Shown in pieces: positions 1 through 64,000 of a DNA stretch of 64,000 nt (position 1 is its first letter; each line of letters starts with the position of its first letter). Location of the stretch: the NCBI RefSeq assembly GCF_014863545.1, contig NZ_CP062260.1, positions 6,256,001 to 6,320,000 of the forward strand. The letters are read 5' to 3'. The notes beneath the pieces were generated by a model, which saw only the letters and a list, made by a program, of their open reading frames with translations, was not told the DNA's origin and ran no database searches. Position numbers and translations under genes: made by a program. The DNA comes from Paenibacillus sp. JNUCC32. GTDB lineage: Bacteria > Bacillota > Bacilli > Paenibacillales > Paenibacillaceae.

Positions 1-920
1 AGGTGGTATCCAGCCGCGAAGAAGCCGAAGAAAAGCTGCGCCGGGGCGAGGTCGATTACGCGGTGGTGATTCCTGCTTCCTTTGATGAACGAATGAGCCA
101 GGGAGAGGATGTGAAGCTTGAGCTGCTACCTGGAAGAGACCGTGATCTAAACCTCGTGGCAGACACTGTCTTCAAGACCTTTATCGCAGATGCCAATCAC
201 AAACAGGCGGAGGTAGTCGTTATGGGCGGAGACCAAGTTCTTGCGGCTCAAGCGGCAGCGCCTGTCGATGCGTCGGACGGACCCAACGTTACGATCGGGC
301 AGCTGAGCGAGAAAGGAGCAACGTACTCCGCAGCCCAATATTACGCTGCCTCCATGCTGATCATGTTCCTGTTGTATTCCGGTCTGATGGCCAGCAGCAG
401 CCTGCTGGGCGAGCGGGAAAGCCGGACCTTATATCGCTTGCAAAGCGCGCCCGTTAACCCCGGAACCGTGTTTGCCGGAAAAATTATCGGATGCAGCCTG
501 ATCACGCTGGCACAGGCAGCCGCCATCGTCCTTGGATCCATGTGGCTGTACGGCGTTAAATGGGGACCGCACCCCTTGCTGCTCATCGTGGTCTGCGTAT
601 TAATCACGTTATCGTCCATGACCATCGCCACTTTCATAACCCTGGTCTCCTCCACGGCGGCTGGAGCCAGAGGGCTGATGCAGGCGATCATTATCGCCAT
701 GACGTTTGTCAGCGGAGGGTTTATGCCGCTGCCCGTGGAGTTCTTCCAGAAGCTCGGCGCCTTCACCGTCAACCATTGGGCGATGCAGAGCATGCTGCGG
801 ATGATGCTGAACAGCGACGTGCATTTGATTGTCACATGCGTTGGCATGCTGGCGGCCATTACCGCGGCCCTGTCGGCTGCAGCCATGATTACGTACAGGA
901 AGGTGGGATACCATGCATAG
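1..920 (+). CDS. ABC-2 type transporter permease (5' end cut by window)
   Basis: Partial: the reading frame is open to the left edge, the first complete codon starts at base 3, and the real start lies outside. The 305 visible residues show an extracytoplasmic portion followed by about five membrane segments, the arrangement of ABC-2 permeases with one long outside loop between TM1 and the TM cluster. The motif GERESRTLYRLQSAPV just after the first visible TM is typical of this family (LnrM/LnrN-like drug efflux permeases). It overlaps the next gene by 8 bases, and that gene encodes a paralogous permease, so the two probably form a heterodimer in the membrane with an ATPase encoded upstream. 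The substrate cannot be told from sequence; lipopeptide or linear polyketide export, as for LnrLMN, is only a family-based guess. Confidence 0.85.
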   Translation, partial: VVSSREEAEEKLRRGEVDYAVVIPASFDERMSQGEDVKLELLPGRDRDLNLVADTVFKTFIADANHKQAEVVVMGGDQVLAAQAAAPVDASDGPNVTIGQLSEKGATYSAAQYYAASMLIMFLLYSGLMASSSLLGERESRTLYRLQSAPVNPGTVFAGKIIGCSLITLAQAAAIVLGSMWLYGVKWGPHPLLLIVVCVLITLSSMTIATFITLVSSTAAGARGLMQAIIIAMTFVSGGFMPLPVEFFQKLGAFTVNHWAMQSMLRMMLNSDVHLIVTCVGMLAAITAALSAAAMITYRKVGYHA

Positions 921-2076
921 CTTAACCATTGCCTGGCATATGGTGAGACGGACGCTCGGGCGAAAGAGAGGCTGGATCGTTTACCTGCTGGTTCCTTGCG
1001 TTGTGGTCACCTTGACGGTGTTTCTCATGGGGCAGACCACGGCCGCGAGCATTCTGGTCACTTACGTGAACGAGGATGAGGGACCTGCAGGGCGGTACTT
1101 GATGAATGAACTGGAGCGAAGCGGCCAATACGTGCTCAAGGAGTCCGGGTCCGAGAATATGCTGAGGGAAGACCTGGTGGAGAATAAAAGCACGGTGGGC
1201 GTTTATATTCCGCAGGGGTTCAGCGACGGATTAATAGAAGGCCAACGGCCGGCGGTTAAAATATACGAAGTCTCCACCTCGGAGGCCTCGGTAATGATCC
1301 GAATGACGGCGGACTCCGCGGTTACGCGCCTGAGCGGTACGGCCGCCTTGATCCGGGAAACCTCGGAGCCGGACGCGGATCGTATGCTGGCGCTGCAAGA
1401 GGTGCTCAAGCAATCCGCGCTGAATCGGGTGGATACCGAGGTCACGGATCTGAATCTATATGCGAAGCCGGGACTCTCGAACGTAACGGGATTTACCCTG
1501 ATGTTCATGATGACCCTTATCTCCAGCGTGGTGTCGATGATGATTGATGACCGCAGGCAGCGAACGCTGTCCCGCATGTATACGGCGCCGGTACGCGCCT
1601 ATCAGATCGCTTTAGGTAATTTTCTGGGCAGCCTGGTGGTCGGCTCGCTGCAGGTGGTCATCGTGCTCGTGCTCAGCCGGTATGTCCTTCGTTACGATTA
1701 CGGAGTTCCGTTCGTGCTGCATTTCCTTATTCTGATGGCCTTCATGCTCGTATCGTTAGGCGTGGCAAGCACGGTCGCGGGGCTGATCCGGAACGGGCAA
1801 AATGCGGCCATGATCAATTCCATGATCGTCACGCCGACCTGCATGCTGGGCGGGTGCTTCTGGCCGCTTGCCATCATGCCGGAATTCATGCAGAAGATCG
1901 CCAATTTCATCCCGCAAAAATGGGCCATTGAGGCGGTGGAGACCGCTGCTACGGGCGGCACGTTATCCGACATCGCACTGCCGCTTGCCGTGCTGGGCCT
2001 GATGGCGGTCATTCTGCTGGCCGTCGGTTCCGCTGTCCTGCGGCCGAGCGAGAGCGGGGTTGGGCACGGCGCTTAA
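913..2076 (+). CDS. ABC-2 type transporter permease
   Basis: A 387-residue permease paralogous to the preceding gene. It has one N-terminal membrane segment (about residues 22-42), a roughly 150-residue extracytoplasmic domain, and five membrane segments in the C-terminal half. The cytoplasmic DDRRQRTLSRMYTAPV stretch matches the equivalent motif in its partner. ATG 913 is preceded by AGGTGGG at good spacing, and the start overlaps the upstream stop by 8 bases, so translation is probably coupled. It is the last gene of its operon: a symmetrical hairpin follows. Two non-identical ABC-2 permeases in tandem suggest an LnrM/LnrN-like heterodimeric exporter; the substrate is unknown. Confidence 0.88.
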   Translation: MHSLTIAWHMVRRTLGRKRGWIVYLLVPCVVVTLTVFLMGQTTAASILVTYVNEDEGPAGRYLMNELERSGQYVLKESGSENMLREDLVENKSTVGVYIPQGFSDGLIEGQRPAVKIYEVSTSEASVMIRMTADSAVTRLSGTAALIRETSEPDADRMLALQEVLKQSALNRVDTEVTDLNLYAKPGLSNVTGFTLMFMMTLISSVVSMMIDDRRQRTLSRMYTAPVRAYQIALGNFLGSLVVGSLQVVIVLVLSRYVLRYDYGVPFVLHFLILMAFMLVSLGVASTVAGLIRNGQNAAMINSMIVTPTCMLGGCFWPLAIMPEFMQKIANFIPQKWAIEAVETAATGGTLSDIALPLAVLGLMAVILLAVGSAVLRPSESGVGHGA

Positions 2077-2205
2077 ATTATTCGCTCCAGGAGTTCCTCC
2101 GTAATAAAGCTCTTGGAGCTTCGACCGGAGGTTGCATATCCTGGTGCCGTATCGTGAGGCCCAGGTTTGTTATTAGTGATCCAACCATTGTTTATATATG
2201 CAAAA

Positions 2206-2251
2206 GCGCCCGGTCAGATCTGAATCCATGCCGATTCAGTCTGCCGGGCGC
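2206..2251. terminator. Bidirectional terminator hairpin
   Basis: GCGCCCGG and CCGGGCGC form the base of a long stem that continues through TGAATC/GATTCA. It lies between the convergent ABC permease (+) and motB (-). Four T residues follow on the minus strand and a weaker T-rich stretch on the plus strand, so it probably serves both genes. Confidence 0.75.
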
Positions 2252-2332
2252 TTATTCGGTTTATGCGGATGTGTTACGATTTCCTTCAACGCAAAGCATG
2301 GAAGTACATGGGCCGGTCATAGCGGCAATTGC

Positions 2333-3148
2333 CTACTCCTTCAGCTGCCGTAACACCGTGATTTCAACCCGGCGGTTCTTCTGCTTGCCTTCGGCGGTCG
2401 CGTTGTCCGCGGCCGGCCTCGTATCGGCATAGCCTGCATACTGGAAGCCTCCCGGGTCCAGCTTGCTGTGCTCCAGGAAGAATCGCAGCACCGACATCGC
2501 TCGGGCGCCGGAGAGCTCCCAGTTGTCCTTATAGCTGGAGTAGCGGCCGATCGGCACGTTGTCCGTATGCCCCTCGATGCTCACCGTGGTGTTTAAATCG
2601 CCGAACAGGCTGGCTAATTTGCCCAGAACCGGAGCGGCGCCAGGTTTAAGCTCGGCCTTGCCGACATCGAACAGGAAGCGGTCGCTTAACGTAATGGCAA
2701 TCCCCTGCGGCTCGTCCGAGATGAAGATGTCCTCTTCGAGCTGGTTATCCTTCACGTATTGCTGAATGAGCCCCATAAAGTTCGCCAGCTCTTCCTCCTG
2801 GGCACGGAAAGCAAGCTCGCGCTCGGTCAGCGGTTCCTGCCCGTTATCCTTGTCCTCGCCTTCCTCGTCGGCAGCAGGCTTCGGCGGAGGATTTTTATGG
2901 TTCTCGGTATCGGCAGTTCCGGTAATCCCCGAGCCCATCTCCAGAATGCTGTCCCCGCTCTGGAAGGTGGCCTGCAGGGATTGGGTGACGAGCTTGTATT
3001 TTTCCGTGTCGAGCCGGCTCATGGCATACATCACAACAAAAAAGATCAGAAGCAGCGTAATCAGGTCGGCATAAGTGATCATCCAGCGGTCACGCTGTTC
3101 GCCTTCGGCCTGTTTGCGCTGACGCCGCCGTCTATTCGGCTGTCTCAT
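2333..3148 (-). CDS. motB: Flagellar motor stator protein MotB/MotS family
   Basis: 271 residues. A basic N terminus (RRRRQRKQ) is followed by one membrane segment in RWMITYADLITLLLIFF. The Asp of the YAD motif (near residue 27) is the conserved ion-binding residue of MotB proteins. A linker rich in Glu and Pro (about 85-115) leads to a C-terminal OmpA-like peptidoglycan-binding domain with EGHTDNVPIG, the signature that anchors the stator to the wall. The ATG overlaps the end of motA by 17 bases, so the pair is translationally coupled. The TM sequence is closer in my reading to the sodium-coupled MotS type than to proton MotB, but this cannot be settled by eye. The N-terminal segment plus OmpA domain excludes a plain lipoprotein Pal. 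Confidence 0.92.
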   Translation of the reverse strand: MRQPNRRRRQRKQAEGEQRDRWMITYADLITLLLIFFVVMYAMSRLDTEKYKLVTQSLQATFQSGDSILEMGSGITGTADTENHKNPPPKPAADEEGEDKDNGQEPLTERELAFRAQEEELANFMGLIQQYVKDNQLEEDIFISDEPQGIAITLSDRFLFDVGKAELKPGAAPVLGKLASLFGDLNTTVSIEGHTDNVPIGRYSSYKDNWELSGARAMSVLRFFLEHSKLDPGGFQYAGYADTRPAADNATAEGKQKNRRVEITVLRQLKE

Positions 3149-3926
3149 GCGCGATCCCCCTTGAGGACGGAATGTCCGTGGTGCCTGCGGAAGCGAAGGA
3201 GGCTAGCTTTTTGCGAACCAACAGCGGGTGCTCTCCGTTCTGAACGGCCATGATTCCTTCGAGCAGCAGCTCCATTTTTACAATTTCTTCTTCGGAACGT
3301 GCTTTAATCTTGGACGCAATGGGCAAAAAGATAATATTGGCACTTGCGACGCCGTATAAAGTGGCGGTAAACGCGACAGCGATGGACGGGCCGAGACCGG
3401 TCGGGTCCTGCAGGCTGCCCAGCACGTGGATCAATCCCATGACGGTACCGATGATCCCCATGGTAGGGGCATAGCCTCCGGCGGACTCGAAAATTTTGGC
3501 ATAGCCTTCGTGCTTCTGCTCGGCGGCATTGATATCGAGCTCCAGGATTTGACGCACCATTTCCGGGTCGTTGCCGTCCACGACCATCTGCATGCCTTCC
3601 CGCAGGAACGGATCCTCGTGTTCGGCCGAGATGCGCTCGAGCGCCAGCACCCCGTCTCTTCTGGCCGTTACCGACATATCGACGATGGCATCAATCAGCT
3701 CGTCCGTCGAACGGTTGCTGCGGCCGAAGGCCAGCTTGAGCGCAGCGGGGATCGTACGGAGCCGGGTGGCCGGGAAACTGACGATGACGGCGGCGATGGT
3801 CCCGCCGAATACGATAAGCGCAGCCGCGCCTTGCAGCAGGCCGCTCAGATGCCCGCCTTCCCATAAAAACCCTCCGATCAACGCGGCCAGACCGGCGAGA
3901 ATGCCAAGAATAATCGTAATATCCAT
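3132..3926 (-). CDS. motA: Flagellar motor stator protein MotA/MotP family
   Basis: 264 residues with four membrane segments: two near the N terminus (about 2-21 and 32-52) and two in the C-terminal half (about 145-165 and 180-205). The conserved stretch GGYAPTMGIIGTVMGLIHVL is the MotA/ExbB/TolQ signature. The large cytoplasmic loop between TM2 and TM3 holds the charged residues that contact FliG. The ATG is preceded on the minus strand by AAGGAG. It is the promoter-proximal gene of a two-gene stator operon with motB. Presence of a stator indicates flagellar motility; sodium versus proton coupling is unresolved (MotP-like features). Confidence 0.92.
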   Translation of the reverse strand: MDITIILGILAGLAALIGGFLWEGGHLSGLLQGAAALIVFGGTIAAVIVSFPATRLRTIPAALKLAFGRSNRSTDELIDAIVDMSVTARRDGVLALERISAEHEDPFLREGMQMVVDGNDPEMVRQILELDINAAEQKHEGYAKIFESAGGYAPTMGIIGTVMGLIHVLGSLQDPTGLGPSIAVAFTATLYGVASANIIFLPIASKIKARSEEEIVKMELLLEGIMAVQNGEHPLLVRKKLASFASAGTTDIPSSRGIAHETAE

Positions 3927-4074
3927 AACGCTGTATCATCTCCTTAAGGAAGTTAATTAAGATCATCGGTTCGTATGCTACAAGTTCGACATGAACACTG
4001 AAGGCTCCCGAAGTCGTGGAAGCCGGGGACTTAAAGATTTGCCCTGGAACTTATTGAAATTTTCACTAAACTGT

Positions 4075-4103
4075 TTGCATCAAAAAAACGTAAAGGGTAT
4101 AAT
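4075..4103 (+). promoter_or_regulatory. SigA promoter of uvrB
   Basis: TTGCAT (4075-4080) and a perfect TATAAT (4098-4103) are separated by exactly 17 bases. Transcription would start near 4110, leaving a leader of about 120 bases before uvrB. The 80-codon open frame that crosses this promoter is therefore unlikely to be a gene. Confidence 0.8.
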
Positions 4104-4109
4104 GAGACG

Positions 4110-4123
4110 GGAACAAATATTCT
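4110..4123. promoter_or_regulatory. Candidate LexA (SOS) box at uvrB start site
   Basis: GGAACAAATATTCT agrees with the Bacillus LexA/DinR consensus CGAACRNRYGTTYC at 10 of 13 informative positions. It sits directly over the expected transcription start, where LexA would block RNA polymerase. uvrB is an SOS gene in relatives, which raises the prior; the match alone is moderate. Confidence 0.4.
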
Positions 4124-4229
4124 TATTCCTTACGCAGACACCACTAATTTCCCATAGTATATCATCGGGAAGTTTCGACATATCTTTTAGCATGAATTTC
4201 ATTTTAGAGTATGAGGGTGATGAAGGGCA

Positions 4230-6221
4230 ATGAGCGATTTAGTTGTCAGTACCAAATCCTTTGAGATCCAGTCTGAATTCCAGCCGCAGGGCGATCAGCC
4301 CACGGCTATTGATGCGTTGGTCGAAGGACTCCGCCAAGGGAAAAAACATCAGACGCTGCTAGGTGCAACAGGAACGGGTAAGACGTTTACGATCGCGCAG
4401 ACAATCGCCAAGGTAAACCGTCCCACACTCGTCATTGCGCATAACAAGACGCTGGCTGCGCAGCTGGCCAGTGAGTTTAAGGAATTCTTCCCGAACAACT
4501 CGGTGGATTATTTCGTGAGTTATTACGATTACTATCAACCGGAAGCCTACATTCCTTCCTCCGATACGTATATCGAGAAGGATTCCAGCATTAATGAAGA
4601 GATCGATAAGCTTCGCCACTCCGCCACGAGCTCGCTGTTCGAACGGCGCGACGTCATCATCGTGGCGAGCGTATCCTGCATATACGGTTTGGGTTCGCCG
4701 CACGAGTACGGAGAAATGCTGCTTTCGCTCCGGGTGGGCATGGAGAAGCCTCGCAACGAGATTCTGTCGCGGCTGGTCGATATCCAATACCAGCGGAACG
4801 ATATCAACTTCGTGCGCGGCACGTTCCGCGTGCGCGGGGATGTCGTCGAGATCTTCCCGGCCTCGAAGGGAGAGCATGCCGTCCGCGTCGAGCTGTTCGG
4901 CGACGAGATCGAACGGATCACGGAGATCGACGTTTTGACGGGCGAGCTGGTTGGGGAACGCGAGCATATCGCCATCTTCCCGGCGTCTCACTTCGTCACC
5001 CGCGAAGAGACGATGCGGGTAGCGCTCGTGAATATCGAACGCGAACTGGAAGAGCGCCTTGAACTGCTGCGCTCGGAAGGCAAGCTGCTGGAGGCTCAGC
5101 GGCTGGAGCAGCGCACCCGTTACGACATCGAGATGATGAAGGAAGTCGGATTCTGCTCCGGGATCGAGAACTATTCGGGTCCCCTGACCTTCAGGGAGCC
5201 TGGGGCTACGCCATATACGCTTCTCGATTACTTCCCGGACGACATGCTGTTCGTCATTGACGAGTCGCACGTTACGCTGCCGCAAATCCGCGCGATGTAC
5301 AACGGTGACCGGGCACGTAAAACGGTGCTGGTTGATCATGGCTTCCGCTTGCCGTCCGCGCTCGATAACCGGCCGCTGAAGTTCGAGGAATTCGAGGAGA
5401 AGGTGAACCAGATCATCTATGTATCGGCCACGCCGGGACCGTATGAGATGGAGCACTGCGATACGATGGTCGAACAGATCATCCGGCCGACAGGCCTGCT
5501 CGATCCGATCATCGACGTGCGCCCGACCGAAGGGCAGATCGATGACTTGATCGGCGAGATCCATGACCGCGTGGACCGGGACGAGCGCGTGCTCGTGACC
5601 ACGCTCACGAAGAAAATGGCCGAGGATTTGACCGATTACCTGAAGGAAATCGGAATCAAGGTCCGTTACATGCACTCCGATATCAAAACGCTGGAGCGGA
5701 TGCAGATCCTGCGAGATCTGCGGCTTGGTACATTCCACGTGCTGGTGGGTATTAACCTTCTACGGGAGGGTCTTGACCTGCCGGAGGTTTCCCTCGTAGC
5801 GATTCTGGATGCGGACAAGGAAGGTTTCCTGCGTTCCGACCGCTCGCTCATCCAGACGATCGGACGGGCGGCCCGGAACTCGGAAGGCAAGGTTATCATG
5901 TACGGCGACAAGATCACCGATTCGATGGATCGGGCGATCAAGGAAACCGAGCGCCGTCGCAGCATCCAGGTTGCTTACAACGAGGAGCACGGCATCACGC
6001 CGCAGACGATCCGCAAGAAGGTGCGCGATGTCATCGAAGCGACGAAGGTCGCCGAGGGCAAGGCGGATTACCTGGTGGGCGAAGGACAGAAGATGTCGAA
6101 GAAAGAGCGTCAGAAGCTGATCCAACGCCTCGAGGCCGAGATGAAGGAAGCGGCGAAGAATTTGCAATTCGAGCGTGCGGCCGAGCTTCGTGACGCGCTG
6201 CTGGAACTGCAAGCCGAGTAA
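4230..6221 (+). CDS. uvrB: UvrABC excinuclease subunit B
   Basis: 663 residues, the usual UvrB length. It is the damage-verifying helicase-like subunit of nucleotide excision repair: it is loaded by UvrA, opens the DNA around the lesion and recruits UvrC. Visible motifs are Walker A GATGTGKT (about 45), the beta-hairpin region [12 protein letters not shown] (about 95-106) that clamps one strand, DESHV (Walker B), the helicase motif SATPGPYE, and QTIGRAARN. The C terminus carries the UVR coiled-coil domain ([22 protein letters not shown]) that binds UvrC. ATG 4230 follows GAAGGG. Its own SigA promoter and candidate LexA box lie upstream, and uvrA follows after 100 bases, so they are likely one SOS operon. 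Confidence 0.99.
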
Positions 6222-6321
6222 TAAGGAGAGACGAATGACAAGGGGGACGGCCTATGCGGTCGTTCTCTTTGTGAAATATAAGCACCACATGCATGCCATA
6301 TGGAGTAGGAGATGATATCGT

Positions 6322-9189
6322 TTGGCCAGTGAAAAAATTGTGATCAAAGGCGCCCGCGCACACAATCTGAAAAATATCGACGTCACGATACCGCGTGACA
6401 AGTTTGTCGTTCTGACGGGGCTTAGCGGCTCGGGCAAATCCTCCCTCGCATTCGATACGATTTATGCCGAGGGTCAGCGCCGTTACGTGGAATCCTTATC
6501 CGCTTATGCGCGCCAGTTCCTCGGACAGATGGAGAAGCCGGATGTCGATTCCATTGAAGGCCTGTCGCCGGCGATATCGATTGACCAGAAAACCACGAGC
6601 CGCAATCCGCGCTCGACGGTAGGCACCGTGACGGAAATTTACGATTATTTGCGTCTGCTGTTCGCCCGGGTCGGACACCCGCACTGTCCGGACCATGGGG
6701 TGGAAATTACCTCCCAGACGGTCGAGCAGATGGTAGACCGCATCATGCAGTATCCCGAGAAGACGAGACTGCAAATTCTCGCGCCGGTCATTTCCGGCCG
6801 CAAGGGCGAGCACAAAAATCTGTTTGCCGACATTGCGAAGCAGGGCTTCGTTCGGGTGCGCGTCGATGGGGAGCTTCGCGATCTGTCGGAGAACATCGAG
6901 CTTGAGAAGAATAAAAAGCATACGATCGAGGTGGTAGTGGACCGGATCGTGGTGAAGGAAGATATCGAGGCCCGCCTCGCCGATTCGATCGAGACGGCAC
7001 TGAACCTGTCAGGCGGCCAGCTCCTGGTCGATATCATGGGTCAGGAGGAGCTGAGGTTCAGCTCCAACTTTGCCTGCCCGATCTGCGGCTTCAGCATGGA
7101 AGAGTTGACGCCGCGAATGTTCTCCTTCAATACGCCTTTCGGTGCTTGCCCGGATTGCGACGGCTTGGGCGTGGAGATGATCGTGGATCCAGAGCTGCTT
7201 GTGCCGGATATGAGCAAAAGCGTCGAGGAAGGCGCCTTTGCCGCATGGAGCGGGGGCACATCCACGTATTATCCGCAGTTTTTGAAATCGGTCTGCGCGC
7301 ATTTCGGCATTCCGCTGGACAAGCCGGTCAGTACCTTTAGCCAGGAACAGATGAATAAACTGTTGTACGGCACGGGCAAAGAGAAGGTTCACTTCCGTTA
7401 TGAGAATGACTTCGGTCAGCGGAAGGAAGCGCACGTCACCTTCGAGGGCATCATTCCGAATCTGGAACGCCGCTACCGCGATACGAACTCCGAGGGTATC
7501 CGCGAATACATCGAAGGCTATATGAGCAGCAAGCCGTGCGATGTATGCAAAGGCCATCGTCTCCGTAAGGAAAGCTTGGCCGTTACGATCAATGATCGCA
7601 ACATGGCCTATGTTACCAGCTTGTCGATCGGAGAGTCCCTGAAATTCTTCGATCATCTGGAGCTTAGCGAGAAAGAAAAACAGATTGCCAATCTCATCTT
7701 GAAAGAGATTCACAGCCGCTTGGGCTTCCTGGTTAATGTCGGGCTGGATTACCTGACCCTCAGCCGTTCGGCGGGAACGCTGTCCGGCGGAGAAGCGCAG
7801 CGGATCCGGTTAGCCACGCAGATCGGATCGAGCCTCATGGGCGTGCTGTACATTCTGGACGAGCCGAGCATCGGGCTGCATCAGCGGGATAACGACCGAC
7901 TGATCTCCACGCTGGAGCATATGCGGAATTTGGGCAATACGCTGATTGTGGTCGAGCATGACGAAGACACGATGATGGCCGCGGACTATATCATCGACAT
8001 CGGCCCGGGCGCAGGTATTCATGGCGGCCAAGTCATTGCGGAAGGAACGCCGAAGGAGATTATGAACGACCCCAACTCGCTGACGGGCCAATACCTGAGC
8101 GGGCGTAAGTTCATTCCGGTCAGCAGCAAGCGCCGCAAGACCGATGGACGCTGGCTGGAGATTAAGGGCGCGAAAGAGAACAATCTGAAAAATATTAACG
8201 TGAAGATTCCGATTGGCGTGTTTACGGCGGTAACGGGCGTATCCGGATCCGGCAAGTCGACGCTGGTCAACGAGATCCTGTACAAGACGCTCGCTCGGGA
8301 TTTGAACAGGGCGAAGGTACGTCCGGGGCAATACCGTGAAATGAAAGGTCTGGAGCACATCGAGAAGGTCATCGACATCGACCAATCTCCGATCGGCCGT
8401 ACGCCGCGTTCCAACCCGGCAACCTATACAGGCGTCTTCGACGATATCCGGGATATATATTCCCAGACGAATGAAGCGAAGATTCGCGGATACAAGAAGG
8501 GCCGCTTCAGCTTTAACGTGAAGGGCGGACGCTGCGAGGCCTGCCGCGGAGACGGCATTATCAAGATTGAGATGCACTTCCTGCCGGATATCTACGTGCC
8601 TTGCGAAGTTTGCAAGGGCAAGCGTTACAACCGCGAAACGCTGGAAGTCAAATATAAAGGCAAGAACATCGCCGAAGTCCTGGAGATGACGGTGGAGAAT
8701 GCAACGGATTTCTTCCAGAACATTCCGAAAATTCACCGTAAGATGCAAACGCTGATGGATGTGGGCCTGGGCTACATTACGCTGGGTCAGCCTGCCACCA
8801 CGCTGTCCGGCGGCGAGGCGCAGCGCGTGAAGCTGGCTTCCGAGCTGTACCGCCGCAGCACAGGCAAAACGATGTATATCCTGGATGAGCCGACCACCGG
8901 CCTGCACGTGGACGATATCGATCGTCTGCTCGTCGTGCTTCACCGCCTGGTGGAATCCGGGGAGTCCGTCCTCGTCATCGAGCATAATCTCGATGTCATT
9001 AAGACCGCGGACTATCTGATCGACCTGGGTCCGGAGGGCGGCAGCGGCGGCGGTACCATTATCGCTACGGGAACGCCTGAGGATCTGGTCAAGGTGCCTG
9101 AGTCTTACACAGGCAAGTATCTGAAGCCGATTCTGGAACGCGATACGAAGCGAACCGAGGAATTGAACAAGGTGGAAGCAGCCCGCTAA
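6322..9189 (+). CDS. uvrA: UvrABC excinuclease subunit A
   Basis: 955 residues, standard UvrA length. It is an ABC-family ATPase dimer that scans DNA for bulky lesions and delivers UvrB. Two ABC modules are visible: Walker [10 protein letters not shown] (about 32) and GVSGSGKST (about 640), with signatures [12 protein letters not shown] and [12 protein letters not shown] and Walker B LDEPS / LDEPT. Zinc-binding cysteines occur in CPICGF...CPDCDG and in CEACRGDG...CEVCKGKR. The start is a TTG at 6322, chosen because GGAGTAGGAG sits just upstream and the protein then begins [18 protein letters not shown] as in orthologues. It lies downstream of uvrB and ends in a strong terminator. Confidence 0.99.
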
Positions 9190-9219
9190 TAAACGTTAGC
9201 GGACGTAAAGTTGTTCTTT

Positions 9220-9276
9220 GTCGGCATGGGAATTGCCTAGCAATGGGAATGGCACATTGCCATTCTCAATGCCGGC
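9220..9276. repeat. Nested stem-loop after uvrA
   Basis: An outer arm GTCGGCAT (9220-9227) pairs, with one G-U, with ATGCCGGC (9269-9276); inside it GAATGGC/GCCATTC (9247-9265) makes a perfect 7-bp hairpin with a 5-base loop. No T-run follows, so it is not itself a terminator; it may protect the uvrBA mRNA 3' end upstream of the true terminator. Confidence 0.45.
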
Positions 9277-9295
9277 ATCGATAAGAAAATGAGAG

Positions 9296-9330
9296 GAGTC
9301 CCTGGTGGAATTGCCAGGGGCTCTTTTTTT
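9296..9330 (+). terminator. Rho-independent terminator of uvrBA
   Basis: GAGTCCCTGG and CCAGGGGCTC form a 10-bp stem (one mismatch or wobble) around an 8-base loop, followed by seven T residues. Confidence 0.85.
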
Positions 9331-9521
9331 GTGATGGTCGACAGCCATCCGAGCATGCCCCGGACCACGAACCGTGCGAGCAGGGAGCGGCGAGCAAGTC
9401 ATTTAGAGAAAACTTCAAGGAATGCACTTATGTCCGGCGTTATTTTCATGCTATCCTCCAATATCTTCGTATTCCAAGATATGGTATGATCTTGGTGATT
9501 TCGTTAAAACGGAGGGATTGT
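9331..9521. other. Upstream region of SLH/FN3 gene
   Basis: No gene or convincing -35/-10 pair is visible here. A TATGAT at 9485-9490 could be a -10 element but lacks a good -35. GGAGGG at 9511-9516 is the ribosome binding site for the gene that starts at 9522. Confidence 0.4.
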
Positions 9522-11102
9522 ATGAAGAGGATCACCTGTTCCATTCTGATCGTTTTGGCAGCAAGTGCTTTATACATAAACTCAACCGACGGCGTACAGG
9601 CAGAGGTAGGGGGACCCGTTACGGATCGCGTGCAGGCAGAGATGGGGGTATCCGTTTCGGGTGTGAAACACTTCAATGCACAGGAAGCCCTTACCCGATT
9701 AAATAAAGGGTTCCTTCCCCTAGACGGGCAGGGGAAGTCTAGCTCGACAGAGGCTATAAGCCGGCAGGATTTTGTCATATTCATCGTCCACATGTTAAAC
9801 CTAAACGCGGATAGTCCTCCGGAAGTCATTACCTTTAAGGATGTGCCTAAGGATCATTATGCCTTCACCGCGATCGAAGCTGCGGTTCAGGAAGGGCTGG
9901 TCAAAGGGGTCGGCAACGGGAGATTCGGGCTCGGATTGCCGCTGACGCGTCAGGATATGGCTATGCTGTATCAAAGAGCTCTGCGAGGGATATCCGATAA
10001 GATCGGATCCGGCGCGGAACCTTCACAGCAGAATTTAGAGGAGGGATCCTACAGCAATGATGCCAAGGAAGCTATGGCACTGGCCTTGGAATTAGGACTG
10101 TTTCGGGTATCCGGCATTGACGGTTTGAACCCCAAGGGTACCGTCACTCGGAAAGAAGCTGTCTGGGCTACAGCCAAATGGCTGGAATCCGTGGAGTCAA
10201 TCGATTTGAACGCTGCCGTGAGCGAAACGGAAACACCGCCGCCGAATAGCCCTCTTCCTGTCATTCATGGCGTCGTTGCTACTTCATCGGGAACAACCTC
10301 GGCAACTCCTGTTCATTCCGGACCAACGCAAGCTCCGACAGAGACGGGACCTTCAGCTACCGTATCGGAGGCTTTGCCAACAACGGCACCATCAGCTCCG
10401 AATGATCTGAAGTTCCACCATGTGAAGGGGCAGGCTCAATTAACCTGGACGCATCAGCAGGGCGTGACCTACAATATCTATTCCAGCGGACAATCGGGAG
10501 CGGGGTATGCCTTATTGGCTGAGGGATCGAATGTGGACGCAGGTTCTTATGCCATTACGGATGTACGTTTTCAAGAGCCCTCTTACTACGTGATCGAGGC
10601 TGTGAACAGCTTCGGCAAGAGCGGTTACTCTAACGAAGTTTCGAGCCGCCCGAATAAAGTGTCGGGCCTTCAGGCCATCCTAAATGAGGAAGATGAATCC
10701 ATTGCTTTAACCTGGTCAGATGCACAGGAAGGCGTAACCTATCATGTATACTACACAGGACCCGACGGAACGGGGGCACGTTTGAACGATGAACCGTTAG
10801 AGAGCCCGGCCTATCTCATTCCGAATCTCCATATGCTGGCAGGTCTGCCCGGCCGGTATACGATTCATGTGGTCGCCGTGAACGAATGGCATATCCGCAG
10901 CGAACCGTCCAACGAGGTAACTTTGGATGTCAGAAAGGACCCCGTGGATCGGATCACGATCATGGATCCTTCCGTGGCTTTGCCAAGCGAGGATCTGGCG
11001 GAGGAGACGGTAACCGAGCAGGAGTCGGCTCCAGAGGAACAAAAGGATCAGGAGGAGTATGAGGATCCCATTCTCGATCCCACCCGGGTACCTCTTGGAT
11101 AA
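9522..11102 (+). CDS. Secreted SLH-domain protein with fibronectin type III repeats
   Basis: 526 residues from ATG 9522, chosen because GGAGGG lies 5 bases upstream and a clean signal peptide follows (KR, hydrophobic core, cleavage near VQA-E). The frame is open to an earlier ATG at 9486 that lacks a binding site. After the signal come degenerate SLH motifs (about residues 75-215; for example FKDVPKDHYAFTAIEAAV and LTRQDMAMLYQRAL), which bind pyruvylated secondary wall polymer. A Thr/Pro/Ser-rich linker (about 230-295) leads to two fibronectin type III modules (about 300-395 and 395-480), recognised from TWTHQQGVTYNIY and TWSDAQEGVTYHVY. The C terminus is acidic. It is a wall-associated exoprotein; no catalytic residues are seen. 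The segment just after the signal peptide is duplicated (see findings). Confidence 0.85.
   Translation: MKRITCSILIVLAASALYINSTDGVQAEVGGPVTDRVQAEMGVSVSGVKHFNAQEALTRLNKGFLPLDGQGKSSSTEAISRQDFVIFIVHMLNLNADSPPEVITFKDVPKDHYAFTAIEAAVQEGLVKGVGNGRFGLGLPLTRQDMAMLYQRALRGISDKIGSGAEPSQQNLEEGSYSNDAKEAMALALELGLFRVSGIDGLNPKGTVTRKEAVWATAKWLESVESIDLNAAVSETETPPPNSPLPVIHGVVATSSGTTSATPVHSGPTQAPTETGPSATVSEALPTTAPSAPNDLKFHHVKGQAQLTWTHQQGVTYNIYSSGQSGAGYALLAEGSNVDAGSYAITDVRFQEPSYYVIEAVNSFGKSGYSNEVSSRPNKVSGLQAILNEEDESIALTWSDAQEGVTYHVYYTGPDGTGARLNDEPLESPAYLIPNLHMLAGLPGRYTIHVVAVNEWHIRSEPSNEVTLDVRKDPVDRITIMDPSVALPSEDLAEETVTEQESAPEEQKDQEEYEDPILDPTRVPLG
9592..9656 (+). repeat. 36-bp tandem duplication at the signal-peptide junction
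   Basis: Bases 9592-9620 and 9628-9656 are near-identical (GCGTACAGGCAGAGGT... versus GCGTGCAGGCAGAGAT...), giving VQAEVG and VQAEMG 12 residues apart. Both copies contain an AxA-like signal peptidase site. Confidence 0.7.
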
Positions 11103-11103
11103 C

Positions 11104-11125
11104 GGAACAACCTGTGTTAGGTTCC
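11104..11125 (+). terminator. Weak terminator-like hairpin
   Basis: GGAA..ACCT pairs with AGGTTCC around GTGTT directly after the stop codon; the following ATTTCGTT is only partly T-rich, so termination efficiency is uncertain. Confidence 0.35.
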
Positions 11126-11238
11126 ATTTCGTTAGCTTGATCTAGTCCCTGCCATGATGAAAGTCATGCTAATGTCTGACAATTTGGTTAAAAATGAGAA
11201 ATTTCTATGACTTTTTTTCATTTTTAGGGGCGGAGGGC

Positions 11239-11267
11239 TTGCATCTGGACGGGCACATGGATAACAT
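11239..11267 (+). promoter_or_regulatory. Possible SigA promoter of small membrane protein gene
   Basis: TTGCAT (11239-11244) and TAACAT (11262-11267) with a 17-base spacer, about 55 bases upstream of the start codon at 11321. Confidence 0.4.
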
Positions 11268-11320
11268 AGAAGAAGATATGTAAATTTGCCCGAGAAGAAA
11301 CCCACGAGGAGGTACGTTTC

Positions 11321-11530
11321 ATGATCCTTGCAGCAGCATCGGATGCGACCGCGACATTTAAGACATTTGATATTTTCATGATTTTGTTTACGATTCTGAT
11401 CTTTGTTGGCGTGGTTCGCCTGTTGATGGCCCGTCAAAAAAATAAATTCGCAATCGCTTTCGGTCTCGTCAGCTTATTTGTGTTCTTGTATTCTGACTAT
11501 GCCATGATTACAGGATGGTTTAACAATTAG
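11321..11530 (+). CDS. Small membrane protein, DUF2759-like
   Basis: 69 residues. An excellent binding site (GAGGAGG) lies 9 bases before ATG 11321, and a terminator follows, so this is a genuine monocistronic gene. Two membrane segments are predicted: residues about 18-36 (FDIFMILFTILIFVGVVRLL) and 45-63 (FAIAFGLVSLFVFLYSDYAM) separated by a short basic loop RQKNK, which places both ends outside. The pattern of two short helices around RxKN resembles the DUF2759 (YqgW-like) family of Bacillales, whose function is unknown. The identification is by overall pattern only. Confidence 0.7.
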   Translation: MILAAASDATATFKTFDIFMILFTILIFVGVVRLLMARQKNKFAIAFGLVSLFVFLYSDYAMITGWFNN

Positions 11531-11591
11531 GTTGGCGTGATGCACGCTATTAAAGCGGCTTCATGACGAATGGAATGAAATACATACAAAC

Positions 11592-11632
11592 AAGACGCCC
11601 TTCTGCTACCTGCAGTGTGAAGGCGTCTTTTT
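11592..11632 (+). terminator. Rho-independent terminator
   Basis: AAGACGCC..TTC pairs with GAAGGCGTCTT, followed by five T residues. It ends the small membrane protein transcript and separates it from the protease operon. Confidence 0.85.
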
Positions 11633-11774
11633 GTTTCTTCGAGGGCAAGTTACACGATCCGCAGGAAAAACGTAAAAGAAATAGGTCTATCAGCAATGGT
11701 TACAAATGGAAAAACATGATAAATTGAGGAGTACAAGTTGGGTAGAGGATGGAACCGGGGGAGGAACATACCAA

Positions 11775-12851
11775 TTGAAAAACGTACAATGGCAAAAAAG
11801 ATCCGCGGCCATGCTGCTGGGGACCGTCATTTTGGCAGGAAGCAGCGGCATGCTCACACAGGCAGAGGTTGCGGATGCAGCAAGCGCGAAGCCTAAGAAT
11901 ACATATGAGCAAAACGAGGTGCCTCAAGTCATCAGCCGGATGTCGCCGTCGGTGGTCGGCATTATCGGGAAGGCCGCTCAAGGAAGCGGCGAAGTGGACG
12001 ACAGATACAACCTGGCGCATGGCACGGGAGTCATCTGGAAGTCGGACGGCTGGATCGTGACGAACGCCCATGTGGTGGACGGGCTTACCGGAATCACGGT
12101 CGTGACCGCAGACGGCAAATCCTATAAAGCCAAGGGCGTATACAGCGATCCCAAGAGCGATATTGCGTTGGTCAAAATCAATGCCAAGTCCCTGAAGCCG
12201 GCCAAATTTGCGGCAACAGCGCAGCATGCGCTAGTCGGGGAAACGGTTGTTGCCATTGGCACGCCGATCTCGTTCTCGCTGCGAAACTCGGCCTCGGTGG
12301 GCGTGGTTAGCGGGCTAAACCGGAGCGTAGACGGCTCTTATCGCCTGATTCAAACCGACACCGCCATTAACCCGGGCAACAGCGGGGGCCCGCTCGTCAA
12401 CTTGAAGGGCGAGGTCATCGGGATCAACAGCAAGAAGTTCGCCGCCGTCGGCATTGAAAACATGGGCTTCTCCATACCTGCGGAAACGGTCCGCTACGTT
12501 GTGGGGCATTTATTGGAATACGGCGAGGTGATTAGAGCCGGACTCGGATTGGAGCTGGAAGAGAGCTGGTCCGCCATCGTGGGTCTCCCTTCGGACGATC
12601 CGTTGACCGTTACGAAGGTGTTGTCCGAGCAGGCCAAGCAGGCCGGCATTCAAGAGGATGACGTATTATATGCGATTAACGGCAAGCGCATTTATTCCGT
12701 TGTTGATATCAACGAACGGTTAAAGCCCTATATTCCCGGTCAGCAGGTTCAGCTGCTGATGCAGCGGGATGGGGATATCGTGAACGTAAAACTGACGCTC
12801 AGCCAGGACGGTAACGGAGCTGCTTCGTCAAGCGTTGGGGAGGCCGAGTAA
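11775..12851 (+). CDS. S1C (HtrA-like) trypsin-family serine protease with PDZ domain
   Basis: 358 residues from TTG 11775. This start is preferred over ATG 11706 because GGGGGAGGA lies 9 bases before the TTG while nothing precedes the ATG, and because it gives a textbook signal peptide or anchor (KNVQWQKR then a hydrophobic stretch ending ADAA). The trypsin-like domain has the catalytic triad His99 (TNAHVVDG), Asp129 (KSDIALVK) and Ser203 (NPGNSGGPL). A PDZ domain occupies about residues 265-345 (TKVLSEQAKQAGIQEDDVLYAINGK). HtrA-type proteases act outside the membrane on misfolded proteins and are usually induced by envelope stress; no such operator is visible. The stop overlaps the start of the next gene (TAATG), so the two products are made together. 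It lacks the long N-terminal cytoplasmic part of Bacillus HtrA. Confidence 0.9.
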   Translation: MKNVQWQKRSAAMLLGTVILAGSSGMLTQAEVADAASAKPKNTYEQNEVPQVISRMSPSVVGIIGKAAQGSGEVDDRYNLAHGTGVIWKSDGWIVTNAHVVDGLTGITVVTADGKSYKAKGVYSDPKSDIALVKINAKSLKPAKFAATAQHALVGETVVAIGTPISFSLRNSASVGVVSGLNRSVDGSYRLIQTDTAINPGNSGGPLVNLKGEVIGINSKKFAAVGIENMGFSIPAETVRYVVGHLLEYGEVIRAGLGLELEESWSAIVGLPSDDPLTVTKVLSEQAKQAGIQEDDVLYAINGKRIYSVVDINERLKPYIPGQQVQLLMQRDGDIVNVKLTLSQDGNGAASSSVGEAE

Positions 12852-14782
12852 TGGACAAGAGAGAAAGAACGGAAACTAGCCGTCGCCTGCGGCAGGTGAC
12901 AGCCGGAACCTTATCGGCGCTGATGTTATTTACGACGTTGTCTCTTCCCGCATGGGGAGATGAAGCGGTTGTGCCGGAGAAGCGTATACTGACCGTGCAA
13001 AACGGCAGCAGCACAGCCTCGGTCAATGGCACTTCCTACACGATTGCCAAGCCGCAGCTGAAGCATGGCGTATTGATGGTACCGCTGGGCGTATTCAAGA
13101 AAGCGTTTGGCAGCGAGATCAGGCTGGAGGGCGAGAACCGGATACGGCTGCTGCAAGGGCCGCATACGGTCGTGCTCGTCATGGACAACAAGACGGCATG
13201 GATCGACGGGAAAAAGGTGCAGCTGCCGGTGGAACCGACCATGGTGTCCGGTACGCTGATGGTGCCGCTGCGCCCGGTTGCGGCGGGAATCGGCGCCAAG
13301 GTAAGCTCCTCCCAGGGCAAGCTGGCCATCAGCCTCATGGTCACGGATAAGGAAGAGAAGCAGGACGAGGGCGAAATCAACAACACGACCGGGAAGACCC
13401 GAATCGGGAACAGCTATTATGAATGGAGTTTGAATTATCCCTCCTGGATGATGGTTGGAAGAGGCACGGACGATGAGAGCGGTTCGGCTTTCAATGATGC
13501 TACGGGCCGCTATTACCTGGAGGTGCACGCATCCTCCCACAAGGTGAAGCTGAGTCCCGATGATCTGCTGGAACGGCTCCTGAAGGAAGTGGGCGACTCC
13601 GGAGACGTTGTGCTGCACCAAGAGACGGTCACAAGCGCAGCGGTTCCGTATGCCAGAGTGGTCTCCCGCGATGTTGACGGCGTCTTGTGGGAAGGTCGGC
13701 AGTACTATGCCAACGACCGCGTTTATGAACTGTATTTTGCCGATGCCGAAGCGGTTCACTATAAAGATATGGACCAACACGCAGGCTTGCTGGGCTCTTT
13801 CCGAACGGCATATCGGGCAGAAGACAAATCTGTAAAAGACGTATCCTCCATCGTGGATGGGTTCCGCGAAGCAGGAAACGAAGAATACGGCATATGGTTC
13901 GGCATTCCGGCAGGCTGGGAAATCAACAACAAGGATATGTTATACGGCAGCGAAGGAGAGGGCTATCTGTCCGTCTCGGTGACATCCGCTCCGACGGCGG
14001 CCGATGGTACCCTCGCCGCTTGGGGGCAGCGCCTTAAAGACTGGCTGGCCGAATCCTTTGTCGAGGAATCGTACGAATACGTCGGACTTACGCCTGTGGA
14101 GATTTCCGGCGTCAAAGGGCAGATTCAAGAGGTTCGGTACAACTTCGGGAATAAATGGATAACGGAATATGAGGTGATGGTCCAGAAGAACGGCTACCGC
14201 TATTATCTGGAGTATGCGATACCGGATGGGCAGGAACGGACGGCTTCCAACTGGAAAAAGGTTCTCGAATCAATCGAGATCGATTACGATGTGGTACCGG
14301 CAAATTTCGGCCGCATCGGCGAAGAGGGCTACCTGACCGATAAAACCAAGATGAGAAGCAAAAGCTCCGAGACGTACCGCTATCATATCGATATTCCGAG
14401 GTACTGGGAGCCGCTGAACGATCAGTTCGAGCAGGGAATCGTGGAGTATGGCTTTGCCGGGGGCGGCTTTGAAATTACCGCCCAAAAGGATACAACAGCT
14501 GAAGTCATCGTCAGCAATCTGAAACGGTATTATAACGAAGCCAGCACGGCTTCGTCGGTGAAATTGCTGGGCGTCGATAAGATCACGTTTGCCGGCGTGC
14601 CTGCCGTGTCGTTCAAGGTGCATCAGGTGAAGAACGGCGTTGGTTATACGACCGAGGAAATCGTCTTTGAAAGCGGGGATATCGCGTACACGATCATGAC
14701 AACGCTGAATGATGCCAATGCAACGGAAGTGCAGCAAGCGGCGCTGGCGCGTACGCTCACCTCGTTTGAGCTCGTGAAATAA
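12851..14782 (+). CDS. Exported protein with copper-amine-oxidase-type stalk domain
   Basis: 643 residues. A basic N terminus and hydrophobic segment ending near LPAWGD form a signal peptide. Residues about 50-160 are the so-called copper amine oxidase N-terminal (stalk) domain common in Paenibacillus exoproteins: VNGTSYTIAKP...LMVPLGVFKKAFG...RLLQGPHTVVL...GTLMVPLRPVAAGIGA. No amine oxidase catalytic domain follows. The rest (about 190-640) contains repeated beta-rich units of about 150 residues, each starting near a YxxxIPxxW motif (FGIPAGWEI, IDIPRYWEP); I do not recognise a named family. The ATG shares one base with the stop of the protease gene, so the two are coupled and this protein may be a substrate, partner or regulator of the protease. 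A hairpin terminator follows. Confidence 0.75.
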   Translation: MDKRERTETSRRLRQVTAGTLSALMLFTTLSLPAWGDEAVVPEKRILTVQNGSSTASVNGTSYTIAKPQLKHGVLMVPLGVFKKAFGSEIRLEGENRIRLLQGPHTVVLVMDNKTAWIDGKKVQLPVEPTMVSGTLMVPLRPVAAGIGAKVSSSQGKLAISLMVTDKEEKQDEGEINNTTGKTRIGNSYYEWSLNYPSWMMVGRGTDDESGSAFNDATGRYYLEVHASSHKVKLSPDDLLERLLKEVGDSGDVVLHQETVTSAAVPYARVVSRDVDGVLWEGRQYYANDRVYELYFADAEAVHYKDMDQHAGLLGSFRTAYRAEDKSVKDVSSIVDGFREAGNEEYGIWFGIPAGWEINNKDMLYGSEGEGYLSVSVTSAPTAADGTLAAWGQRLKDWLAESFVEESYEYVGLTPVEISGVKGQIQEVRYNFGNKWITEYEVMVQKNGYRYYLEYAIPDGQERTASNWKKVLESIEIDYDVVPANFGRIGEEGYLTDKTKMRSKSSETYRYHIDIPRYWEPLNDQFEQGIVEYGFAGGGFEITAQKDTTAEVIVSNLKRYYNEASTASSVKLLGVDKITFAGVPAVSFKVHQVKNGVGYTTEEIVFESGDIAYTIMTTLNDANATEVQQAALARTLTSFELVK

Positions 14783-14843
14783 CCCGCAGAATGGAATTAT
14801 GAACTCACATCATATGGAATAAAGCGAATGTTTGATAACACCG

Positions 14844-14887
14844 ATAGCTGTCCTGCTGCACTCATGGTGCGGATGGGCAGCTATTTT
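14844..14887 (+). terminator. Terminator hairpin
   Basis: ATAGCTG.CC pairs with GG.CAGCTAT, with GCAC/GTGC inside and TTTT at the end. It ends the protease operon; because it also lies 140 bases before the TetM-like gene it could act as an attenuator if that gene has an upstream promoter, which I could not find. Confidence 0.65.
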
Positions 14888-14928
14888 GGTTTAGGCAGCG
14901 GAATGACGGGCCCTCATCCGAATAATGT

Positions 14929-14942
14929 AGAACATATGTGCC
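14929..14942. promoter_or_regulatory. Candidate LexA box upstream of TetM-like gene
   Basis: AGAACATATGTGCC matches the Bacillus LexA consensus CGAACRNRYGTTYC at 11 of 13 informative positions and contains the core GAACATATGT. It lies 86 bases upstream of the next start. No clear promoter could be placed around it. Confidence 0.35.
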
Positions 14943-15027
14943 GATCAGGGAGCCTGATATGTTAAAATTAAAAAGTGAGAGCAAATGGATCATTCATGAA
15001 ACCGGCTTGCAGAAGAGGGATAAGCGG

Positions 15028-16983
15028 ATGAAAAAAACGATAGGCATGTTCGCCCACGTGGATGCGGGCAAGACCACGCTGGCGGAGCAGTTGTTATACA
15101 CGACCCATACGATTCAGGAGCGCGGCCGGGTGGATCACCAGAGCGCATATCTTGATCGTCATGACATTGAAAAAGAACGGGGCATTACCGTATTTGCCGA
15201 TCAGGCCACCATGCATTTTAACGGTTCCACGTATTATTTAATCGATACGCCGGGTCACGTCGACTTCTCGCCGGAAATGGAGCGGGCCATACAAGTCATG
15301 GATGCCGCCGTTGTCGTCATCAGCGCCGTGGAAGGTGTCGAGGGGCATACGGAGACGGTATGGCAGTTACTGCGCAAGCATGGCGTGCCGACGTTCCTGT
15401 TTATCAATAAAATCGACCGGGTAGGCGCAGACGTGCCGCGCGTGCTGGCGGAGATTCGCAGCGAGCTTGCCGAAGACGTCTGTTGGGTCACCGAGGAGGA
15501 TGTGCTGCAGGAAGGCCTGATGCAGTCTTCGCTCATTGAGTTTATTGCGGAGCGGGACGAGAAGCTGCTGGAGCTCTATATGGAAGAGGGATATGAGGTT
15601 TCGCGGTGGCTGGATGCGATGATAGCAATGATGCGGAAGGGGGAGCTGTTTCCGTGCTTCAGCGGATCCGCCCTGCAGAACGTGGGCGTAACCCATTTCA
15701 TGCATCAGTTGGATCTGCTGACGGTAACGGATTACGATCCCGAGGCGGCATTTGCCGGGAGGGCTTATAAGATTCGCCATGATGAACAGGGCGCCCGGCT
15801 GACCTATATCAAAGCCACTGGCGGCACGCTGCAGGTGCGGGAAGAAATCACGTATGTCTCCGGAACGGAGACGATCACGGAGAAGGTGACGCATATCCGC
15901 TTGATCAATGGGGGGCGGGCAACCCCTGTCGACCGTGTGCATGCGGGCGACCTGTTTGCGGTTACCGGCATTTCCGCTGCTGCGGCAGGAGTCGGGATGG
16001 GGGCTCTTAGCGGCCGGACGGTGTACGAGCTGGTGCCGACGCTGAAGTCCAAGGTGCAATTCGAGTCCTCGATTCATCCCAAGGATATGCTGCGCTGCTT
16101 CCAGCTGCTGGATGCGGAGGATCCTTCCCTGTCCGTGCAGTGGGACGAGCCGGCACAGGCGATTCATATTCATGTGATGGGCATCATTCAGCTTGAAGTG
16201 CTGGAACGAATCGTGTTTGAGCGGTTCGGTTACCGCATTGCGTTTGGCGAGCCGGAGATTTTATATAAAGAGACCATAACGGAGGCTGTTGTGGGAAGCG
16301 GCCATTTTGAACCGCTGAAGCATTACGCGGAGGTGCACCTCCGGCTGGAGCCGGGAGAGCGGAACAGCGGCATCGTGTTTGCCAATGCGTGCCATCCGGA
16401 TATGCTGCCGGTTAATTATCAGCATCTGGTTGCCCAGCATGTTGGCGAGAGGGATCATCACGGGCTGCTTACAGGTTCGCCGGTCACTGATATGAAAATT
16501 ACCCTGCTGAAGGGACGGGCGCACAACAAGCATACGCATGGCGGCGATTTCAGGGAAGCCACGTATCGCGCTTTGCGACAGGGGCTGGAGAAAACAACCA
16601 GTCTGCTGTTGGAGCCATACTATCATTTCAAGGTAAAGGTGGATGCCGAGTTTATCGGACGGTTAATGTCCGATTTGACACAGGCCAAAGCAAGCTTCGA
16701 TCCTCCGGAAACGGTGGGAGACAAGGTAACGGTCACGGGATCGGCACCCGTATCCACCATGATGAAATATGGAATGGAATTAGCGGCGTACACCAAAGGA
16801 AGAGGAACGATATCGCTGGTATACGGCGGATATGACCGGTGCCATAACGAGGCAGAGGTCATTGAACGCAAAGGATACGACAAGAACGCAGACCCGGAAT
16901 ACAGCTCCTCTTCGATATTCTGCGCCAAGGGCAGCGGTTATGCGGTGCCTTGGGATGAAGCGGATCGTCACATGCATGTGTGA
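15028..16983 (+). CDS. TetM/TetO-family ribosomal protection GTPase
   Basis: 651 residues from ATG 15028, selected because GAGGGA precedes it and the protein then begins MKKTIGMFAHVDAGKTTL as in the family; an ATG at 14938 is in frame but adds an unrelated N terminus. It is an EF-G-like translational GTPase: G1 AHVDAGKTT (about 9), switch II DTPGHVDF (about 75), G4 NKID (about 130). Length and domain order match TetM/TetO (about 640 residues) rather than EF-G (about 690), which are known to release tetracycline from the ribosome. Sequence similarity to acquired tet genes looks only moderate, so this is probably a chromosomal relative; resistance is not demonstrated. It stands alone, with no mobilisation genes nearby. 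Confidence 0.85.
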   Translation: MKKTIGMFAHVDAGKTTLAEQLLYTTHTIQERGRVDHQSAYLDRHDIEKERGITVFADQATMHFNGSTYYLIDTPGHVDFSPEMERAIQVMDAAVVVISAVEGVEGHTETVWQLLRKHGVPTFLFINKIDRVGADVPRVLAEIRSELAEDVCWVTEEDVLQEGLMQSSLIEFIAERDEKLLELYMEEGYEVSRWLDAMIAMMRKGELFPCFSGSALQNVGVTHFMHQLDLLTVTDYDPEAAFAGRAYKIRHDEQGARLTYIKATGGTLQVREEITYVSGTETITEKVTHIRLINGGRATPVDRVHAGDLFAVTGISAAAAGVGMGALSGRTVYELVPTLKSKVQFESSIHPKDMLRCFQLLDAEDPSLSVQWDEPAQAIHIHVMGIIQLEVLERIVFERFGYRIAFGEPEILYKETITEAVVGSGHFEPLKHYAEVHLRLEPGERNSGIVFANACHPDMLPVNYQHLVAQHVGERDHHGLLTGSPVTDMKITLLKGRAHNKHTHGGDFREATYRALRQGLEKTTSLLLEPYYHFKVKVDAEFIGRLMSDLTQAKASFDPPETVGDKVTVTGSAPVSTMMKYGMELAAYTKGRGTISLVYGGYDRCHNEAEVIERKGYDKNADPEYSSSSIFCAKGSGYAVPWDEADRHMHV

Positions 16984-17162
16984 AGCGGTGGAAGAGACCA
17001 AGTTGTTACGCAAGAGGTTCGCGGTTGTAAGGGAGTTGGAGGATTCATTCAATAAGGTGTGATTGAAGATAGCTGTGGGATTCGTGTATGTACATGCTGG
17101 TTCATGAAAAAGAGCTTCTCGGAAAGAACGTGGGAGAGGGTTTATTGATATCCGTAATGAGT

Positions 17163-17198
17163 TGCGCACGCGTCATATCAAAACTTAACGCGTGCGCA
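17163..17198. repeat. Perfect 11-bp inverted repeat between convergent genes
   Basis: TGCGCACGCGT (17163-17173) and ACGCGTGCGCA (17188-17198) are exact complements around a 14-base AT-rich loop. It lies 12 bases beyond the stop of the minus-strand MFS gene and about 180 bases beyond the TetM-like gene. No T-run follows on either strand, so it is a terminator-like element of uncertain efficiency, or a protein-binding site. Confidence 0.6.
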
Positions 17199-17210
17199 TA
17201 CGGGAGACAT

Positions 17211-18419
17211 TTATGAAGAAAGAGAGCCTTTTTCTACAGGCTGCCCGCGAGACGGCCGCATCGTCCAATACGTAATGGCGGTCGTAATCAGCATTAAGAC
17301 GCCTGTCATTAAGAATACCGAGTGAATGTTAAAGATGCCGCTGATCATGCCGCCCGCGAGCGGCCCGGCCATCCCGCCGATTTGGTTGGCGGTTTGGTTG
17401 AGACTGAACGCGCGCCCGCGGAATTCGCTAGGCGTATGTTTGACCACAAGGCCGTTGAGTGCCGGGAACACGGCACAAAAGAACGCGCCGTAAGCAAAGC
17501 GGATGGCCGAGAATGCCCAAATGTTGCTGAACAGGATCTGGGCGAGCGATCCGATTCCGCTGGCGAGCAGGCCGATCAGCAGCACCTTTTGGAACCCGAT
17601 TTTATCGGCCAGGCGTCCCCAGCGGGCCGCAAACAGGATGCTGGCGATCCCGACGATGGAGAACACAAAGCCGGCAATCATCGAGGTATGCGATGAAGAG
17701 CCGCCGATCTGAGCGATATACAGCGGCAGTACGGGCTCGATCGTCATGACGGAGAACTGCGTCAGTACCGTAAGCATGAGCACGGTCATCAGCGCCTTGT
17801 TGTGTCCGGCGACCTTAAACGTGTTCATGACGGAGACGCGCTCTTTGCTGGGTACGAATTTCTCTTCTTTGACCCAGAATATGACGAGCAGCGTGGCTGC
17901 GAAGCACAGCATCCCTGCCAATCCGAATGCCATCCGGTTGCTGAACAGGGAGGCCAGGGTGCCTCCGATCATCGGGCCCATGATGCCGCCGGTTGCGGTG
18001 GCCGTGGACATCATGGAGAGGGCGTAGCCGACTTTTTTCTCGGGGGTATTGGTGCCTACGATCGCGATCGCGCCCGGAATAAAGCCGGAGAGCAGGCCTT
18101 GCAGCAGGCGGAGAATCAGCACTTGATACTCGTTCGTGACGAATGCCATCAGTACATAGATGACAAAGAGCACTAAGCCCGCGCGGATAATCATCGGTTT
18201 GCGTCCATATTTATCGCCGACGGCTCCCCAGAAGGGAGAGGACAAGGCGCCCGCAAAAAAAGCGGAACTGAACAGCAGTCCCGACCACAATTCCGTATGC
18301 TTGGTAACGCCGAGCTCAATCAGAAAAAGCGGGAGAAATGGTATGACCATCGAGAAGCTTGATGAAACGATAAATGAGCCGAACCATAGTATCCATAAAT
18401 TCTTTTTCCAACTTTCCAT
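17211..18419 (-). CDS. MFS drug efflux transporter (DHA1 type)
   Basis: 402 residues with 12 predicted membrane segments in two six-helix halves. The loop motif GAVGDKYGRKPMIIRAG between TM2 and TM3 is the MFS motif A, and GAIAIVGTNTPEKKVGYALSMMSTATATGGIMGPMIGG in TM4-TM5 carries the motif C of drug-proton antiporters. It most resembles the Bmr/NorA/TetA-like group, so multidrug or tetracycline export by proton antiport is likely; the substrate cannot be assigned. The minus-strand ATG is preceded by AGGAG. An ATGTATTACAT palindrome about 80 bases upstream may be a repressor site. Its tail-to-tail position with a tetracycline-type ribosomal protection GTPase is suggestive but not proof of shared function. 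Confidence 0.88.
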   Translation of the reverse strand: MESWKKNLWILWFGSFIVSSSFSMVIPFLPLFLIELGVTKHTELWSGLLFSSAFFAGALSSPFWGAVGDKYGRKPMIIRAGLVLFVIYVLMAFVTNEYQVLILRLLQGLLSGFIPGAIAIVGTNTPEKKVGYALSMMSTATATGGIMGPMIGGTLASLFSNRMAFGLAGMLCFAATLLVIFWVKEEKFVPSKERVSVMNTFKVAGHNKALMTVLMLTVLTQFSVMTIEPVLPLYIAQIGGSSSHTSMIAGFVFSIVGIASILFAARWGRLADKIGFQKVLLIGLLASGIGSLAQILFSNIWAFSAIRFAYGAFFCAVFPALNGLVVKHTPSEFRGRAFSLNQTANQIGGMAGPLAGGMISGIFNIHSVFLMTGVLMLITTAITYWTMRPSRGQPVEKGSLSS

Positions 18420-18947
18420 GTCTTCTTCATCTCCTGATGTGCGATTTGTTGTACTCCTTCGAGCTTCGCCTCCTGTCTTTTTTAAATAAGTAATGGTGTA
18501 TGTATTACATGTATCAGAAATAAGAAAGTGTAAGCTTCATGGGCTTACCAGCCTTATTTTTGGAAGAAACGCTTCCTTTACATGTGGATCTTTCACTTGA
18601 GTAAGTACGTCGATAAACGTATGACTTTGCGGTCTCGATTGGTGTTCAGTCCATCCGTGCATCGGTTGAGGTCCCAACAGGGCGATCCGGATGCGGATAA
18701 AGCAAAACGCCCCCCCAATTTGGTAAACTGGAATCAACCAGACTACCGCACTAAAGCGAAAGGCGTGCAACTTCATCCTACACCACATGTTTTGGATTGG
18801 GAAGAGGCGGGGAATGGGGTTAGAGCGGTAGGCGGCTCATATGGGGATGAGGTGGAACCGCCGATTTATCGCATGAATAAAGGGCTTTCAGGATTCCATG
18901 AGACGAGGATGCAAGATCTTAAAAATTATTTTTTGGGGAGATCTGAT
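18420..18947. other. Divergent intergenic region with possible operator
   Basis: Contains the MFS gene leader on the minus strand and, at 18500-18510, the palindrome ATGTATTACAT within a larger TGTATG/CATGTA-rich stretch. The frame of the downstream AlkC-like gene stays open for 366 bases upstream of its start, but that stretch has no protein-like character and the binding site places the start at 18948. I see no other gene here. Confidence 0.4.
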
Positions 18948-20045
18948 ATGAGAGAAACGCTGAAGGATCTATATTCGAATACATTATTCCAGCAAGTGAC
19001 CGACCGGCTGAAGGAGGCTTATCCGGCATTCGATGCGGACCGGTTCATGACGCTGATTCATAATGAAGCCTGGGAGCAGGAGGAGTTCAAGCAGCGCATC
19101 CGGCATATTACGCTGGCCTTAACGGACACGCTGCCTGCTTCTTACCCGGAAGCCGTCGGGATCCTGAAGCAGGTGGCTCCGCATTTCAGAGGCGTGGAAT
19201 ACGTGTTTTTTCCTGATTATGTCGAGGTGAACGGCATGGATGATCTGGAGACGTCGATGGGAGCTTTGGCGGTATTCACGCATTTTTCCACGGCGGAGTT
19301 TGCCGTCCGGCCTTTTATCATCCGGGACCAGGATCGGATGCTGGCCCAGATGATGACATGGGCGCAGTCCGATGACGAGCATCTGCGCCGATTGGCGAGT
19401 GAAGGCTGCAGACCGCGCCTGCCTTGGGCGCCGCAGCTGCCGGCCCTGATCAAGGATCCGCGCCCGGCGCTGCCGATTCTGGAGCAGCTGAAAGAGGACT
19501 CCTCCTTGTATGTTAGAAAAAGCGTCGCCAATCACTTGAACGATATCTCCAAGGATCACCCGGAGCTTGTGTTGGAGATCGCAGCCAAATGGTATGGCCG
19601 CCATCCGCTAACGGATTGGATCGTACGTCATGCGCTGCGTTCGCTGCTGCGAAAAGGGGATATCCGGGCACTGGCTATTTTCGGATACGAGGAGCTTGAG
19701 AAGCTGGAAGGACTGGAGGTGCGCGAGCTGCGCATCAAACGTTCCGTGATTACGATGGGGGACGATTTGGAGTTCGCTTTTCAGGTAGTCAACGAAACCG
19801 GCTATCCGATGGCGCTCCGCATCGATTACGAGATCGATTATATGAAGGCAAGCGGCAAGCTTGCGCCGAAACGCTATAAATGCTCGGACAAGATTTATGC
19901 GCCGGGATGCTGGAAGGTCGAGAAGAAGCAATCGTTTAAGCCGATTTCTACCCGCCGCTTCTATTCCGGCGATCACCGCCTTCACATCGTCGTGAACGGC
20001 AAGCGTTTGGCCAGCATGGATTTTGTGCTGGAGGGCGCGGAGTAA
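18948..20045 (+). CDS. AlkC/AlkD-like DNA alkylation repair protein
   Basis: 365 residues from ATG 18948 (GGGGAG lies 7 bases upstream). The protein consists of alpha-helical HEAT-like repeats; the strongest signature, roughly residues 140-215, is LRRLASEGCRPRLPWAPQLP and YVRKSVANHLNDISKDHPEL, which is characteristic of the AlkC group of HEAT-repeat DNA glycosylases. These enzymes excise alkylated bases such as 3-methyladenine without flipping them out. The C-terminal 90 residues (from about 270) are beta-rich and resemble the Ig-like DNA-contact domain found at the end of AlkC proteins. It is monocistronic with its own terminator. An ordinary HEAT-repeat scaffold is the alternative, but the ASEG-RPRLPW motif argues against it. 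Confidence 0.85.
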   Translation: MRETLKDLYSNTLFQQVTDRLKEAYPAFDADRFMTLIHNEAWEQEEFKQRIRHITLALTDTLPASYPEAVGILKQVAPHFRGVEYVFFPDYVEVNGMDDLETSMGALAVFTHFSTAEFAVRPFIIRDQDRMLAQMMTWAQSDDEHLRRLASEGCRPRLPWAPQLPALIKDPRPALPILEQLKEDSSLYVRKSVANHLNDISKDHPELVLEIAAKWYGRHPLTDWIVRHALRSLLRKGDIRALAIFGYEELEKLEGLEVRELRIKRSVITMGDDLEFAFQVVNETGYPMALRIDYEIDYMKASGKLAPKRYKCSDKIYAPGCWKVEKKQSFKPISTRRFYSGDHRLHIVVNGKRLASMDFVLEGAE

Positions 20046-20118
20046 GAGTAGGGGCGTGGTGCAGGGGATGTACTGGCAAACCTAGGGGCAGGTCGTGCAC
20101 AGATAAAACTGTAATGGA

Positions 20119-20160
20119 GGAATCCTGGAACCAGTTGAAGGATTGGGGCGATTCCTTTTT
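20119..20160 (+). terminator. Terminator of AlkC-like gene
   Basis: GGAATC pairs with GATTCC, enclosing a CTGGAACCAG hairpin, with five T residues after the stem. Confidence 0.6.
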
Positions 20161-20249
20161 AAAGTTTTGTACATCGTGTGCACTGCTCCCTGTGTGCACG
20201 GTGCGTGGTCGTTGGGACATTCTTGGATGGCTGCCGACCGCTGAGATGT

Positions 20250-20440
20250 TAAGGAGATTCTGACTACAGGATTTTGAAATCCCAATGCGGCATCCCTGGC
20301 ATAAAGGTAAGGGAAAGTAATCTCCTTAGGCAGAGAAAAGAGAATTAAGAGCACTAGCCCCGCACGGTGATCATGCGCCAGTAACAGCCACAGAGGATCA
20401 TGTGAGGCAAGCTTTCCGATGGGAGGGCTTGTTTTTGTTT
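20250..20440 (+). ncRNA. Candidate structured RNA or leader with terminator
   Basis: TAAGGAGATT (20250-20259) and AATCTCCTTA (20319-20328) form a perfect 10-bp closing stem around 59 bases that include a GGATT/AATCC hairpin near 20270. About 80 bases on, CAAGC (20408-20412) and GCTTG (20427-20431) plus an inner TTCC/GGGA form a terminator-like hairpin followed by TTTTTG. The layout (junction-type aptamer, then terminator, then gene 250 bases away) is what a riboswitch or small RNA would look like. It does not match any riboswitch consensus I know, and no promoter is evident. Confidence 0.3.
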
Positions 20441-20686
20441 TGCACAAAACCGAGTGCCATGCGGATTATGGCAACACTATCAAATGTGTGGAAATCAAGT
20501 TAGCAGGTAGAAGAGAAGCCGGACTTTTGGTACACTAGATAAGTTGAAAAGCTTTAAAATGGTTTACAAACAATTGATATAGATGTCGGATGCCCTGTTC
20601 TATGAACATAGAGTATGGCTAGCAGGTTTCAATGGAAGAATAGTAGTACACAGCACGCCGGCTTGGACCGGTCTGGGAGGATATAG
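20441..20686. other. Leader region of U32 gene
   Basis: No gene and no convincing promoter was found. It holds a small palindrome TGTTCTATGAACA near 20592 and GGGAGGA just before the start at 20687. Confidence 0.4.
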
Positions 20687-23200
20687 ATGGACACGAAAGC
20701 ACTACGAAGAGAAGACGTGGAGCTGCTGGCGCCGGCAGGGGATTGGGATTGCATGCGAGCCGCGGTGGCGAACGGGGCGGACGCGATCTTTTTTGGGGTC
20801 GAAAAATTTAATGCGCGCGCACGGGCGAACAATTTCCGGATGGACGAGCTGTCCGAAATTATGGCCTTTTTGCACAGTTATGGGGTTAAGGGGTTCCTGA
20901 CCTTCAATATTCTGGTGTTTGAGAACGAGTTGGAGGATGCCAAGGAGCTGATCGATGCGTGCGTGGATGCCGGCGTGGACGCGGTGATCGTGCAGGATCT
21001 GGGTTTGGTGAAAATGATTCGCGAGATTTCTCCGGATTTCCCGATCCACGGCTCAACGCAGATGACGATTACGTCGCCGGAGGCCGTCGAGTTTACGAAG
21101 CCGTTTAACATGGAACGCGTCGTGCTGGGACGCGAGAATAATTTGAAGCAAATCCAAAAGATCGGGGAGCAGGCGAAGCTGCCGATGGAGGTATTCGTGC
21201 ATGGTGCGCTATGCGTATCTTATTCGGGCCAATGCCTGACTTCCGAAATGTGGGGCGGCCGGTCCGCCAATCGCGGAGAGTGCGCGCAGGCCTGCCGTCT
21301 ACCGTACGATCTGATCGTGGATGGCGAGCAGAAGCCGATGGGCGATGTTGCTTACTTGCTCTCGCCAAAAGATCTGGCCGCGATCGATCTGATGCCGGAG
21401 CTGATTGAAGCGGGCGTGACCTCGTTCAAGATCGAGGGCCGTTTGAAGAGCCCGGAATACGTGGCTAACGTCGTGAGCAAGTACCGGAAGGCGATCGACC
21501 GGTATTTTGACGGCGAGGATGCGAGACCGAGTAAGGAAGAGGTTCGCGAGCTGCAGCAGAGCTTCTCCCGCGGCTTCACCCATGGCTTCCTGGATGGAAC
21601 GAACAATAAAAAGCTGGTCGAGGGCACGTTCCCGAAAAGCCGCGGCGTGTACCTCGGGCGGGTGGAGCAGATTCTGCGCGATGGGGTCGTCTGCAAGCTG
21701 GATGCACCGCTGAAGCGCGGGGACGGTATCGTGTTTGATGCCGGGGACCCAACGAAAAAAGAAGAAGGCGGACGCGTCTACGACGTGCGCCGCAAAGGCG
21801 TCAAGCTGGAGGGCGAAGCGCAGGAAGGCTGGATTGTCGATATCGTTCCCGGCCGGAGCGACGTAGACCTGCGCAAGCTGCATGTCGGCGATCGGATCTG
21901 GAAGACGAACGATCCGGCGCTGGATAAGCGCCTTCGTCAGACGTACGAGACGGAGAAGCCGTACCGGGTATTCCCGGTACATGTGCGGGTCAGCGGCCGT
22001 CCTGGACAGCCGCTGTCGACCTGGTGGACCGATGTGCAGAAAGGCACGACGGTCCAGGTGGATTCGGAGCTGGAACTGGAGATCGCCCAGAAGCGGCCGC
22101 TCAGCCAGGAGATCCTGGAGGAGCAGCTTGGCCGCCTGGGCGGAACGGTGTTCCAGCTTGAGGCACTCGACGTCGACCTGTACGGCGACGTCATCGTGCC
22201 GATTCGCGAGCTCAACAGCATCCGCCGCCGTGCGGTGGAGCTGCTCGCCGGCGAGCGGCCGAAGCCGCCCGTGTACGTGAAACGGGCGGTGTCGGTGTAT
22301 GGCGATGCGGCTGCGCCCGCAGCGCCCGTGGCCCGCGGTGAGGCGAAGCTCACCGCGCTGTGCCGCAGCCTCCCGCAGGTTGAGGCTGCGCTTGAGGCCG
22401 GCGTCGAGATGATCTACGCCGACTTCGAGTTCATCAAGCAGTTCCCGGCAGCGGTGGAAGCCGTGCGTGCAGCCGGTAAGCAGATTGCGCTGGCAACGCC
22501 GCGCATTCACATGCCGGGCGAGAACGGCTACCACAACAACATCCTGCGCCTCCAGCCGGACGCCGTGCTGGTGCGCAACACCGGTGCGCTGTATTTCTAC
22601 CTGCGCCACCGGATGGAGAACCCGGGGGCGAAGCATCCCCGGCTGATCGGCGACTTCTCCCTGAACATTGCCAACCACAAGGCGGTTGACCTGTTCGTCG
22701 AAGCCGGATGCGACGCCGTCACGCCTTCCTATGACCTGAACATCCAGCAGATGGTGGATCTTCTCGGGAAGGCCGACACATCCAAGATGGAGATCGTCAT
22801 CCATCAGCATCTGCCGATGTTCCATACGGAGCACTGCGTGTACTGTACCTTCCTCAGCGAAGGAACGGACTTCACTAACTGTGGACGTCCTTGTGAAGAG
22901 AGCCGCGTATCCCTACAGGACCGGATCGGCATGTCCCACCCGGTTCGAGTGGACGAAGGCTGTCGGAACACGGTGTACAATGCCATCGAGCAATCCGGCG
23001 CCGAGTACCTGGCCAACTTCATGGAGCTGGGCGTATCCAGCTACCGCGTTGAATTCCTCGAGGAAACGCCGGAGCAAGTCCACGAGGTCATCGATCTCTA
23101 CAACCGCGCCCTGCGAGGCGAGATCAGCGGCACTCAGGTGTGGAAGAAGCTGAAGGCGACCAACCAGCTTGGCGTTACGCGGGGGCAGCTGGTGAAGTAA
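20687..23200 (+). CDS. U32 family peptidase, RlhA-like (probable 23S rRNA hydroxylation)
   Basis: 837 residues. The N-terminal U32 domain (about 10-300) has ELLAPAGDWDCMRAAVANGADAIFFG and the four-cysteine segment with ALCVSYSGQCL and GECAQACRLPY (about 170-205), the iron-sulfur-type cysteine set of the family. A DUF3656-like middle domain follows (about 330-520), then a second U32-like TIM-barrel half that ends in CVYCTFLSEGTDFTNCGRPC with further cysteines (about 715-740). Classical U32 proteins were called collagenases, but the E. coli members act in RNA hydroxylation (RlhA on C2501 of 23S rRNA; TrhP on tRNA). This protein is longer than E. coli RlhA (about 650) because of the extra C-terminal half. 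ATG 20687 follows GGGAGGA. It is monocistronic with a strong terminator. Confidence 0.85.
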   Translation: MDTKALRREDVELLAPAGDWDCMRAAVANGADAIFFGVEKFNARARANNFRMDELSEIMAFLHSYGVKGFLTFNILVFENELEDAKELIDACVDAGVDAVIVQDLGLVKMIREISPDFPIHGSTQMTITSPEAVEFTKPFNMERVVLGRENNLKQIQKIGEQAKLPMEVFVHGALCVSYSGQCLTSEMWGGRSANRGECAQACRLPYDLIVDGEQKPMGDVAYLLSPKDLAAIDLMPELIEAGVTSFKIEGRLKSPEYVANVVSKYRKAIDRYFDGEDARPSKEEVRELQQSFSRGFTHGFLDGTNNKKLVEGTFPKSRGVYLGRVEQILRDGVVCKLDAPLKRGDGIVFDAGDPTKKEEGGRVYDVRRKGVKLEGEAQEGWIVDIVPGRSDVDLRKLHVGDRIWKTNDPALDKRLRQTYETEKPYRVFPVHVRVSGRPGQPLSTWWTDVQKGTTVQVDSELELEIAQKRPLSQEILEEQLGRLGGTVFQLEALDVDLYGDVIVPIRELNSIRRRAVELLAGERPKPPVYVKRAVSVYGDAAAPAAPVARGEAKLTALCRSLPQVEAALEAGVEMIYADFEFIKQFPAAVEAVRAAGKQIALATPRIHMPGENGYHNNILRLQPDAVLVRNTGALYFYLRHRMENPGAKHPRLIGDFSLNIANHKAVDLFVEAGCDAVTPSYDLNIQQMVDLLGKADTSKMEIVIHQHLPMFHTEHCVYCTFLSEGTDFTNCGRPCEESRVSLQDRIGMSHPVRVDEGCRNTVYNAIEQSGAEYLANFMELGVSSYRVEFLEETPEQVHEVIDLYNRALRGEISGTQVWKKLKATNQLGVTRGQLVK

Positions 23201-23242
23201 GGAAGCAGTACGCGGATTGCGTTTATACCGAGATAATATGAG

Positions 23243-23275
23243 GGAGTGATGCCAAGTTAGGCATCACTCCTTTTT
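23243..23275. terminator. Bidirectional terminator overlapping a coding end
   Basis: GGAGTGATGCC and GGCATCACTCC form a perfect 11-bp stem with loop AAGTTA, followed by TTTTT on the plus strand. The TAA stop of the minus-strand acyltransferase (23257-23259) lies inside the loop, so one arm of the stem is that gene's last codons. Confidence 0.9.
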
Positions 23276-24309
23276 GCGTCGGCACGCTTCGTTTCTGCGC
23301 GTTCATGGCGGTGCTTGGATCGATAATGGAATAGAAACCCGACGTTCGGCTCGACGATCCAACTGAAGCCGCGTTTGATCCAGGACGAGGATAGCAGCCA
23401 GGTTATGACTGCGCCGAGCAGAATCAGCAGCAGCTTGCCTCCCGTGGACCGGAACGCTTCGAACCAGCCCAGATGCTGCATCGTTTTGACGATAAACCCA
23501 TGAAGCAAAAAGACGTACATGGTATTCACCCCACGGTCCGTGAAGGGCGTTTCCGACCTCGGAATGAGGGAGAGGACGCATAGCCCCATGATGACGGTGA
23601 AGGCGTAGGTGATCATACGGTAGAGGCCTGCATACCACGAGTCCAAGCCAAACTCCAGGTAAGGCATCGCCCCGTAGAACCAGTTAGTTGGCAGGATCGG
23701 CGATATGACGTACAGCAAGACAAATCCGGAGGAAAGCAGGATGATCGAGAGCAGTTGTAATGGCCGGGCCTTGATGGCATCCAGCCATTCCCTTTTGAAA
23801 ACATACCCGATGAGAAAAAAGGGCAGGAAGTAAAGCGTGCGCGAAATGCTGGCGTAATAGTCGACATCGATCGAGTACCCGAGCATGATGGACATCGCGA
23901 AACAGACGACGAGCGGGTATTTGAGCATCAGCAGGTATGGCAGAAGCATTTTCCACAGCATCATGCTGAACAGGAACCACAGGATCCAATTGGGGTAAAA
24001 GTACGTGAAATCGATCCGATCCAAGCCTTGCATGTAATAGTCGAACAGGGTATAGAGCGTCTCGAATATGAAATACGGCACGACCAGTCCCGACAGCAGG
24101 CCGACGTATTGTTTGGGGGATTGAATGCATTTGGCGAAATAACCGGCCGCAAATATAAACAGCGGCATATGAAACGAGTAAATGAACTGATAGATCGCTC
24201 CCATCGCTGCTTCGCCGTTAAACGGCTCGATGAGATGCCCCACGACTACCAACAGGATCAGTATGAATTTGAGGTTATCGAAATAGGCGTCTCTCTCTTT
24301 CAACAGCAA
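23257..24309 (-). CDS. Membrane acyltransferase, fucose 4-O-acetylase type (acyltransferase 3 fold)
   Basis: 350 residues with about ten membrane helices. The N-terminal motif YFDNLKFILILLVVVGHLIEP contains the conserved His of acyltransferase-3 proteins and is closest to the NolL/fucose 4-O-acetylase group (COG3594-like). Such enzymes O-acetylate sugars or other surface glycans using acetyl-CoA. The start is TTG 24309, with AAAGGAG only 4 bases away; TTG 24303, two codons later, has 10-base spacing and may be the real start. The tail KRADAKRSDA is a short, repetitive, basic cytoplasmic end partly encoded within the terminator stem. Its position next to the glycan locus suggests a role in glycan acetylation, but it is transcribed away from it. 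Confidence 0.82.
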   Translation of the reverse strand: MLLKERDAYFDNLKFILILLVVVGHLIEPFNGEAAMGAIYQFIYSFHMPLFIFAAGYFAKCIQSPKQYVGLLSGLVVPYFIFETLYTLFDYYMQGLDRIDFTYFYPNWILWFLFSMMLWKMLLPYLLMLKYPLVVCFAMSIMLGYSIDVDYYASISRTLYFLPFFLIGYVFKREWLDAIKARPLQLLSIILLSSGFVLLYVISPILPTNWFYGAMPYLEFGLDSWYAGLYRMITYAFTVIMGLCVLSLIPRSETPFTDRGVNTMYVFLLHGFIVKTMQHLGWFEAFRSTGGKLLLILLGAVITWLLSSSWIKRGFSWIVEPNVGFLFHYRSKHRHERAETKRADAKRSDA

Positions 24310-24548
24310 CCAGCTCCTTTGGCTTTTCGGTCCATCGAAGTTTCGTACTAGTATATCGGACGGTAAGGGGGCTTTCCATGGTTAAAGTTGGAAGGTATTG
24401 TCTCCAGTTTTCTGTCTCTCCTTGAAAAAGCCACATCAAAACCGATAAGTGAAGGGAGGGGCAACTCGGCCTAAGCGGCAAGGCCACGAACAATAAGCCG
24501 CCTGCCTTAGACAAAAACCGATTTTAATCGATGGGTTAGCCGGACTCA

Positions 24549-24557
24549 TGATACAAT
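24549..24557 (+). promoter_or_regulatory. Possible extended -10 promoter of galU
   Basis: TGATACAAT reads as an extended -10 (TG-N-TACAAT) 40 bases before galU; no good -35 is present. Confidence 0.4.
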
Positions 24558-24597
24558 GTCATCAATATGGGACACTTACGGGAATGGAGAAGATAGG

Positions 24598-25470
24598 ATG
24601 AACATTCGAAAAGCGATCATACCGGCCGCTGGGCTTGGTACGCGGTTCCTGCCGGCCACGAAAGCGATGCCGAAAGAGATGCTACCTATTGTGGACAAGC
24701 CGACCATACAATACATCATCGAGGAAGCGGTCGCTTCCGGCATCGAGGACATTATCATTGTGACGGGTAAGGGGAAGCGGGCGATTGAGGATCATTTTGA
24801 TTCATCATTTGAGCTGGAACATAACCTAGCTGAGAAAGGGAAATGGAGCCTCCTTGAAGAAGTGCGTAAGCCCTCCAACATGGCAGATATCCATTATATT
24901 CGGCAAAAAGAGCCCAAGGGGCTGGGTCATGCCATTTGGTGCGCACGCAAATTCATCGGGGACGAGCCGTTTGCGGTGCTGCTCGGCGACGACATCGTGG
25001 AGTCGGAAGTACCTTGCCTAAAACAGATGATGAAGGTCTACGACACCTACCAATCTGCCATTGTGGGCGTTCAGCCCGTCGATTGGAATGAAGTCGATCG
25101 GTACGGGATCGTAGATGGACTTCAGAAATCAAACCGAATCTATGAAACATCGAGATTGGTAGAGAAGCCATCCCGTGCCGAGGCGCCTTCCAACCTAGCC
25201 ATCATGGGCCGCTATATTTTGCCGCCGGATATCTTCGACTTACTGGAGAATCAAGAGGTTGGGAAGAACGGAGAAATTCAGCTGACTGATGCGCTTTCCA
25301 CCTTAGCTCATCGGAGTCCGATCTATGCATATCACTTTGACGGGATGCGCCATGATGTCGGCGAGAAGTTAGGTTTTATTGAGACCAGCATTCATTATGC
25401 ATTGCAGCGTGAAGAGTTAAGAGATGATTTGCTTGCTTATTTGAGTGGGGTTTTGGCGAAGGTTCAGTAG
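24598..25470 (+). CDS. galU: UTP--glucose-1-phosphate uridylyltransferase
   Basis: 290 residues from ATG 24598 (GGAGAAGATAGG upstream); an in-frame ATG at 24556 would add 14 residues without support. It makes UDP-glucose from UTP and glucose 1-phosphate in the cytoplasm, feeding cell-surface glycans. The nucleotide-binding signature [20 protein letters not shown] lies at the N terminus; the sugar-binding EKP occurs in [13 protein letters not shown]. Length and motifs match GtaB/GalU. It stands at the left border of the polysaccharide locus and likely supplies UDP-glucose (and UDP-galactose via an epimerase not seen here) to the initiating transferase at 41.8 kb. Codon use is that of the GC-rich backbone, unlike the island to its right. 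Confidence 0.97.
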
Positions 25471-25496
25471 AGTAATCTAATAAGACTTAACATATG

Positions 25497-25548
25497 AAAA
25501 AAGGGACAGTTGGGTAGAGGTTTTCTACCACGAACTGTCCCATTTTAA
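25497..25548. terminator. Bidirectional terminator between galU and ligase gene
   Basis: GGGACAGTT and AACTGTCCC make a 9-bp stem enclosing GGTAG/CTACC. Six A residues on the left (T-run on the minus strand) make it strongest for the minus-strand gene; ATTTTAATT follows on the plus strand. Confidence 0.85.
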
Positions 25549-28008
25549 TTAGAATTGAAGATTAGCAAGCTGTTGAACATTATCCTTCGCATTCGGATCA
25601 ACTTGAGTTAATTTCTCCATAAGGGCATCATCGCTTAAGTTTTGCTTTTGCAATGCTGCCAGATACCAACGAACAATTTCCTGTTGGGTTGATTGCGAGA
25701 GATCTTCTTGTATGCCAAGCTTTAGTGCTTCCGAAGCCTGTTCTGGCTGATTCATCATGAAGTACATTTTACCTGCATGGAGAATCATATCGGGTGTATT
25801 TTCAAAAGGATTACCTTGGAATTGGCCTTCAGGTAATGTAGCTAAATGCTTGATACCTTCTTGTACTTTATCAAAGGCTGATGTTGCCGAATTAAAGTAC
25901 TTTTCTTTTCCGGCAGTATCCCCTTCACCTAAAGCTTTCATTCCCAGGTCATATCCTTTATTTATTATCTGCTCGTACCAATTGATATCCCATTTAAACT
26001 TGTAGGCATTATTGATAAGAATTTCATAAGCTTGTTCAGGCTGTTTGTTCATTTCATAACTCTTAACTAATTGATTCAGCATGGATTTGTTATGAGGCTC
26101 ATCTTCAAGAACTTGATTTAAGAGATTAGTAGATAGTTGGAAAAAGCCTTCATCCTGACTCTGTTGGTAAAGAGATTGATACAATGAGTTTAATAGAAGG
26201 ACGGATTCCGGGTGGCTAGGTCGAACGCTGAGATCTTTATCCAGTGGTGCCTTAATCTCTTCAAACGATGTACTAACCTGGACAATTTTTCGAGCCTCCA
26301 AACCAGCTTCAGCAGCCTGTACGTAACGGATAGAAGTAATTAGTAAAATAATAGAAGCAAGGCCTACAATAGCAGAGTAGATATTTCTTGCTGTCGAATC
26401 TTGCACATTCCATTTTTTAATTGGTTTGCTGTTCATTACGGATGCCATGCCGCCGAGTCCAAGGAACACAAGGATTCCCATGAACACGTAACTCATGTTA
26501 AAGTCCAAAATACTGTGAATCAATATTGACAGTACCAAGATGAGATATAGGAAGTGGCTGTTGCGTCCCTCATCATCAGTTTGAACGTACCCGCGGATGT
26601 ATTTATAGAAGATATACACAATGAATGACATAAATACTAGAAAGCCAATAAGACCAACCTCTATTAAGTATTGAAGGAAGAAGTTATGAGCCTGAGTACT
26701 TGTATAAGGGTTGTTCTGATACTGCTCATACAGTGAAGCCCAAGCGCCTCCGCCAGCACCGATAATAGGGTAGTCAGCCAGAACTTTCATGGCATCCTTG
26801 TAGAATGTCAACCGTTCAAGGACACTATGTTGGTTGAAGTTAATGTTTTCGAGCCGGACGCTTATATTTTGTGGCAATACATTTTTGAGATTGGTGCCGA
26901 TGAATAGGAATATCAGCAAGCCACCCAAAACTAAGGAACCGATGGGAATCCACATGTTGGAGGCTTTTTTAGTGGACCAATTGCTTAATGCTTTCTCCAG
27001 TTTTGGAGCAATGAAACTTTGAATGACCCATCCAAGAAGTCCTACAATAGCGGACGCACCGAGTAAAATGCCCCAACCTTTAAGGGCGCCACTGCTGCTG
27101 AAAGCTTCATTTAAACTCAAGCCCAGCTCTGTTACCGGTTTGGAAATGATCAGCGAAGCCACACCCGCTATACCGCAGTACAGTATCCACAATATTTGTT
27201 TAGCTGGCTTCAAGAATAGGAGCAGCAGAACAAATACTACGGGCAGCATGACCAGACCACCACGAGACAATGTTAACAACAGCGATACAATGATGGGTAC
27301 CAGCATAAAGCTGTGGAAGGCTTTGCCGTACCATTTTTTTGATTTCGTAGCGAAAAAGACTGCTGCAAATAAGAAAGCCATGAGAAAAGCAGCATAAGTA
27401 TTCGCGTATTGGAACACCGAGGTCAGACGGAGACCGTTAGAGTCAGTCATTACAGCATGAGTATATGTACCGTTTAGGACCGTGTTAGAAAACCATTTCG
27501 CAATGGTACCTGCAGTCTTGCCCTGGCCAAACCAATGAAGTAGACCGAAACCAACAATAAGATATGCTACGGCCATAATTGTATTTTGAATGATTCGGTT
27601 CCCTAACTTGTCACGGAGTACGTACAAGCCAATGATGAACATAATGGCATAAATACAATTTATGATGATCATATTCATGGCAAGACTATGGGAAGCGGCG
27701 CTGATGAGGGATAGTATGTAAGTTAGAGGCAGTAATAGCACACCAACAGCAAGCCAATCTCTTTCATCCTTGAGTTTGATTTGTTTATAGTATTGCGCTG
27801 TCCAAAGAAACATTAGGAGACATGCTAAAATAGCAGCCCAGAAGATTGGTTTCTCGAATTGCAACTCTTGACCATTGAATAGAGCCGTTTGGAATGGTGT
27901 CCATGTCAGAAACAAGATAATTCCTGATATTAACACCCAAAACAAAGCAGACTTCTTTCCTTCTATCCTCGACTCAGCGGCTTTTTTACCGTATACTGGA
28001 TTCGACAA
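25549..28008 (-). CDS. O-antigen ligase / Wzy-type membrane protein with C-terminal TPR repeats
   Basis: 819 residues from TTG 28008, chosen because GAAAAGGAG lies 9 bases upstream on the minus strand; the frame is open to another TTG at 28041 that has no binding site. About 14 membrane helices fill residues 20-560. The periplasmic-type loop with GAGGGAWASLYEQYQNNPYTSTQAHNFFLQYLIEVGLIG is the Wzy_C/O-antigen ligase signature, including the conserved His in AHNF. The C-terminal 250 residues are alpha-helical TPR-like repeats (KSYEMNKQPEQAYEILINN, MYFMMNQPEQASEALKLG). This build resembles WsaB/WsfB, the oligosaccharyl:protein transferases of S-layer glycosylation. A polymerase role is the alternative. 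It is transcribed opposite to the exporter genes. Confidence 0.85.
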   Translation of the reverse strand: MSNPVYGKKAAESRIEGKKSALFWVLISGIILFLTWTPFQTALFNGQELQFEKPIFWAAILACLLMFLWTAQYYKQIKLKDERDWLAVGVLLLPLTYILSLISAASHSLAMNMIIINCIYAIMFIIGLYVLRDKLGNRIIQNTIMAVAYLIVGFGLLHWFGQGKTAGTIAKWFSNTVLNGTYTHAVMTDSNGLRLTSVFQYANTYAAFLMAFLFAAVFFATKSKKWYGKAFHSFMLVPIIVSLLLTLSRGGLVMLPVVFVLLLLFLKPAKQILWILYCGIAGVASLIISKPVTELGLSLNEAFSSSGALKGWGILLGASAIVGLLGWVIQSFIAPKLEKALSNWSTKKASNMWIPIGSLVLGGLLIFLFIGTNLKNVLPQNISVRLENINFNQHSVLERLTFYKDAMKVLADYPIIGAGGGAWASLYEQYQNNPYTSTQAHNFFLQYLIEVGLIGFLVFMSFIVYIFYKYIRGYVQTDDEGRNSHFLYLILVLSILIHSILDFNMSYVFMGILVFLGLGGMASVMNSKPIKKWNVQDSTARNIYSAIVGLASIILLITSIRYVQAAEAGLEARKIVQVSTSFEEIKAPLDKDLSVRPSHPESVLLLNSLYQSLYQQSQDEGFFQLSTNLLNQVLEDEPHNKSMLNQLVKSYEMNKQPEQAYEILINNAYKFKWDINWYEQIINKGYDLGMKALGEGDTAGKEKYFNSATSAFDKVQEGIKHLATLPEGQFQGNPFENTPDMILHAGKMYFMMNQPEQASEALKLGIQEDLSQSTQQEIVRWYLAALQKQNLSDDALMEKLTQVDPNAKDNVQQLANLQF

Positions 28009-28131
28009 CGTATTTAGCTCCTTTTCTTGTAGATACGACAATATTTTAGCATAATGACTTGAAGGGAGCTAGGGAACACGTATCTTTCTTAGAAGAGAAG
28101 AAAAAAAAGTACAATCATGCGAGGGAAAAGA

Positions 28132-28920
28132 ATGGACAATCATATCAAGAAGTATCTAATGAATTTTATGAAGTATAGAGATTTGCTGAAATTGCTTGTA
28201 ATAAAAGATATTAAGATAAAATATAAAAGATCAATTCTAGGAATTCTCTGGAGTGTTTTAAATCCATTATTGACCATGATAATCATAACCTTAGTTTTCC
28301 AAGAACTTTTTAAATTTAATATAGAGAATTTTGCTGCTTATGTGATAAGTGGACAAGTTCTGTTTACTTTTTTTTCTGAAGCGACCTCACTAGCAATGTC
28401 TTCAATATACTCATCTGGTCAAATAATTAAGAAGGTTTACATACCCAAGTATATATTTCCGGTATCTAAAGTCCTGTACTCATTAGTTAATATGTGCCTT
28501 GCATTTTTAGCGGTATTAATAGTGTGTATACTAACTGGAGTTAAACTAGAATTTACAGTAATTTTTAGTTTGTTTTCATTTATATATGTTTTCTTTTTTA
28601 GTTTAGGCATGGGGCTTATTCTCTGTAGTATAGTAGTTTTTTTTAGAGATATTGAGCATATTTACGGAATATTACTGACTGCGTGGATGTATGCGACACC
28701 TATAATATATCCAATGGATATTATGCCTGATAAATATATGGTTTTAATGTATGCTAACCCAATCTATTATTTCCTAACACATTTTAGAGAGTCACTTCTA
28801 TATGGACATATCCCTCCATTAGAATTGAACTTACAATGTGCAGGGTATGCAATTTCTACTCTATTATTTGGCTTATATCTATTCAAGAAAAAACAAGATA
28901 AGTTCATTTTATATATTTAA
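28132..28920 (+). CDS. wzm: ABC-2 polysaccharide exporter permease (Wzm/TagG type)
   Basis: 262 residues from ATG 28132, which has GAGGG six bases upstream (an ATG at 28117 does not). Six membrane helices. The N-terminal amphipathic region with LLKLLVIKDIKIKYKRSILGILWSVLNPL is the ABC2 polyol/polysaccharide export signature, and YATPIIYPMDIMPDKY and NPIYYFLTHFRESLLYG are the other conserved loops. With the ATPase next door it would move an undecaprenyl-diphosphate-linked glycan across the membrane. Teichoic acid export (TagG) is the family alternative, but no tag synthesis genes are present. This gene begins the AT-rich island. Confidence 0.93.
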   Translation: MDNHIKKYLMNFMKYRDLLKLLVIKDIKIKYKRSILGILWSVLNPLLTMIIITLVFQELFKFNIENFAAYVISGQVLFTFFSEATSLAMSSIYSSGQIIKKVYIPKYIFPVSKVLYSLVNMCLAFLAVLIVCILTGVKLEFTVIFSLFSFIYVFFFSLGMGLILCSIVVFFRDIEHIYGILLTAWMYATPIIYPMDIMPDKYMVLMYANPIYYFLTHFRESLLYGHIPPLELNLQCAGYAISTLLFGLYLFKKKQDKFILYI

Positions 28921-28935
28921 GGAGATCCTTTCTAC

Positions 28936-29682
28936 ATGAATGATATAAATAGTACTCTTATTGAAATAGAACAAGTGTCGATGTGTTTTAATATGACGAC
29001 TGAGAGGATAACTACTTTTAAAGAGTTTTTTATAAAAAAAATTAAAGGGCAAATAGCATATACAAAGTTCTGGGCACTCAAAGATGTAAGCTTTAAAATT
29101 TACAAAGGGGAGCTTTTTGGTATTCTGGGACTGAATGGAGCTGGGAAAAGTACTTTACTTAAGGTTGTGGCAGGGGTATTAAAACCAACCAATGGAAAAG
29201 TTTCTGTATTCGGATCAATGGCACCCCTTATTGAATTAGGAGCGGGATTTGATCCTGAGCTAACAGCGCGAGAGAATATTTATCTCAACGGAGCAGTGCT
29301 TGGTTATAGTAAAAAAGAAATGAATTCTAAATTTGCAGAGATAGTTGAATTTTCTGAACTTGAAAATTTTATCGATGTACCGGTGAAAAATTTCTCCTCA
29401 GGTATGTATGCAAGGTTAGGCTTCGCGATAGCTACAGCTACAACACCAGATATATTAATTGTTGATGAAATATTGTCCGTAGGGGACTTTAAATTTCAGC
29501 AAAAATGCGAGGCTAAGATTAACGAAATGGTAGATAATGGTACAAGTGTTTTATTAGTCTCGCATTCTATTGACCAAATTAGAAACTTGTGCAGCAGAGG
29601 AGTAATCCTTGAAAACGGAAATATGATTAAGATGGGTGAAGTTTCTGAGCTTTGTGATTTTTATTATTCAAAGTATAATTAA
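28936..29682 (+). CDS. wzt: ABC polysaccharide exporter ATP-binding protein (Wzt type)
   Basis: 248 residues. Walker A GLNGAGKST (about 68), signature FSSGMYARLGFA (about 155) and Walker B ILIVDEILSVGD (about 178) are all present, with the H-loop in VSHSIDQ. An N-terminal strand carrying SMCFNMTTERITTFKEFF is typical of the KpsT/Wzt/TagH group. It is a short form without the C-terminal carbohydrate-recognition domain that some Wzt proteins use to read a chain terminator, so export here probably does not depend on a capped end. AAGGAG lies 11 bases before ATG 28936, 15 bases after wzm. It powers the Wzm permease. Confidence 0.94.
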   Translation: MNDINSTLIEIEQVSMCFNMTTERITTFKEFFIKKIKGQIAYTKFWALKDVSFKIYKGELFGILGLNGAGKSTLLKVVAGVLKPTNGKVSVFGSMAPLIELGAGFDPELTARENIYLNGAVLGYSKKEMNSKFAEIVEFSELENFIDVPVKNFSSGMYARLGFAIATATTPDILIVDEILSVGDFKFQQKCEAKINEMVDNGTSVLLVSHSIDQIRNLCSRGVILENGNMIKMGEVSELCDFYYSKYN

Positions 29683-29709
29683 TCCTCAAAAATTTGTGGA
29701 AGGTATTTT

Positions 29710-30576
29710 ATGAATATAAAAAATATATATTATGCATTTATTAAGTACTTTATTAGGTTTAAGACTAAAGTTAATGTGAAACAGATTGTAACAATGAGAT
29801 CAATAAATTGGTATGGAGAATGGATCGACAAGAATGAAAAATATTCCATGGAAGAAATCTCTAGGGAATGTGAAAGGTTTATTTACAAACCTTTAATATC
29901 GATATTAGTTCCGGTATACAATGTCAAAGAAAGTTATTTGAGAGAATGTCTTGATTCCGTCTGCAATCAAGTTTATAACAATTGGGAACTTTGTATAGCT
30001 GATGATAATTCATCTGAAAAGTATATTAAAGAAATTTTAGAGGAATACAGAAATAAAGATCCTCGAATAAAGGTGGCTTATAGAGAAGTCAATGGTAATA
30101 TCTCGGCATGTAGTAACACTGCGCTTTCACTAGCAGATGGGGACTTTGTTGCGTTGCTGGACAATGACGATATACTATCGCCTGTTGCTTTATATGAGGT
30201 AGTGTCGAAATTAAACGATTCATCAGATATTGATGTGATTTACAGTGATGAGGATAAGCTATTGGATGGGAAGAGAGTCCAACCATTTTTCAAAAAAAAA
30301 TGGAATATTAATTTGCTTAGTTCAGTTAATTTTATATGCCACTTTGTTGTGTATAGAATATCACTAGTACGCAGAGTTGGTGGTTTTAGAATAGGATACG
30401 AGGGGGCACAGGATTGGGATTTGGCCATCAGAATTACGAATTTAACAGATAAAATTGCACATATACCAAAAATGCTTTATCATTGGCGGATTTCAACTAC
30501 GTCTACTTCTGGAGGAGAGGGTAACAAACCGTATATTAAAGAAGTTCAGGATAGAATGTTGAAGAGTCATTTTTAG
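29710..30576 (+). CDS. Family 2 glycosyltransferase
   Basis: 288 residues. After about 60 residues of leader comes a GT-A domain: ISILVPVYNVKESYLRECLDSVCNQ, the nucleotide-sugar-binding DDNSSEK, the metal-binding DNDD (about 155-158), and ED-type acceptor region IGYEGAQDWDLAIR. The protein ends soon after YHWRISTTSTSGG; in many relatives this motif is followed by further domains, so the gene may have lost its C terminus or been separated from a former partner. It sits directly after the exporter genes and 14 bases before a two-domain GT4 protein. The donor sugar cannot be read from sequence; rhamnosyl transfer is plausible because rml genes are in the locus. Confidence 0.85.
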   Translation: MNIKNIYYAFIKYFIRFKTKVNVKQIVTMRSINWYGEWIDKNEKYSMEEISRECERFIYKPLISILVPVYNVKESYLRECLDSVCNQVYNNWELCIADDNSSEKYIKEILEEYRNKDPRIKVAYREVNGNISACSNTALSLADGDFVALLDNDDILSPVALYEVVSKLNDSSDIDVIYSDEDKLLDGKRVQPFFKKKWNINLLSSVNFICHFVVYRISLVRRVGGFRIGYEGAQDWDLAIRITNLTDKIAHIPKMLYHWRISTTSTSGGEGNKPYIKEVQDRMLKSHF

Positions 30577-30589
30577 ATAATAATAGGGG

Positions 30590-32815
30590 ATGATTTTTTT
30601 GGGTATATCAATATTAATTAATAAGTCAATGGCTACTATAAAATATGAAGGTGTATCTGCATTTATGAAGAAATCTCTAAATTATACTAAAAGGAGATTA
30701 TTGAAAGTTCAACAACCTTCAACGTACCATTTCAAAGATATACTTTTCATAAATGGTTGTGCTCTTCCACACCCACAACGTTATAGGGTGGATCATCAGA
30801 TTGAACAATTACATTATAATGGCTATTCATGTGATAAGGTTTATTTTGAGGAAGTAACATCGGAAATGGCGAAATATTACAGGGCATTTGTGTTTTTTCG
30901 CTGTCCCTTTACAGAAGAAGTAGGGGAATTAATTCAACGAGCTAAATATTTTAACAAAAAGGTTTTTTTTGATGTTGATGACCTCGTTATTGATCAAAAG
31001 TATGTAAAAGATGTAAAGTATCTCAACACAATGAGTAGTTCCGAGTTGGATTTATATCTTGAAGGTGTAGAACGCCATAAGAAAACTCTTTTAATGTGCG
31101 ATTATGCATTAACCACAACGAGTAGGCTTGCTAAGGAATTAAGTAATTATGTTGAGGAGGTGTATATAAATCGTAACGTAGCATCTGACCAGATGATAGA
31201 GTTATCTAATAGGGCACTAGCTAACCAAACCGATCGGTCTTCTGATAAAGTTATATTAGGTTATTTTAGTGGAAGCATAACACATAATGAGGATTTTGAG
31301 CTGATTTTAGAAGTTTTAGAAAAGATATTCATTAGATATAGTAACGTTTTCCTTAAAGTGGTGGGCATACTTGATATACCCGAAAAATTAGAGGTGTTTA
31401 AGGATAGAATCATTATTGAAAAATTTACGGATTGGACAAAACTTCCTGAGATTATTTCTAGCGTTGATATAAACCTAGCTCCCCTTGTTAATAACGTCTT
31501 CAATGAGGCGAAATCTGAAAATAAATGGACAGAAGCGGCTTTAGTAAAAATCCCAACTGTTGCCAGTGGTGTGGGGGCCTTTAAAGAAGTCATCAACCAC
31601 AAGGTCAATGGAATCTTATGTGATAACTCACAAGAATGGTTTGAGAATTTGGAAATGCTTATTAAAGATGAAAAATATAGGATTAAACTTGGTGAATACG
31701 CTCATAAAGATGTAATGCATGGATGGACAACATCAAGTACGGGGTATAGATTACTGGATTTTATAGAATCAAAATTGAATGATAATGTGGCTTTTGTGTT
31801 ACCTTCAACAAAAATTAGTGGAGGGGTTAATGTAGTAATTAAACACTGTAACATTCTTCGAGCTGAAGGCATAGATGTAACAGTAATCTCTATGAGTGAA
31901 GATGATGAGAACATAGTTAATAAAGATGGAGAAGTAAATGTTATTTCGTATTATGCTCATTCGTTTCATGGGTTATTTAGAAAGTGTGTTGCGACTCTTT
32001 GGACAACAACAAATTTTTTGAATACTTATCCAAAGATTAGAGATAAGTATTATTTAGTGCAAAGCTATGAGACTAATTTTTATGAGCCTGGAAACCACAT
32101 GAGAATATGGGCAAATTTGACTTACAACTATTTTTCTGAAATTAAGTATATAACCATCTCCAAATGGTGTGAGTCTTGGCTTAAAGATCACTTCAAAAAA
32201 GAAGTGAAATACGCACCGAATGGAATTGATCTAAGCTTGTTCGCTTTTAAAGAGAGGACACATTATGGTAAAATAAGGATTCTCATAGAAGGCAGTTCAA
32301 GCGATCGGAATAAAAACGTAGATGAGAGTTTTATGATTACTAATCAACTCGATCGTGGAAAATATGAAATTTGGTATCTAACCTATGATGATAAGCCCAA
32401 GAGTTGGTATGTTATAGACAAGTTTCTACATAAAGTTCCATATGACGAAGTTAGTGATGTATATTCACAATGCGATATTTTGCTGAAATCTAGTCGGTTG
32501 GAAAGTTTCTCCTACCCCCCTCTTGAAATGATGGCAACCGGAGGAGTTTCGATAGTTGCTCCTAATGAGGGGAATTTAGAATACTTAATTCATAATGTAA
32601 ACTGCTTATTATATGAGCCAGGAAATATACAGAACGCTTTAGAAATGATAGAGATTGTTTGTACAAATGAAGAACTAAGGAAGAAAATTATAGCGAATGG
32701 CTTGAAAACAGTTAAGGAAAGAGAATGGAGTAAAATTAAATATGAGGTGCTAGAATTGTATGATTTTCATAAGAAAGTAACTAATGGTGATTATTATGAA
32801 CAAAAATCGAGCTAA
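30590..32815 (+). CDS. Glycosyltransferase with two GT-B domains (GT4-like)
   Basis: 741 residues, about twice the size of a single GT4 enzyme. The first half (about 45-400) ends in the GT4 signature region NEAKSENKWTEAALVKIPTVASGVGAFKEVINHKVNG; the second (about 410-730) has KYAPNGIDLSLF, SSRLESFSYPPLEMMATGG and a final GNLEYLIHNVNCLLY. The Glu of EAALV/E-x7-E in each half matches the retaining-GT donor site. Both halves look intact, so the protein may add two sugars or one half may bind acceptor. The start is uncertain: ATG 30590 is nearly fused to GGGG; TTG 30599 has better spacing. Its 3' end overlaps the next gene. AT-rich codon use matches the island. Confidence 0.85.
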   Translation: MIFLGISILINKSMATIKYEGVSAFMKKSLNYTKRRLLKVQQPSTYHFKDILFINGCALPHPQRYRVDHQIEQLHYNGYSCDKVYFEEVTSEMAKYYRAFVFFRCPFTEEVGELIQRAKYFNKKVFFDVDDLVIDQKYVKDVKYLNTMSSSELDLYLEGVERHKKTLLMCDYALTTTSRLAKELSNYVEEVYINRNVASDQMIELSNRALANQTDRSSDKVILGYFSGSITHNEDFELILEVLEKIFIRYSNVFLKVVGILDIPEKLEVFKDRIIIEKFTDWTKLPEIISSVDINLAPLVNNVFNEAKSENKWTEAALVKIPTVASGVGAFKEVINHKVNGILCDNSQEWFENLEMLIKDEKYRIKLGEYAHKDVMHGWTTSSTGYRLLDFIESKLNDNVAFVLPSTKISGGVNVVIKHCNILRAEGIDVTVISMSEDDENIVNKDGEVNVISYYAHSFHGLFRKCVATLWTTTNFLNTYPKIRDKYYLVQSYETNFYEPGNHMRIWANLTYNYFSEIKYITISKWCESWLKDHFKKEVKYAPNGIDLSLFAFKERTHYGKIRILIEGSSSDRNKNVDESFMITNQLDRGKYEIWYLTYDDKPKSWYVIDKFLHKVPYDEVSDVYSQCDILLKSSRLESFSYPPLEMMATGGVSIVAPNEGNLEYLIHNVNCLLYEPGNIQNALEMIEIVCTNEELRKKIIANGLKTVKEREWSKIKYEVLELYDFHKKVTNGDYYEQKSS

Positions 32816-33344
32816 TCGTCTGTTTCCACTAGTTGTAATTCTAATCATATTAGTATATGTGTATGGAAGTAACATTGGTAAAGTTCAACCTATTCTAGAT
32901 CAATCCATTGGGAATCACAACGTAGGGGAAATCACTGATGGGACTGAAATTACACAATCCTTTTATTCACCAGTAAATAATGTAAGTGGGATTTCTGTTA
33001 AATTAGGAACTTATATGAGACAGAACAAAGGGAAACTAACTATAGGAATCAAGAGTTACGATAACAATCGAATTATTTATTCGACCACAGTTAAAGCCGA
33101 GAGTATTATTGATAATAATTATTTTGATTATCGTTTTCCACCTATAAAAAATTCTAAAGACAACAAGTATAATTTATTTATTTATTCGGAGGGCAGCTCT
33201 AATGGCGATTCAATAACTGCCTACATCTCCAATCAGAATATATATAAACATGGGAATTTATATATTAATGGCTCTGAACTGCAAGGAGAACTTGTCTTTA
33301 AAGTTCATTACAATAAAACATTATTTAACTTGATTGGTTTGTAG
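32796..33344 (+). CDS. Membrane-anchored beta-rich protein, DUF2142-associated
   Basis: 182 residues from ATG 32796, where GGTGA gives a usable binding site; ATG 32784 is in frame but lacks one. It overlaps the end of the GT gene by 20 bases, so expression is coupled. One N-terminal membrane segment (about 9-24) anchors an extracytoplasmic domain of about 150 residues predicted to be beta-sheet (ITQSFYSPVNNVSGISVKLG, LTIGIKS, FDYRFPPIKNSKDNKYNLFIYS, ELVFKVHY). I recall similar domains fused to multi-span glycosyltransferase-like proteins in Firmicutes, and the next gene is such a protein, so this may be a split-off accessory that binds the acceptor glycan. That assignment is inference; no named family is claimed. 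Confidence 0.7.
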   Translation: MNKNRANRLFPLVVILIILVYVYGSNIGKVQPILDQSIGNHNVGEITDGTEITQSFYSPVNNVSGISVKLGTYMRQNKGKLTIGIKSYDNNRIIYSTTVKAESIIDNNYFDYRFPPIKNSKDNKYNLFIYSEGSSNGDSITAYISNQNIYKHGNLYINGSELQGELVFKVHYNKTLFNLIGL

Positions 33345-33387
33345 AACGAAATGACTTTCCCTATGGTTCAGAAGGTGGTTAACAGAA

Positions 33388-34830
33388 ATGGAAGCTACAA
33401 GAGATATTCATATTAAGGGTTTGACCATAGAACAACATTTTATGAAATTGCTGATTGTGTTTGGGCTGTTGTTTGTTTTTATTGTTCCTCCTTTTCAAAT
33501 GGCAGATGAGGACAGTCATTTTAAAAAGGCTTACTTAGTTTCTCAGTTTTCTTTTTTGCCTAACAATGTAGATGGGGTTATTGGGAACTATATTCCTAAT
33601 GAAATATTAGAATTTGAAGCCTCTCATCGTTATATGATTAATGCGATTGATGAGAAATATAGTTATAGTAGGCTTTCAACATATTTTTCTTTATTTACTG
33701 ATTATATTGAGAAAAGTCATGTGGAGTATAGCACTGCAAAAACCAATCCAATACTATACATTCCTCAAGCAGGTGCAATGCTATTTGTCAATTCACTTAT
33801 GAAATTTTTAGGGATGAGAGACTTTCAATCAATATCTCCACTAATGTATATGTATGCAGGAAGAATCGGAAACCTCTTTTTTTACATTATTTGCATATAT
33901 TCATCAATAAGGTTAATTCCGGTTTATAAGAGGTTGCTATTTTTCCTATCAATAATGCCTATGTCAGTTGGATTAGCTACTTCATTAAGCTATGATTCAA
34001 TGGTCATCGGACTTTGTTTTCTAACTTTTAGCTTGATTATGTACTATCGATACAATAAAGATCATACTTTCTTTGGGAAAAAAGAGATTATTATTTTTTC
34101 TCTTATATCTATATTATTAATTGAATTAAAGCAGGTTTATTTTCCATTGTTATTACTAATATTTATTATCCCTACCATTAAATTTGGTACTCTAAAAAAG
34201 AAAATTACTAGTGTATCAATTATCTTTACGTCTGGCCTGTTAGGGCATATATTTTGGTTGTTAGTTTCAAAAAGCACGACTGCTGCTCCTGGAGGAGAAG
34301 CGTATATTAAGGAACAATTAATATTTATTATTAATAATCCCTTTAAATATGTAGAAGTCCTTATAAGAACAATCTCTCAATTGAAATTCTATTATTTAGA
34401 TAGTTTTATTGGTAACTTAGGATGGTTGGATACTAACTTTCCACCAATTTTTATTCTAATTTACATTCTCCTTTTGTTATTGTTTTCTTTTGTGGACACT
34501 AATAATCAAGTAGTAATAACTTGGAAGATGAAATTTTATTGTCTCTCCTTGTTTATATTAATATTTTTATTGGTTGAAACTTCCCTCTACTTGATATGGA
34601 CCTCAATACCAAAAATCGGAGGAATAGGTTTTGAGATTGTTTCAGGAGTTCAGGGTAGATATTTTATTCCTTTTTCAATATTGGGCTTTATTCTCTTGTA
34701 TTCCAACCAATTTGTTAATGAGTGGAAGAAGAGGGCTCGCGATATGCTTGATGTAGTAACACTCCCTATCGCTTATTTCACTACAACCTTCATGTTGTTC
34801 ATATTAATTTTTCGATATTGGGTGCCTTGA
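33388..34830 (+). CDS. DUF2142 multi-span membrane protein (probable GT-C glycosyltransferase)
   Basis: 480 residues with about 10-12 membrane helices. The first outside loop begins FVFIVPPFQMADEDSHFKKAY; the DED just after the first helix and the following His are the acidic residues typical of GT-C enzymes and of DUF2142. GT-C enzymes use polyprenyl-phosphate sugars on the outer membrane face. The locus also encodes a GT2-DUF2304-GtrA set that would make and flip such a donor, which supports this role. A cytoplasmic basic loop (about 225-250) and a long outside loop near ESTTAAPGGEAY separate helix groups. No terminator follows; rmlA starts 66 bases downstream. Confidence 0.75.
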   Translation: MEATRDIHIKGLTIEQHFMKLLIVFGLLFVFIVPPFQMADEDSHFKKAYLVSQFSFLPNNVDGVIGNYIPNEILEFEASHRYMINAIDEKYSYSRLSTYFSLFTDYIEKSHVEYSTAKTNPILYIPQAGAMLFVNSLMKFLGMRDFQSISPLMYMYAGRIGNLFFYIICIYSSIRLIPVYKRLLFFLSIMPMSVGLATSLSYDSMVIGLCFLTFSLIMYYRYNKDHTFFGKKEIIIFSLISILLIELKQVYFPLLLLIFIIPTIKFGTLKKKITSVSIIFTSGLLGHIFWLLVSKSTTAAPGGEAYIKEQLIFIINNPFKYVEVLIRTISQLKFYYLDSFIGNLGWLDTNFPPIFILIYILLLLLFSFVDTNNQVVITWKMKFYCLSLFILIFLLVETSLYLIWTSIPKIGGIGFEIVSGVQGRYFIPFSILGFILLYSNQFVNEWKKRARDMLDVVTLPIAYFTTTFMLFILIFRYWVP

Positions 34831-34896
34831 ACCTATCCCTTTTAAATATAAGTGAATAATTGCAAGGTATATTAATAATTTAGATAAAGAGGTGTA

Positions 34897-35643
34897 ATGT
34901 TGAAAGGTATTATTTTAGCTGGTGGTACTGGATCTAGACTTTTCCCCCTTACAAAAGTAACGAATAAGCATTTACTTCCAGTAGGTAAATATCCAATGAT
35001 TTTCCATGCTGTACGTAAACTTAAACAAGCAGATATAATTGATATTCTTATTGTTACAGGGAAGGACCATATGGGAGATGTTGTGAATCTTCTTGGAAGT
35101 GGTAATGATATGGGGGTAAACTTTACCTACAAGGTTCAAGATGAAGCAGGAGGTATTGCACAAGCTCTGGGCCTAGCTGAACATTTTGTTGGGAAAGATC
35201 AAATGGTTGTTATACTAGGTGATAACGTTTTCCAGGATGATATATCTCAGTTTGTTCAAAAATTTAGAGAACAAGAAATTGGAGCGAAGATTCTTATTCA
35301 TTCGGTAGAAGATCCTAAAAGATTTGGTGTACCAGAACTTAGAGGCAATCATATTGTTGCAATAGAGGAAAAACCAGTTCAACCTAAGTCGAATTATGCT
35401 GTCACGGGAATATATATGTTTGACCACCGAGTTTTTGAGATAGTAAGAACGCTTGAGCCATCTGAGCGTGGAGAGCTAGAAATTACTGATGTTAATAATT
35501 CGTATATTTCTGATGGGGAATTAACGTATGATGTTTTGACTGGCTGGTGGACTGATGCCGGTACACATAGATCCCTTGCTAAAGCAAATGAGTTAGCACA
35601 GGACTTGGAATTCAATGAGGAATTCGGAGTTGTAAAAATGTAG
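34897..35643 (+). CDS. rfbA: Glucose-1-phosphate thymidylyltransferase (short RmlA type)
   Basis: 248 residues: LAGGTGSRLFPLTKVTNKHLLPVG at the N terminus is the nucleotidyltransferase signature, EEKPVQPKSNYAVTGIYMFD the sugar-binding part, and WWTDAGTH the C-terminal motif. It makes dTDP-glucose, the first step to dTDP-L-rhamnose. It is the short form lacking the roughly 40-residue C-terminal helices of E. coli RmlA, as in other Bacillales. AAAGAGGTG precedes ATG 34897. Unlike its pathway partners rmlC, rmlB and rmlD (37.3-39.8 kb) it is AT-rich and separated from them by three membrane-glycosylation genes. Confidence 0.92.
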   Translation: MLKGIILAGGTGSRLFPLTKVTNKHLLPVGKYPMIFHAVRKLKQADIIDILIVTGKDHMGDVVNLLGSGNDMGVNFTYKVQDEAGGIAQALGLAEHFVGKDQMVVILGDNVFQDDISQFVQKFREQEIGAKILIHSVEDPKRFGVPELRGNHIVAIEEKPVQPKSNYAVTGIYMFDHRVFEIVRTLEPSERGELEITDVNNSYISDGELTYDVLTGWWTDAGTHRSLAKANELAQDLEFNEEFGVVKM

Positions 35644-35767
35644 TGATATCGTGGTGATATGAGAGAAGGCGTTAGTTAAAATCTTTATTTGCCTTGAAAA
35701 TGTAGCATTTGTCATACGTTGTAACGGTAAGGCATGATAGCCATGCTAACTATAAGGTGGGTAAAAT
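35644..35767. other. Gap between rmlA and GT2
   Basis: A 124-base gap with a GCATG/CATGC hairpin near 35735 and AAGGTGGG before the next start; no promoter or terminator of clear quality is visible, so read-through from rmlA is likely. Confidence 0.35.
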
Positions 35768-36472
35768 ATGAAATTATTAGTTATCATTCCGGCATTTAAT
35801 GAAGAAGGTAATTTGGGCAAGCTGTTTGAGAAGCTTCAGGAATATGAAATGGATATAGTTGTGATAAACGATTGTTCAACCGATAATACAATTGAAATTT
35901 GTAAACAGTATTCGGTAAACTATATTGATCTGCCAAACAATTTAGGTATAGGTGGAGCGGTACAGACTGGCTATCAGTATGCAGCTAAGGCTAATTATGA
36001 TATTGCTATTCAAATTGATGGTGATGGGCAACATAACCCAGAATATATTTCTGCTGTAATAGAACCTATTATATTGAATGAGGCGGATTTGGTAATTGGC
36101 TCTAGATATATACATCGTGAAGGTTTTCAATCCAGTTTTATGAGGAGAGTGGGAATTAAACATTTTAGTTGGTTAATAAAATTACTACTTAGCAAGTCCA
36201 TTACTGATCCGACCTCAGGATTAAGAGCTTGCAATAGAAGGGTAATAAATCTATTTTCCAATAAATATCCTACTGATTTTCCTGAACCTGAAACCATTGT
36301 GACTCTACTTAGAAATAACCTGAAGGTTGTTGAAGTACCTGTTTTAATGAATCACAGAGAAATGGGCTTATCCTCAATTAATAAATTTAAAGCAGTGTAT
36401 TATATGATCAAAGTATCAATAGCTATATTGATAGATTTTTTTAGAGGTAAAACCAAGGAGATTACTAGATGA
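35768..36472 (+). CDS. Polyprenyl-phosphate sugar synthase-type GT2 (dolichol-phosphate mannosyltransferase-like)
   Basis: 234 residues. LVIIPAFNEEGNLGKLF, INDCSTDNT, the metal site IDGDGQHNPEYI (DxD) and SRYIHREGFQSS are the signature of GT2 enzymes that put a sugar on a polyprenyl phosphate (DPM1/GtrB-like). It has no C-terminal membrane helices of its own, but the stop overlaps the start of a DUF2304 membrane protein (ATGA), and a GtrA protein overlaps that one in turn. Such a triple makes Und-P-sugar, anchors the enzyme and flips the product. The sugar (glucose, mannose or GlcNAc) cannot be assigned. Confidence 0.88.
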   Translation: MKLLVIIPAFNEEGNLGKLFEKLQEYEMDIVVINDCSTDNTIEICKQYSVNYIDLPNNLGIGGAVQTGYQYAAKANYDIAIQIDGDGQHNPEYISAVIEPIILNEADLVIGSRYIHREGFQSSFMRRVGIKHFSWLIKLLLSKSITDPTSGLRACNRRVINLFSNKYPTDFPEPETIVTLLRNNLKVVEVPVLMNHREMGLSSINKFKAVYYMIKVSIAILIDFFRGKTKEITR

Positions 36473-36864
36473 TTTCATTACATCTTCAGCTCGGTTTAAT
36501 TGTTTTAAACATAGGACTGTTGTTCTTGTTGCTTGAAAGCATTCGAAAATATAAGCTCGAGTTAAAATATACTCTAATGTGGTTGATTTTGAATTCAGCT
36601 TCTTTGGTAGTAGCTATCTTTCCTAAAATCTTGTTTTTTATTTCTGATAATATCTATATTGAAACGCCAGTAAACGCTTTATATTTACTATCATTTGTGG
36701 TTGTTTTTATAATACTTTATAGTAATACTGTGATTATATCGCAATTAAGTAATCAAACTAGAAAACTTACTCAAGAAGTTGGTCTTCTAAAAAATGAATT
36801 AGAACAAGTAAAGAAAACAAATTCCGGTATTAAAAAAGAAGTTTCAAGGGTATTTTATGAATAA
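36469..36864 (+). CDS. DUF2304 family membrane protein
   Basis: 131 residues with three membrane helices (about 5-25, 38-58 and 72-92) and a C-terminal coiled-coil tail (QLSNQTRKLTQEVGLLKNELEQVKK). This topology and length match DUF2304, whose members almost always sit beside a GT2 polyprenyl-sugar synthase and probably tether it to the membrane. The start overlaps the GT2 stop by 4 bases and its own stop overlaps the GtrA gene by 8, so the three are strictly coupled. Confidence 0.85.
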   Translation: MISLHLQLGLIVLNIGLLFLLLESIRKYKLELKYTLMWLILNSASLVVAIFPKILFFISDNIYIETPVNALYLLSFVVVFIILYSNTVIISQLSNQTRKLTQEVGLLKNELEQVKKTNSGIKKEVSRVFYE

Positions 36865-37264
36865 TAAATTGAGAATCTTAGTTGAAAAACATCCTGAATT
36901 GATTAAGTTTATTCAATATGCCCTTGTTGGGGTGATAGGAACTCTAGTTCATACAGTTGTATTAACTATTTCTGTTGAGCTATTTAAGATGGCACCTATT
37001 TATTCAACTATGCTCGGATTTATATTTTCGCTAGTAATATCATATAAACTTAATTCAATTTGGACTTTTAGTACTACTGTAAGTATCGATGTATTCTTTA
37101 AATATGTAGCAACATGTCTAATTGGATTGTTAGTAAATGTTTTGATAATGTTTGTTACTGTGAATATGCTGAATTTATACTACTTGTATGGCCAATTAAT
37201 AGCTATTGCAGTTGTTCCAGTATTTAACTTTACTGTCTCAAGATTATGGGTTTTCAAAAAGTGA
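36857..37264 (+). CDS. GtrA family membrane protein (putative Und-P-sugar flippase)
   Basis: 135 residues with four membrane helices. FIQYALVGVIGTLVHTVVLT at the N terminus and SYKLNSIWTFS and FTVSRLWVFKK in the second half are the GtrA signatures. GtrA proteins are thought to move polyprenyl-phosphate sugars across the membrane so that an outer-face GT-C enzyme can use them. Here the likely partners are the preceding GT2/DUF2304 pair and the DUF2142 protein at 33.4 kb. It is the last clearly AT-rich gene; composition changes within the next gene. Confidence 0.92.
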   Translation: MNNKLRILVEKHPELIKFIQYALVGVIGTLVHTVVLTISVELFKMAPIYSTMLGFIFSLVISYKLNSIWTFSTTVSIDVFFKYVATCLIGLLVNVLIMFVTVNMLNLYYLYGQLIAIAVVPVFNFTVSRLWVFKK

Positions 37265-37294
37265 TAAATTTTTTTAATAATCGGGGGGATTTTA

Positions 37295-37843
37295 TTGAAT
37301 ATTACTCCTTTATCATTAAACGATGCTATGGTGATTGAACCGGTGGTCCACGGCGATCACCGGGGTTTTTTTATGGAGAGTTACAATGATTCACTTTTTA
37401 AGCAGCACGGCATTGCCTATAATTTCATTCAAGACAATCAATCACTATCCGTCGAAGCTGGGGTGCTACGGGGACTTCATTATCAGCTCAACCCTAAGGC
37501 TCAAACCAAACTCATACGTGTCCTAACCGGAGCAATTTACGATGTCATCGTAGACATCAGAAAAAGCTCCCCTACTTTTGGTCAGTGGGTTGGCGTCATT
37601 TTGAGCGAGCATAACCATCGTCAGCTGCTTGTTCCTAAGGGCTTCGCACATGGTTTTTGTACGCTTGTACCCAATACCCAGGTCCTCTATAAAGTGGACG
37701 AATATTATTCCCCCGAGAATGACCGCGGCATATTATGGAATGATCCGGCTTTGGGGATCGATTGGCCAACGTCGAATCCGACATTGTCGGATAAAGACCA
37801 GCGGCACCCGCTGCTGAAAGACGCAGAGATGAATTTTGACTAG
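37295..37843 (+). CDS. rfbC: dTDP-4-dehydrorhamnose 3,5-epimerase
   Basis: 182 residues from TTG 37295, preceded by GGGGGG at 8 bases. It epimerises C3 and C5 of dTDP-4-keto-6-deoxyglucose, the third rhamnose step. A double-stranded beta-helix enzyme: DHRGFFMESYND, the catalytic His region LRGLHYQLNP, and FAHGFCTL with the second His and KVDEYYSPENDRGILWNDPALGIDWP are visible. Length matches RmlC. It starts a three-gene set with rmlB and rmlD whose base composition is that of the host backbone rather than the AT-rich island before it. Confidence 0.97.
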   Translation: MNITPLSLNDAMVIEPVVHGDHRGFFMESYNDSLFKQHGIAYNFIQDNQSLSVEAGVLRGLHYQLNPKAQTKLIRVLTGAIYDVIVDIRKSSPTFGQWVGVILSEHNHRQLLVPKGFAHGFCTLVPNTQVLYKVDEYYSPENDRGILWNDPALGIDWPTSNPTLSDKDQRHPLLKDAEMNFD

Positions 37844-37855
37844 GGGGCAGTGAGG

Positions 37856-38878
37856 ATGAAACTTCTTGTTACCGGCGGCGCCGGTTTTATCGGCAGTAAC
37901 TTTATTTTATATATGATGCAGCAGCATCCCGATTACCAGATCATCAACATGGATGCACTTACGTATGCGGGCAACCTTGAAAATTTAAGATCCGTTCAAC
38001 ACCACCCTAACTATTCTTTCGTCCAAACAGATATAGCTGACAAACCAGCGGTGGACGCGATTTTCCAACAGGGTATCGATGTGGTTGTTAATTTCGCGGC
38101 AGAGTCACACGTAGATCGCAGCATTCTGGAACCGGAAATTTTCGTAAACACCAATGTCATGGGTACACAGGTTCTTCTGGATGCGGCCAAAAAATATGGC
38201 GTGACTAAGTTTGTCCAAGTATCCACGGATGAAGTATATGGGTCCTTGGGCGAAACCGGTTTGTTTTCTGAAACGACGCCACTTGCACCGAATAGCCCGT
38301 ATTCTGCCAGCAAAGCAGGCGGGGATCTGCTCGTAAGAGCTTACCATGAGACCTTTGGTCTCCCGGTTAACATTACCCGCTGCTCGAACAATTACGGTCC
38401 ATACCAATTCCCTGAGAAGCTGATCCCCCTGATTATTTCTCGTGCCCTAAATGATGAATCCCTGCCGGTCTACGGCGATGGCCTCAATATTCGTGATTGG
38501 CTGTATGTCGAGGATCATTGCAGTGCGATCGATCTGGTTATTCATCAGGGGAAACTAGGTGAGGTTTATAATATTGGGGGCAACAACGAACGTACCAATG
38601 TTCATATCGTCAAAACCATTTTGAACGAGCTGGGTAAGCCGGAGTCACTGATTACTTACGTGACAGACCGTCCAGGCCACGACCGACGTTATGGCATTGA
38701 TCCTACAAAAATCATGAATGAGCTGGGCTGGAAGCCAAAGCACAACTTCGAGACAGGCATTAAGGAAACGATTCAGTGGTATTTGAGCAACAAAGAGTGG
38801 TGGACGAGAATTCAATCCGGCGCATATCGTGATTATATGACCCAGCAGTATGGCAGCCGTTTGGGTGGGAACGGATGA
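37856..38878 (+). CDS. rfbB: dTDP-glucose 4,6-dehydratase
   Basis: 340 residues from ATG 37856, 7 bases after AGGGGGC; a GTG two codons earlier would be too close to it. Short-chain dehydrogenase fold: NAD-binding VTGGAGFIGSNF, catalytic STDEVYGSLG and the YSASKAGG motif (Tyr-x3-Lys), with RCSNNYGPYQFPEKLIP and GDGLNIRDWLYVEDHC that define RmlB. It converts dTDP-glucose to dTDP-4-keto-6-deoxyglucose in the cytoplasm. Its stop overlaps the rmlD start by 4 bases. Confidence 0.98.
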   Translation: MKLLVTGGAGFIGSNFILYMMQQHPDYQIINMDALTYAGNLENLRSVQHHPNYSFVQTDIADKPAVDAIFQQGIDVVVNFAAESHVDRSILEPEIFVNTNVMGTQVLLDAAKKYGVTKFVQVSTDEVYGSLGETGLFSETTPLAPNSPYSASKAGGDLLVRAYHETFGLPVNITRCSNNYGPYQFPEKLIPLIISRALNDESLPVYGDGLNIRDWLYVEDHCSAIDLVIHQGKLGEVYNIGGNNERTNVHIVKTILNELGKPESLITYVTDRPGHDRRYGIDPTKIMNELGWKPKHNFETGIKETIQWYLSNKEWWTRIQSGAYRDYMTQQYGSRLGGNG

Positions 38879-39759
38879 AGGTATTAATCACAGGAGCACA
38901 TGGTCAGCTAGGGCAGGATATTGCGCGGATATTTAACCTAGCTGGTCATGAAGTTTTTAGCTGCGGTAGAGAAGAACTAAACATAACGGACTTAGATCAA
39001 TGCTTCCAAGTAAGTTCAACCCGCAGACCGGACTGGATCATTCATTGTGCGGCATATGCCGCGGTTGATGCTGCAGAGACGGATGTGGACGGTGCTTATC
39101 TCGTGAATGCAGTAGGTACTAGAAACATGGCTCTCGCTGCTGAAAAAATCGATGCCAAGATCGTATTTATTAGCACGGACTACGTTTTTAGTGGTACGAG
39201 TGAAAGGCCATATAACGAGTATGATTCTCCCGACCCGCAAAGCGTTTATGGAAAGTCCAAGCTTGCAGGGGAACAGATGGTTCAACATTTTTGCTCTCGT
39301 TGGTTTATTGTGCGAACTTCATGGTTGTTCGGCCTGCATGGCAACAACTTTGTAAAAACGATGCTTCGTCTAGGACAAGAAAAACCGCTGTTAAAGGTGG
39401 TTAACGACCAAAAAGGTTCGCCCACCTACACGGTAGATCTGGCGCAGTTCTTGATAAACTTAATTTCCACTGAAAAATACGGTATATATCATGCCTCCAA
39501 CAATGGTTCTTGTACTTGGTATGAGTTTACTAGCGCCATTTTTGAAGAGGCTCGTGAACAATTGGGACTTACCATAACCGCTGAATTGCAGCCTTGTACT
39601 ACTGAAGAGTTTCCAAGACCCGCTCCACGTCCGGCCAATTCAGTCATGGATCATTTAGCTATCCGACTAAACCAATTTGAGGATTTGCCACATTGGCGTG
39701 AAGGGCTGAAGCAGTTTATGCTGGATATGAAGCAGCACCCTGAACTATACTTAAAATGA
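38875..39759 (+). CDS. rfbD: dTDP-4-dehydrorhamnose reductase
   Basis: 294 residues. The NADPH-binding LITGAHGQLGQDIAR, STDYVFSG, and YGKSKLAGE (Tyr-x3-Lys) plus RTSWLFG are the RmlD signature. It reduces dTDP-4-keto-L-rhamnose to dTDP-L-rhamnose, completing the pathway with rmlA, rmlB and rmlC, so the locus can supply rhamnose to its glycan. ATGA overlap with rmlB; a strong terminator follows, so the two GT genes downstream are transcribed separately. Confidence 0.97.
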   Translation: MKVLITGAHGQLGQDIARIFNLAGHEVFSCGREELNITDLDQCFQVSSTRRPDWIIHCAAYAAVDAAETDVDGAYLVNAVGTRNMALAAEKIDAKIVFISTDYVFSGTSERPYNEYDSPDPQSVYGKSKLAGEQMVQHFCSRWFIVRTSWLFGLHGNNFVKTMLRLGQEKPLLKVVNDQKGSPTYTVDLAQFLINLISTEKYGIYHASNNGSCTWYEFTSAIFEEAREQLGLTITAELQPCTTEEFPRPAPRPANSVMDHLAIRLNQFEDLPHWREGLKQFMLDMKQHPELYLK

Positions 39760-39773
39760 ATACAGCGACTCGA

Positions 39774-39804
39774 AAGGCCTGATCTGTATGATCTGGCCTT
39801 TTTT
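39774..39804 (+). terminator. Terminator of rml operon
   Basis: AAGGCC.GATC pairs with GATC.GGCCTT around TGTAT, followed by six T residues. Confidence 0.9.
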
Positions 39805-39888
39805 AGCTAGCTTCTTTCTCTATAGACCTCTCAGCTGTATTGGGTCTACGAGATTATTGATTTCAAGTGTTTTTTCGGAGGTTCCCGT

Positions 39889-40818
39889 ATGAAAAAAGTG
39901 CAAGTATTGTTATCCGCCTATAACGGCGAACAATATATATCCGAGCAAATCCAGAGTATTCTCAATCAGACGCATGCTGCTGTCTCCATCCTGATAAGAG
40001 ACGATGGATCGACTGATAAAACGATGGAGCTTCTCGACCAATGGGTGACAACACACCCCGATAAGATCAAGCTCATAAAAGGAACGAATGTTGGCGTTGT
40101 GTCCAGTTTCTTTGAACTGCTGCGTGCTGCAGATGCTGAAGCTGATTACTACTGTTTTTGCGACCAGGATGACGTGTGGCTTGATCATAAGGTAGAACAT
40201 GCTATAGCGCGCTTGAATTCCTCTATACATACGGAAGTGCCGGCGATGGTATTTACATCGACCTACCTTACGGATGACGAGTTAAACCGGAAAGGTGCAT
40301 GGCCAAAGCCTCCTGCTCAGGAGCCCTCTTTCTTTAATGCGTTGTACGAAAATATTGCCATTGGCGCGACCATCACGATGAATCGATCGGCGAGAAACCT
40401 GTTTATCAATAGTCAATCGGTGGACAGTCAAAAGGTTCTTATGCACGATTGGTGGTTCTACCTGCTCGTATCCGCCTTTGGAACCGTAATCTACGATAAC
40501 AAGCCATCCATGTTATACCGTCAACACAATAATAATGTGGTAGGGGGCAACAACTCCCTCGTGGGTAAGTTGAAGAGCAAATGGGCCAGTTTTAAAAGAC
40601 ATACAGGCAAAGACTTGCTGCATAAACAAGCGAGCGAGTTTGATCGAATCTATGGATCGCGATTGATTGGCGAACAGAAAGAGCAGCTGGATTTATTTCT
40701 TGCAACTCGCACAAGATTCATGGACAGATTACATTATGCACGCAAGAGCAAATTGTACAGACAATCCAAGGCAGAGAGTTTGTTGTTTAAGTTTTTTATT
40801 TTGATCGGCTTTATATGA
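39889..40818 (+). CDS. Family 2 glycosyltransferase, rhamnosyltransferase-like
   Basis: 309 residues. VQVLLSAYNGEQYISEQIQSILNQTH, RDDGSTDKTMELL, CFCDQDDVWLDHKV and HDWWFYLLVSAFG match the RgpB-like alpha-1,3-rhamnosyltransferase group of GT2 enzymes: the DQDD motif is its metal site. TTCGGAGG lies 7 bases before ATG 39889. With dTDP-rhamnose made just upstream, rhamnosyl transfer to the lipid-linked glycan is the likely role. The C-terminal 70 residues are basic and amphipathic, suggesting membrane association. Confidence 0.88.
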   Translation: MKKVQVLLSAYNGEQYISEQIQSILNQTHAAVSILIRDDGSTDKTMELLDQWVTTHPDKIKLIKGTNVGVVSSFFELLRAADAEADYYCFCDQDDVWLDHKVEHAIARLNSSIHTEVPAMVFTSTYLTDDELNRKGAWPKPPAQEPSFFNALYENIAIGATITMNRSARNLFINSQSVDSQKVLMHDWWFYLLVSAFGTVIYDNKPSMLYRQHNNNVVGGNNSLVGKLKSKWASFKRHTGKDLLHKQASEFDRIYGSRLIGEQKEQLDLFLATRTRFMDRLHYARKSKLYRQSKAESLLFKFFILIGFI

Positions 40819-40881
40819 GAGTTGAATGGAAGAGGACAGAGCAAACTTATTCCTTGATATTCCTTATTTCCCTACGAACTA

Positions 40882-40890
40882 TGCTATAAT
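40882..40890 (+). promoter_or_regulatory. Extended -10 promoter for GT2-sugar transferase pair
   Basis: TGCTATAAT is a perfect extended -10 (TG-N-TATAAT) 38 bases before the next start; no good -35 at normal spacing. Confidence 0.6.
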
Positions 40891-40928
40891 GTCGATAGAT
40901 TACTATATTTGTCAGGAGACGTTATGCA

Positions 40929-41840
40929 ATGGATTTAAGCATTTTAATCGTGAACTACAATACCTGGCAGCTGACGGTGGACTGTTTGCGATCCGTGTTT
41001 GCATCGGAGACGGAATATACATATGAAGTGATTCTGATAGATAACAACTCGAAGGACGAGTCCGTTCCAACCATCCGAGAGTTATTTCCGCAGGTTAAGC
41101 TGATCGAGAACGCGGAAAATACCGGCTTTGCCAAAGCAAACAATCAGGGAATGGAAGTGGCGGAAGGCCGCTATATGCTGCTGCTAAATTCCGACACGAT
41201 TATCCAGCAGGATACGATCCAGACGATGGTCGCTTTTATGGACTATAACCCGATCATTGGCGCTTCTGGCTGCAAAATCGTCCTCCCGGACGGCTCACTG
41301 GATAAGGCCTGCAAAAGAGGGTTCCCGACGCCTTCGGCGTCCTTCTATTATGCTTTTGGGCTCAGCAAGCTGTTCCCGGACAAGCCGGAGTTTAACCAGT
41401 ATCAGCTGGGGTATTTGAATCCGGACGTAGAGTATCCGGTGGATTGTTTGGTCGGTGCGTTCATGCTGGTACGTCGCGAGACGATTGAGCAGGTGGGCGG
41501 GCTGGACGAGACCTTTTTTATGTACGGGGAGGATATCGACTGGTGCTATCGCATCAAGCAGGCGGGATGGGGCATTCACTATTATCCGCGGACGACGATC
41601 ACCCATTATAAAGGCGGCAGCGCCCGGCGCCGGCCGTTCAAGATCATTTATGAGTTCCATCGGGCGATGATTCTTTTTCATCGGAAGCATTACCGGCAGA
41701 AATACAACATATTCGTTAATGGAGCCGTGTATGCGGGCGTTGGTTTAAAATTGCTCCTGTCCCTGCTCACGAACCGGCTTAAGCCCATTCGTCCAGCAAC
41801 GATAACGCAATCTTCAGATGGAATGGAGGTGAAATCATGA
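40929..41840 (+). CDS. Family 2 glycosyltransferase, WbbL/rhamnosyltransferase-like
   Basis: 303 residues. LSILIVNYNTWQLTVDCLRSV, IDNNSKDESV, LLLNSDTIIQQDT and GAFMLVRRETIEQVGGLDETFFMYGEDIDWCYRIKQAGW are the full signature of the WbbL/WsaF-like GT2 group that often carries rhamnose; the ED-DWC segment binds the acceptor. AGGAG is 10 bases before ATG 40929. The stop overlaps the next start (ATGA), coupling it to the initiating sugar transferase, so it may add the second sugar of the glycan linker. Confidence 0.92.
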   Translation: MDLSILIVNYNTWQLTVDCLRSVFASETEYTYEVILIDNNSKDESVPTIRELFPQVKLIENAENTGFAKANNQGMEVAEGRYMLLLNSDTIIQQDTIQTMVAFMDYNPIIGASGCKIVLPDGSLDKACKRGFPTPSASFYYAFGLSKLFPDKPEFNQYQLGYLNPDVEYPVDCLVGAFMLVRRETIEQVGGLDETFFMYGEDIDWCYRIKQAGWGIHYYPRTTITHYKGGSARRRPFKIIYEFHRAMILFHRKHYRQKYNIFVNGAVYAGVGLKLLLSLLTNRLKPIRPATITQSSDGMEVKS

Positions 41841-43237
41841 TCCGCCAGAATCAGGGCTTTCTGACCAAATTGTATATGTTAACCGACTTTGCCTTTATCC
41901 AGTTAGCGTTTTTGCTCGCATGGTGGGTGAAATTCGAAAGTGGTTGGTTTCCCTATGAAGAGCCGTTACCTCTCGAAACCTATGCTTTGTGGAGTCTGGT
42001 GTACGGAGCGGTTGCGGTGGTTGTCGGCATCATGATTACCTTGTACTCGCCGAAGCGGAAAAAGCGCTTTGCCGACGAGTTCATGAAGATCTTCCAGATG
42101 CATTTCATCGGGATGTTCATTCTCCTCAGTATTATGTTTTTTGTTAAAGAGGTGGATATCTCCCGTTGGTATCTCGCCATCTACATGATTCTCAACGTAG
42201 CTTTCATTATCCTATACCGTTATTTCCTCAAGAAATCGCTCAAGCATTTTCGGGAAAAAGGCTACAACCGCCAATTCGTGCTCATCGTGGGTGCAGGGTC
42301 ACTGGGCAAGCGCTTCTTCAAAAATCTGAAGCAATACCCGGAGCTTGGTTATGAAGTCATCGGTTTCCTGGATGATTACCAACAGTGGGACGAGATCGAA
42401 GCGAGACGGCTTAAACCCATTCTGGGTTCGGTCGGCGATCTACATAAGGTGCTGAACGAAAAGCTTGTCGATGAGGTCGTGCTAGCACTTCCTCTGAATG
42501 CCCACCACAAATATCCGGAGATCATTGCTGCTTGTGAAAAAGCAGGTGTCCGAACGCTAATTATCCCGGACTTTTTCGATTACCTCCCGGCACGGCCGGT
42601 GTTTGATAACTTTGCGGGTATGCCGATGATCAACGTGCGCGATATCCCGCTGGATCTAGCGGCAAACCGACTGTTCAAGCGGGCGTTTGATATCGTATTC
42701 TCGTTAGTGGCCATTATCCTCACCCTGCCGGTGATGATCGGAATTTACCTCGGTGTCCGATTGACCTCCCGGGGCCCTGTCATTTTCAAGCAGGAGCGGG
42801 TCGGGCTGAACCGCCGAAACTTTTATATGTATAAATTCCGGTCGATGAAGCCGCTGCCGGAAGGGGCGCCGGATACGGGCTGGACGGTGGAGAATGATCC
42901 GCGCCGCACCAAGTTCGGCTCGTTTCTCCGGAAGACCAGTCTGGATGAGCTGCCGCAGTTCTTTAATGTCCTGTTCGGACATATGAGCGTGGTGGGCCCA
43001 AGACCAGAACGACCTTATTACGTTGAACAGTTCAAAGAGGAGATTCCGAAGTACATGGTGAAACACCACGTACGCCCGGGCATCACGGGGTGGGCGCAGA
43101 GCAACGGCCTGCGCGGGGACACTTCGATAGAGGAGCGGATCAAGCACGATATTTTCTACATCGAGAATTGGTCCATTCTGTTTGATATCAAAATCATTCT
43201 GCGCACGATCCGTAACGGATTCAAAAACGCATATTGA
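41837..43237 (+). CDS. Undecaprenyl-phosphate sugar-1-phosphate transferase (WsaP/WbaP/CpsE type)
   Basis: 466 residues. Four or five N-terminal membrane helices, a central nucleotide-binding-like domain (QFVLIVGAGSLGKRFFKNL, about 145-260), a further helix, then the bacterial sugar transferase domain: RAFDIVFSLVAIILTLPVM, GPVIFKQERVGLNRRNFYMYKFRSM, TSLDELPQFFNVLFGHMSVVGPRPE and VRPGITGWAQSNGLRG. It attaches glucose-1-P or galactose-1-P from a UDP-sugar to undecaprenyl phosphate and so starts glycan assembly on the inner membrane face. In S-layer glycan clusters the equivalent enzyme (WsaP/WsfP) is a galactose transferase. Its location at the end of the locus and upstream galU fit that role. 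Confidence 0.95.
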   Translation: MIRQNQGFLTKLYMLTDFAFIQLAFLLAWWVKFESGWFPYEEPLPLETYALWSLVYGAVAVVVGIMITLYSPKRKKRFADEFMKIFQMHFIGMFILLSIMFFVKEVDISRWYLAIYMILNVAFIILYRYFLKKSLKHFREKGYNRQFVLIVGAGSLGKRFFKNLKQYPELGYEVIGFLDDYQQWDEIEARRLKPILGSVGDLHKVLNEKLVDEVVLALPLNAHHKYPEIIAACEKAGVRTLIIPDFFDYLPARPVFDNFAGMPMINVRDIPLDLAANRLFKRAFDIVFSLVAIILTLPVMIGIYLGVRLTSRGPVIFKQERVGLNRRNFYMYKFRSMKPLPEGAPDTGWTVENDPRRTKFGSFLRKTSLDELPQFFNVLFGHMSVVGPRPERPYYVEQFKEEIPKYMVKHHVRPGITGWAQSNGLRGDTSIEERIKHDIFYIENWSILFDIKIILRTIRNGFKNAY

Positions 43238-43253
43238 TTGAAATTTAAATGAT

Positions 43254-43287
43254 GACGTCATCCGGCTTGAGCTGGATGGCGTCTTTT
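43254..43287 (+). terminator. Terminator of glycan locus
   Basis: GACG.CATCC.GC pairs with GC.GGATG.CGTC around a TTGA loop, then four T residues. Confidence 0.85.
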
Positions 43288-43687
43288 ATTTACCTGTCCT
43301 AGAAGCATATTTCGACTAAAGCTGCTTACCAAGTCCCGTTGTAAAGATACCGAATGCTGTCGCTTCCTGTAAGTTTGTGACATAGCCGAGAAAAACTTCG
43401 GACATTCGATCCATTCCGCTCACTTCAACATGCATGTACAACACAGCGGACAATAGTAGTCTGGAATGATTTACAAAATATAACTATAATACTATTATAA
43501 TGAAATACTGGATTCATCGATACTTTGCTAGAGTTGCCTATTACGCAGAGGCTCAGGTTAGTTATGATGGTCCGCTCTCAGTGTCATGGAGATTTCTAAT
43601 GTTTTCGAAATAACCGTGTTTTTATCTAGCCGCTTCATTTGCCTAACGGAAGGATCACATCCAATACGCATTATGGGAGGAATCGAT
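43288..43687. other. Intergenic region before methyltransferase
   Basis: About 400 bases without a convincing gene. Open frames that cross it on either strand have no binding sites and no protein-like composition. It contains an AT-rich promoter region near 43470-43501. Confidence 0.5.
43470..43498 (+). promoter_or_regulatory. Possible promoter of methyltransferase gene
   Basis: TTTACA (43470-43475) and TATTAT (43493-43498) with a 17-base spacer; alternative TATAAT hexamers lie at 43485 and 43496 but at poor spacing. The leader would be about 185 bases. Confidence 0.45.
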
Positions 43688-44293
43688 ATGGAAAACGCCA
43701 AGGTCCAGGATTTCATCGAAAGCAGCCAAGAGCAATGGGACGAAGAGTACAGATCCCGCATGTGGGATTATTTATCGGACATCACGGAATATGCCAGATA
43801 CTCGGTCGTGTACGGTTACATCCGAAAGTATCTTGGGGAAGAGGGCATTCTGGATATGGGATGCGGGGCCGGCCTGTTGTATGACATGCTCTTGGACGAT
43901 GAAAAATCGAATTATACCGGTGTAGACCTGTCCGAGGAAGCGATCAGAATCGCATCCGGCAAAACGTCAAAGAACTTATTTCAGCGCGCGGACATCAATC
44001 ATTATGTTCCTCATAAAAGCTACGACGTCATCGTTTTTAATGAATCGCTGCAGTACGTGCCCAATACCGCTAGCAAGCTGTTGGAATATGCACGTTACCT
44101 GACCCCGGATGGCGTCATCATATCTTCCCTATATTCACATAAGAACACCCAGGATCCCGATTATCTCATGGTAGAGCATAAGATCGGCGAAATCGAAAGC
44201 TGTGATGGGTTTGACGTCGTAGATAAAGTCAGCGTGTTTAACCACAACGCGGGATTGAAATGGTATATTCACCTTTTGAAGGCCAAGAGCTAG
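43688..44293 (+). CDS. Class I SAM-dependent methyltransferase
   Basis: 201 residues from ATG 43688, with GGGAGGA 6 bases upstream; the longer frame from ATG 43586 is not supported. The Rossmann motif I is ILDMGCGAGLLYDML, followed by YTGVDLSEEAIRIA (motif II, acidic Asp binding the ribose), YDVIVFNESLQYVPN (motif IV) and YLTPDGVIISSLYS. It belongs to the ubiE/SmtA-like small methyltransferases. The substrate is unknown. It has its own promoter and terminator. Although S-layer glycan clusters do contain O-methyltransferases, this gene lies outside the glycan operons, so a link is only conceivable. Confidence 0.88.
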   Translation: MENAKVQDFIESSQEQWDEEYRSRMWDYLSDITEYARYSVVYGYIRKYLGEEGILDMGCGAGLLYDMLLDDEKSNYTGVDLSEEAIRIASGKTSKNLFQRADINHYVPHKSYDVIVFNESLQYVPNTASKLLEYARYLTPDGVIISSLYSHKNTQDPDYLMVEHKIGEIESCDGFDVVDKVSVFNHNAGLKWYIHLLKAKS

Positions 44294-44321
44294 TGATCCC
44301 TAAGCATCATAAAAATCGTTC

Positions 44322-44354
44322 CGTCATTTGGCAGCCGCCAAGTGGCGTTTTTTT
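44322..44354 (+). terminator. Terminator of methyltransferase gene
   Basis: CG.CA.TTGGC pairs with GCCAA.TG.CG around AGCC, then seven T residues. Confidence 0.88.
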
Positions 44355-44423
44355 GTTTGGCCCCTCCATTAACCGGGTATTTACCTAGCAACAGCAATGA
44401 ACGAAACAAAGGGTGGGGATACC

Positions 44424-45305
44424 ATGAAACGGATCGCAGCTGTCCTTCTATTATTTTCCGCCATTATGATACTGCTTCTGACTCATCTGGAGATGGAGGA
44501 GGAAGCGCCGCAAGGATTCGCGGCCTATCGCCTGATTGCCCATGCCATGGGAAGCATCGGCGAACAGCCCTATACGAACGCTTATGAAGCCATGGTTGTT
44601 AACTACGAGAAAGGCACCCGGGTATTCGAGATTGATTTGATGCTGACGGAGGATCGCAAAGTCGTAGCCAGGCATGAGTGGACGGAGAGCATGACGCAGC
44701 AGCTGGGTCAGAAGGAGAAGCTTCCGGACGATAAGCAGGCCGCCCGCCTGAGCCATGAGGAGTTTATTAACACGCCGATTTTGGAACAATACCAGCCGAT
44801 GGATATTGAGGGGATTATGGATATGATGGAGCGTCATCCCGATATCTACATCGTGACGGATACGAAGGAGCAGAAGGACCGGGATATACAGTACCTGTTC
44901 GCGGAGATTGTAAACGCTGCTAAAGAACGGGATCCGAAGCTTCTGGAGCGGGTCGTCGTCCAAATTTACAATGAGCCGATGCTTGATATGGTTCAGGACA
45001 TCTATCCGTTTCAATCGATTATATATACGCTGTATGCCACGCAGGACTCACCTGCTGAGATCACCGCCTTCGTACAGGAGAACCACATTGACGCGGTTAC
45101 CATGCCGGAGTACAAGGTCAGCCCGAATTTCGTAGCCAAGCTAAGGCAAGCGGGAGCCGTGACCTATGTCCACACCATCAATGACACGAACACCGTGAAC
45201 AATTATGAAAAATGGGGCGTGTACGGCGTCTACTCGGATCTGCTGACCGAGCCGGAGCTGGAGCGGAACAGCTTGAGATATACGATGACAAAGCGACTGG
45301 AGTAG
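44424..45305 (+). CDS. Secreted or membrane-anchored glycerophosphodiester phosphodiesterase-like protein
   Basis: 293 residues from ATG 44424, which follows GGTGGGG; an ATG at 44397 is in frame without a site. MKRIAAVLLLFSAIMILLLT is a signal anchor without a clear cleavage site or lipobox. The GDPD/PI-PLC TIM barrel starts at YRLIAHAMGSIGEQPYTNAYEAMVVNYEKGTRVFEIDLMLTEDRKVVARHEW: the His of IAHA, the Glu-Asp of FEIDL and the His of ARHEW are the usual catalytic and metal residues, but the typical HRG is HAM here. Family members hydrolyse deacylated phospholipids or glycerophosphodiester wall polymers. It could act on the wall outside the cell. Confidence 0.82.
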   Translation: MKRIAAVLLLFSAIMILLLTHLEMEEEAPQGFAAYRLIAHAMGSIGEQPYTNAYEAMVVNYEKGTRVFEIDLMLTEDRKVVARHEWTESMTQQLGQKEKLPDDKQAARLSHEEFINTPILEQYQPMDIEGIMDMMERHPDIYIVTDTKEQKDRDIQYLFAEIVNAAKERDPKLLERVVVQIYNEPMLDMVQDIYPFQSIIYTLYATQDSPAEITAFVQENHIDAVTMPEYKVSPNFVAKLRQAGAVTYVHTINDTNTVNNYEKWGVYGVYSDLLTEPELERNSLRYTMTKRLE

Positions 45306-45386
45306 ATGTACCTTACAAGGCACGCCTCATATCGCGTCCGTCTGTGGAAAAGTTTAAGTTTGCATCCATAATAATGCAGAGCATGG

Positions 45387-45422
45387 AAGTCCGTGATCTC
45401 CATAAGAGATTGCGGGCTTTTT
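45387..45422 (+). terminator. Terminator
   Basis: AAG.CCG..ATCTC pairs with GAGAT..CGG.CTT around CATAA, followed by TTTTT. Confidence 0.8.
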
Positions 45423-45490
45423 CATGCTATCAGAAATATAAACTTCGAAGCTTGGCCTACTTGATATCACTGAAAGCCACCATTTATATG

Positions 45491-45528
45491 TCTGGGATTG
45501 TGCGTCATGCGGTCTGGGATTGTACGTC
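45491..45528 (+). repeat. Short tandem duplication
   Basis: TCTGGGATTGTGCGTC (45491-45506) and TCTGGGATTGTACGTC (45513-45528) differ at one base and repeat with a 22-base period in non-coding DNA. No gene is seen between 45423 and 45624. Confidence 0.6.
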
Positions 45529-45624
45529 GGTAGACGTTTTTCTTAACCAGGTATCCGCCCAAATCTCTTTCCAGCGACGAGGTTCGTATATCGGCTGAAC
45601 CGATAAACCGCAATTACCAAAAAA

Positions 45625-45647
45625 ATGTTCGTATTTTATACGAACAT
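45625..45647. promoter_or_regulatory. Perfect palindrome abutting the pcrB promoter
   Basis: Arms ATGTTCGTAT and ATACGAACAT are exact complements around TTT. The element ends 3 bases before the -35 box of pcrB, the position of an activator or an overlapping repressor. It contains GTTCG...CGAAC, the reverse arrangement of a LexA box, so it is not a standard LexA site. No T-run makes it a terminator. Confidence 0.65.
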
Positions 45648-45650
45648 AAA

Positions 45651-45679
45651 TTGACTTGCTTACCGTGCTAGCATAGACT
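45651..45679 (+). promoter_or_regulatory. SigA promoter of pcrB
   Basis: TTGACT (45651-45656) and TAGACT (45674-45679) with a 17-base spacer; the leader would be about 37 bases. Confidence 0.6.
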
Positions 45680-45722
45680 TATTTTAGTATGATAGTAACC
45701 CGTGAACGTGGAGGAATGACGC

Positions 45723-46412
45723 TTGAAAGAGATGATACAATCCTGGAGGCATGTGTTTAAGCTGGACCCCGACAAGGAGATCGATGACGAGACCCTTGAT
45801 GCGGTATGCTTGTCAGGAACCGATGCCATTATGGTCGGAGGCTCAACCGGAGTCACTTATGAAAATACCGTGGATCTGCTGTCCCGAGTTCGGCGTTACG
45901 AGCTGCCGTGCGTGCAGGAAGTATCCGATCTGGAAGCCGTTGTACCCGGATTTGATCTATATATGGTCCCGATGGTTATGAATACGCAGGATCCGACCTG
46001 GATCATGGGCCGTCATCGCGAGGGAATCGAACGCTACGGGTACATGATCCCGTGGGATCTGGTCGTGACCGAGGGGTATATCGTGTTGAACGAGGACGCT
46101 GCAGTGGCGAAATTGACCGGTGCAGAGACTTCGATTGAAGCGAGTGCTGCTGCCGCTTATGCCCAGATTGCGGACAAGCTGATGAATCTGCCGATCGTGT
46201 ATCTGGAATACAGCGGCGCGTTCGGAGACATGGAAACGGTCCGCACGGTTCGAAGGTCGCTGGATAACGCCCGTTTGTTCTACGGCGGTGGAATAACCAA
46301 TGCCGAGCAGGCGCTGGAGGCTGCTGCTATCTCGGATACGATCATTGTGGGCAACGTGGTGTACGAGCATCTGGAGCAGGCGCTCGAGACGGTCAAGGCC
46401 GTGAAGGGCTGA
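45723..46412 (+). CDS. pcrB: Heptaprenylglyceryl phosphate synthase
   Basis: 229 residues from TTG 45723; GGAGG lies 8 bases upstream, while ATG 45735 is 20 bases from it. PcrB is a (beta-alpha)8 barrel that transfers a heptaprenyl group to glycerol 1-phosphate, an archaeal-type lipid reaction found in Bacillales. Visible family elements are SGTDAIMVGGSTGVTYENT (phosphate binding), DLYMVPMVMNTQDPTWI, YLEYSGAFGD and LFYGGGITNAEQA. pcrA follows after a gap of 275 bases containing a hairpin, as in Bacillus, where the gene was named for this neighbourhood. Confidence 0.95.
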   Translation: MKEMIQSWRHVFKLDPDKEIDDETLDAVCLSGTDAIMVGGSTGVTYENTVDLLSRVRRYELPCVQEVSDLEAVVPGFDLYMVPMVMNTQDPTWIMGRHREGIERYGYMIPWDLVVTEGYIVLNEDAAVAKLTGAETSIEASAAAAYAQIADKLMNLPIVYLEYSGAFGDMETVRTVRRSLDNARLFYGGGITNAEQALEAAAISDTIIVGNVVYEHLEQALETVKAVKG

Positions 46413-46440
46413 TGGGTCTATTAACTGATCTGTTGAAAAA

Positions 46441-46488
46441 TATAGAGTCGCGTTAAGCCAGCCGGCTCAGGCTCTATAGTCGCTTTTT
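46441..46488 (+). terminator. Terminator-like hairpin between pcrB and pcrA
   Basis: TATAGAG pairs with CTCTATA around an inner GCC/GGC stem; five T residues follow 5 bases after the stem, so termination may be partial. Confidence 0.55.
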
Positions 46489-46687
46489 CAATTCCTCTGC
46501 GGTAAGCATGTAATTATTCATTGAATATCCATGCAGAACGCACCGTGCCTTAGACAGGCAGCATTCAGTACGATTCATCATCTTTAATCAATTCGATCTG
46601 CTAGACTATATCCCATTTTTTATTGGATTTTTACTTTTACTCAAGTTTCCCCCTTATCAAATCTACACCTATTAGGAGGCAATGTTT

Positions 46688-49018
46688 ATGCATTCCATTG
46701 ACATACACGACGCCGTCAGACGTCTCAATCCGCAGCAGCGCCAAGCCGTTGAAGCAACCGACGGACCGCTGCTCATTATGGCCGGAGCCGGTTCCGGCAA
46801 GACGCGGGTGCTGACGCACCGGATCGCGTACCTGATCGCCACGCGCAAAGCCGCACCATGGAGCATCCTGGCGATTACGTTTACGAATAAGGCAGCACGC
46901 GAGATGCAGGAGCGGGTATCCAAGCTGGTCGGCCGGGAAGGCCAGGACATCTGGGTATCGACGTTCCACTCCATGTGCGTACGGATTTTGCGCAAAGACA
47001 TTGAGCGGATCGGCTTTACTTCGAACTTCAGTATTTTGGATTCGACAGACCAGCTGTCCGTTATTCGGAACGTGATGAAGCATCACAACATCGATCCGAA
47101 GAAATTCGAGCCGAAGGCGATCCAAGCAGCCATGAGCGCGGCCAAGAATGAGCTGATCTCCCCGCAGCAGTATGAACAGAAAGCCGGGGACTATTTTGAA
47201 ACCCTCGTTGCCAAGGTCTACACCGAATACCAGAAACGCTTGAAGAGCAACAATTCGCTTGACTTCGACGACCTGATCATGACCACGATCCAGCTGTTTA
47301 AGGAAGTGCCGGAGGTTCTCGACTTCTACCAGCGCAAATTCCAGTACATCCACGTGGATGAATACCAGGATACCAACCGGGCGCAGTACATGCTCTGCCG
47401 CATGCTGGCGGACAGCCATCACCGCATCTGCGTTGTCGGGGACAGCGACCAGTCGATCTATCGCTGGCGCGGCGCGGATATCACGAACATCCTGAATTTT
47501 GAGCAGGATTACCCGGAGGCTCGCACGATTCTGCTGGAGCAGAATTACCGTTCGACAGCGAACATTTTGAACGCTGCCAACAATGTTATTGGCCTGAACA
47601 CGGGCCGCAAGCCGAAGAATCTGTGGACCGAGCAAGGCGAAGGACCGAAGATCAAAGTGTTCCGCGGGGATACGGAGCATGATGAAGGGTATTTTGTCAC
47701 CTCGGAAATAAGCAAGAACATCAAGGACGGCAAGAGCTATCAGGACCACGCGATTCTGTATCGGACCAACGCGCAGTCCCGGGTGATCGAGGAAATTCTG
47801 ATCAAGTCGGATATTCCGTACCAGATCGTCGGCGGCATCAAGTTCTATGATCGCAAAGAGATCAAGGACATGCTTGCTTATCTGCGCCTGATTTCCAACC
47901 CGGACGACGATATCAGCTTGACGCGGATCATTAACGTGCCCAAAAGAAGCATTGGCGACACAACCGTCGCGAAGCTGGCTGCAGCTGCCGGAGAGCGGGG
48001 CATCTCGATCTTCCGCGTGCTTGAAATCGTGGACGACCTCGGTTTTGCCGGACGGACGCGCAATGCGCTGGTTGGCTTCTACGACATGATTGCCGCGCTC
48101 AGCCGGATGGTCGAGTTTCTGTCGGTGACAGAGCTTACGGAAAAAATTCTCGAGATGTCCGAGTACCGCCTCGAGCTCCAGAACGAGAATACGATCGAAT
48201 CCAGATCACGCCTCGAGAACATCGACGAGTTCCTGTCGGTTACGCAAGAGTTCGAGAAGAACAACGAGGATAAGTCGCTCGTCTCCTTCCTCACGGATCT
48301 TGCGCTGATCGCGGACATCGATTCGATGAACGATGACGAGGAAGATCGCGACGATGCTGTCGTGCTCATGACCATGCACAGCGCCAAAGGCCTGGAGTTC
48401 CCGGTGGTATTCATCATCGGCATGGAGGAAGGGGTATTCCCGCACAGCCGTGCCTTTATGGATAACGAGGAGCTGGAAGAAGAACGCCGACTTGCTTATG
48501 TGGGCATCACGCGCGCCGAGAAGCAGTTGTTCTTATCCTGTGCGCGCATGCGTACCTTATTTGGCCGCACGACGGCGAACATGCCATCGCGATTCCTGGA
48601 GGAAATCCCGGAAGAGCTGAAGGAAGACACCCAGATGGCGCATGACCGCTACCGCCGAGGCGGCGGAAGCAATGTGGGCGGATCCTATGCGGGACGCGGC
48701 TTCGGCGGCGGTGGAGGCAGCAACTTTGGCGGCAGCCGCAGCGTAGACCTCTCCCTCAGCGGATCGACGGCTTCCGCGCAAGCCGCGCCGAAGAGCCGGG
48801 TGACGATGACAACCGGTGGGTCATCCCGTCCAGCGGCTGCCTCGGGCAGCGGCGATTTTAAGGCCGGCGACAAAGTCGCCCATGGCAAATGGGGGACCGG
48901 TACGATCGTAGCGGTGAAGGGCAGCGGCAATGACATGGAATTGCAGATTGCATTCCCGGCGCCTGTGGGCGTGAAACGCCTGCTTGCCGGCTTTGCGCCG
49001 ATTACGAAGGTGGAATAA
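46688..49018 (+). CDS. pcrA: ATP-dependent DNA helicase PcrA (UvrD/Rep family)
   Basis: 776 residues from ATG 46688: TTAGGAGG lies 8 bases before it, whereas ATG 46682 is only 2 bases away. Superfamily 1A 3'-5' helicase: Q motif LNPQQRQAV, Walker A AGAGSGKT, motif Ia [10 protein letters not shown], motif [10 protein letters not shown], motif [17 protein letters not shown], motif IV QNYRS, motif [11 protein letters not shown], motif [13 protein letters not shown] Gly/Ser-rich linker (about 655-735) precedes the C-terminal domain [15 protein letters not shown] that contacts RNA polymerase. It acts in repair, plasmid replication and removal of RecA and stalled transcription complexes. The linker is unusually rich in GGGSNxGGS repeats. 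Confidence 0.98.
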
Positions 49019-49046
49019 GGGATAGAACTAGGTAAATATGATCTAA

Positions 49047-51110
<2,064 letters not shown>

Positions 51111-51157
51111 CAGCATACCCTGGATATATTTTGCAATATCAGTTGCAACTCCCTAAG

Positions 51158-51187
51158 AACCGAGGCTATCGATAGCCTCGGTTTTTT
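51158..51187 (+). terminator. Terminator of ligA
   Basis: AACCGAGGCTA and TAGCCTCGGTT form a perfect 11-bp stem around TCGA, followed by six T residues. Confidence 0.92.
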
Positions 51188-51392
51188 CTTTTTCCCGAAT
51201 TCCTTTCTCCTCCCTTACTTGCGATGTAAGCCATATTTTCCTTGAATCTATGATGTTTTCGATCATTCGTCAAAAGCTCCTAAACATTCGACTGAATTTA
51301 ACAAAAACATACAGAAAAGGATGAAGGAATCTAATTTTGGATTCTAGAATAATTTACCACGGGTCAGTCTTATGCGGAAAGGAGTGGATACC
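51188..51392. other. Intergenic region before SLH protease
   Basis: About 200 AT-rich bases that should hold the protease promoter; no standard -35/-10 pair stands out. Confidence 0.35.
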
Positions 51393-51470
51393 ATCGTAAG
51401 GCAGCGCAGATATGCTGATGACATCCCGGACCCTAATTTGAATGGGAATTCTATCTTATGGGAGGGGTAA
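51393..51470 (+). CDS. Possible 25-residue leader peptide, non-AUG start
   Basis: AAAGGAG (51380-51386 region) lies 8 bases before an ATC at 51393 that opens a frame of 25 codons (MVRQRRYADDIPDPNLNG... if ATC is read as Met) ending with TAA inside the ribosome binding site of the next gene. The same frame is open back to an ATG at 51372 that has no site of its own. The overlap with the downstream GGGAGGGG is the layout of a coupled leader peptide. Evidence is thin: it could be chance. Confidence 0.25.
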   Translation: MVRQRRYADDIPDPNLNGNSILWEG

Positions 51471-51474
51471 AGCC

Positions 51475-54400
51475 TTGAGTAAAAAGTTATGGTCTGCACT
51501 ACTAAGTTTTGTATTAACGCTATCATTGGTTGCGCCAGCGGCCGGGGCGGCTCCATCCGAACGGCAGATCGAGCTGGGCAATCCGCTCAGTGCCGAAGAA
51601 GCTAGGCAGATAAAGGATATGTTGAAACAGCGAGCTAAGCTTGCTGAGTTTCCCGCGCTTGATCAAAGCCTGCAAAGATCGGCCGGGGGTCCTACAAGGG
51701 TTATCGTAGAATTGTCTACCGAACCCGTGGCTTTGGCCAAGGGGCTTTCCTCTATTCAGGGTCAATCTTTTAGTTCTTCCGCGGAGGCGAAGGTCGAGGC
51801 ACAGGTACAATTGGAGCAGCAGACTTTTATACGCAGCCTGAACACGAAGAACATCACGCATGAAATCTCCGATCAATATAGCTACGCATTCAACGGGGTG
51901 TCTATGGAGATCGATGGCAGCAAGGTTGAAGCGCTGCTGGATATCCCTGGCGTTCTAGGCGTTTATCCCGATCTGGAGGTAACGGTTGGACCAAAGGGCG
52001 AAGTGAATCCATACATGAAAGACACGGGGCCGTTCATCGGTGCTCCGGATGTCTGGGATCTCGGATATACAGGCAAAGGCATTAAAGTTGGCGTTATTGA
52101 TACAGGTATTGACTACGCTCACCCGGTTTTGAAGGATGCTTATAAGGGCGGATACGACTTCGTTGACAATGATAATGATCCTTATGAGACAACTCCGCTC
52201 GATTGGGAGAATGATCCTTCCAAACCCCCACAGGTCGATGACAGGGGAAGCACGTACTGGACCGATCATGGAACGCACGTAGCGGGTACCATCGGAGCCC
52301 GCGATGCCGGCGAATATGGAGTCGTGGGCATCGCACCCGAAGCGGATATCTATGCTTACCGCGTTCTTGGGCCGTACGGCAGCGGCTATTCCAGCTGGGT
52401 TCTGGGAGGTATTGACCGTTCCGTTCAGGACGGAATGGATGTAATCAACCTCTCCCTGGGCAATTCCCGAAATGATCCGGACTATGTAACGTCCGTAGCA
52501 CTTAACAATGCTGCACTGGCTGGTGTCACGCCAGTCGTTGCAAGCGGCAATACAGGGCCAAACCGCTGGACGGTGGGATCGCCGGGGGCGGCGGCTTTTC
52601 CGATTACGGTAGGAAACTCCACGGGGCCAAGCGACGAAATGGCGGCAACATCGCACTTTTTCACGGACGCGGAATTGCCGGGTGAGCCCATTGAAAACAA
52701 TGAGGGCACGGTTGAGCTTGGTGAAGGACCAACGCCATCTGTCACGCCTGACGAGCAGGCAGAAGCACAGATCGATGAAGCTGCCCAGGCAGCATCGACC
52801 GATGACACGGCGCCTTCCGTTAATCCGGAGCAGGATTCAAACTTAGTTCAATCGGGTGACGGTGCAGCAGAGGAGCCGGCCACTGATCAAGTGCCTGCTG
52901 AATCTGCCGAGGATGAAGTAGCCCCTCAGGCTGACGATGCCGCTCCGGTTACCGTAGTAGATGCTACGTATAAGCTTGAATTAATGGCGTGGAATCTCGC
53001 CGAGGACCCGGAAGTCGTCCTGGATGGAGATTTCGGACTGATTTATGCGGATCTGGGCAAACCAGAGGATTTCGCTGACAAAGACGTAGCGGGCAAAATC
53101 GCATTGATTAAACGCGGCGAACTCGCCTTCGTTGAAAAAATTGCGAATGCTAAGGCAGCAGGCGCGACGGGTGCCATCGTATTCAACCAGAACCCTGGCC
53201 CGATCGGCGTCTTGCTCGGAGACAGCTTTGCCTTCATTCCAACCTTTAGTATGAGTAAAGAAGACGGCGATTATATCAAATCGCTGCTCGATGCCAACCC
53301 GGATCTGAAAGTGAATTTCACTGATTTTATTAAAAACCGAACGGCAGGCGATGAGATTAATGATTCCAGCTCGAGAGGCCCGGCCAAGAAGACGCTGGAT
53401 ATCAAGCCTGACGTGGTAGCGCCGGGAACGAGCATTTTGTCATCCGTTCCGGCATACGGTAAGGACATTGCAGGTGCGGATTACAGTCAGTCCTATGACC
53501 GCTTAACAGGCACTAGTATGGCGTCCCCGCATGTGGCAGGGCTTGCGGCTCTCATCCTGGAGAAGCACAACGACTGGACCCCGTTCGATGTCAAAGTCGC
53601 CTTGATGAATAACGCCAAAGTGCTGAATACCGAATCCTACGATGTGACGGATCAAGGAGCCGGACGCGTACAGGCGCTCCAGACCATCCAGGCAGAGGCG
53701 CTGGTTAAGGTCTTGGACAAGACTTCGTATCAAGAGAACGGAACAAGTAAAGAGCAGGATAATATTACCGGAAGCATTAACTTTGGTAATTTTACAGGAG
53801 CAACCGCACAAACCGTTCAGAAGAAAGTAAAAGTAGAACAGATTGGTGACATTGGCGGACGGTTTGAGGTTGAGGTTACTACAACTCAATCTACCCCTGG
53901 AGTAGCTGTTACAGTGGATCAATCTTCCTTTGATCTAAATGGAGAGAAAGAACTGGTTGTAACGCTTCAAGTTCCGGCAGGTGTATCAGGAGTTTCCGAA
54001 CAGCAAGGCTACATTACTTTTAAAAACGAAACACGCACTTACTCTGTACCATACGTAGCCTACTTCAATCTCGAGATGACCGGCGTCAAATATACGAAGG
54101 TCTACAGTGAGAACGAGGACTATCTGCCGCATTTCCCTTTGAACGAACAAGGGGAACTGGACGAACTGAATATAGGTTTTGAATTCTATAATCCTATGGG
54201 AATCGTGATCGTAGATTTGTATGACAGCCTTCATCCAGAATCAGGACCAGATCAAGATGGATTGATTGGGCAAATTTTTGGTACGGATGAGTATCTCTTT
54301 GAAGCTAATACGGAATATACACACGACTGGGATGGTGAGTACCTCAACTACACATCCGAGGAAATCGAAAAGGTTAAAGACGGCTTGTATTCGGTTGAAC

Positions 54401-55941
54401 TTCTCTCTCTCGGTACTAATGGGAATGTTTATTCGGATTATGCGACAATTCCTTTTTTCGTGAAGAGATCCGCACCTGAGGTCAAAACTGAGCTTGATGT
54501 CAAAATCTCCGGCAAGAGCAATCCTGCACTAACGGGCACGATCGATGACCTCTATGTAACGGCAGTTCCGGCAATGTGGGATGAATGGACGATTGATTTT
54601 GATGTGAGCGAATGGCTGGATGCCACTTATGTTATTAAAAGAGCCAATAAAACGGTAGCGAAGGAAGGCAGCTTTGATGTCGGGCAGGATGGCGCCTTTG
54701 CCATCGCACTGGACGGATTGGCTTCGGGCAACTATACCGTCGAGCTTTCCGTCAAGGATCGCCAAGGTCTTGAAGGTAAAGCGACGGTTAACCTGCAATT
54801 GACAGGCGCACCTGGACCTGGCAACCCGGACCCGGGTAATGGCGGAGGAGGCGGTGGCGGCTCGTCCTCCGGCGGCGGTCCCACGGGAACACCGTCCACT
54901 CCGGCTCCTGAAGTATCAGGGGATGCCAAAGTAACGACGAAGAAAAATGCGGATGGCACCGAGTCCGCAACGGCAGCTCTGTCTGAAGCAGTGGTTACGG
55001 CAGGAATTACTAGTGACGGTAAGGAAGTGAAGCTGGACGTATCGAAGCTGGATTTCAGCAAATACAGCGACGTAGCTCTTACCCTCGGCAAAACGACTGT
55101 CGATAAACTAAAAGCATCCGGCAAACCGCTTGTTATTACGGGTAACGGCTTTACCTTGACGGTGCCTGCCGATGCCTTGGATGATTTCACGACGAGCAGC
55201 GGATTCAGCTTGACGGTTTCGGTAGCTGCAAGCAAAGCGGGATCCGGGAACACCTTGAACGCTGTATCCTCGATCGTTTCGGTCAAACACGGGGACAAGT
55301 TTAAACATCCGCTTTTACTGACATTGAATTATGACCATACAAAAGTGAAGGATACACGCAAGGTAGGTGCCTACGTGCAGTCGGAAAAAGGAGACCTGCA
55401 ATCCGCAGGATTGCTGCAATCGGCTGAGCGCGGATCGATCACGTTCCGTATCAACGGACCGGGTTCTTATGCAGCTGCCGAGAATAACGTAACCTTTAAC
55501 GACATCGTCAGCCACTGGGCTAAGGATGAGATTGAAGTTGCTGCCTCGCAGCATATCACGAACGGTACCGGTGCAGGACGGTTCTCGCCGAACAATGCGG
55601 TAACCCGTGCCGAATTTGCGACGCTGCTTGATCGTATTTTCGAGACAGGCATCGATTGGGAAACACGCAGCAAAGAGGCGGGGGCGAAGCATCCGCTGAC
55701 CCGTGAGGAAATGGTAGTCATGATCGCGGAAGCGTTGAAGCTGGATTCCGAAACGGCATCCTTGTCATTTAGCGATACGAATCTGATTTCGGAGGATGCA
55801 CGTGCGGCCGTGGCCTTTGCCGTAAACGAAGGTTTGGTGAAGGGAGTGAGCGGCAACCGCTTCGCACCGGGCGAGACTTCCACTCGGGCTCAGGTATCCG
55901 TGATTGTGTACCGTTTACTGGATTATCTGAATAAAATCTAA
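51475..55941 (+). CDS. Secreted S8 (subtilisin-family, Vpr-like) protease with PA and SLH domains
   Basis: 1488 residues from TTG 51475, which follows GGGAGGGG and gives the signal peptide MSKKLWSALLSFVL...GAA. Order: inhibitor I9-type propeptide (about 60-175, ending LGVYPDLEVT), peptidase S8 with Asp209 (VIDTGIDY), His265 (DHGTHVAGT) and Ser681 (GTSMASPHVAG), an acidic Ser/Thr/Pro-rich insert (about 410-490) and a PA domain (about 500-610) inside the catalytic region, Fn3-like and beta domains (about 760-1110), a Gly/Pro/Ser linker (GGGGGGGSSSGGG), a beta domain, and two to three SLH motifs at the C terminus (FNDIVSHWAKDEIEVAA, NNAVTRAEFATLL, FAPGETSTRAQVSVIVY). It should be exported, self-processed and held on the secondary wall polymer. 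Confidence 0.93.
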   Translation: MSKKLWSALLSFVLTLSLVAPAAGAAPSERQIELGNPLSAEEARQIKDMLKQRAKLAEFPALDQSLQRSAGGPTRVIVELSTEPVALAKGLSSIQGQSFSSSAEAKVEAQVQLEQQTFIRSLNTKNITHEISDQYSYAFNGVSMEIDGSKVEALLDIPGVLGVYPDLEVTVGPKGEVNPYMKDTGPFIGAPDVWDLGYTGKGIKVGVIDTGIDYAHPVLKDAYKGGYDFVDNDNDPYETTPLDWENDPSKPPQVDDRGSTYWTDHGTHVAGTIGARDAGEYGVVGIAPEADIYAYRVLGPYGSGYSSWVLGGIDRSVQDGMDVINLSLGNSRNDPDYVTSVALNNAALAGVTPVVASGNTGPNRWTVGSPGAAAFPITVGNSTGPSDEMAATSHFFTDAELPGEPIENNEGTVELGEGPTPSVTPDEQAEAQIDEAAQAASTDDTAPSVNPEQDSNLVQSGDGAAEEPATDQVPAESAEDEVAPQADDAAPVTVVDATYKLELMAWNLAEDPEVVLDGDFGLIYADLGKPEDFADKDVAGKIALIKRGELAFVEKIANAKAAGATGAIVFNQNPGPIGVLLGDSFAFIPTFSMSKEDGDYIKSLLDANPDLKVNFTDFIKNRTAGDEINDSSSRGPAKKTLDIKPDVVAPGTSILSSVPAYGKDIAGADYSQSYDRLTGTSMASPHVAGLAALILEKHNDWTPFDVKVALMNNAKVLNTESYDVTDQGAGRVQALQTIQAEALVKVLDKTSYQENGTSKEQDNITGSINFGNFTGATAQTVQKKVKVEQIGDIGGRFEVEVTTTQSTPGVAVTVDQSSFDLNGEKELVVTLQVPAGVSGVSEQQGYITFKNETRTYSVPYVAYFNLEMTGVKYTKVYSENEDYLPHFPLNEQGELDELNIGFEFYNPMGIVIVDLYDSLHPESGPDQDGLIGQIFGTDEYLFEANTEYTHDWDGEYLNYTSEEIEKVKDGLYSVELLSLGTNGNVYSDYATIPFFVKRSAPEVKTELDVKISGKSNPALTGTIDDLYVTAVPAMWDEWTIDFDVSEWLDATYVIKRANKTVAKEGSFDVGQDGAFAIALDGLASGNYTVELSVKDRQGLEGKATVNLQLTGAPGPGNPDPGNGGGGGGGSSSGGGPTGTPSTPAPEVSGDAKVTTKKNADGTESATAALSEAVVTAGITSDGKEVKLDVSKLDFSKYSDVALTLGKTTVDKLKASGKPLVITGNGFTLTVPADALDDFTTSSGFSLTVSVAASKAGSGNTLNAVSSIVSVKHGDKFKHPLLLTLNYDHTKVKDTRKVGAYVQSEKGDLQSAGLLQSAERGSITFRINGPGSYAAAENNVTFNDIVSHWAKDEIEVAASQHITNGTGAGRFSPNNAVTRAEFATLLDRIFETGIDWETRSKEAGAKHPLTREEMVVMIAEALKLDSETASLSFSDTNLISEDARAAVAFAVNEGLVKGVSGNRFAPGETSTRAQVSVIVYRLLDYLNKI

Positions 55942-55976
55942 TCAAGGATAGGCAGAGACAGAGCTTTAACGATGGA

Positions 55977-56007
55977 GGACTCGGCTGTTAGCAGCCGAGT
56001 CCTTTTT
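55977..56007 (+). terminator. Terminator of SLH protease gene
   Basis: GGACTCGGCTG and CAGCCGAGTCC form a perfect 11-bp stem around TTAG, followed by five T residues. Confidence 0.93.
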
Positions 56008-56013
56008 ATTTTC

Positions 56014-56043
56014 TTGACAGCGTTCTGCATGAACGTTTGTAAT
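56014..56043 (+). promoter_or_regulatory. SigA promoter of 64-residue membrane protein gene
   Basis: A consensus TTGACA (56014-56019) and TGTAAT (56038-56043) separated by 18 bases, starting just after the previous terminator. It supports the reality of the small gene that follows. Confidence 0.7.
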
Positions 56044-56081
56044 ATAAAGGAAATGGATGAGCAACCGGGAGGCGAACAAAG

Positions 56082-56276
56082 ATAAAAACCCAAAAAGCCG
56101 TCATTTATTTTACCATAGTAATCGTACCTTTATTCATCATCTTCACCGTGTTAGGAAGTATTGCCGAAGGAACGGAAGGCGGTGCGATCCAGCGAATCGT
56201 CGAATGGTTAACGACCTATATTTTTCCATGGATCTTCTTGTATTGGTTTATTAAGCTGGTCCGCAAGGTGAAGTAA
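56082..56276 (+). CDS. 64-residue membrane protein with apparent ATA start
   Basis: Gene finders restricted to ATG/GTG/TTG would miss this. GGGAGG at 56068-56073 is followed 8 bases later by ATA, which opens 64 codons: (M)KTQKAVIYFTIVIVPLF at the start, then IIFTVLGSIAEG, an amphipathic TEGGAIQRIVEWLTTY, a second hydrophobic helix IFPWIFLYWFIKLV and a basic end RKVK. Two membrane segments with positive ends suggest a small inner-membrane protein of unknown function. The frame has an upstream TGA close to the site, so a longer start is excluded. A strong promoter and a strong terminator bracket it. Possible explanations are true AUA initiation or a base error for ATG. No family is recognised. 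Confidence 0.7.
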   Translation: MKTQKAVIYFTIVIVPLFIIFTVLGSIAEGTEGGAIQRIVEWLTTYIFPWIFLYWFIKLVRKVK

Positions 56277-56299
56277 ACAAGGCCGTATGAAAGCTCAAG

Positions 56300-56329
56300 A
56301 AAGACTCGGGTGTTTACCCGAGTCTTTTT
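56300..56329 (+). terminator. Terminator of small membrane protein gene
   Basis: AAAGACTCGGGT and ACCCGAGTCTTT form a perfect 12-bp stem around GTTT, followed by a T-run. Confidence 0.93.
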
Positions 56330-56459
56330 CGTTTTCGCCAAAGATCCCTCATACGGGGGATGTATATCTACCCAGTCAAAAGCTACTATTTTATATGGGT
56401 ATGCATTCCTATTTCACTAGTTTGTATGTTTAAAAAACGAAAAAAGGAGGATAAGAGCC

Positions 56460-59400
56460 ATTAAGCGCAGTGTATCACAAACATTCATTGTGATGGCCAT
56501 GATCTTGCCACTTCTGTTAGGTAGCCTGGCCATCCCGGTGAAAGACCGGGCTTTTGCATTACAGGTACAGGCCGAGACGCTCGGTAACATCAATTATGAT
56601 CCACGTGGATTTGCTTCAGTTTCTCCTTTCTATAGCAACGGGAGCACCATCGGGGTTTTGGACGACTTTGGTAAAGTCCCTCCGGACGCACGGTGGGTCA
56701 CGTTCATACCGTTCAGTTTAAACGGGCTGGAGCTTTATTACAGCCGGGACGGAATTACAACCGAGAAGAAAGTGATTAACTATGGTGATTGGAGCGATAT
56801 TCCAGACGATGTGAAGTGGCTGACATTTAGCAACTTTGATGGCGGGTTCGGCGAGAATCAGCCCATCTATAATCAGCAATACACGTATAGTATTGACGGC
56901 GTCAATGTTTTGAGCGGCCCGGAGGTGCCGGCCAACGCGCTGTGGGCAACGCTAAGCTATTATACGACGACCTGGGCTGGTGAAAGCAGATCGTTGAACT
57001 ACAGCCGTTCCCGGGCAAGCTACGCGCTAAATGTGGACCCGATCCGCAGCATTTCGATTCAGTCCCATGGGGCAGATCGGAGTTATGCAAGGGCAGGCGA
57101 TACGGTTACGTTATCCTTTTCATCGCTTCGAGCGCTCCAATCCCCAAGTGTCACACTGGCTGGACAGCAAATGCAAGCAATCGCTATACCGAACGCGGTC
57201 GGAAACGAATGGAGGGCCTTTGTGACGCTGGATGCTAGCCATCCGGAAGGGGAGATCCATTTCAGCATTGCATACCAAGACGAAGGGATTCCTATGACCG
57301 TATCGGCGACCACGGATGGAAGCTCCGTATTTTTCGACAATAGCCCGCCATTGGTATCTCTGTCGCAATCTACGTCAGAATGGACACAGGGCAACGTCAT
57401 TGTTACCGGACATACATATGATACGGGGAGCGGGGTCCAGATTAAGAAATGGGCGGAAGGCCGCCAAAAGGCATCCTTTTTCCATAATAACGGCGATCTG
57501 CCGCTAGGCGGCATGGTATTCACCGCGTTCAATAACGGATGGTATAGCTGGTATGCAAAGGATCGTGCAGGGAATGAAACGGTGCAGTTCATTGAAATCG
57601 GGAACATTGATCGAGTCTCACCTTCGCTTACCCTGACGTCATCACCGACGGAATGGACTTCCGGGTCTGTCCAAATTACCGCATCAACCGTAGATGATCT
57701 CAGTGGCGTAAAGCTCACGAGGTGGGCTGAAGGCAACCAACCGCTGGCATTTTTCAAGAATGGCGGTGGAACCATGTTCAGCGATTCTTTTACAGTGACG
57801 GATAACGCGATCTACACCGTTTATGCAGAAGATCAAGCGGGGAATGCGGTAACAGAGCAGATCACGATTCACAATCTGGACGACATCCCCCCTGCGATTT
57901 CGTTGACGTCATCCACGACAGAGCCGACGCAGACGGATATCGCTATTACTGTAGACGCCTCCGATCAGGAAAGCGGCATCGAGATCGTCAAATGGGCAGC
58001 GGGCAAGAAGCCGGCCTCCTATTTTGCGACAGAGGGGAACACCTTGCAAGGGACAGGCTTTACGGTTTCAGAGAACGGTCTATACACAGTCTATGCCAAG
58101 GACAAGGCCGGGAACGAACAGATCGAGACCATAGAAATCACCAATATTTATAAAAGCGGCCCAAACCTCCGGCTGTCACTCAACAACCCCGATTGGGCGA
58201 ACAGCCCCGTTCGAATACAACTCGATGTAACGGACAACGGTAGCGGGATCGCGGTGCAGAAATGGGCTGCCGGACATCATGATTCCGATTATTTCAAGAA
58301 TGAAGGCACTCCGTTTACCGGTAGCAGCTTTACCGTTGACAGCAATGGAATGTATACCGTTTATATCAAAGACAATGCTGGTTACGAGGCCGTGGCCGTC
58401 ATTGAGGTTACCCGAATGGATAACGAAAGACCGATAATATCGGAGCCCAAGCTAACGCCCGGTACGTGGACGAGTCAGGATGTCGAAGTGTGGGTATCCG
58501 GCATGGACAACTCCGGCGTGATCTCACTTATGAAATGGAGCGCCGGTGTGCAGGACGATGTTTACTTCGAGCAAGGAAGGGGCACCGTGTTCCAGGATGT
58601 ATTTATGGTGGATGCGAACGGAGAATACACGGTATATGCGAAAGACGCTGCCGGTAACGGGAATGTTAGATCCTTCCATGTAAGCAACATCGATAGGGAA
58701 GAACCGATCATCCACCTGCAGCCTTCTATCAAGGATCCGACTAACCAGAACGTGGCCGTGACGGCTGATGTTTACGGTACGTTAAGTCCGATTATGTCTA
58801 CGAAGTGGGCGCCGGGGATCCAGCCGTTGTCCTATTTTGAAGCGGAAGGGAACGACTTTAACGGAACCTTCGAAGCGGAGTTGAATGGATGGTATACCGT
58901 ATACGCCGAGAGTGCTGCGGGCAACAAAACAATTGAGACCATTGAAGTCATGAACATTTTTAAAGAGGTGCCAGTCATTCAGGTTGCGGTGTCACCGTCT
59001 GTTCCGACGCAAACCGACGTCACGGTGACCGCCTCGGTCTATGCTCCGAATCCATTGGTTGAGAGTAAGCTTGCCTTCGGGCAACAGGATGCTTCCTATT
59101 TCGCACACGGTGGTGGTGAGCCTTGGAGTGATAGGCTGGAGGTCCATGACAATGGCTGGATTACTTATTATGTCCGGGATCATGCAGGCAATGAGTCGGT
59201 GAAACTGGTGGAAATCACGAATATCGATCGTAAAAAGCCAGTAATTACCCTGCTTGGCGATTCTCGAATCTCATTGGTGCAAGGTTCTGACTATACGGAT
59301 CCGGGGGCCATGGCCTATGACAATCTAGACGGAGATCTAACGGATCGCATCGAGGTTGAAGGTAAAGTCGATACTTCCAGATTGGGACAATACACGCTCC

Positions 59401-60236
59401 GTTATTCGGTAGCCGATCGTGCCGGCAATGAGGCGGAAGAGGTTGTTCGAACGGTTAACGTTACGCCTCGGCCAGGTGGTGGAGATACAGGACCGACTGA
59501 TCCTACACCGGGAAGTGGCGGGAGCGAGCCGAATCCTGCTCCAGTAGATAAGGGGGATAAGAACGAAGGACTTCCAGGATCGATTTCAACCCCAACGCCA
59601 ACCCCAACCCCAACCCCAACAACACCAGCTCCAGGAAATGGCGGCGGTTCGTCCGCTGCACAGCCGCCCCCTAGCAAACAGACTCCTGCCCTTACCGACA
59701 TTACCGGACACTGGGCCGAGTCTGACATCCAGGCGCTATATGATCTGAAGCTGGTAAAAGGTTATCCTGACGGAAGCTACAAACCAGACCGTCCGGTGAC
59801 CCGGGCCGAATTTGTCGCGCTGCTGATACGGAGCCTGGGATTAAAGGGGCAATACAGCGCTGGATTCCAGGATATTAAAAATCACTGGGCTGGTGACGCG
59901 ATTCGTACTGCTCTGGCCCATGGAATTATTGGTGGGTACAGCAGCCGAGCTTTTGGCCCCGATGATCCGATCACACGTGAGCAAATGGCTGTCATGCTGG
60001 CCAACTCGAGCCAGCTTGTGAGTCTTTCCTCCAGTGTTTCCGGTACAAACTTAACTTCCTTCAAAGACCAAGGCTCCATATCCGCCTGGGCAAAGCAACA
60101 GGTATCCGACGTGGTTGAGAACGAGTTGATGAACGGGTACCCCGGAGGAAGCTTCTTGCCTCGAGGATTGGCAACACGTGCAGAGATAGCAGCGGTTATA
60201 CATCGTTTTATAAATGTAATTGAACAGAGCATATAA
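56460..60236 (+). CDS. Secreted Ig-repeat SLH surface protein with apparent ATT start
   Basis: 1258 residues. The best ribosome binding site in the region, AAAAAGGAGG, ends at 56450; 9 bases on is ATT, which gives (M)KRSVSQTFIVMAMILP, a signal peptide with a proper basic end. The first standard start, GTG 56490, has no site and removes that basic end. After a roughly 150-residue N-terminal domain come about seven repeats of about 93 residues, each with a W-A-x-G motif (KWAEGRQKASFF, RWAEGNQPLAFF, KWAAGKKPASYF) and a YTVYAKDxAGN end: bacterial Ig-like modules. A DUF5011/HYR-like domain (VITLLGDSRISLVQGSDYTDPGA), a Pro/Thr linker and three full SLH repeats follow (ITGHWAESDIQALYD...). It is anchored to secondary wall polymer; no catalytic site is seen. 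Adhesion or a structural surface role is the guess. Confidence 0.88.
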   Translation: MKRSVSQTFIVMAMILPLLLGSLAIPVKDRAFALQVQAETLGNINYDPRGFASVSPFYSNGSTIGVLDDFGKVPPDARWVTFIPFSLNGLELYYSRDGITTEKKVINYGDWSDIPDDVKWLTFSNFDGGFGENQPIYNQQYTYSIDGVNVLSGPEVPANALWATLSYYTTTWAGESRSLNYSRSRASYALNVDPIRSISIQSHGADRSYARAGDTVTLSFSSLRALQSPSVTLAGQQMQAIAIPNAVGNEWRAFVTLDASHPEGEIHFSIAYQDEGIPMTVSATTDGSSVFFDNSPPLVSLSQSTSEWTQGNVIVTGHTYDTGSGVQIKKWAEGRQKASFFHNNGDLPLGGMVFTAFNNGWYSWYAKDRAGNETVQFIEIGNIDRVSPSLTLTSSPTEWTSGSVQITASTVDDLSGVKLTRWAEGNQPLAFFKNGGGTMFSDSFTVTDNAIYTVYAEDQAGNAVTEQITIHNLDDIPPAISLTSSTTEPTQTDIAITVDASDQESGIEIVKWAAGKKPASYFATEGNTLQGTGFTVSENGLYTVYAKDKAGNEQIETIEITNIYKSGPNLRLSLNNPDWANSPVRIQLDVTDNGSGIAVQKWAAGHHDSDYFKNEGTPFTGSSFTVDSNGMYTVYIKDNAGYEAVAVIEVTRMDNERPIISEPKLTPGTWTSQDVEVWVSGMDNSGVISLMKWSAGVQDDVYFEQGRGTVFQDVFMVDANGEYTVYAKDAAGNGNVRSFHVSNIDREEPIIHLQPSIKDPTNQNVAVTADVYGTLSPIMSTKWAPGIQPLSYFEAEGNDFNGTFEAELNGWYTVYAESAAGNKTIETIEVMNIFKEVPVIQVAVSPSVPTQTDVTVTASVYAPNPLVESKLAFGQQDASYFAHGGGEPWSDRLEVHDNGWITYYVRDHAGNESVKLVEITNIDRKKPVITLLGDSRISLVQGSDYTDPGAMAYDNLDGDLTDRIEVEGKVDTSRLGQYTLRYSVADRAGNEAEEVVRTVNVTPRPGGGDTGPTDPTPGSGGSEPNPAPVDKGDKNEGLPGSISTPTPTPTPTPTTPAPGNGGGSSAAQPPPSKQTPALTDITGHWAESDIQALYDLKLVKGYPDGSYKPDRPVTRAEFVALLIRSLGLKGQYSAGFQDIKNHWAGDAIRTALAHGIIGGYSSRAFGPDDPITREQMAVMLANSSQLVSLSSSVSGTNLTSFKDQGSISAWAKQQVSDVVENELMNGYPGGSFLPRGLATRAEIAAVIHRFINVIEQSI
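59588..59620 (+). repeat. Hexanucleotide repeat in linker of SLH protein
   Basis: About five copies of a CCAACC-type hexamer encode Thr-Pro dipeptides. A 6-base unit can change linker length without shifting frame. Confidence 0.8.
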
Positions 60237-60240
60237 ACGA

Positions 60241-60280
60241 AAAAGCTTACTTAAGGTCTCTTCCTTAAGTAAGCTTTTTT
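60241..60280. terminator. Strong bidirectional terminator
   Basis: AAAAGCTTACTTAAGG and CCTTAAGTAAGCTTTT form a perfect 16-bp stem around TCTCTT, with T-runs on both strands, between the convergent SLH gene and the regulator gene. Confidence 0.93.
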
Positions 60281-60396
60281 AGATCTATTATAAGAGCATT
60301 CTCATGCTTCCCAAGCATACTGATCGTGGAACAGAAGGGTAGAGGCGATGGAATTGCAGCTTTTAGCTGGCGCTTAGTTCCTTCTGGAGACAGGGA

Positions 60397-62169
60397 CTAC
60401 TCAGGAAAGGGATGGTCCTCGTGAAGCAAACCGAGCGTATTAGCGATGGCAGCGGCTTTTCCTCTTCGGTCAACCTTCAGTTTTTCGAAGATTTTCTTGA
60501 TGTGGGTCTTTACTGTCTCATTGGTGATGGTAAGTGCCGCAGCGATTTCTTTATTCGAGAGCCCCTTCGAGATCAGGCGAAGCACTTCCTTCTCCCGTCC
60601 TGTTAAATCATGCACTCCTCCCGCACGCTTTTTTGCCGATTGGAGGCCATGTTCGGAAAGCGGCAGCTCGGTATGGGAGCGGACTTTCGCATGAATGGCA
60701 AATAGAGCTTGGGAGGCAATGGTGCTCAACACATGAAAACGATCGGGGGCAAACGCTTTTGTGCTCATCTCATTTTGCAGAAACAATACTCCTAGCAATT
60801 GATCCTGAATAACGATAGGAAAATAAAGCACGGAACCTTCTGTCGAATGAGCGGAAGAAGTTGAGTTCAGCTCAACCATCCCTGGTGTGGCAGTCGGCCC
60901 GTGAAGGGCAGCTTGGGATTCCGCAGTCTGAATAAGCAAACGCCGGCTGACTCCATGGGCATCCTCCAGGAGAGTTCGCTGAGAAGAAGCCGTCAATCGC
61001 CTGCCGTCCATCTTTGCCGCAGCTTCTACATACCATTTGCCGTCCTGCAACATTAGCATCAGACCGCGATGGGCGCCGGCGTTCATGACCAGGAGCTGCA
61101 TGAAACGTTCAGCTACTCGCTCCGTTGCGATCTCCGAGTTAAAAATATGTGATGCCTGCATGATGGCGGCCAAATCCAACACTTGCGGATAGTTGACGAT
61201 ATGGCCCGAAAGCGACATGGAGGGGACGGTTTCCTGGAAGGACTTATCCCCCTCGTCCTTATCAGTGAATGCTTCATGCTGCTGAAATGAATTGGAAGCG
61301 GAAGGATTTTGCCTGGTTTCATACCTGCAGCGCTTGGCATCCGGATCTGATTCAGCAGCTAATCGATGTCGGGCTATTTTCTCAGCAATGCTCCGCATGT
61401 CGAGGTAGCGGTCATCGGGGTCTTTTTCCAGCATGTTCAGGATAAGCTCTGATATCCATTGAGGTAGACGAATATCATGGAAGGGCTCAGGCCTTATGGT
61501 AAGATGGGCGTGAGCCCAAGGAAGTGCACCGTTCGCGGTGAAGGGAAGTCTATGAGCGAATAGCTCGTAGAATGTCACGCCAAGTGAGTAGATATCGGCT
61601 CTGCCATCCAGTCGATGGCTCATTCTCCCGGTTTGTTCCGGGGACATATAGATAGGATTGGCTTCCAGACTGCCATGCCCCTGTAAATTCAATTGATCCC
61701 GGCGAACGGCGTATCCGAAGCCTGTTAAATAAACGTCCTGGGTGCTTTCCTGAACAAGAAGGGTATCTGGCCTGATGTTCAAATGCAGAACGTCGTGGGT
61801 ATGCAGATCCTGCAGCCTGCGGGCAGCGCGCTCAAGCATAGGGATTAATACCGAGGGTGAGGAGCCGTGGATTCGTACATATTCCCTTAAGGTTATAGCG
61901 TGAATGGGTTCGAACTCCAACACGATCATTGTCTTGAACGATAAGTAGGATACAGGCTTGAACAGCCCGTCCACATTCAAATCATTGAGGAAATGATATT
62001 CGTGGATGAGCTTCGCATTCTCGATCGTTGTACGGCTACCTTCTTTTACAATTTTCAGGAGCATCGTTCTCCGGGTTCGCTCGGAACGGGCATACGCCAC
62101 CGTAATATATGAATCCTCATAGACGATGCCGGTGATCGTATATCCTGGGATTTTCAACATATCGCACAT
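60397..62169 (-). CDS. Pseudokinase-GAF-LuxR transcriptional regulator
   Basis: 590 residues. Residues about 1-270 form a Hanks-type kinase fold like that of the large kinase-AAA-GAF sensor proteins of cyanobacteria, with YMSPEQTGRMSHRLDGRADIYSLGVTFYELFAHRLPF. The catalytic HRD loop reads HLNIRPDT (His129, Asn131 in place of Asp) and DFG reads GFG (Gly150), so it should not phosphorylate. Residues about 330-490 are a GAF domain (LDLAAIMQASHIFNSEIATERV...LYFPIVIQDQLLGVLFLQN). The C terminus is a LuxR-type HTH (LTGREKEVLRLISKGLSNKEIAAALTITNETVKTHIKKIFEKL). The AAA+ module that normally lies between kinase and GAF is missing. The likely role is sensing a small ligand and activating transcription; the target is unknown. 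It has its own terminator. Confidence 0.88.
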   Translation of the reverse strand: MCDMLKIPGYTITGIVYEDSYITVAYARSERTRRTMLLKIVKEGSRTTIENAKLIHEYHFLNDLNVDGLFKPVSYLSFKTMIVLEFEPIHAITLREYVRIHGSSPSVLIPMLERAARRLQDLHTHDVLHLNIRPDTLLVQESTQDVYLTGFGYAVRRDQLNLQGHGSLEANPIYMSPEQTGRMSHRLDGRADIYSLGVTFYELFAHRLPFTANGALPWAHAHLTIRPEPFHDIRLPQWISELILNMLEKDPDDRYLDMRSIAEKIARHRLAAESDPDAKRCRYETRQNPSASNSFQQHEAFTDKDEGDKSFQETVPSMSLSGHIVNYPQVLDLAAIMQASHIFNSEIATERVAERFMQLLVMNAGAHRGLMLMLQDGKWYVEAAAKMDGRRLTASSQRTLLEDAHGVSRRLLIQTAESQAALHGPTATPGMVELNSTSSAHSTEGSVLYFPIVIQDQLLGVLFLQNEMSTKAFAPDRFHVLSTIASQALFAIHAKVRSHTELPLSEHGLQSAKKRAGGVHDLTGREKEVLRLISKGLSNKEIAAALTITNETVKTHIKKIFEKLKVDRRGKAAAIANTLGLLHEDHPFPE

Positions 62170-62318
62170 TCCTTTGGTCTAGCCTGTTCGTATGCTCGTA
62201 TCTGGCATGGTCGTACTATGGCTTGTATTTTGTTTAGTATATCACGTCTATAGACTGGGATTATCAAAGGAATGAAAGGTTAGCGATACAGACGCAGATA
62301 TCCGTTTTATGTAAATGT

Positions 62319-62373
62319 AAAAGACAGACGCCCAGTCGATCCGTACGGAGCGGATGATTTGGGGGTCTGTCTT
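62319..62373 (-). terminator. Terminator of Fsr-like MFS gene
   Basis: AAGACAGAC.CCC pairs with GGG.GTCTGTCTT; on the minus strand the stem is followed by TTTTACATTTAC. The remaining 62170-62318 should hold the regulator promoter, which I could not define. Confidence 0.75.
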
Positions 62374-62441
62374 ATGAGGGCCAAAACTATGTTTAAAGCA
62401 TACAAACAACCTGATCCGTTACAGAGACCTGGCGGAGACGG

Positions 62442-63698
62442 TTATTCCCTTGACCACTGATCCAGCTTGTCATCACCCGGAAGAAGCAGGGCGAGCAGAC
62501 CTAGCAGCGGCAAGAAGCCGATGGCGATCATCACATTGCCGATTCCCCAAGCATCCCCGAGATTACCGAGCACAAGCGAACCGACCCCGCCCATGCCAAA
62601 AGCAAACCCGGTGATCAGCCCGGATACCGTACCGATATTGCCAGGGTGCAGCATTTGGGCATACACAACAGTGACCGAGAAACTGGACAATAGAACAAAC
62701 CCGCCGATCAGCAGCAACACAGCCGCCCAGAACGGGGAGGCGAACGGGAGAATCAACGCAATGGGCGCAGTGCCGATCATGGAGAGCATGATCATGTTGC
62801 GACGGCCAAAGCGGTCCGCAAGCGGACCGCCAAAGAAGGTGCCCACAGCTCCCGATGCAAGAAACAGAAAAATATAGATCTGAGCATTATCAATCGTGAT
62901 TTTGTATGCATCCATGAGGTAGAAGGCATAATAGCTGCTAATGGCTGCGCCGTACCAGGAGCGGATAAACACGAGAATGACGAGAACCAGCGTGGCATTG
63001 CGTACGCTTTTGCGGCGGGCGGGATCAAGCATGCGTCCGGCAGCTTTCTTTTTAAACGTGTAACCGGCTTTCAGCATGCCGTGGTACCAATGGGCAACAT
63101 AGGATTGCACGATGATACCAGCTGCGGCAACGAAGGTGAAGCCAATCGCGCCAAACTGTCCGAACGGTACGAAAATGTATCGTGTCAGAAGCGGAGCAAG
63201 TGACTGCCCGGCATTGCCCCCTACTTGAAAGATCGATTGGGACAACCCTTTTCGCATGCCTGCAGCCATATGAGCGACCCGCATTCCCTCCGGATGAAAG
63301 GTAGCGGAGCCTAATCCGATCAGAACGACAGCGAACAGAACCAGGATATATGTATGTGCATATGCAAGAATGAATACGCCTGCAAAGGTGAAACACATCC
63401 CGATCGGAAGCAAAATCGGTGTCGGCCTTCGATCCGCGGCGTACCCGATGACCGGCTGAATGATGGATGAAGTAAAATTAATGGCAAAGGAGATCCAACC
63501 GATCTGCGTAAAGGTAAGCAGTAGATTATCTTTTAATATGGGAAAGATAGCGGGGATCACGGACTGAATCGAATCATTAAACAAATGAACGAAACTGATG
63601 GCGATTAGAATTTTATATACTGTAGCCTGATTTGCCTCTCCATGCGCAGGACTTGGAGTATCTTTGGGCTTTTGGAGAGCGATGCTTTTGTCTGCCAT
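62442..63698 (-). CDS. MFS transporter, fosmidomycin-resistance (Fsr) family
   Basis: 418 residues from the minus-strand ATG at 63698, preceded by AAAGGAG at 8 bases; the frame is open 28 codons further without a site. Twelve membrane helices. SFVHLFNDSIQSVIPAIFPILKDNLLLTFTQIGWI at the first helix pair, GLGSATFHPEGMRVAHMAA and FQVGGNAGQSLAPLL are the distinctive Fsr motifs. Members pump out fosmidomycin-like or other small compounds by proton antiport; the physiological substrate is not known. A hairpin terminator follows. It is next to the pseudokinase regulator gene in the same direction, but a terminator separates them, so co-regulation is not implied. Confidence 0.92.
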   Translation of the reverse strand: MADKSIALQKPKDTPSPAHGEANQATVYKILIAISFVHLFNDSIQSVIPAIFPILKDNLLLTFTQIGWISFAINFTSSIIQPVIGYAADRRPTPILLPIGMCFTFAGVFILAYAHTYILVLFAVVLIGLGSATFHPEGMRVAHMAAGMRKGLSQSIFQVGGNAGQSLAPLLTRYIFVPFGQFGAIGFTFVAAAGIIVQSYVAHWYHGMLKAGYTFKKKAAGRMLDPARRKSVRNATLVLVILVFIRSWYGAAISSYYAFYLMDAYKITIDNAQIYIFLFLASGAVGTFFGGPLADRFGRRNMIMLSMIGTAPIALILPFASPFWAAVLLLIGGFVLLSSFSVTVVYAQMLHPGNIGTVSGLITGFAFGMGGVGSLVLGNLGDAWGIGNVMIAIGFLPLLGLLALLLPGDDKLDQWSRE

Positions 63699-64000
63699 GC
63701 GGCGAACTCCTTTCTTATTAGATGTAGTCGGTCTGTGAAAAAGCGATGAACTAACCTTAAAACCTTTTGTATAGGAAATCAATTACATTTCGAGATGATA
63801 CTTAAATCAAAATGAGCTCCATGATTAAGCAGATTTATACGGGCGAGGTAGACAGACTCGAATGAATATTGATCTCCAACAGGCATTAATCATGTCATCA
63901 ACGATGTTATGCGAAACTTTACATATTTTCTTTTAAAAATGCTTGCTATATCTTTTGGGTCGTGGTATATTACTAACTGTCGCTTTTGACGAAAGCTTTT
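63699..64000. other. Right-edge intergenic region
   Basis: Contains the MFS leader on the minus strand and, further right, an outward plus-strand promoter; no gene is complete here. Confidence 0.5.
63943..63971 (+). promoter_or_regulatory. SigA promoter for a gene beyond the window
   Basis: TTGCTA (63943-63948) and TATATT (63966-63971) with a 17-base spacer, pointing to the right edge. Confidence 0.6.

Follow-up and report, generated by a model that had tools for sequence, protein, structure and literature searches.

A gene for a large SLH surface protein in Paenibacillus sp. JNUCC32 very probably starts, judging from its sequence and from that of its orthologues, at the rare and weak codon ATT instead of ATG. 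We favor the reading, with a probability of about 0.72, that this AUU start serves as a brake kept by selection and is combined with a promoter that a LuxR-type regulator would activate at a palindrome. The gene lies in a 64,000-nucleotide stretch of DNA (hereafter the window), and positions are those of the window unless stated otherwise.

Probable start site and product of the SLH gene

The SLH open reading frame (ORF) is open from 56421, its stop codon ends at 60236, and the in-frame stop 5' of the ATT is the TAG at 56418-56420. Neither between this TAG and the ATT nor anywhere in the open frame before the GTG at 56490 is there an ATG, GTG or TTG. Read directly, the Shine-Dalgarno (SD) sequence AAAGGAGG occupies 56443-56450 on the + strand and is followed after 9 nt by ATT at 56460-56462 (+ strand), in frame with the SLH ORF and continued by AAG CGC AGT; within 56440-56495, AAAAAGGAGG ends at 56450. 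A scan of the SLH ORFs found no SD match of at least 5 bases for GTG 56490 or the later ATGs, and ATT 56460 was the sole start of this ORF with a ribosome site in that scan. The codon at the proper distance from the strong SD is other than AUG, GUG or UUG, and in the window the scan gave no ordinary start with an SD that would compete with it; the G010 orthologue has an upstream GTG with a weak SD.

Translated from the ATT, the gene (56460..60236, + strand) encodes 1258 aa comprising repeats, a Bact_surface_Ig-like domain and three C-terminal SLH domains, the latter detected as three stretches above the Pfam cut-off (E 5.2e-42). With its Ig-like and SLH domains the product is not IF3, the genes for which are found elsewhere in the genome. 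The N-terminus appears to be a signal peptide (56460..56573, + strand) with a basic IKR end, a hydrophobic core and a (V/I/M)QA-E end in all 11 aligned orthologues, and cleavage probably takes place at the (V/I/M)QA-E end.

The original prediction had placed the start at an ATT 9 nt after an SD, with a basic-ended signal peptide that a GTG start would lose and no binding site at that GTG; the sequence of 56440-56495, the orthologue alignment and the SD scan agree with it on each of these points. That translation begins instead at the GTG (56490..56492, + strand) or the adjoining ATGs is very improbable. These are the first ordinary codons in frame and the choice of gene finders limited to ATG, GTG and TTG, but the GTG has no SD match, initiation there would leave the signal peptide without its basic end, and the codon is kept in only three of the five closest orthologues, being absent from the other two (G010 and G051) and from the second genus described below. 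It was rejected as the start.

Conservation of the ATT codon among orthologues

A DNA search located the SLH gene in 5 of 100 genus genomes, its own included. In a protein search of 394 family genomes, 12 carried clear orthologues (E < 1e-70), and any match at 1e-3 was obtained in 72. The orthologues fall in three genera, labelled g1, g3 and g9. All nine orthologues of g1 and g3 have ATT at the start: the five of g1 share AAGGAGG, 9 nt, ATT, AA(A/G) and CG(C/T), and the four of g3 share AAAGGAG, 8 nt and ATT, one or the other of these SD forms being found across the 11 aligned orthologues. The codon after the ATT is AAA or AAG in eight of the nine and TAC in G172. G172 and G145 have another ATT directly before this one, and either of the tandem codons may start these two genes, which is counted against the preferred reading. 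In g9, two intact copies have AGGAGG, 9 nt and then ATG AAA AAC at the aligned place, together with an in-frame ATG directly after the SD. A third g9 copy (L034, G274:C1:2622013-2622759) keeps the ATG but has its frame broken near the 5' end; the analyses of codons, leaders and the SLH tree were run without it. That this third genus has ATG in the corresponding position adds weight to the reading of ATT as a start. Alignment of the upstream regions had been set beforehand as a test of the prediction; orthologues that keep the GTG without the upstream codons were not seen, and the opposite pattern was found.

The nine genomes with ATT have open frames of 1239-1270 codons. Because they share the same state, we rejected a sequencing error at the ATT, in line with the original argument that such an error was unlikely. 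The wider possibility of a silent gene that has lost its start codon, or of a wrong sequence, seems barely credible in the face of these open frames, even though a second non-canonical start adjoins the gene and G274 has a copy broken close to the 5' end.

The beginning of the gene evolves fast, with DNA identities over 56501-57000 of 81% to G070 and 78% to G065. Despite these fast-changing surroundings, not one of the nine genomes has ATG, GTG or TTG in place of the ATT. More widely, identity to G070 drops locally to 71-81% (53501-54500 and 56501-57000) inside two SLH genes, and these low-identity stretches are fast-changing surface regions; the segment 58001-62500, which takes in the 3' half of the SLH gene together with the regulator gene described below, is 97-99% identical to G070.

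We also asked how unusual it is for one codon to be retained. Of 19 columns with Ile in every one of the nine orthologues, three, the start included, are ATT throughout, and 34 of 351 invariant-residue columns keep a single codon in the nine (Met and Trp left out). By these counts the identity of the ATT, taken alone, is weak evidence, with a chance of roughly 1 in 10. The weight lies instead with its orthologous place behind an SD, the lack of an alternative start, the fast change around it and the absence of ATG in all nine. This bears on an alternative that we regard as unlikely but deserving of attention, namely that AUU is a real start without regulatory meaning, tolerated thanks to the strong SD or a low need for the protein. 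A strong SD is believed to make up for a weak start, an all-ATT Ile column is not rare (3/19), and g9 manages with ATG. Set against this, ATG is a single base away and yet occurs in none of the nine genomes across two genera, and the ATT has been retained in a fast-changing part of the gene.

In a regulator tree with three outgroups the nine ATT genomes form one clade (100/99), and the SLH tree, built from 11 copies, does not conflict with this, so that one gain of ATT, or one loss in g9, suffices. Several observations count against the preferred reading. An in-frame GTG with a weak SD (GGTGAT) lies 36 nt upstream of the ATT in G010, and a TTG without SD lies 33 nt upstream in frame in G144, neither being common to the other orthologues. 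In every one of the five copies of g1, and in G173, the ATT is predicted to be mostly paired (unpaired probability at most 0.35).

A conserved upstream ORF in the leader was rejected, as none was common to the 11 leaders compared. Of 13 stretches that matched a pattern in a search for loci related to the SLH protein, none was confirmed.

Non-canonical starts elsewhere in the genome

The genome has a size of 7.0 Mb, of which 747.5 kb was surveyed: 31 SLH-centred stretches, nine 20-kb stretches taken arbitrarily, and the window, which was added deliberately. Out of 542 ORFs of at least 120 codons, an ordinary start backed by an SD match of at least 5 was present in 398 and absent from 144. An ORF was flagged if an SD match of at least 7 lay 6-11 nt before ATT, ATC, ATA or CTG and no SD-supported ordinary start occurred earlier or within 60 nt. 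This rule picked four of the 542, among them the SLH ORF at 56460. In two of the remaining three, ATGs occur earlier in frame, and the third has a later ATG behind AGGAGG; the SLH ORF is the only flagged ORF with neither an earlier ordinary start nor a later SD-backed ATG.

Across the 35 SLH ORFs collected from the genome, the one at 56460 alone combines an SD match of at least 7 at a non-canonical codon with the absence of an SD-supported ordinary start. At their non-canonical codons, the SLH ORFs at genome positions 2213586, 5836029 and 3140798 reach SD matches of no more than 5-6 bases, and those at 3781262, 4101057 and 4192508 have no SD match of at least 5. A class-wide rule for SLH proteins was rejected on this count (1/35), and the original prediction is not supported by it as a general rule for surface proteins.

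The bare pattern SD-N9-ATTAARCG occurs in 6 of 100 genus genomes, as does its backward control (6/100), which is chance level. Five of the six genomic matches are the SLH gene itself. The sixth, in G073, looks like an ordinary start because an ATG directly precedes the ATT in the matched sequence.

A conserved palindrome and a putative promoter

Upstream of the SLH gene we found an 18-bp palindrome, ATCCCTCATACGGGGGAT (56344..56361), which we propose as the operator of a LuxR-type regulator. The form ATCCCTC-N4-G(G/A)GG(G/A)AT lies 22 nt before TAC(T/A)AT in 12 of 12 orthologues. This -10-like box reads TACTAT in the window (56384..56389, + strand) and TACAAT in the other two genera, its spacing and sequence being kept in all 12; G144 and G145 have two overlapping -10-like boxes, the second of them at 22 nt. 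If transcription starts some 6-7 nt after the box, as we infer, the palindrome would be centred near -43, where class II LuxR sites lie. Lux-box promoters are centred near -42.5, and a fixed distance between palindrome and -10 box, here 22 nt in 12/12, is likewise seen in LuxR-type class II promoters. A scan of the + strand of 55900-56600 for the sigma-70 consensus gave no site, as expected of an activated promoter. Neither this palindrome with its -10 box nor the linked LuxR-type gene figured in the original prediction, and both are new here.

In its strict form the palindrome has one site in the 7-Mb genome and is present at the SLH gene in 11 of 11 genomes searched, with extra sites in G065 (one) and G051 (two) and none for the backward control. 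Uniqueness alone says little, since about 0.4 sites per genome are expected by chance (an estimate assuming equal bases); it is the constant place that counts. A relaxed promoter pattern allowing one mismatch returned seven further sites in the 11 genomes, compared with two for the backward control. These additional sites weaken the picture of a single target and are counted against the preferred reading. Three of the seven were read, one in G010 and two orthologous sites in g9. The G010 site (L224, G010:C31 near 50859) has a near-copy of the operator and the -10 spacing before a 991-codon ORF with an SLH-like end (by eye) and ordinary start codons, which suggests a possible small SLH regulon in that species. 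The two g9 sites (L222 and L223, in G262 and G271) are an orthologous palindrome upstream of a LacI-like gene (by eye), some 20-21 kb from the regulator gene in both genomes.

Could the palindrome be an RNA hairpin of the leader rather than a DNA operator? It can fold, and a U-G pair becomes U-A in G010 (by eye). Its position 22 nt upstream of the conserved TAC(T/A)AT in 12/12 genomes places it outside the presumed transcript, however, and no Rfam family is reached at its gathering score, all of which makes a hairpin improbable. The Rfam search gave six matches, none at its gathering score, and a riboswitch or other known RNA was rejected.

A linked gene for a putative LuxR-type regulator

The gene at 60397..62169 on the - strand starts with ATG and encodes 590 aa with protein-kinase-like, GAF and LuxR/GerE parts according to Pfam, and has an orthologue in each of the 12 genomes with the SLH gene. 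The two genes adjoin in 9 of the 12, in differing neighborhoods: the regulator is convergent and downstream in g1, codirectional and upstream in g3. In g9 the regulator gene lies at another place in the genome, and in G271 it is interrupted by an internal stop; we count both against the preferred reading. At E <= 1e-40 the regulator is found in 17 of the 394 family genomes, made up of 12/12 with the SLH gene and 5/382 of the others, one of the five matches being partial. The alignment and tree of the regulator exclude G271, owing to its internal stop, as well as G263 and G103, for which the matches were partial. Among 30 loci with relatives of the regulator (L152-L181), the palindrome, the 22-nt box and a full-length SLH orthologue occur together in five, all of them known orthologues; at L171, L172, L176, L178 and L181 there are partial SLH or repeat matches to the query.

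The arrangement resembles Lux-box promoters, in which a palindrome lies at a like distance from the -10 box beside a LuxR-type gene. It differs from them in that the regulator has kinase-like and GAF parts and no autoinducer domain among its Pfam matches, and in that binding here is a candidate interaction.

Proposed control of the SLH gene

The SD, the ATT, the palindrome, its 22-nt spacing and the gene pair are conserved, and from them we infer initiation at AUU, a low yield, LuxR binding and a possible sensitivity to IF3. A signal sensed by the kinase/GAF part would lead the LuxR part to activate the promoter, the regulator binding the palindrome near -43 and recruiting RNA polymerase to TAC(T/A)AT. 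On the resulting transcript the strong SD would load ribosomes, and the ordinary initiator tRNA, guided by that SD, would read the AUU at 56460. The AUU would make initiation inefficient and hold this large secreted protein to a fraction of the AUG yield, and selection would have retained the codon as a brake. That relatives in two genera keep the odd start suggests that the SLH protein is deliberately held low.

A stronger version, which we put forward tentatively and think more doubtful than not, is that the protein is under two locks, with a dedicated kinase/GAF/LuxR regulator acting at essentially one operator and an AUU throttle tied to IF3 and the state of initiation, the AUU start having been retained for at least the age of two genera. 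If so, it would to our knowledge, and as far as our literature search extends, be the first surface-layer-type protein controlled at its start codon. A search of the literature on AUU start codons, judged by titles, returned nothing on SLH genes. A conserved AUU in a structural surface gene, outside infC and the regulators, would show that start-codon throttling reaches envelope proteins too. With just one codon, one operator and one linked regulator involved, the locus would make a simple test bed.

Gene finders are reported to assume ATG, GTG and TTG commonly (PMC5472188), so genes with AUU starts would be annotated too short, losing part of the signal peptide. Such a case is described for Borrelia pncA, which has an AUU start and is said to be still annotated too short in databases (PMC13398362). 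As for export, secretion of an engineered protein from a signal peptide with an AUU start is reported to be possible in clostridia (PMC11040787).

Comparison with known non-canonical starts

Conserved AUU or AUA starts behind strong SDs are already known from infC, pcnB and S. aureus cvfC1 and ccpN, to which the SLH gene would add another, from an uncommon class of targets. In E. coli the AUU of pcnB reportedly limits translation of a chromosomal gene other than infC; pcnB has this start in common with the SLH gene, and its product, poly(A) polymerase, is no surface protein. The infC gene for IF3 (AUU, AUC or AUA) likewise combines a strong SD with a start codon of this class, and its weak initiation is expected to be sensitive to IF3, as that of the SLH gene may be by analogy. 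Autoregulation of the infC kind is not available to the SLH gene, since it encodes a surface protein. As a positive control infC was inspected by eye, and ATC or ATT stands behind TGGAGG in 11/11 genomes; the g3 copies read ATT ATC, either of which is usable. A second IF3-like gene, which by eye begins at an ordinary codon, was noticed at G000:C1:2800436-2800639 (L022) and at L198-L203, that is in 5/5 g1 and 2/2 g9 genomes searched, and a second match was absent from 4/4 g3 genomes.

In S. aureus, initiation is reported to have been mapped to the AUU of cvfC1 and to the AUA codons of ccpN and infC. Reporters for cvfC1, ccpN and citZ are described as reaching about 10% of the yield from AUG when the medium was poor, and the ccpN reporter as reaching up to 30% when it was rich (PMC13009471). 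As described there, cvfC1 and ccpN share with our case a conserved non-canonical start and an extended SD in a Firmicute; they encode a 61-aa protein and a repressor and were measured with reporters (PMC13009471), whereas the gene here encodes a large SLH protein and has a linked LuxR gene.

Streptomyces sigR is described as having a GTC start with a strong RBS, repressed by IF3, with GTC kept in 32 of 34 species and GTT in the other two (PMC5472188). In the published description (PMC5472188) it resembles the SLH gene as a rare start conserved across species behind a strong RBS, with the yield held down, and differs as a sigma-factor gene with a GTC codon and a demonstrated IF3 effect, which for the AUU of the SLH gene would hold by analogy. 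On this basis AUU might couple the SLH protein to the level of IF3 or of initiator tRNA, as for infC and sigR. Repression of non-canonical starts by IF3 (PMC5472188) and the ATC or ATT of infC in the same genomes would fit such coupling, but it would concern just one of 35 SLH ORFs, and we consider it rather unlikely.

A neighboring gene with an apparent ATA start

Upstream of the SLH gene, a gene for a 64-aa membrane protein (56082..56276, + strand) has an apparent ATA start 9 nt after GGAGG. It is a real sequence and a case separate from the SLH gene, although the original prediction had linked the two. At this place the ATA was seen only in the present genome (G000) and in G070, which is nearly identical to the window in this region and whose ATA was read from the alignment. 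On this ground and on the starts of its homologues, a link with the SLH gene was rejected, and a mechanism shared by the two genes is not supported. In G065 the gene is missing from this place (a 323-base gap), and in G010 and G051 the intergenic stretch is too short to hold it. No Pfam match was obtained for its product at E 0.01. Sixteen other homologues were read: the closest, namely those of G032, G024 and G010 in g1 and a paralogue in its own genome, have an ATG near the aligned start, and the more distant ones begin with ATG, GTG or TTG, some with longer N-termini.
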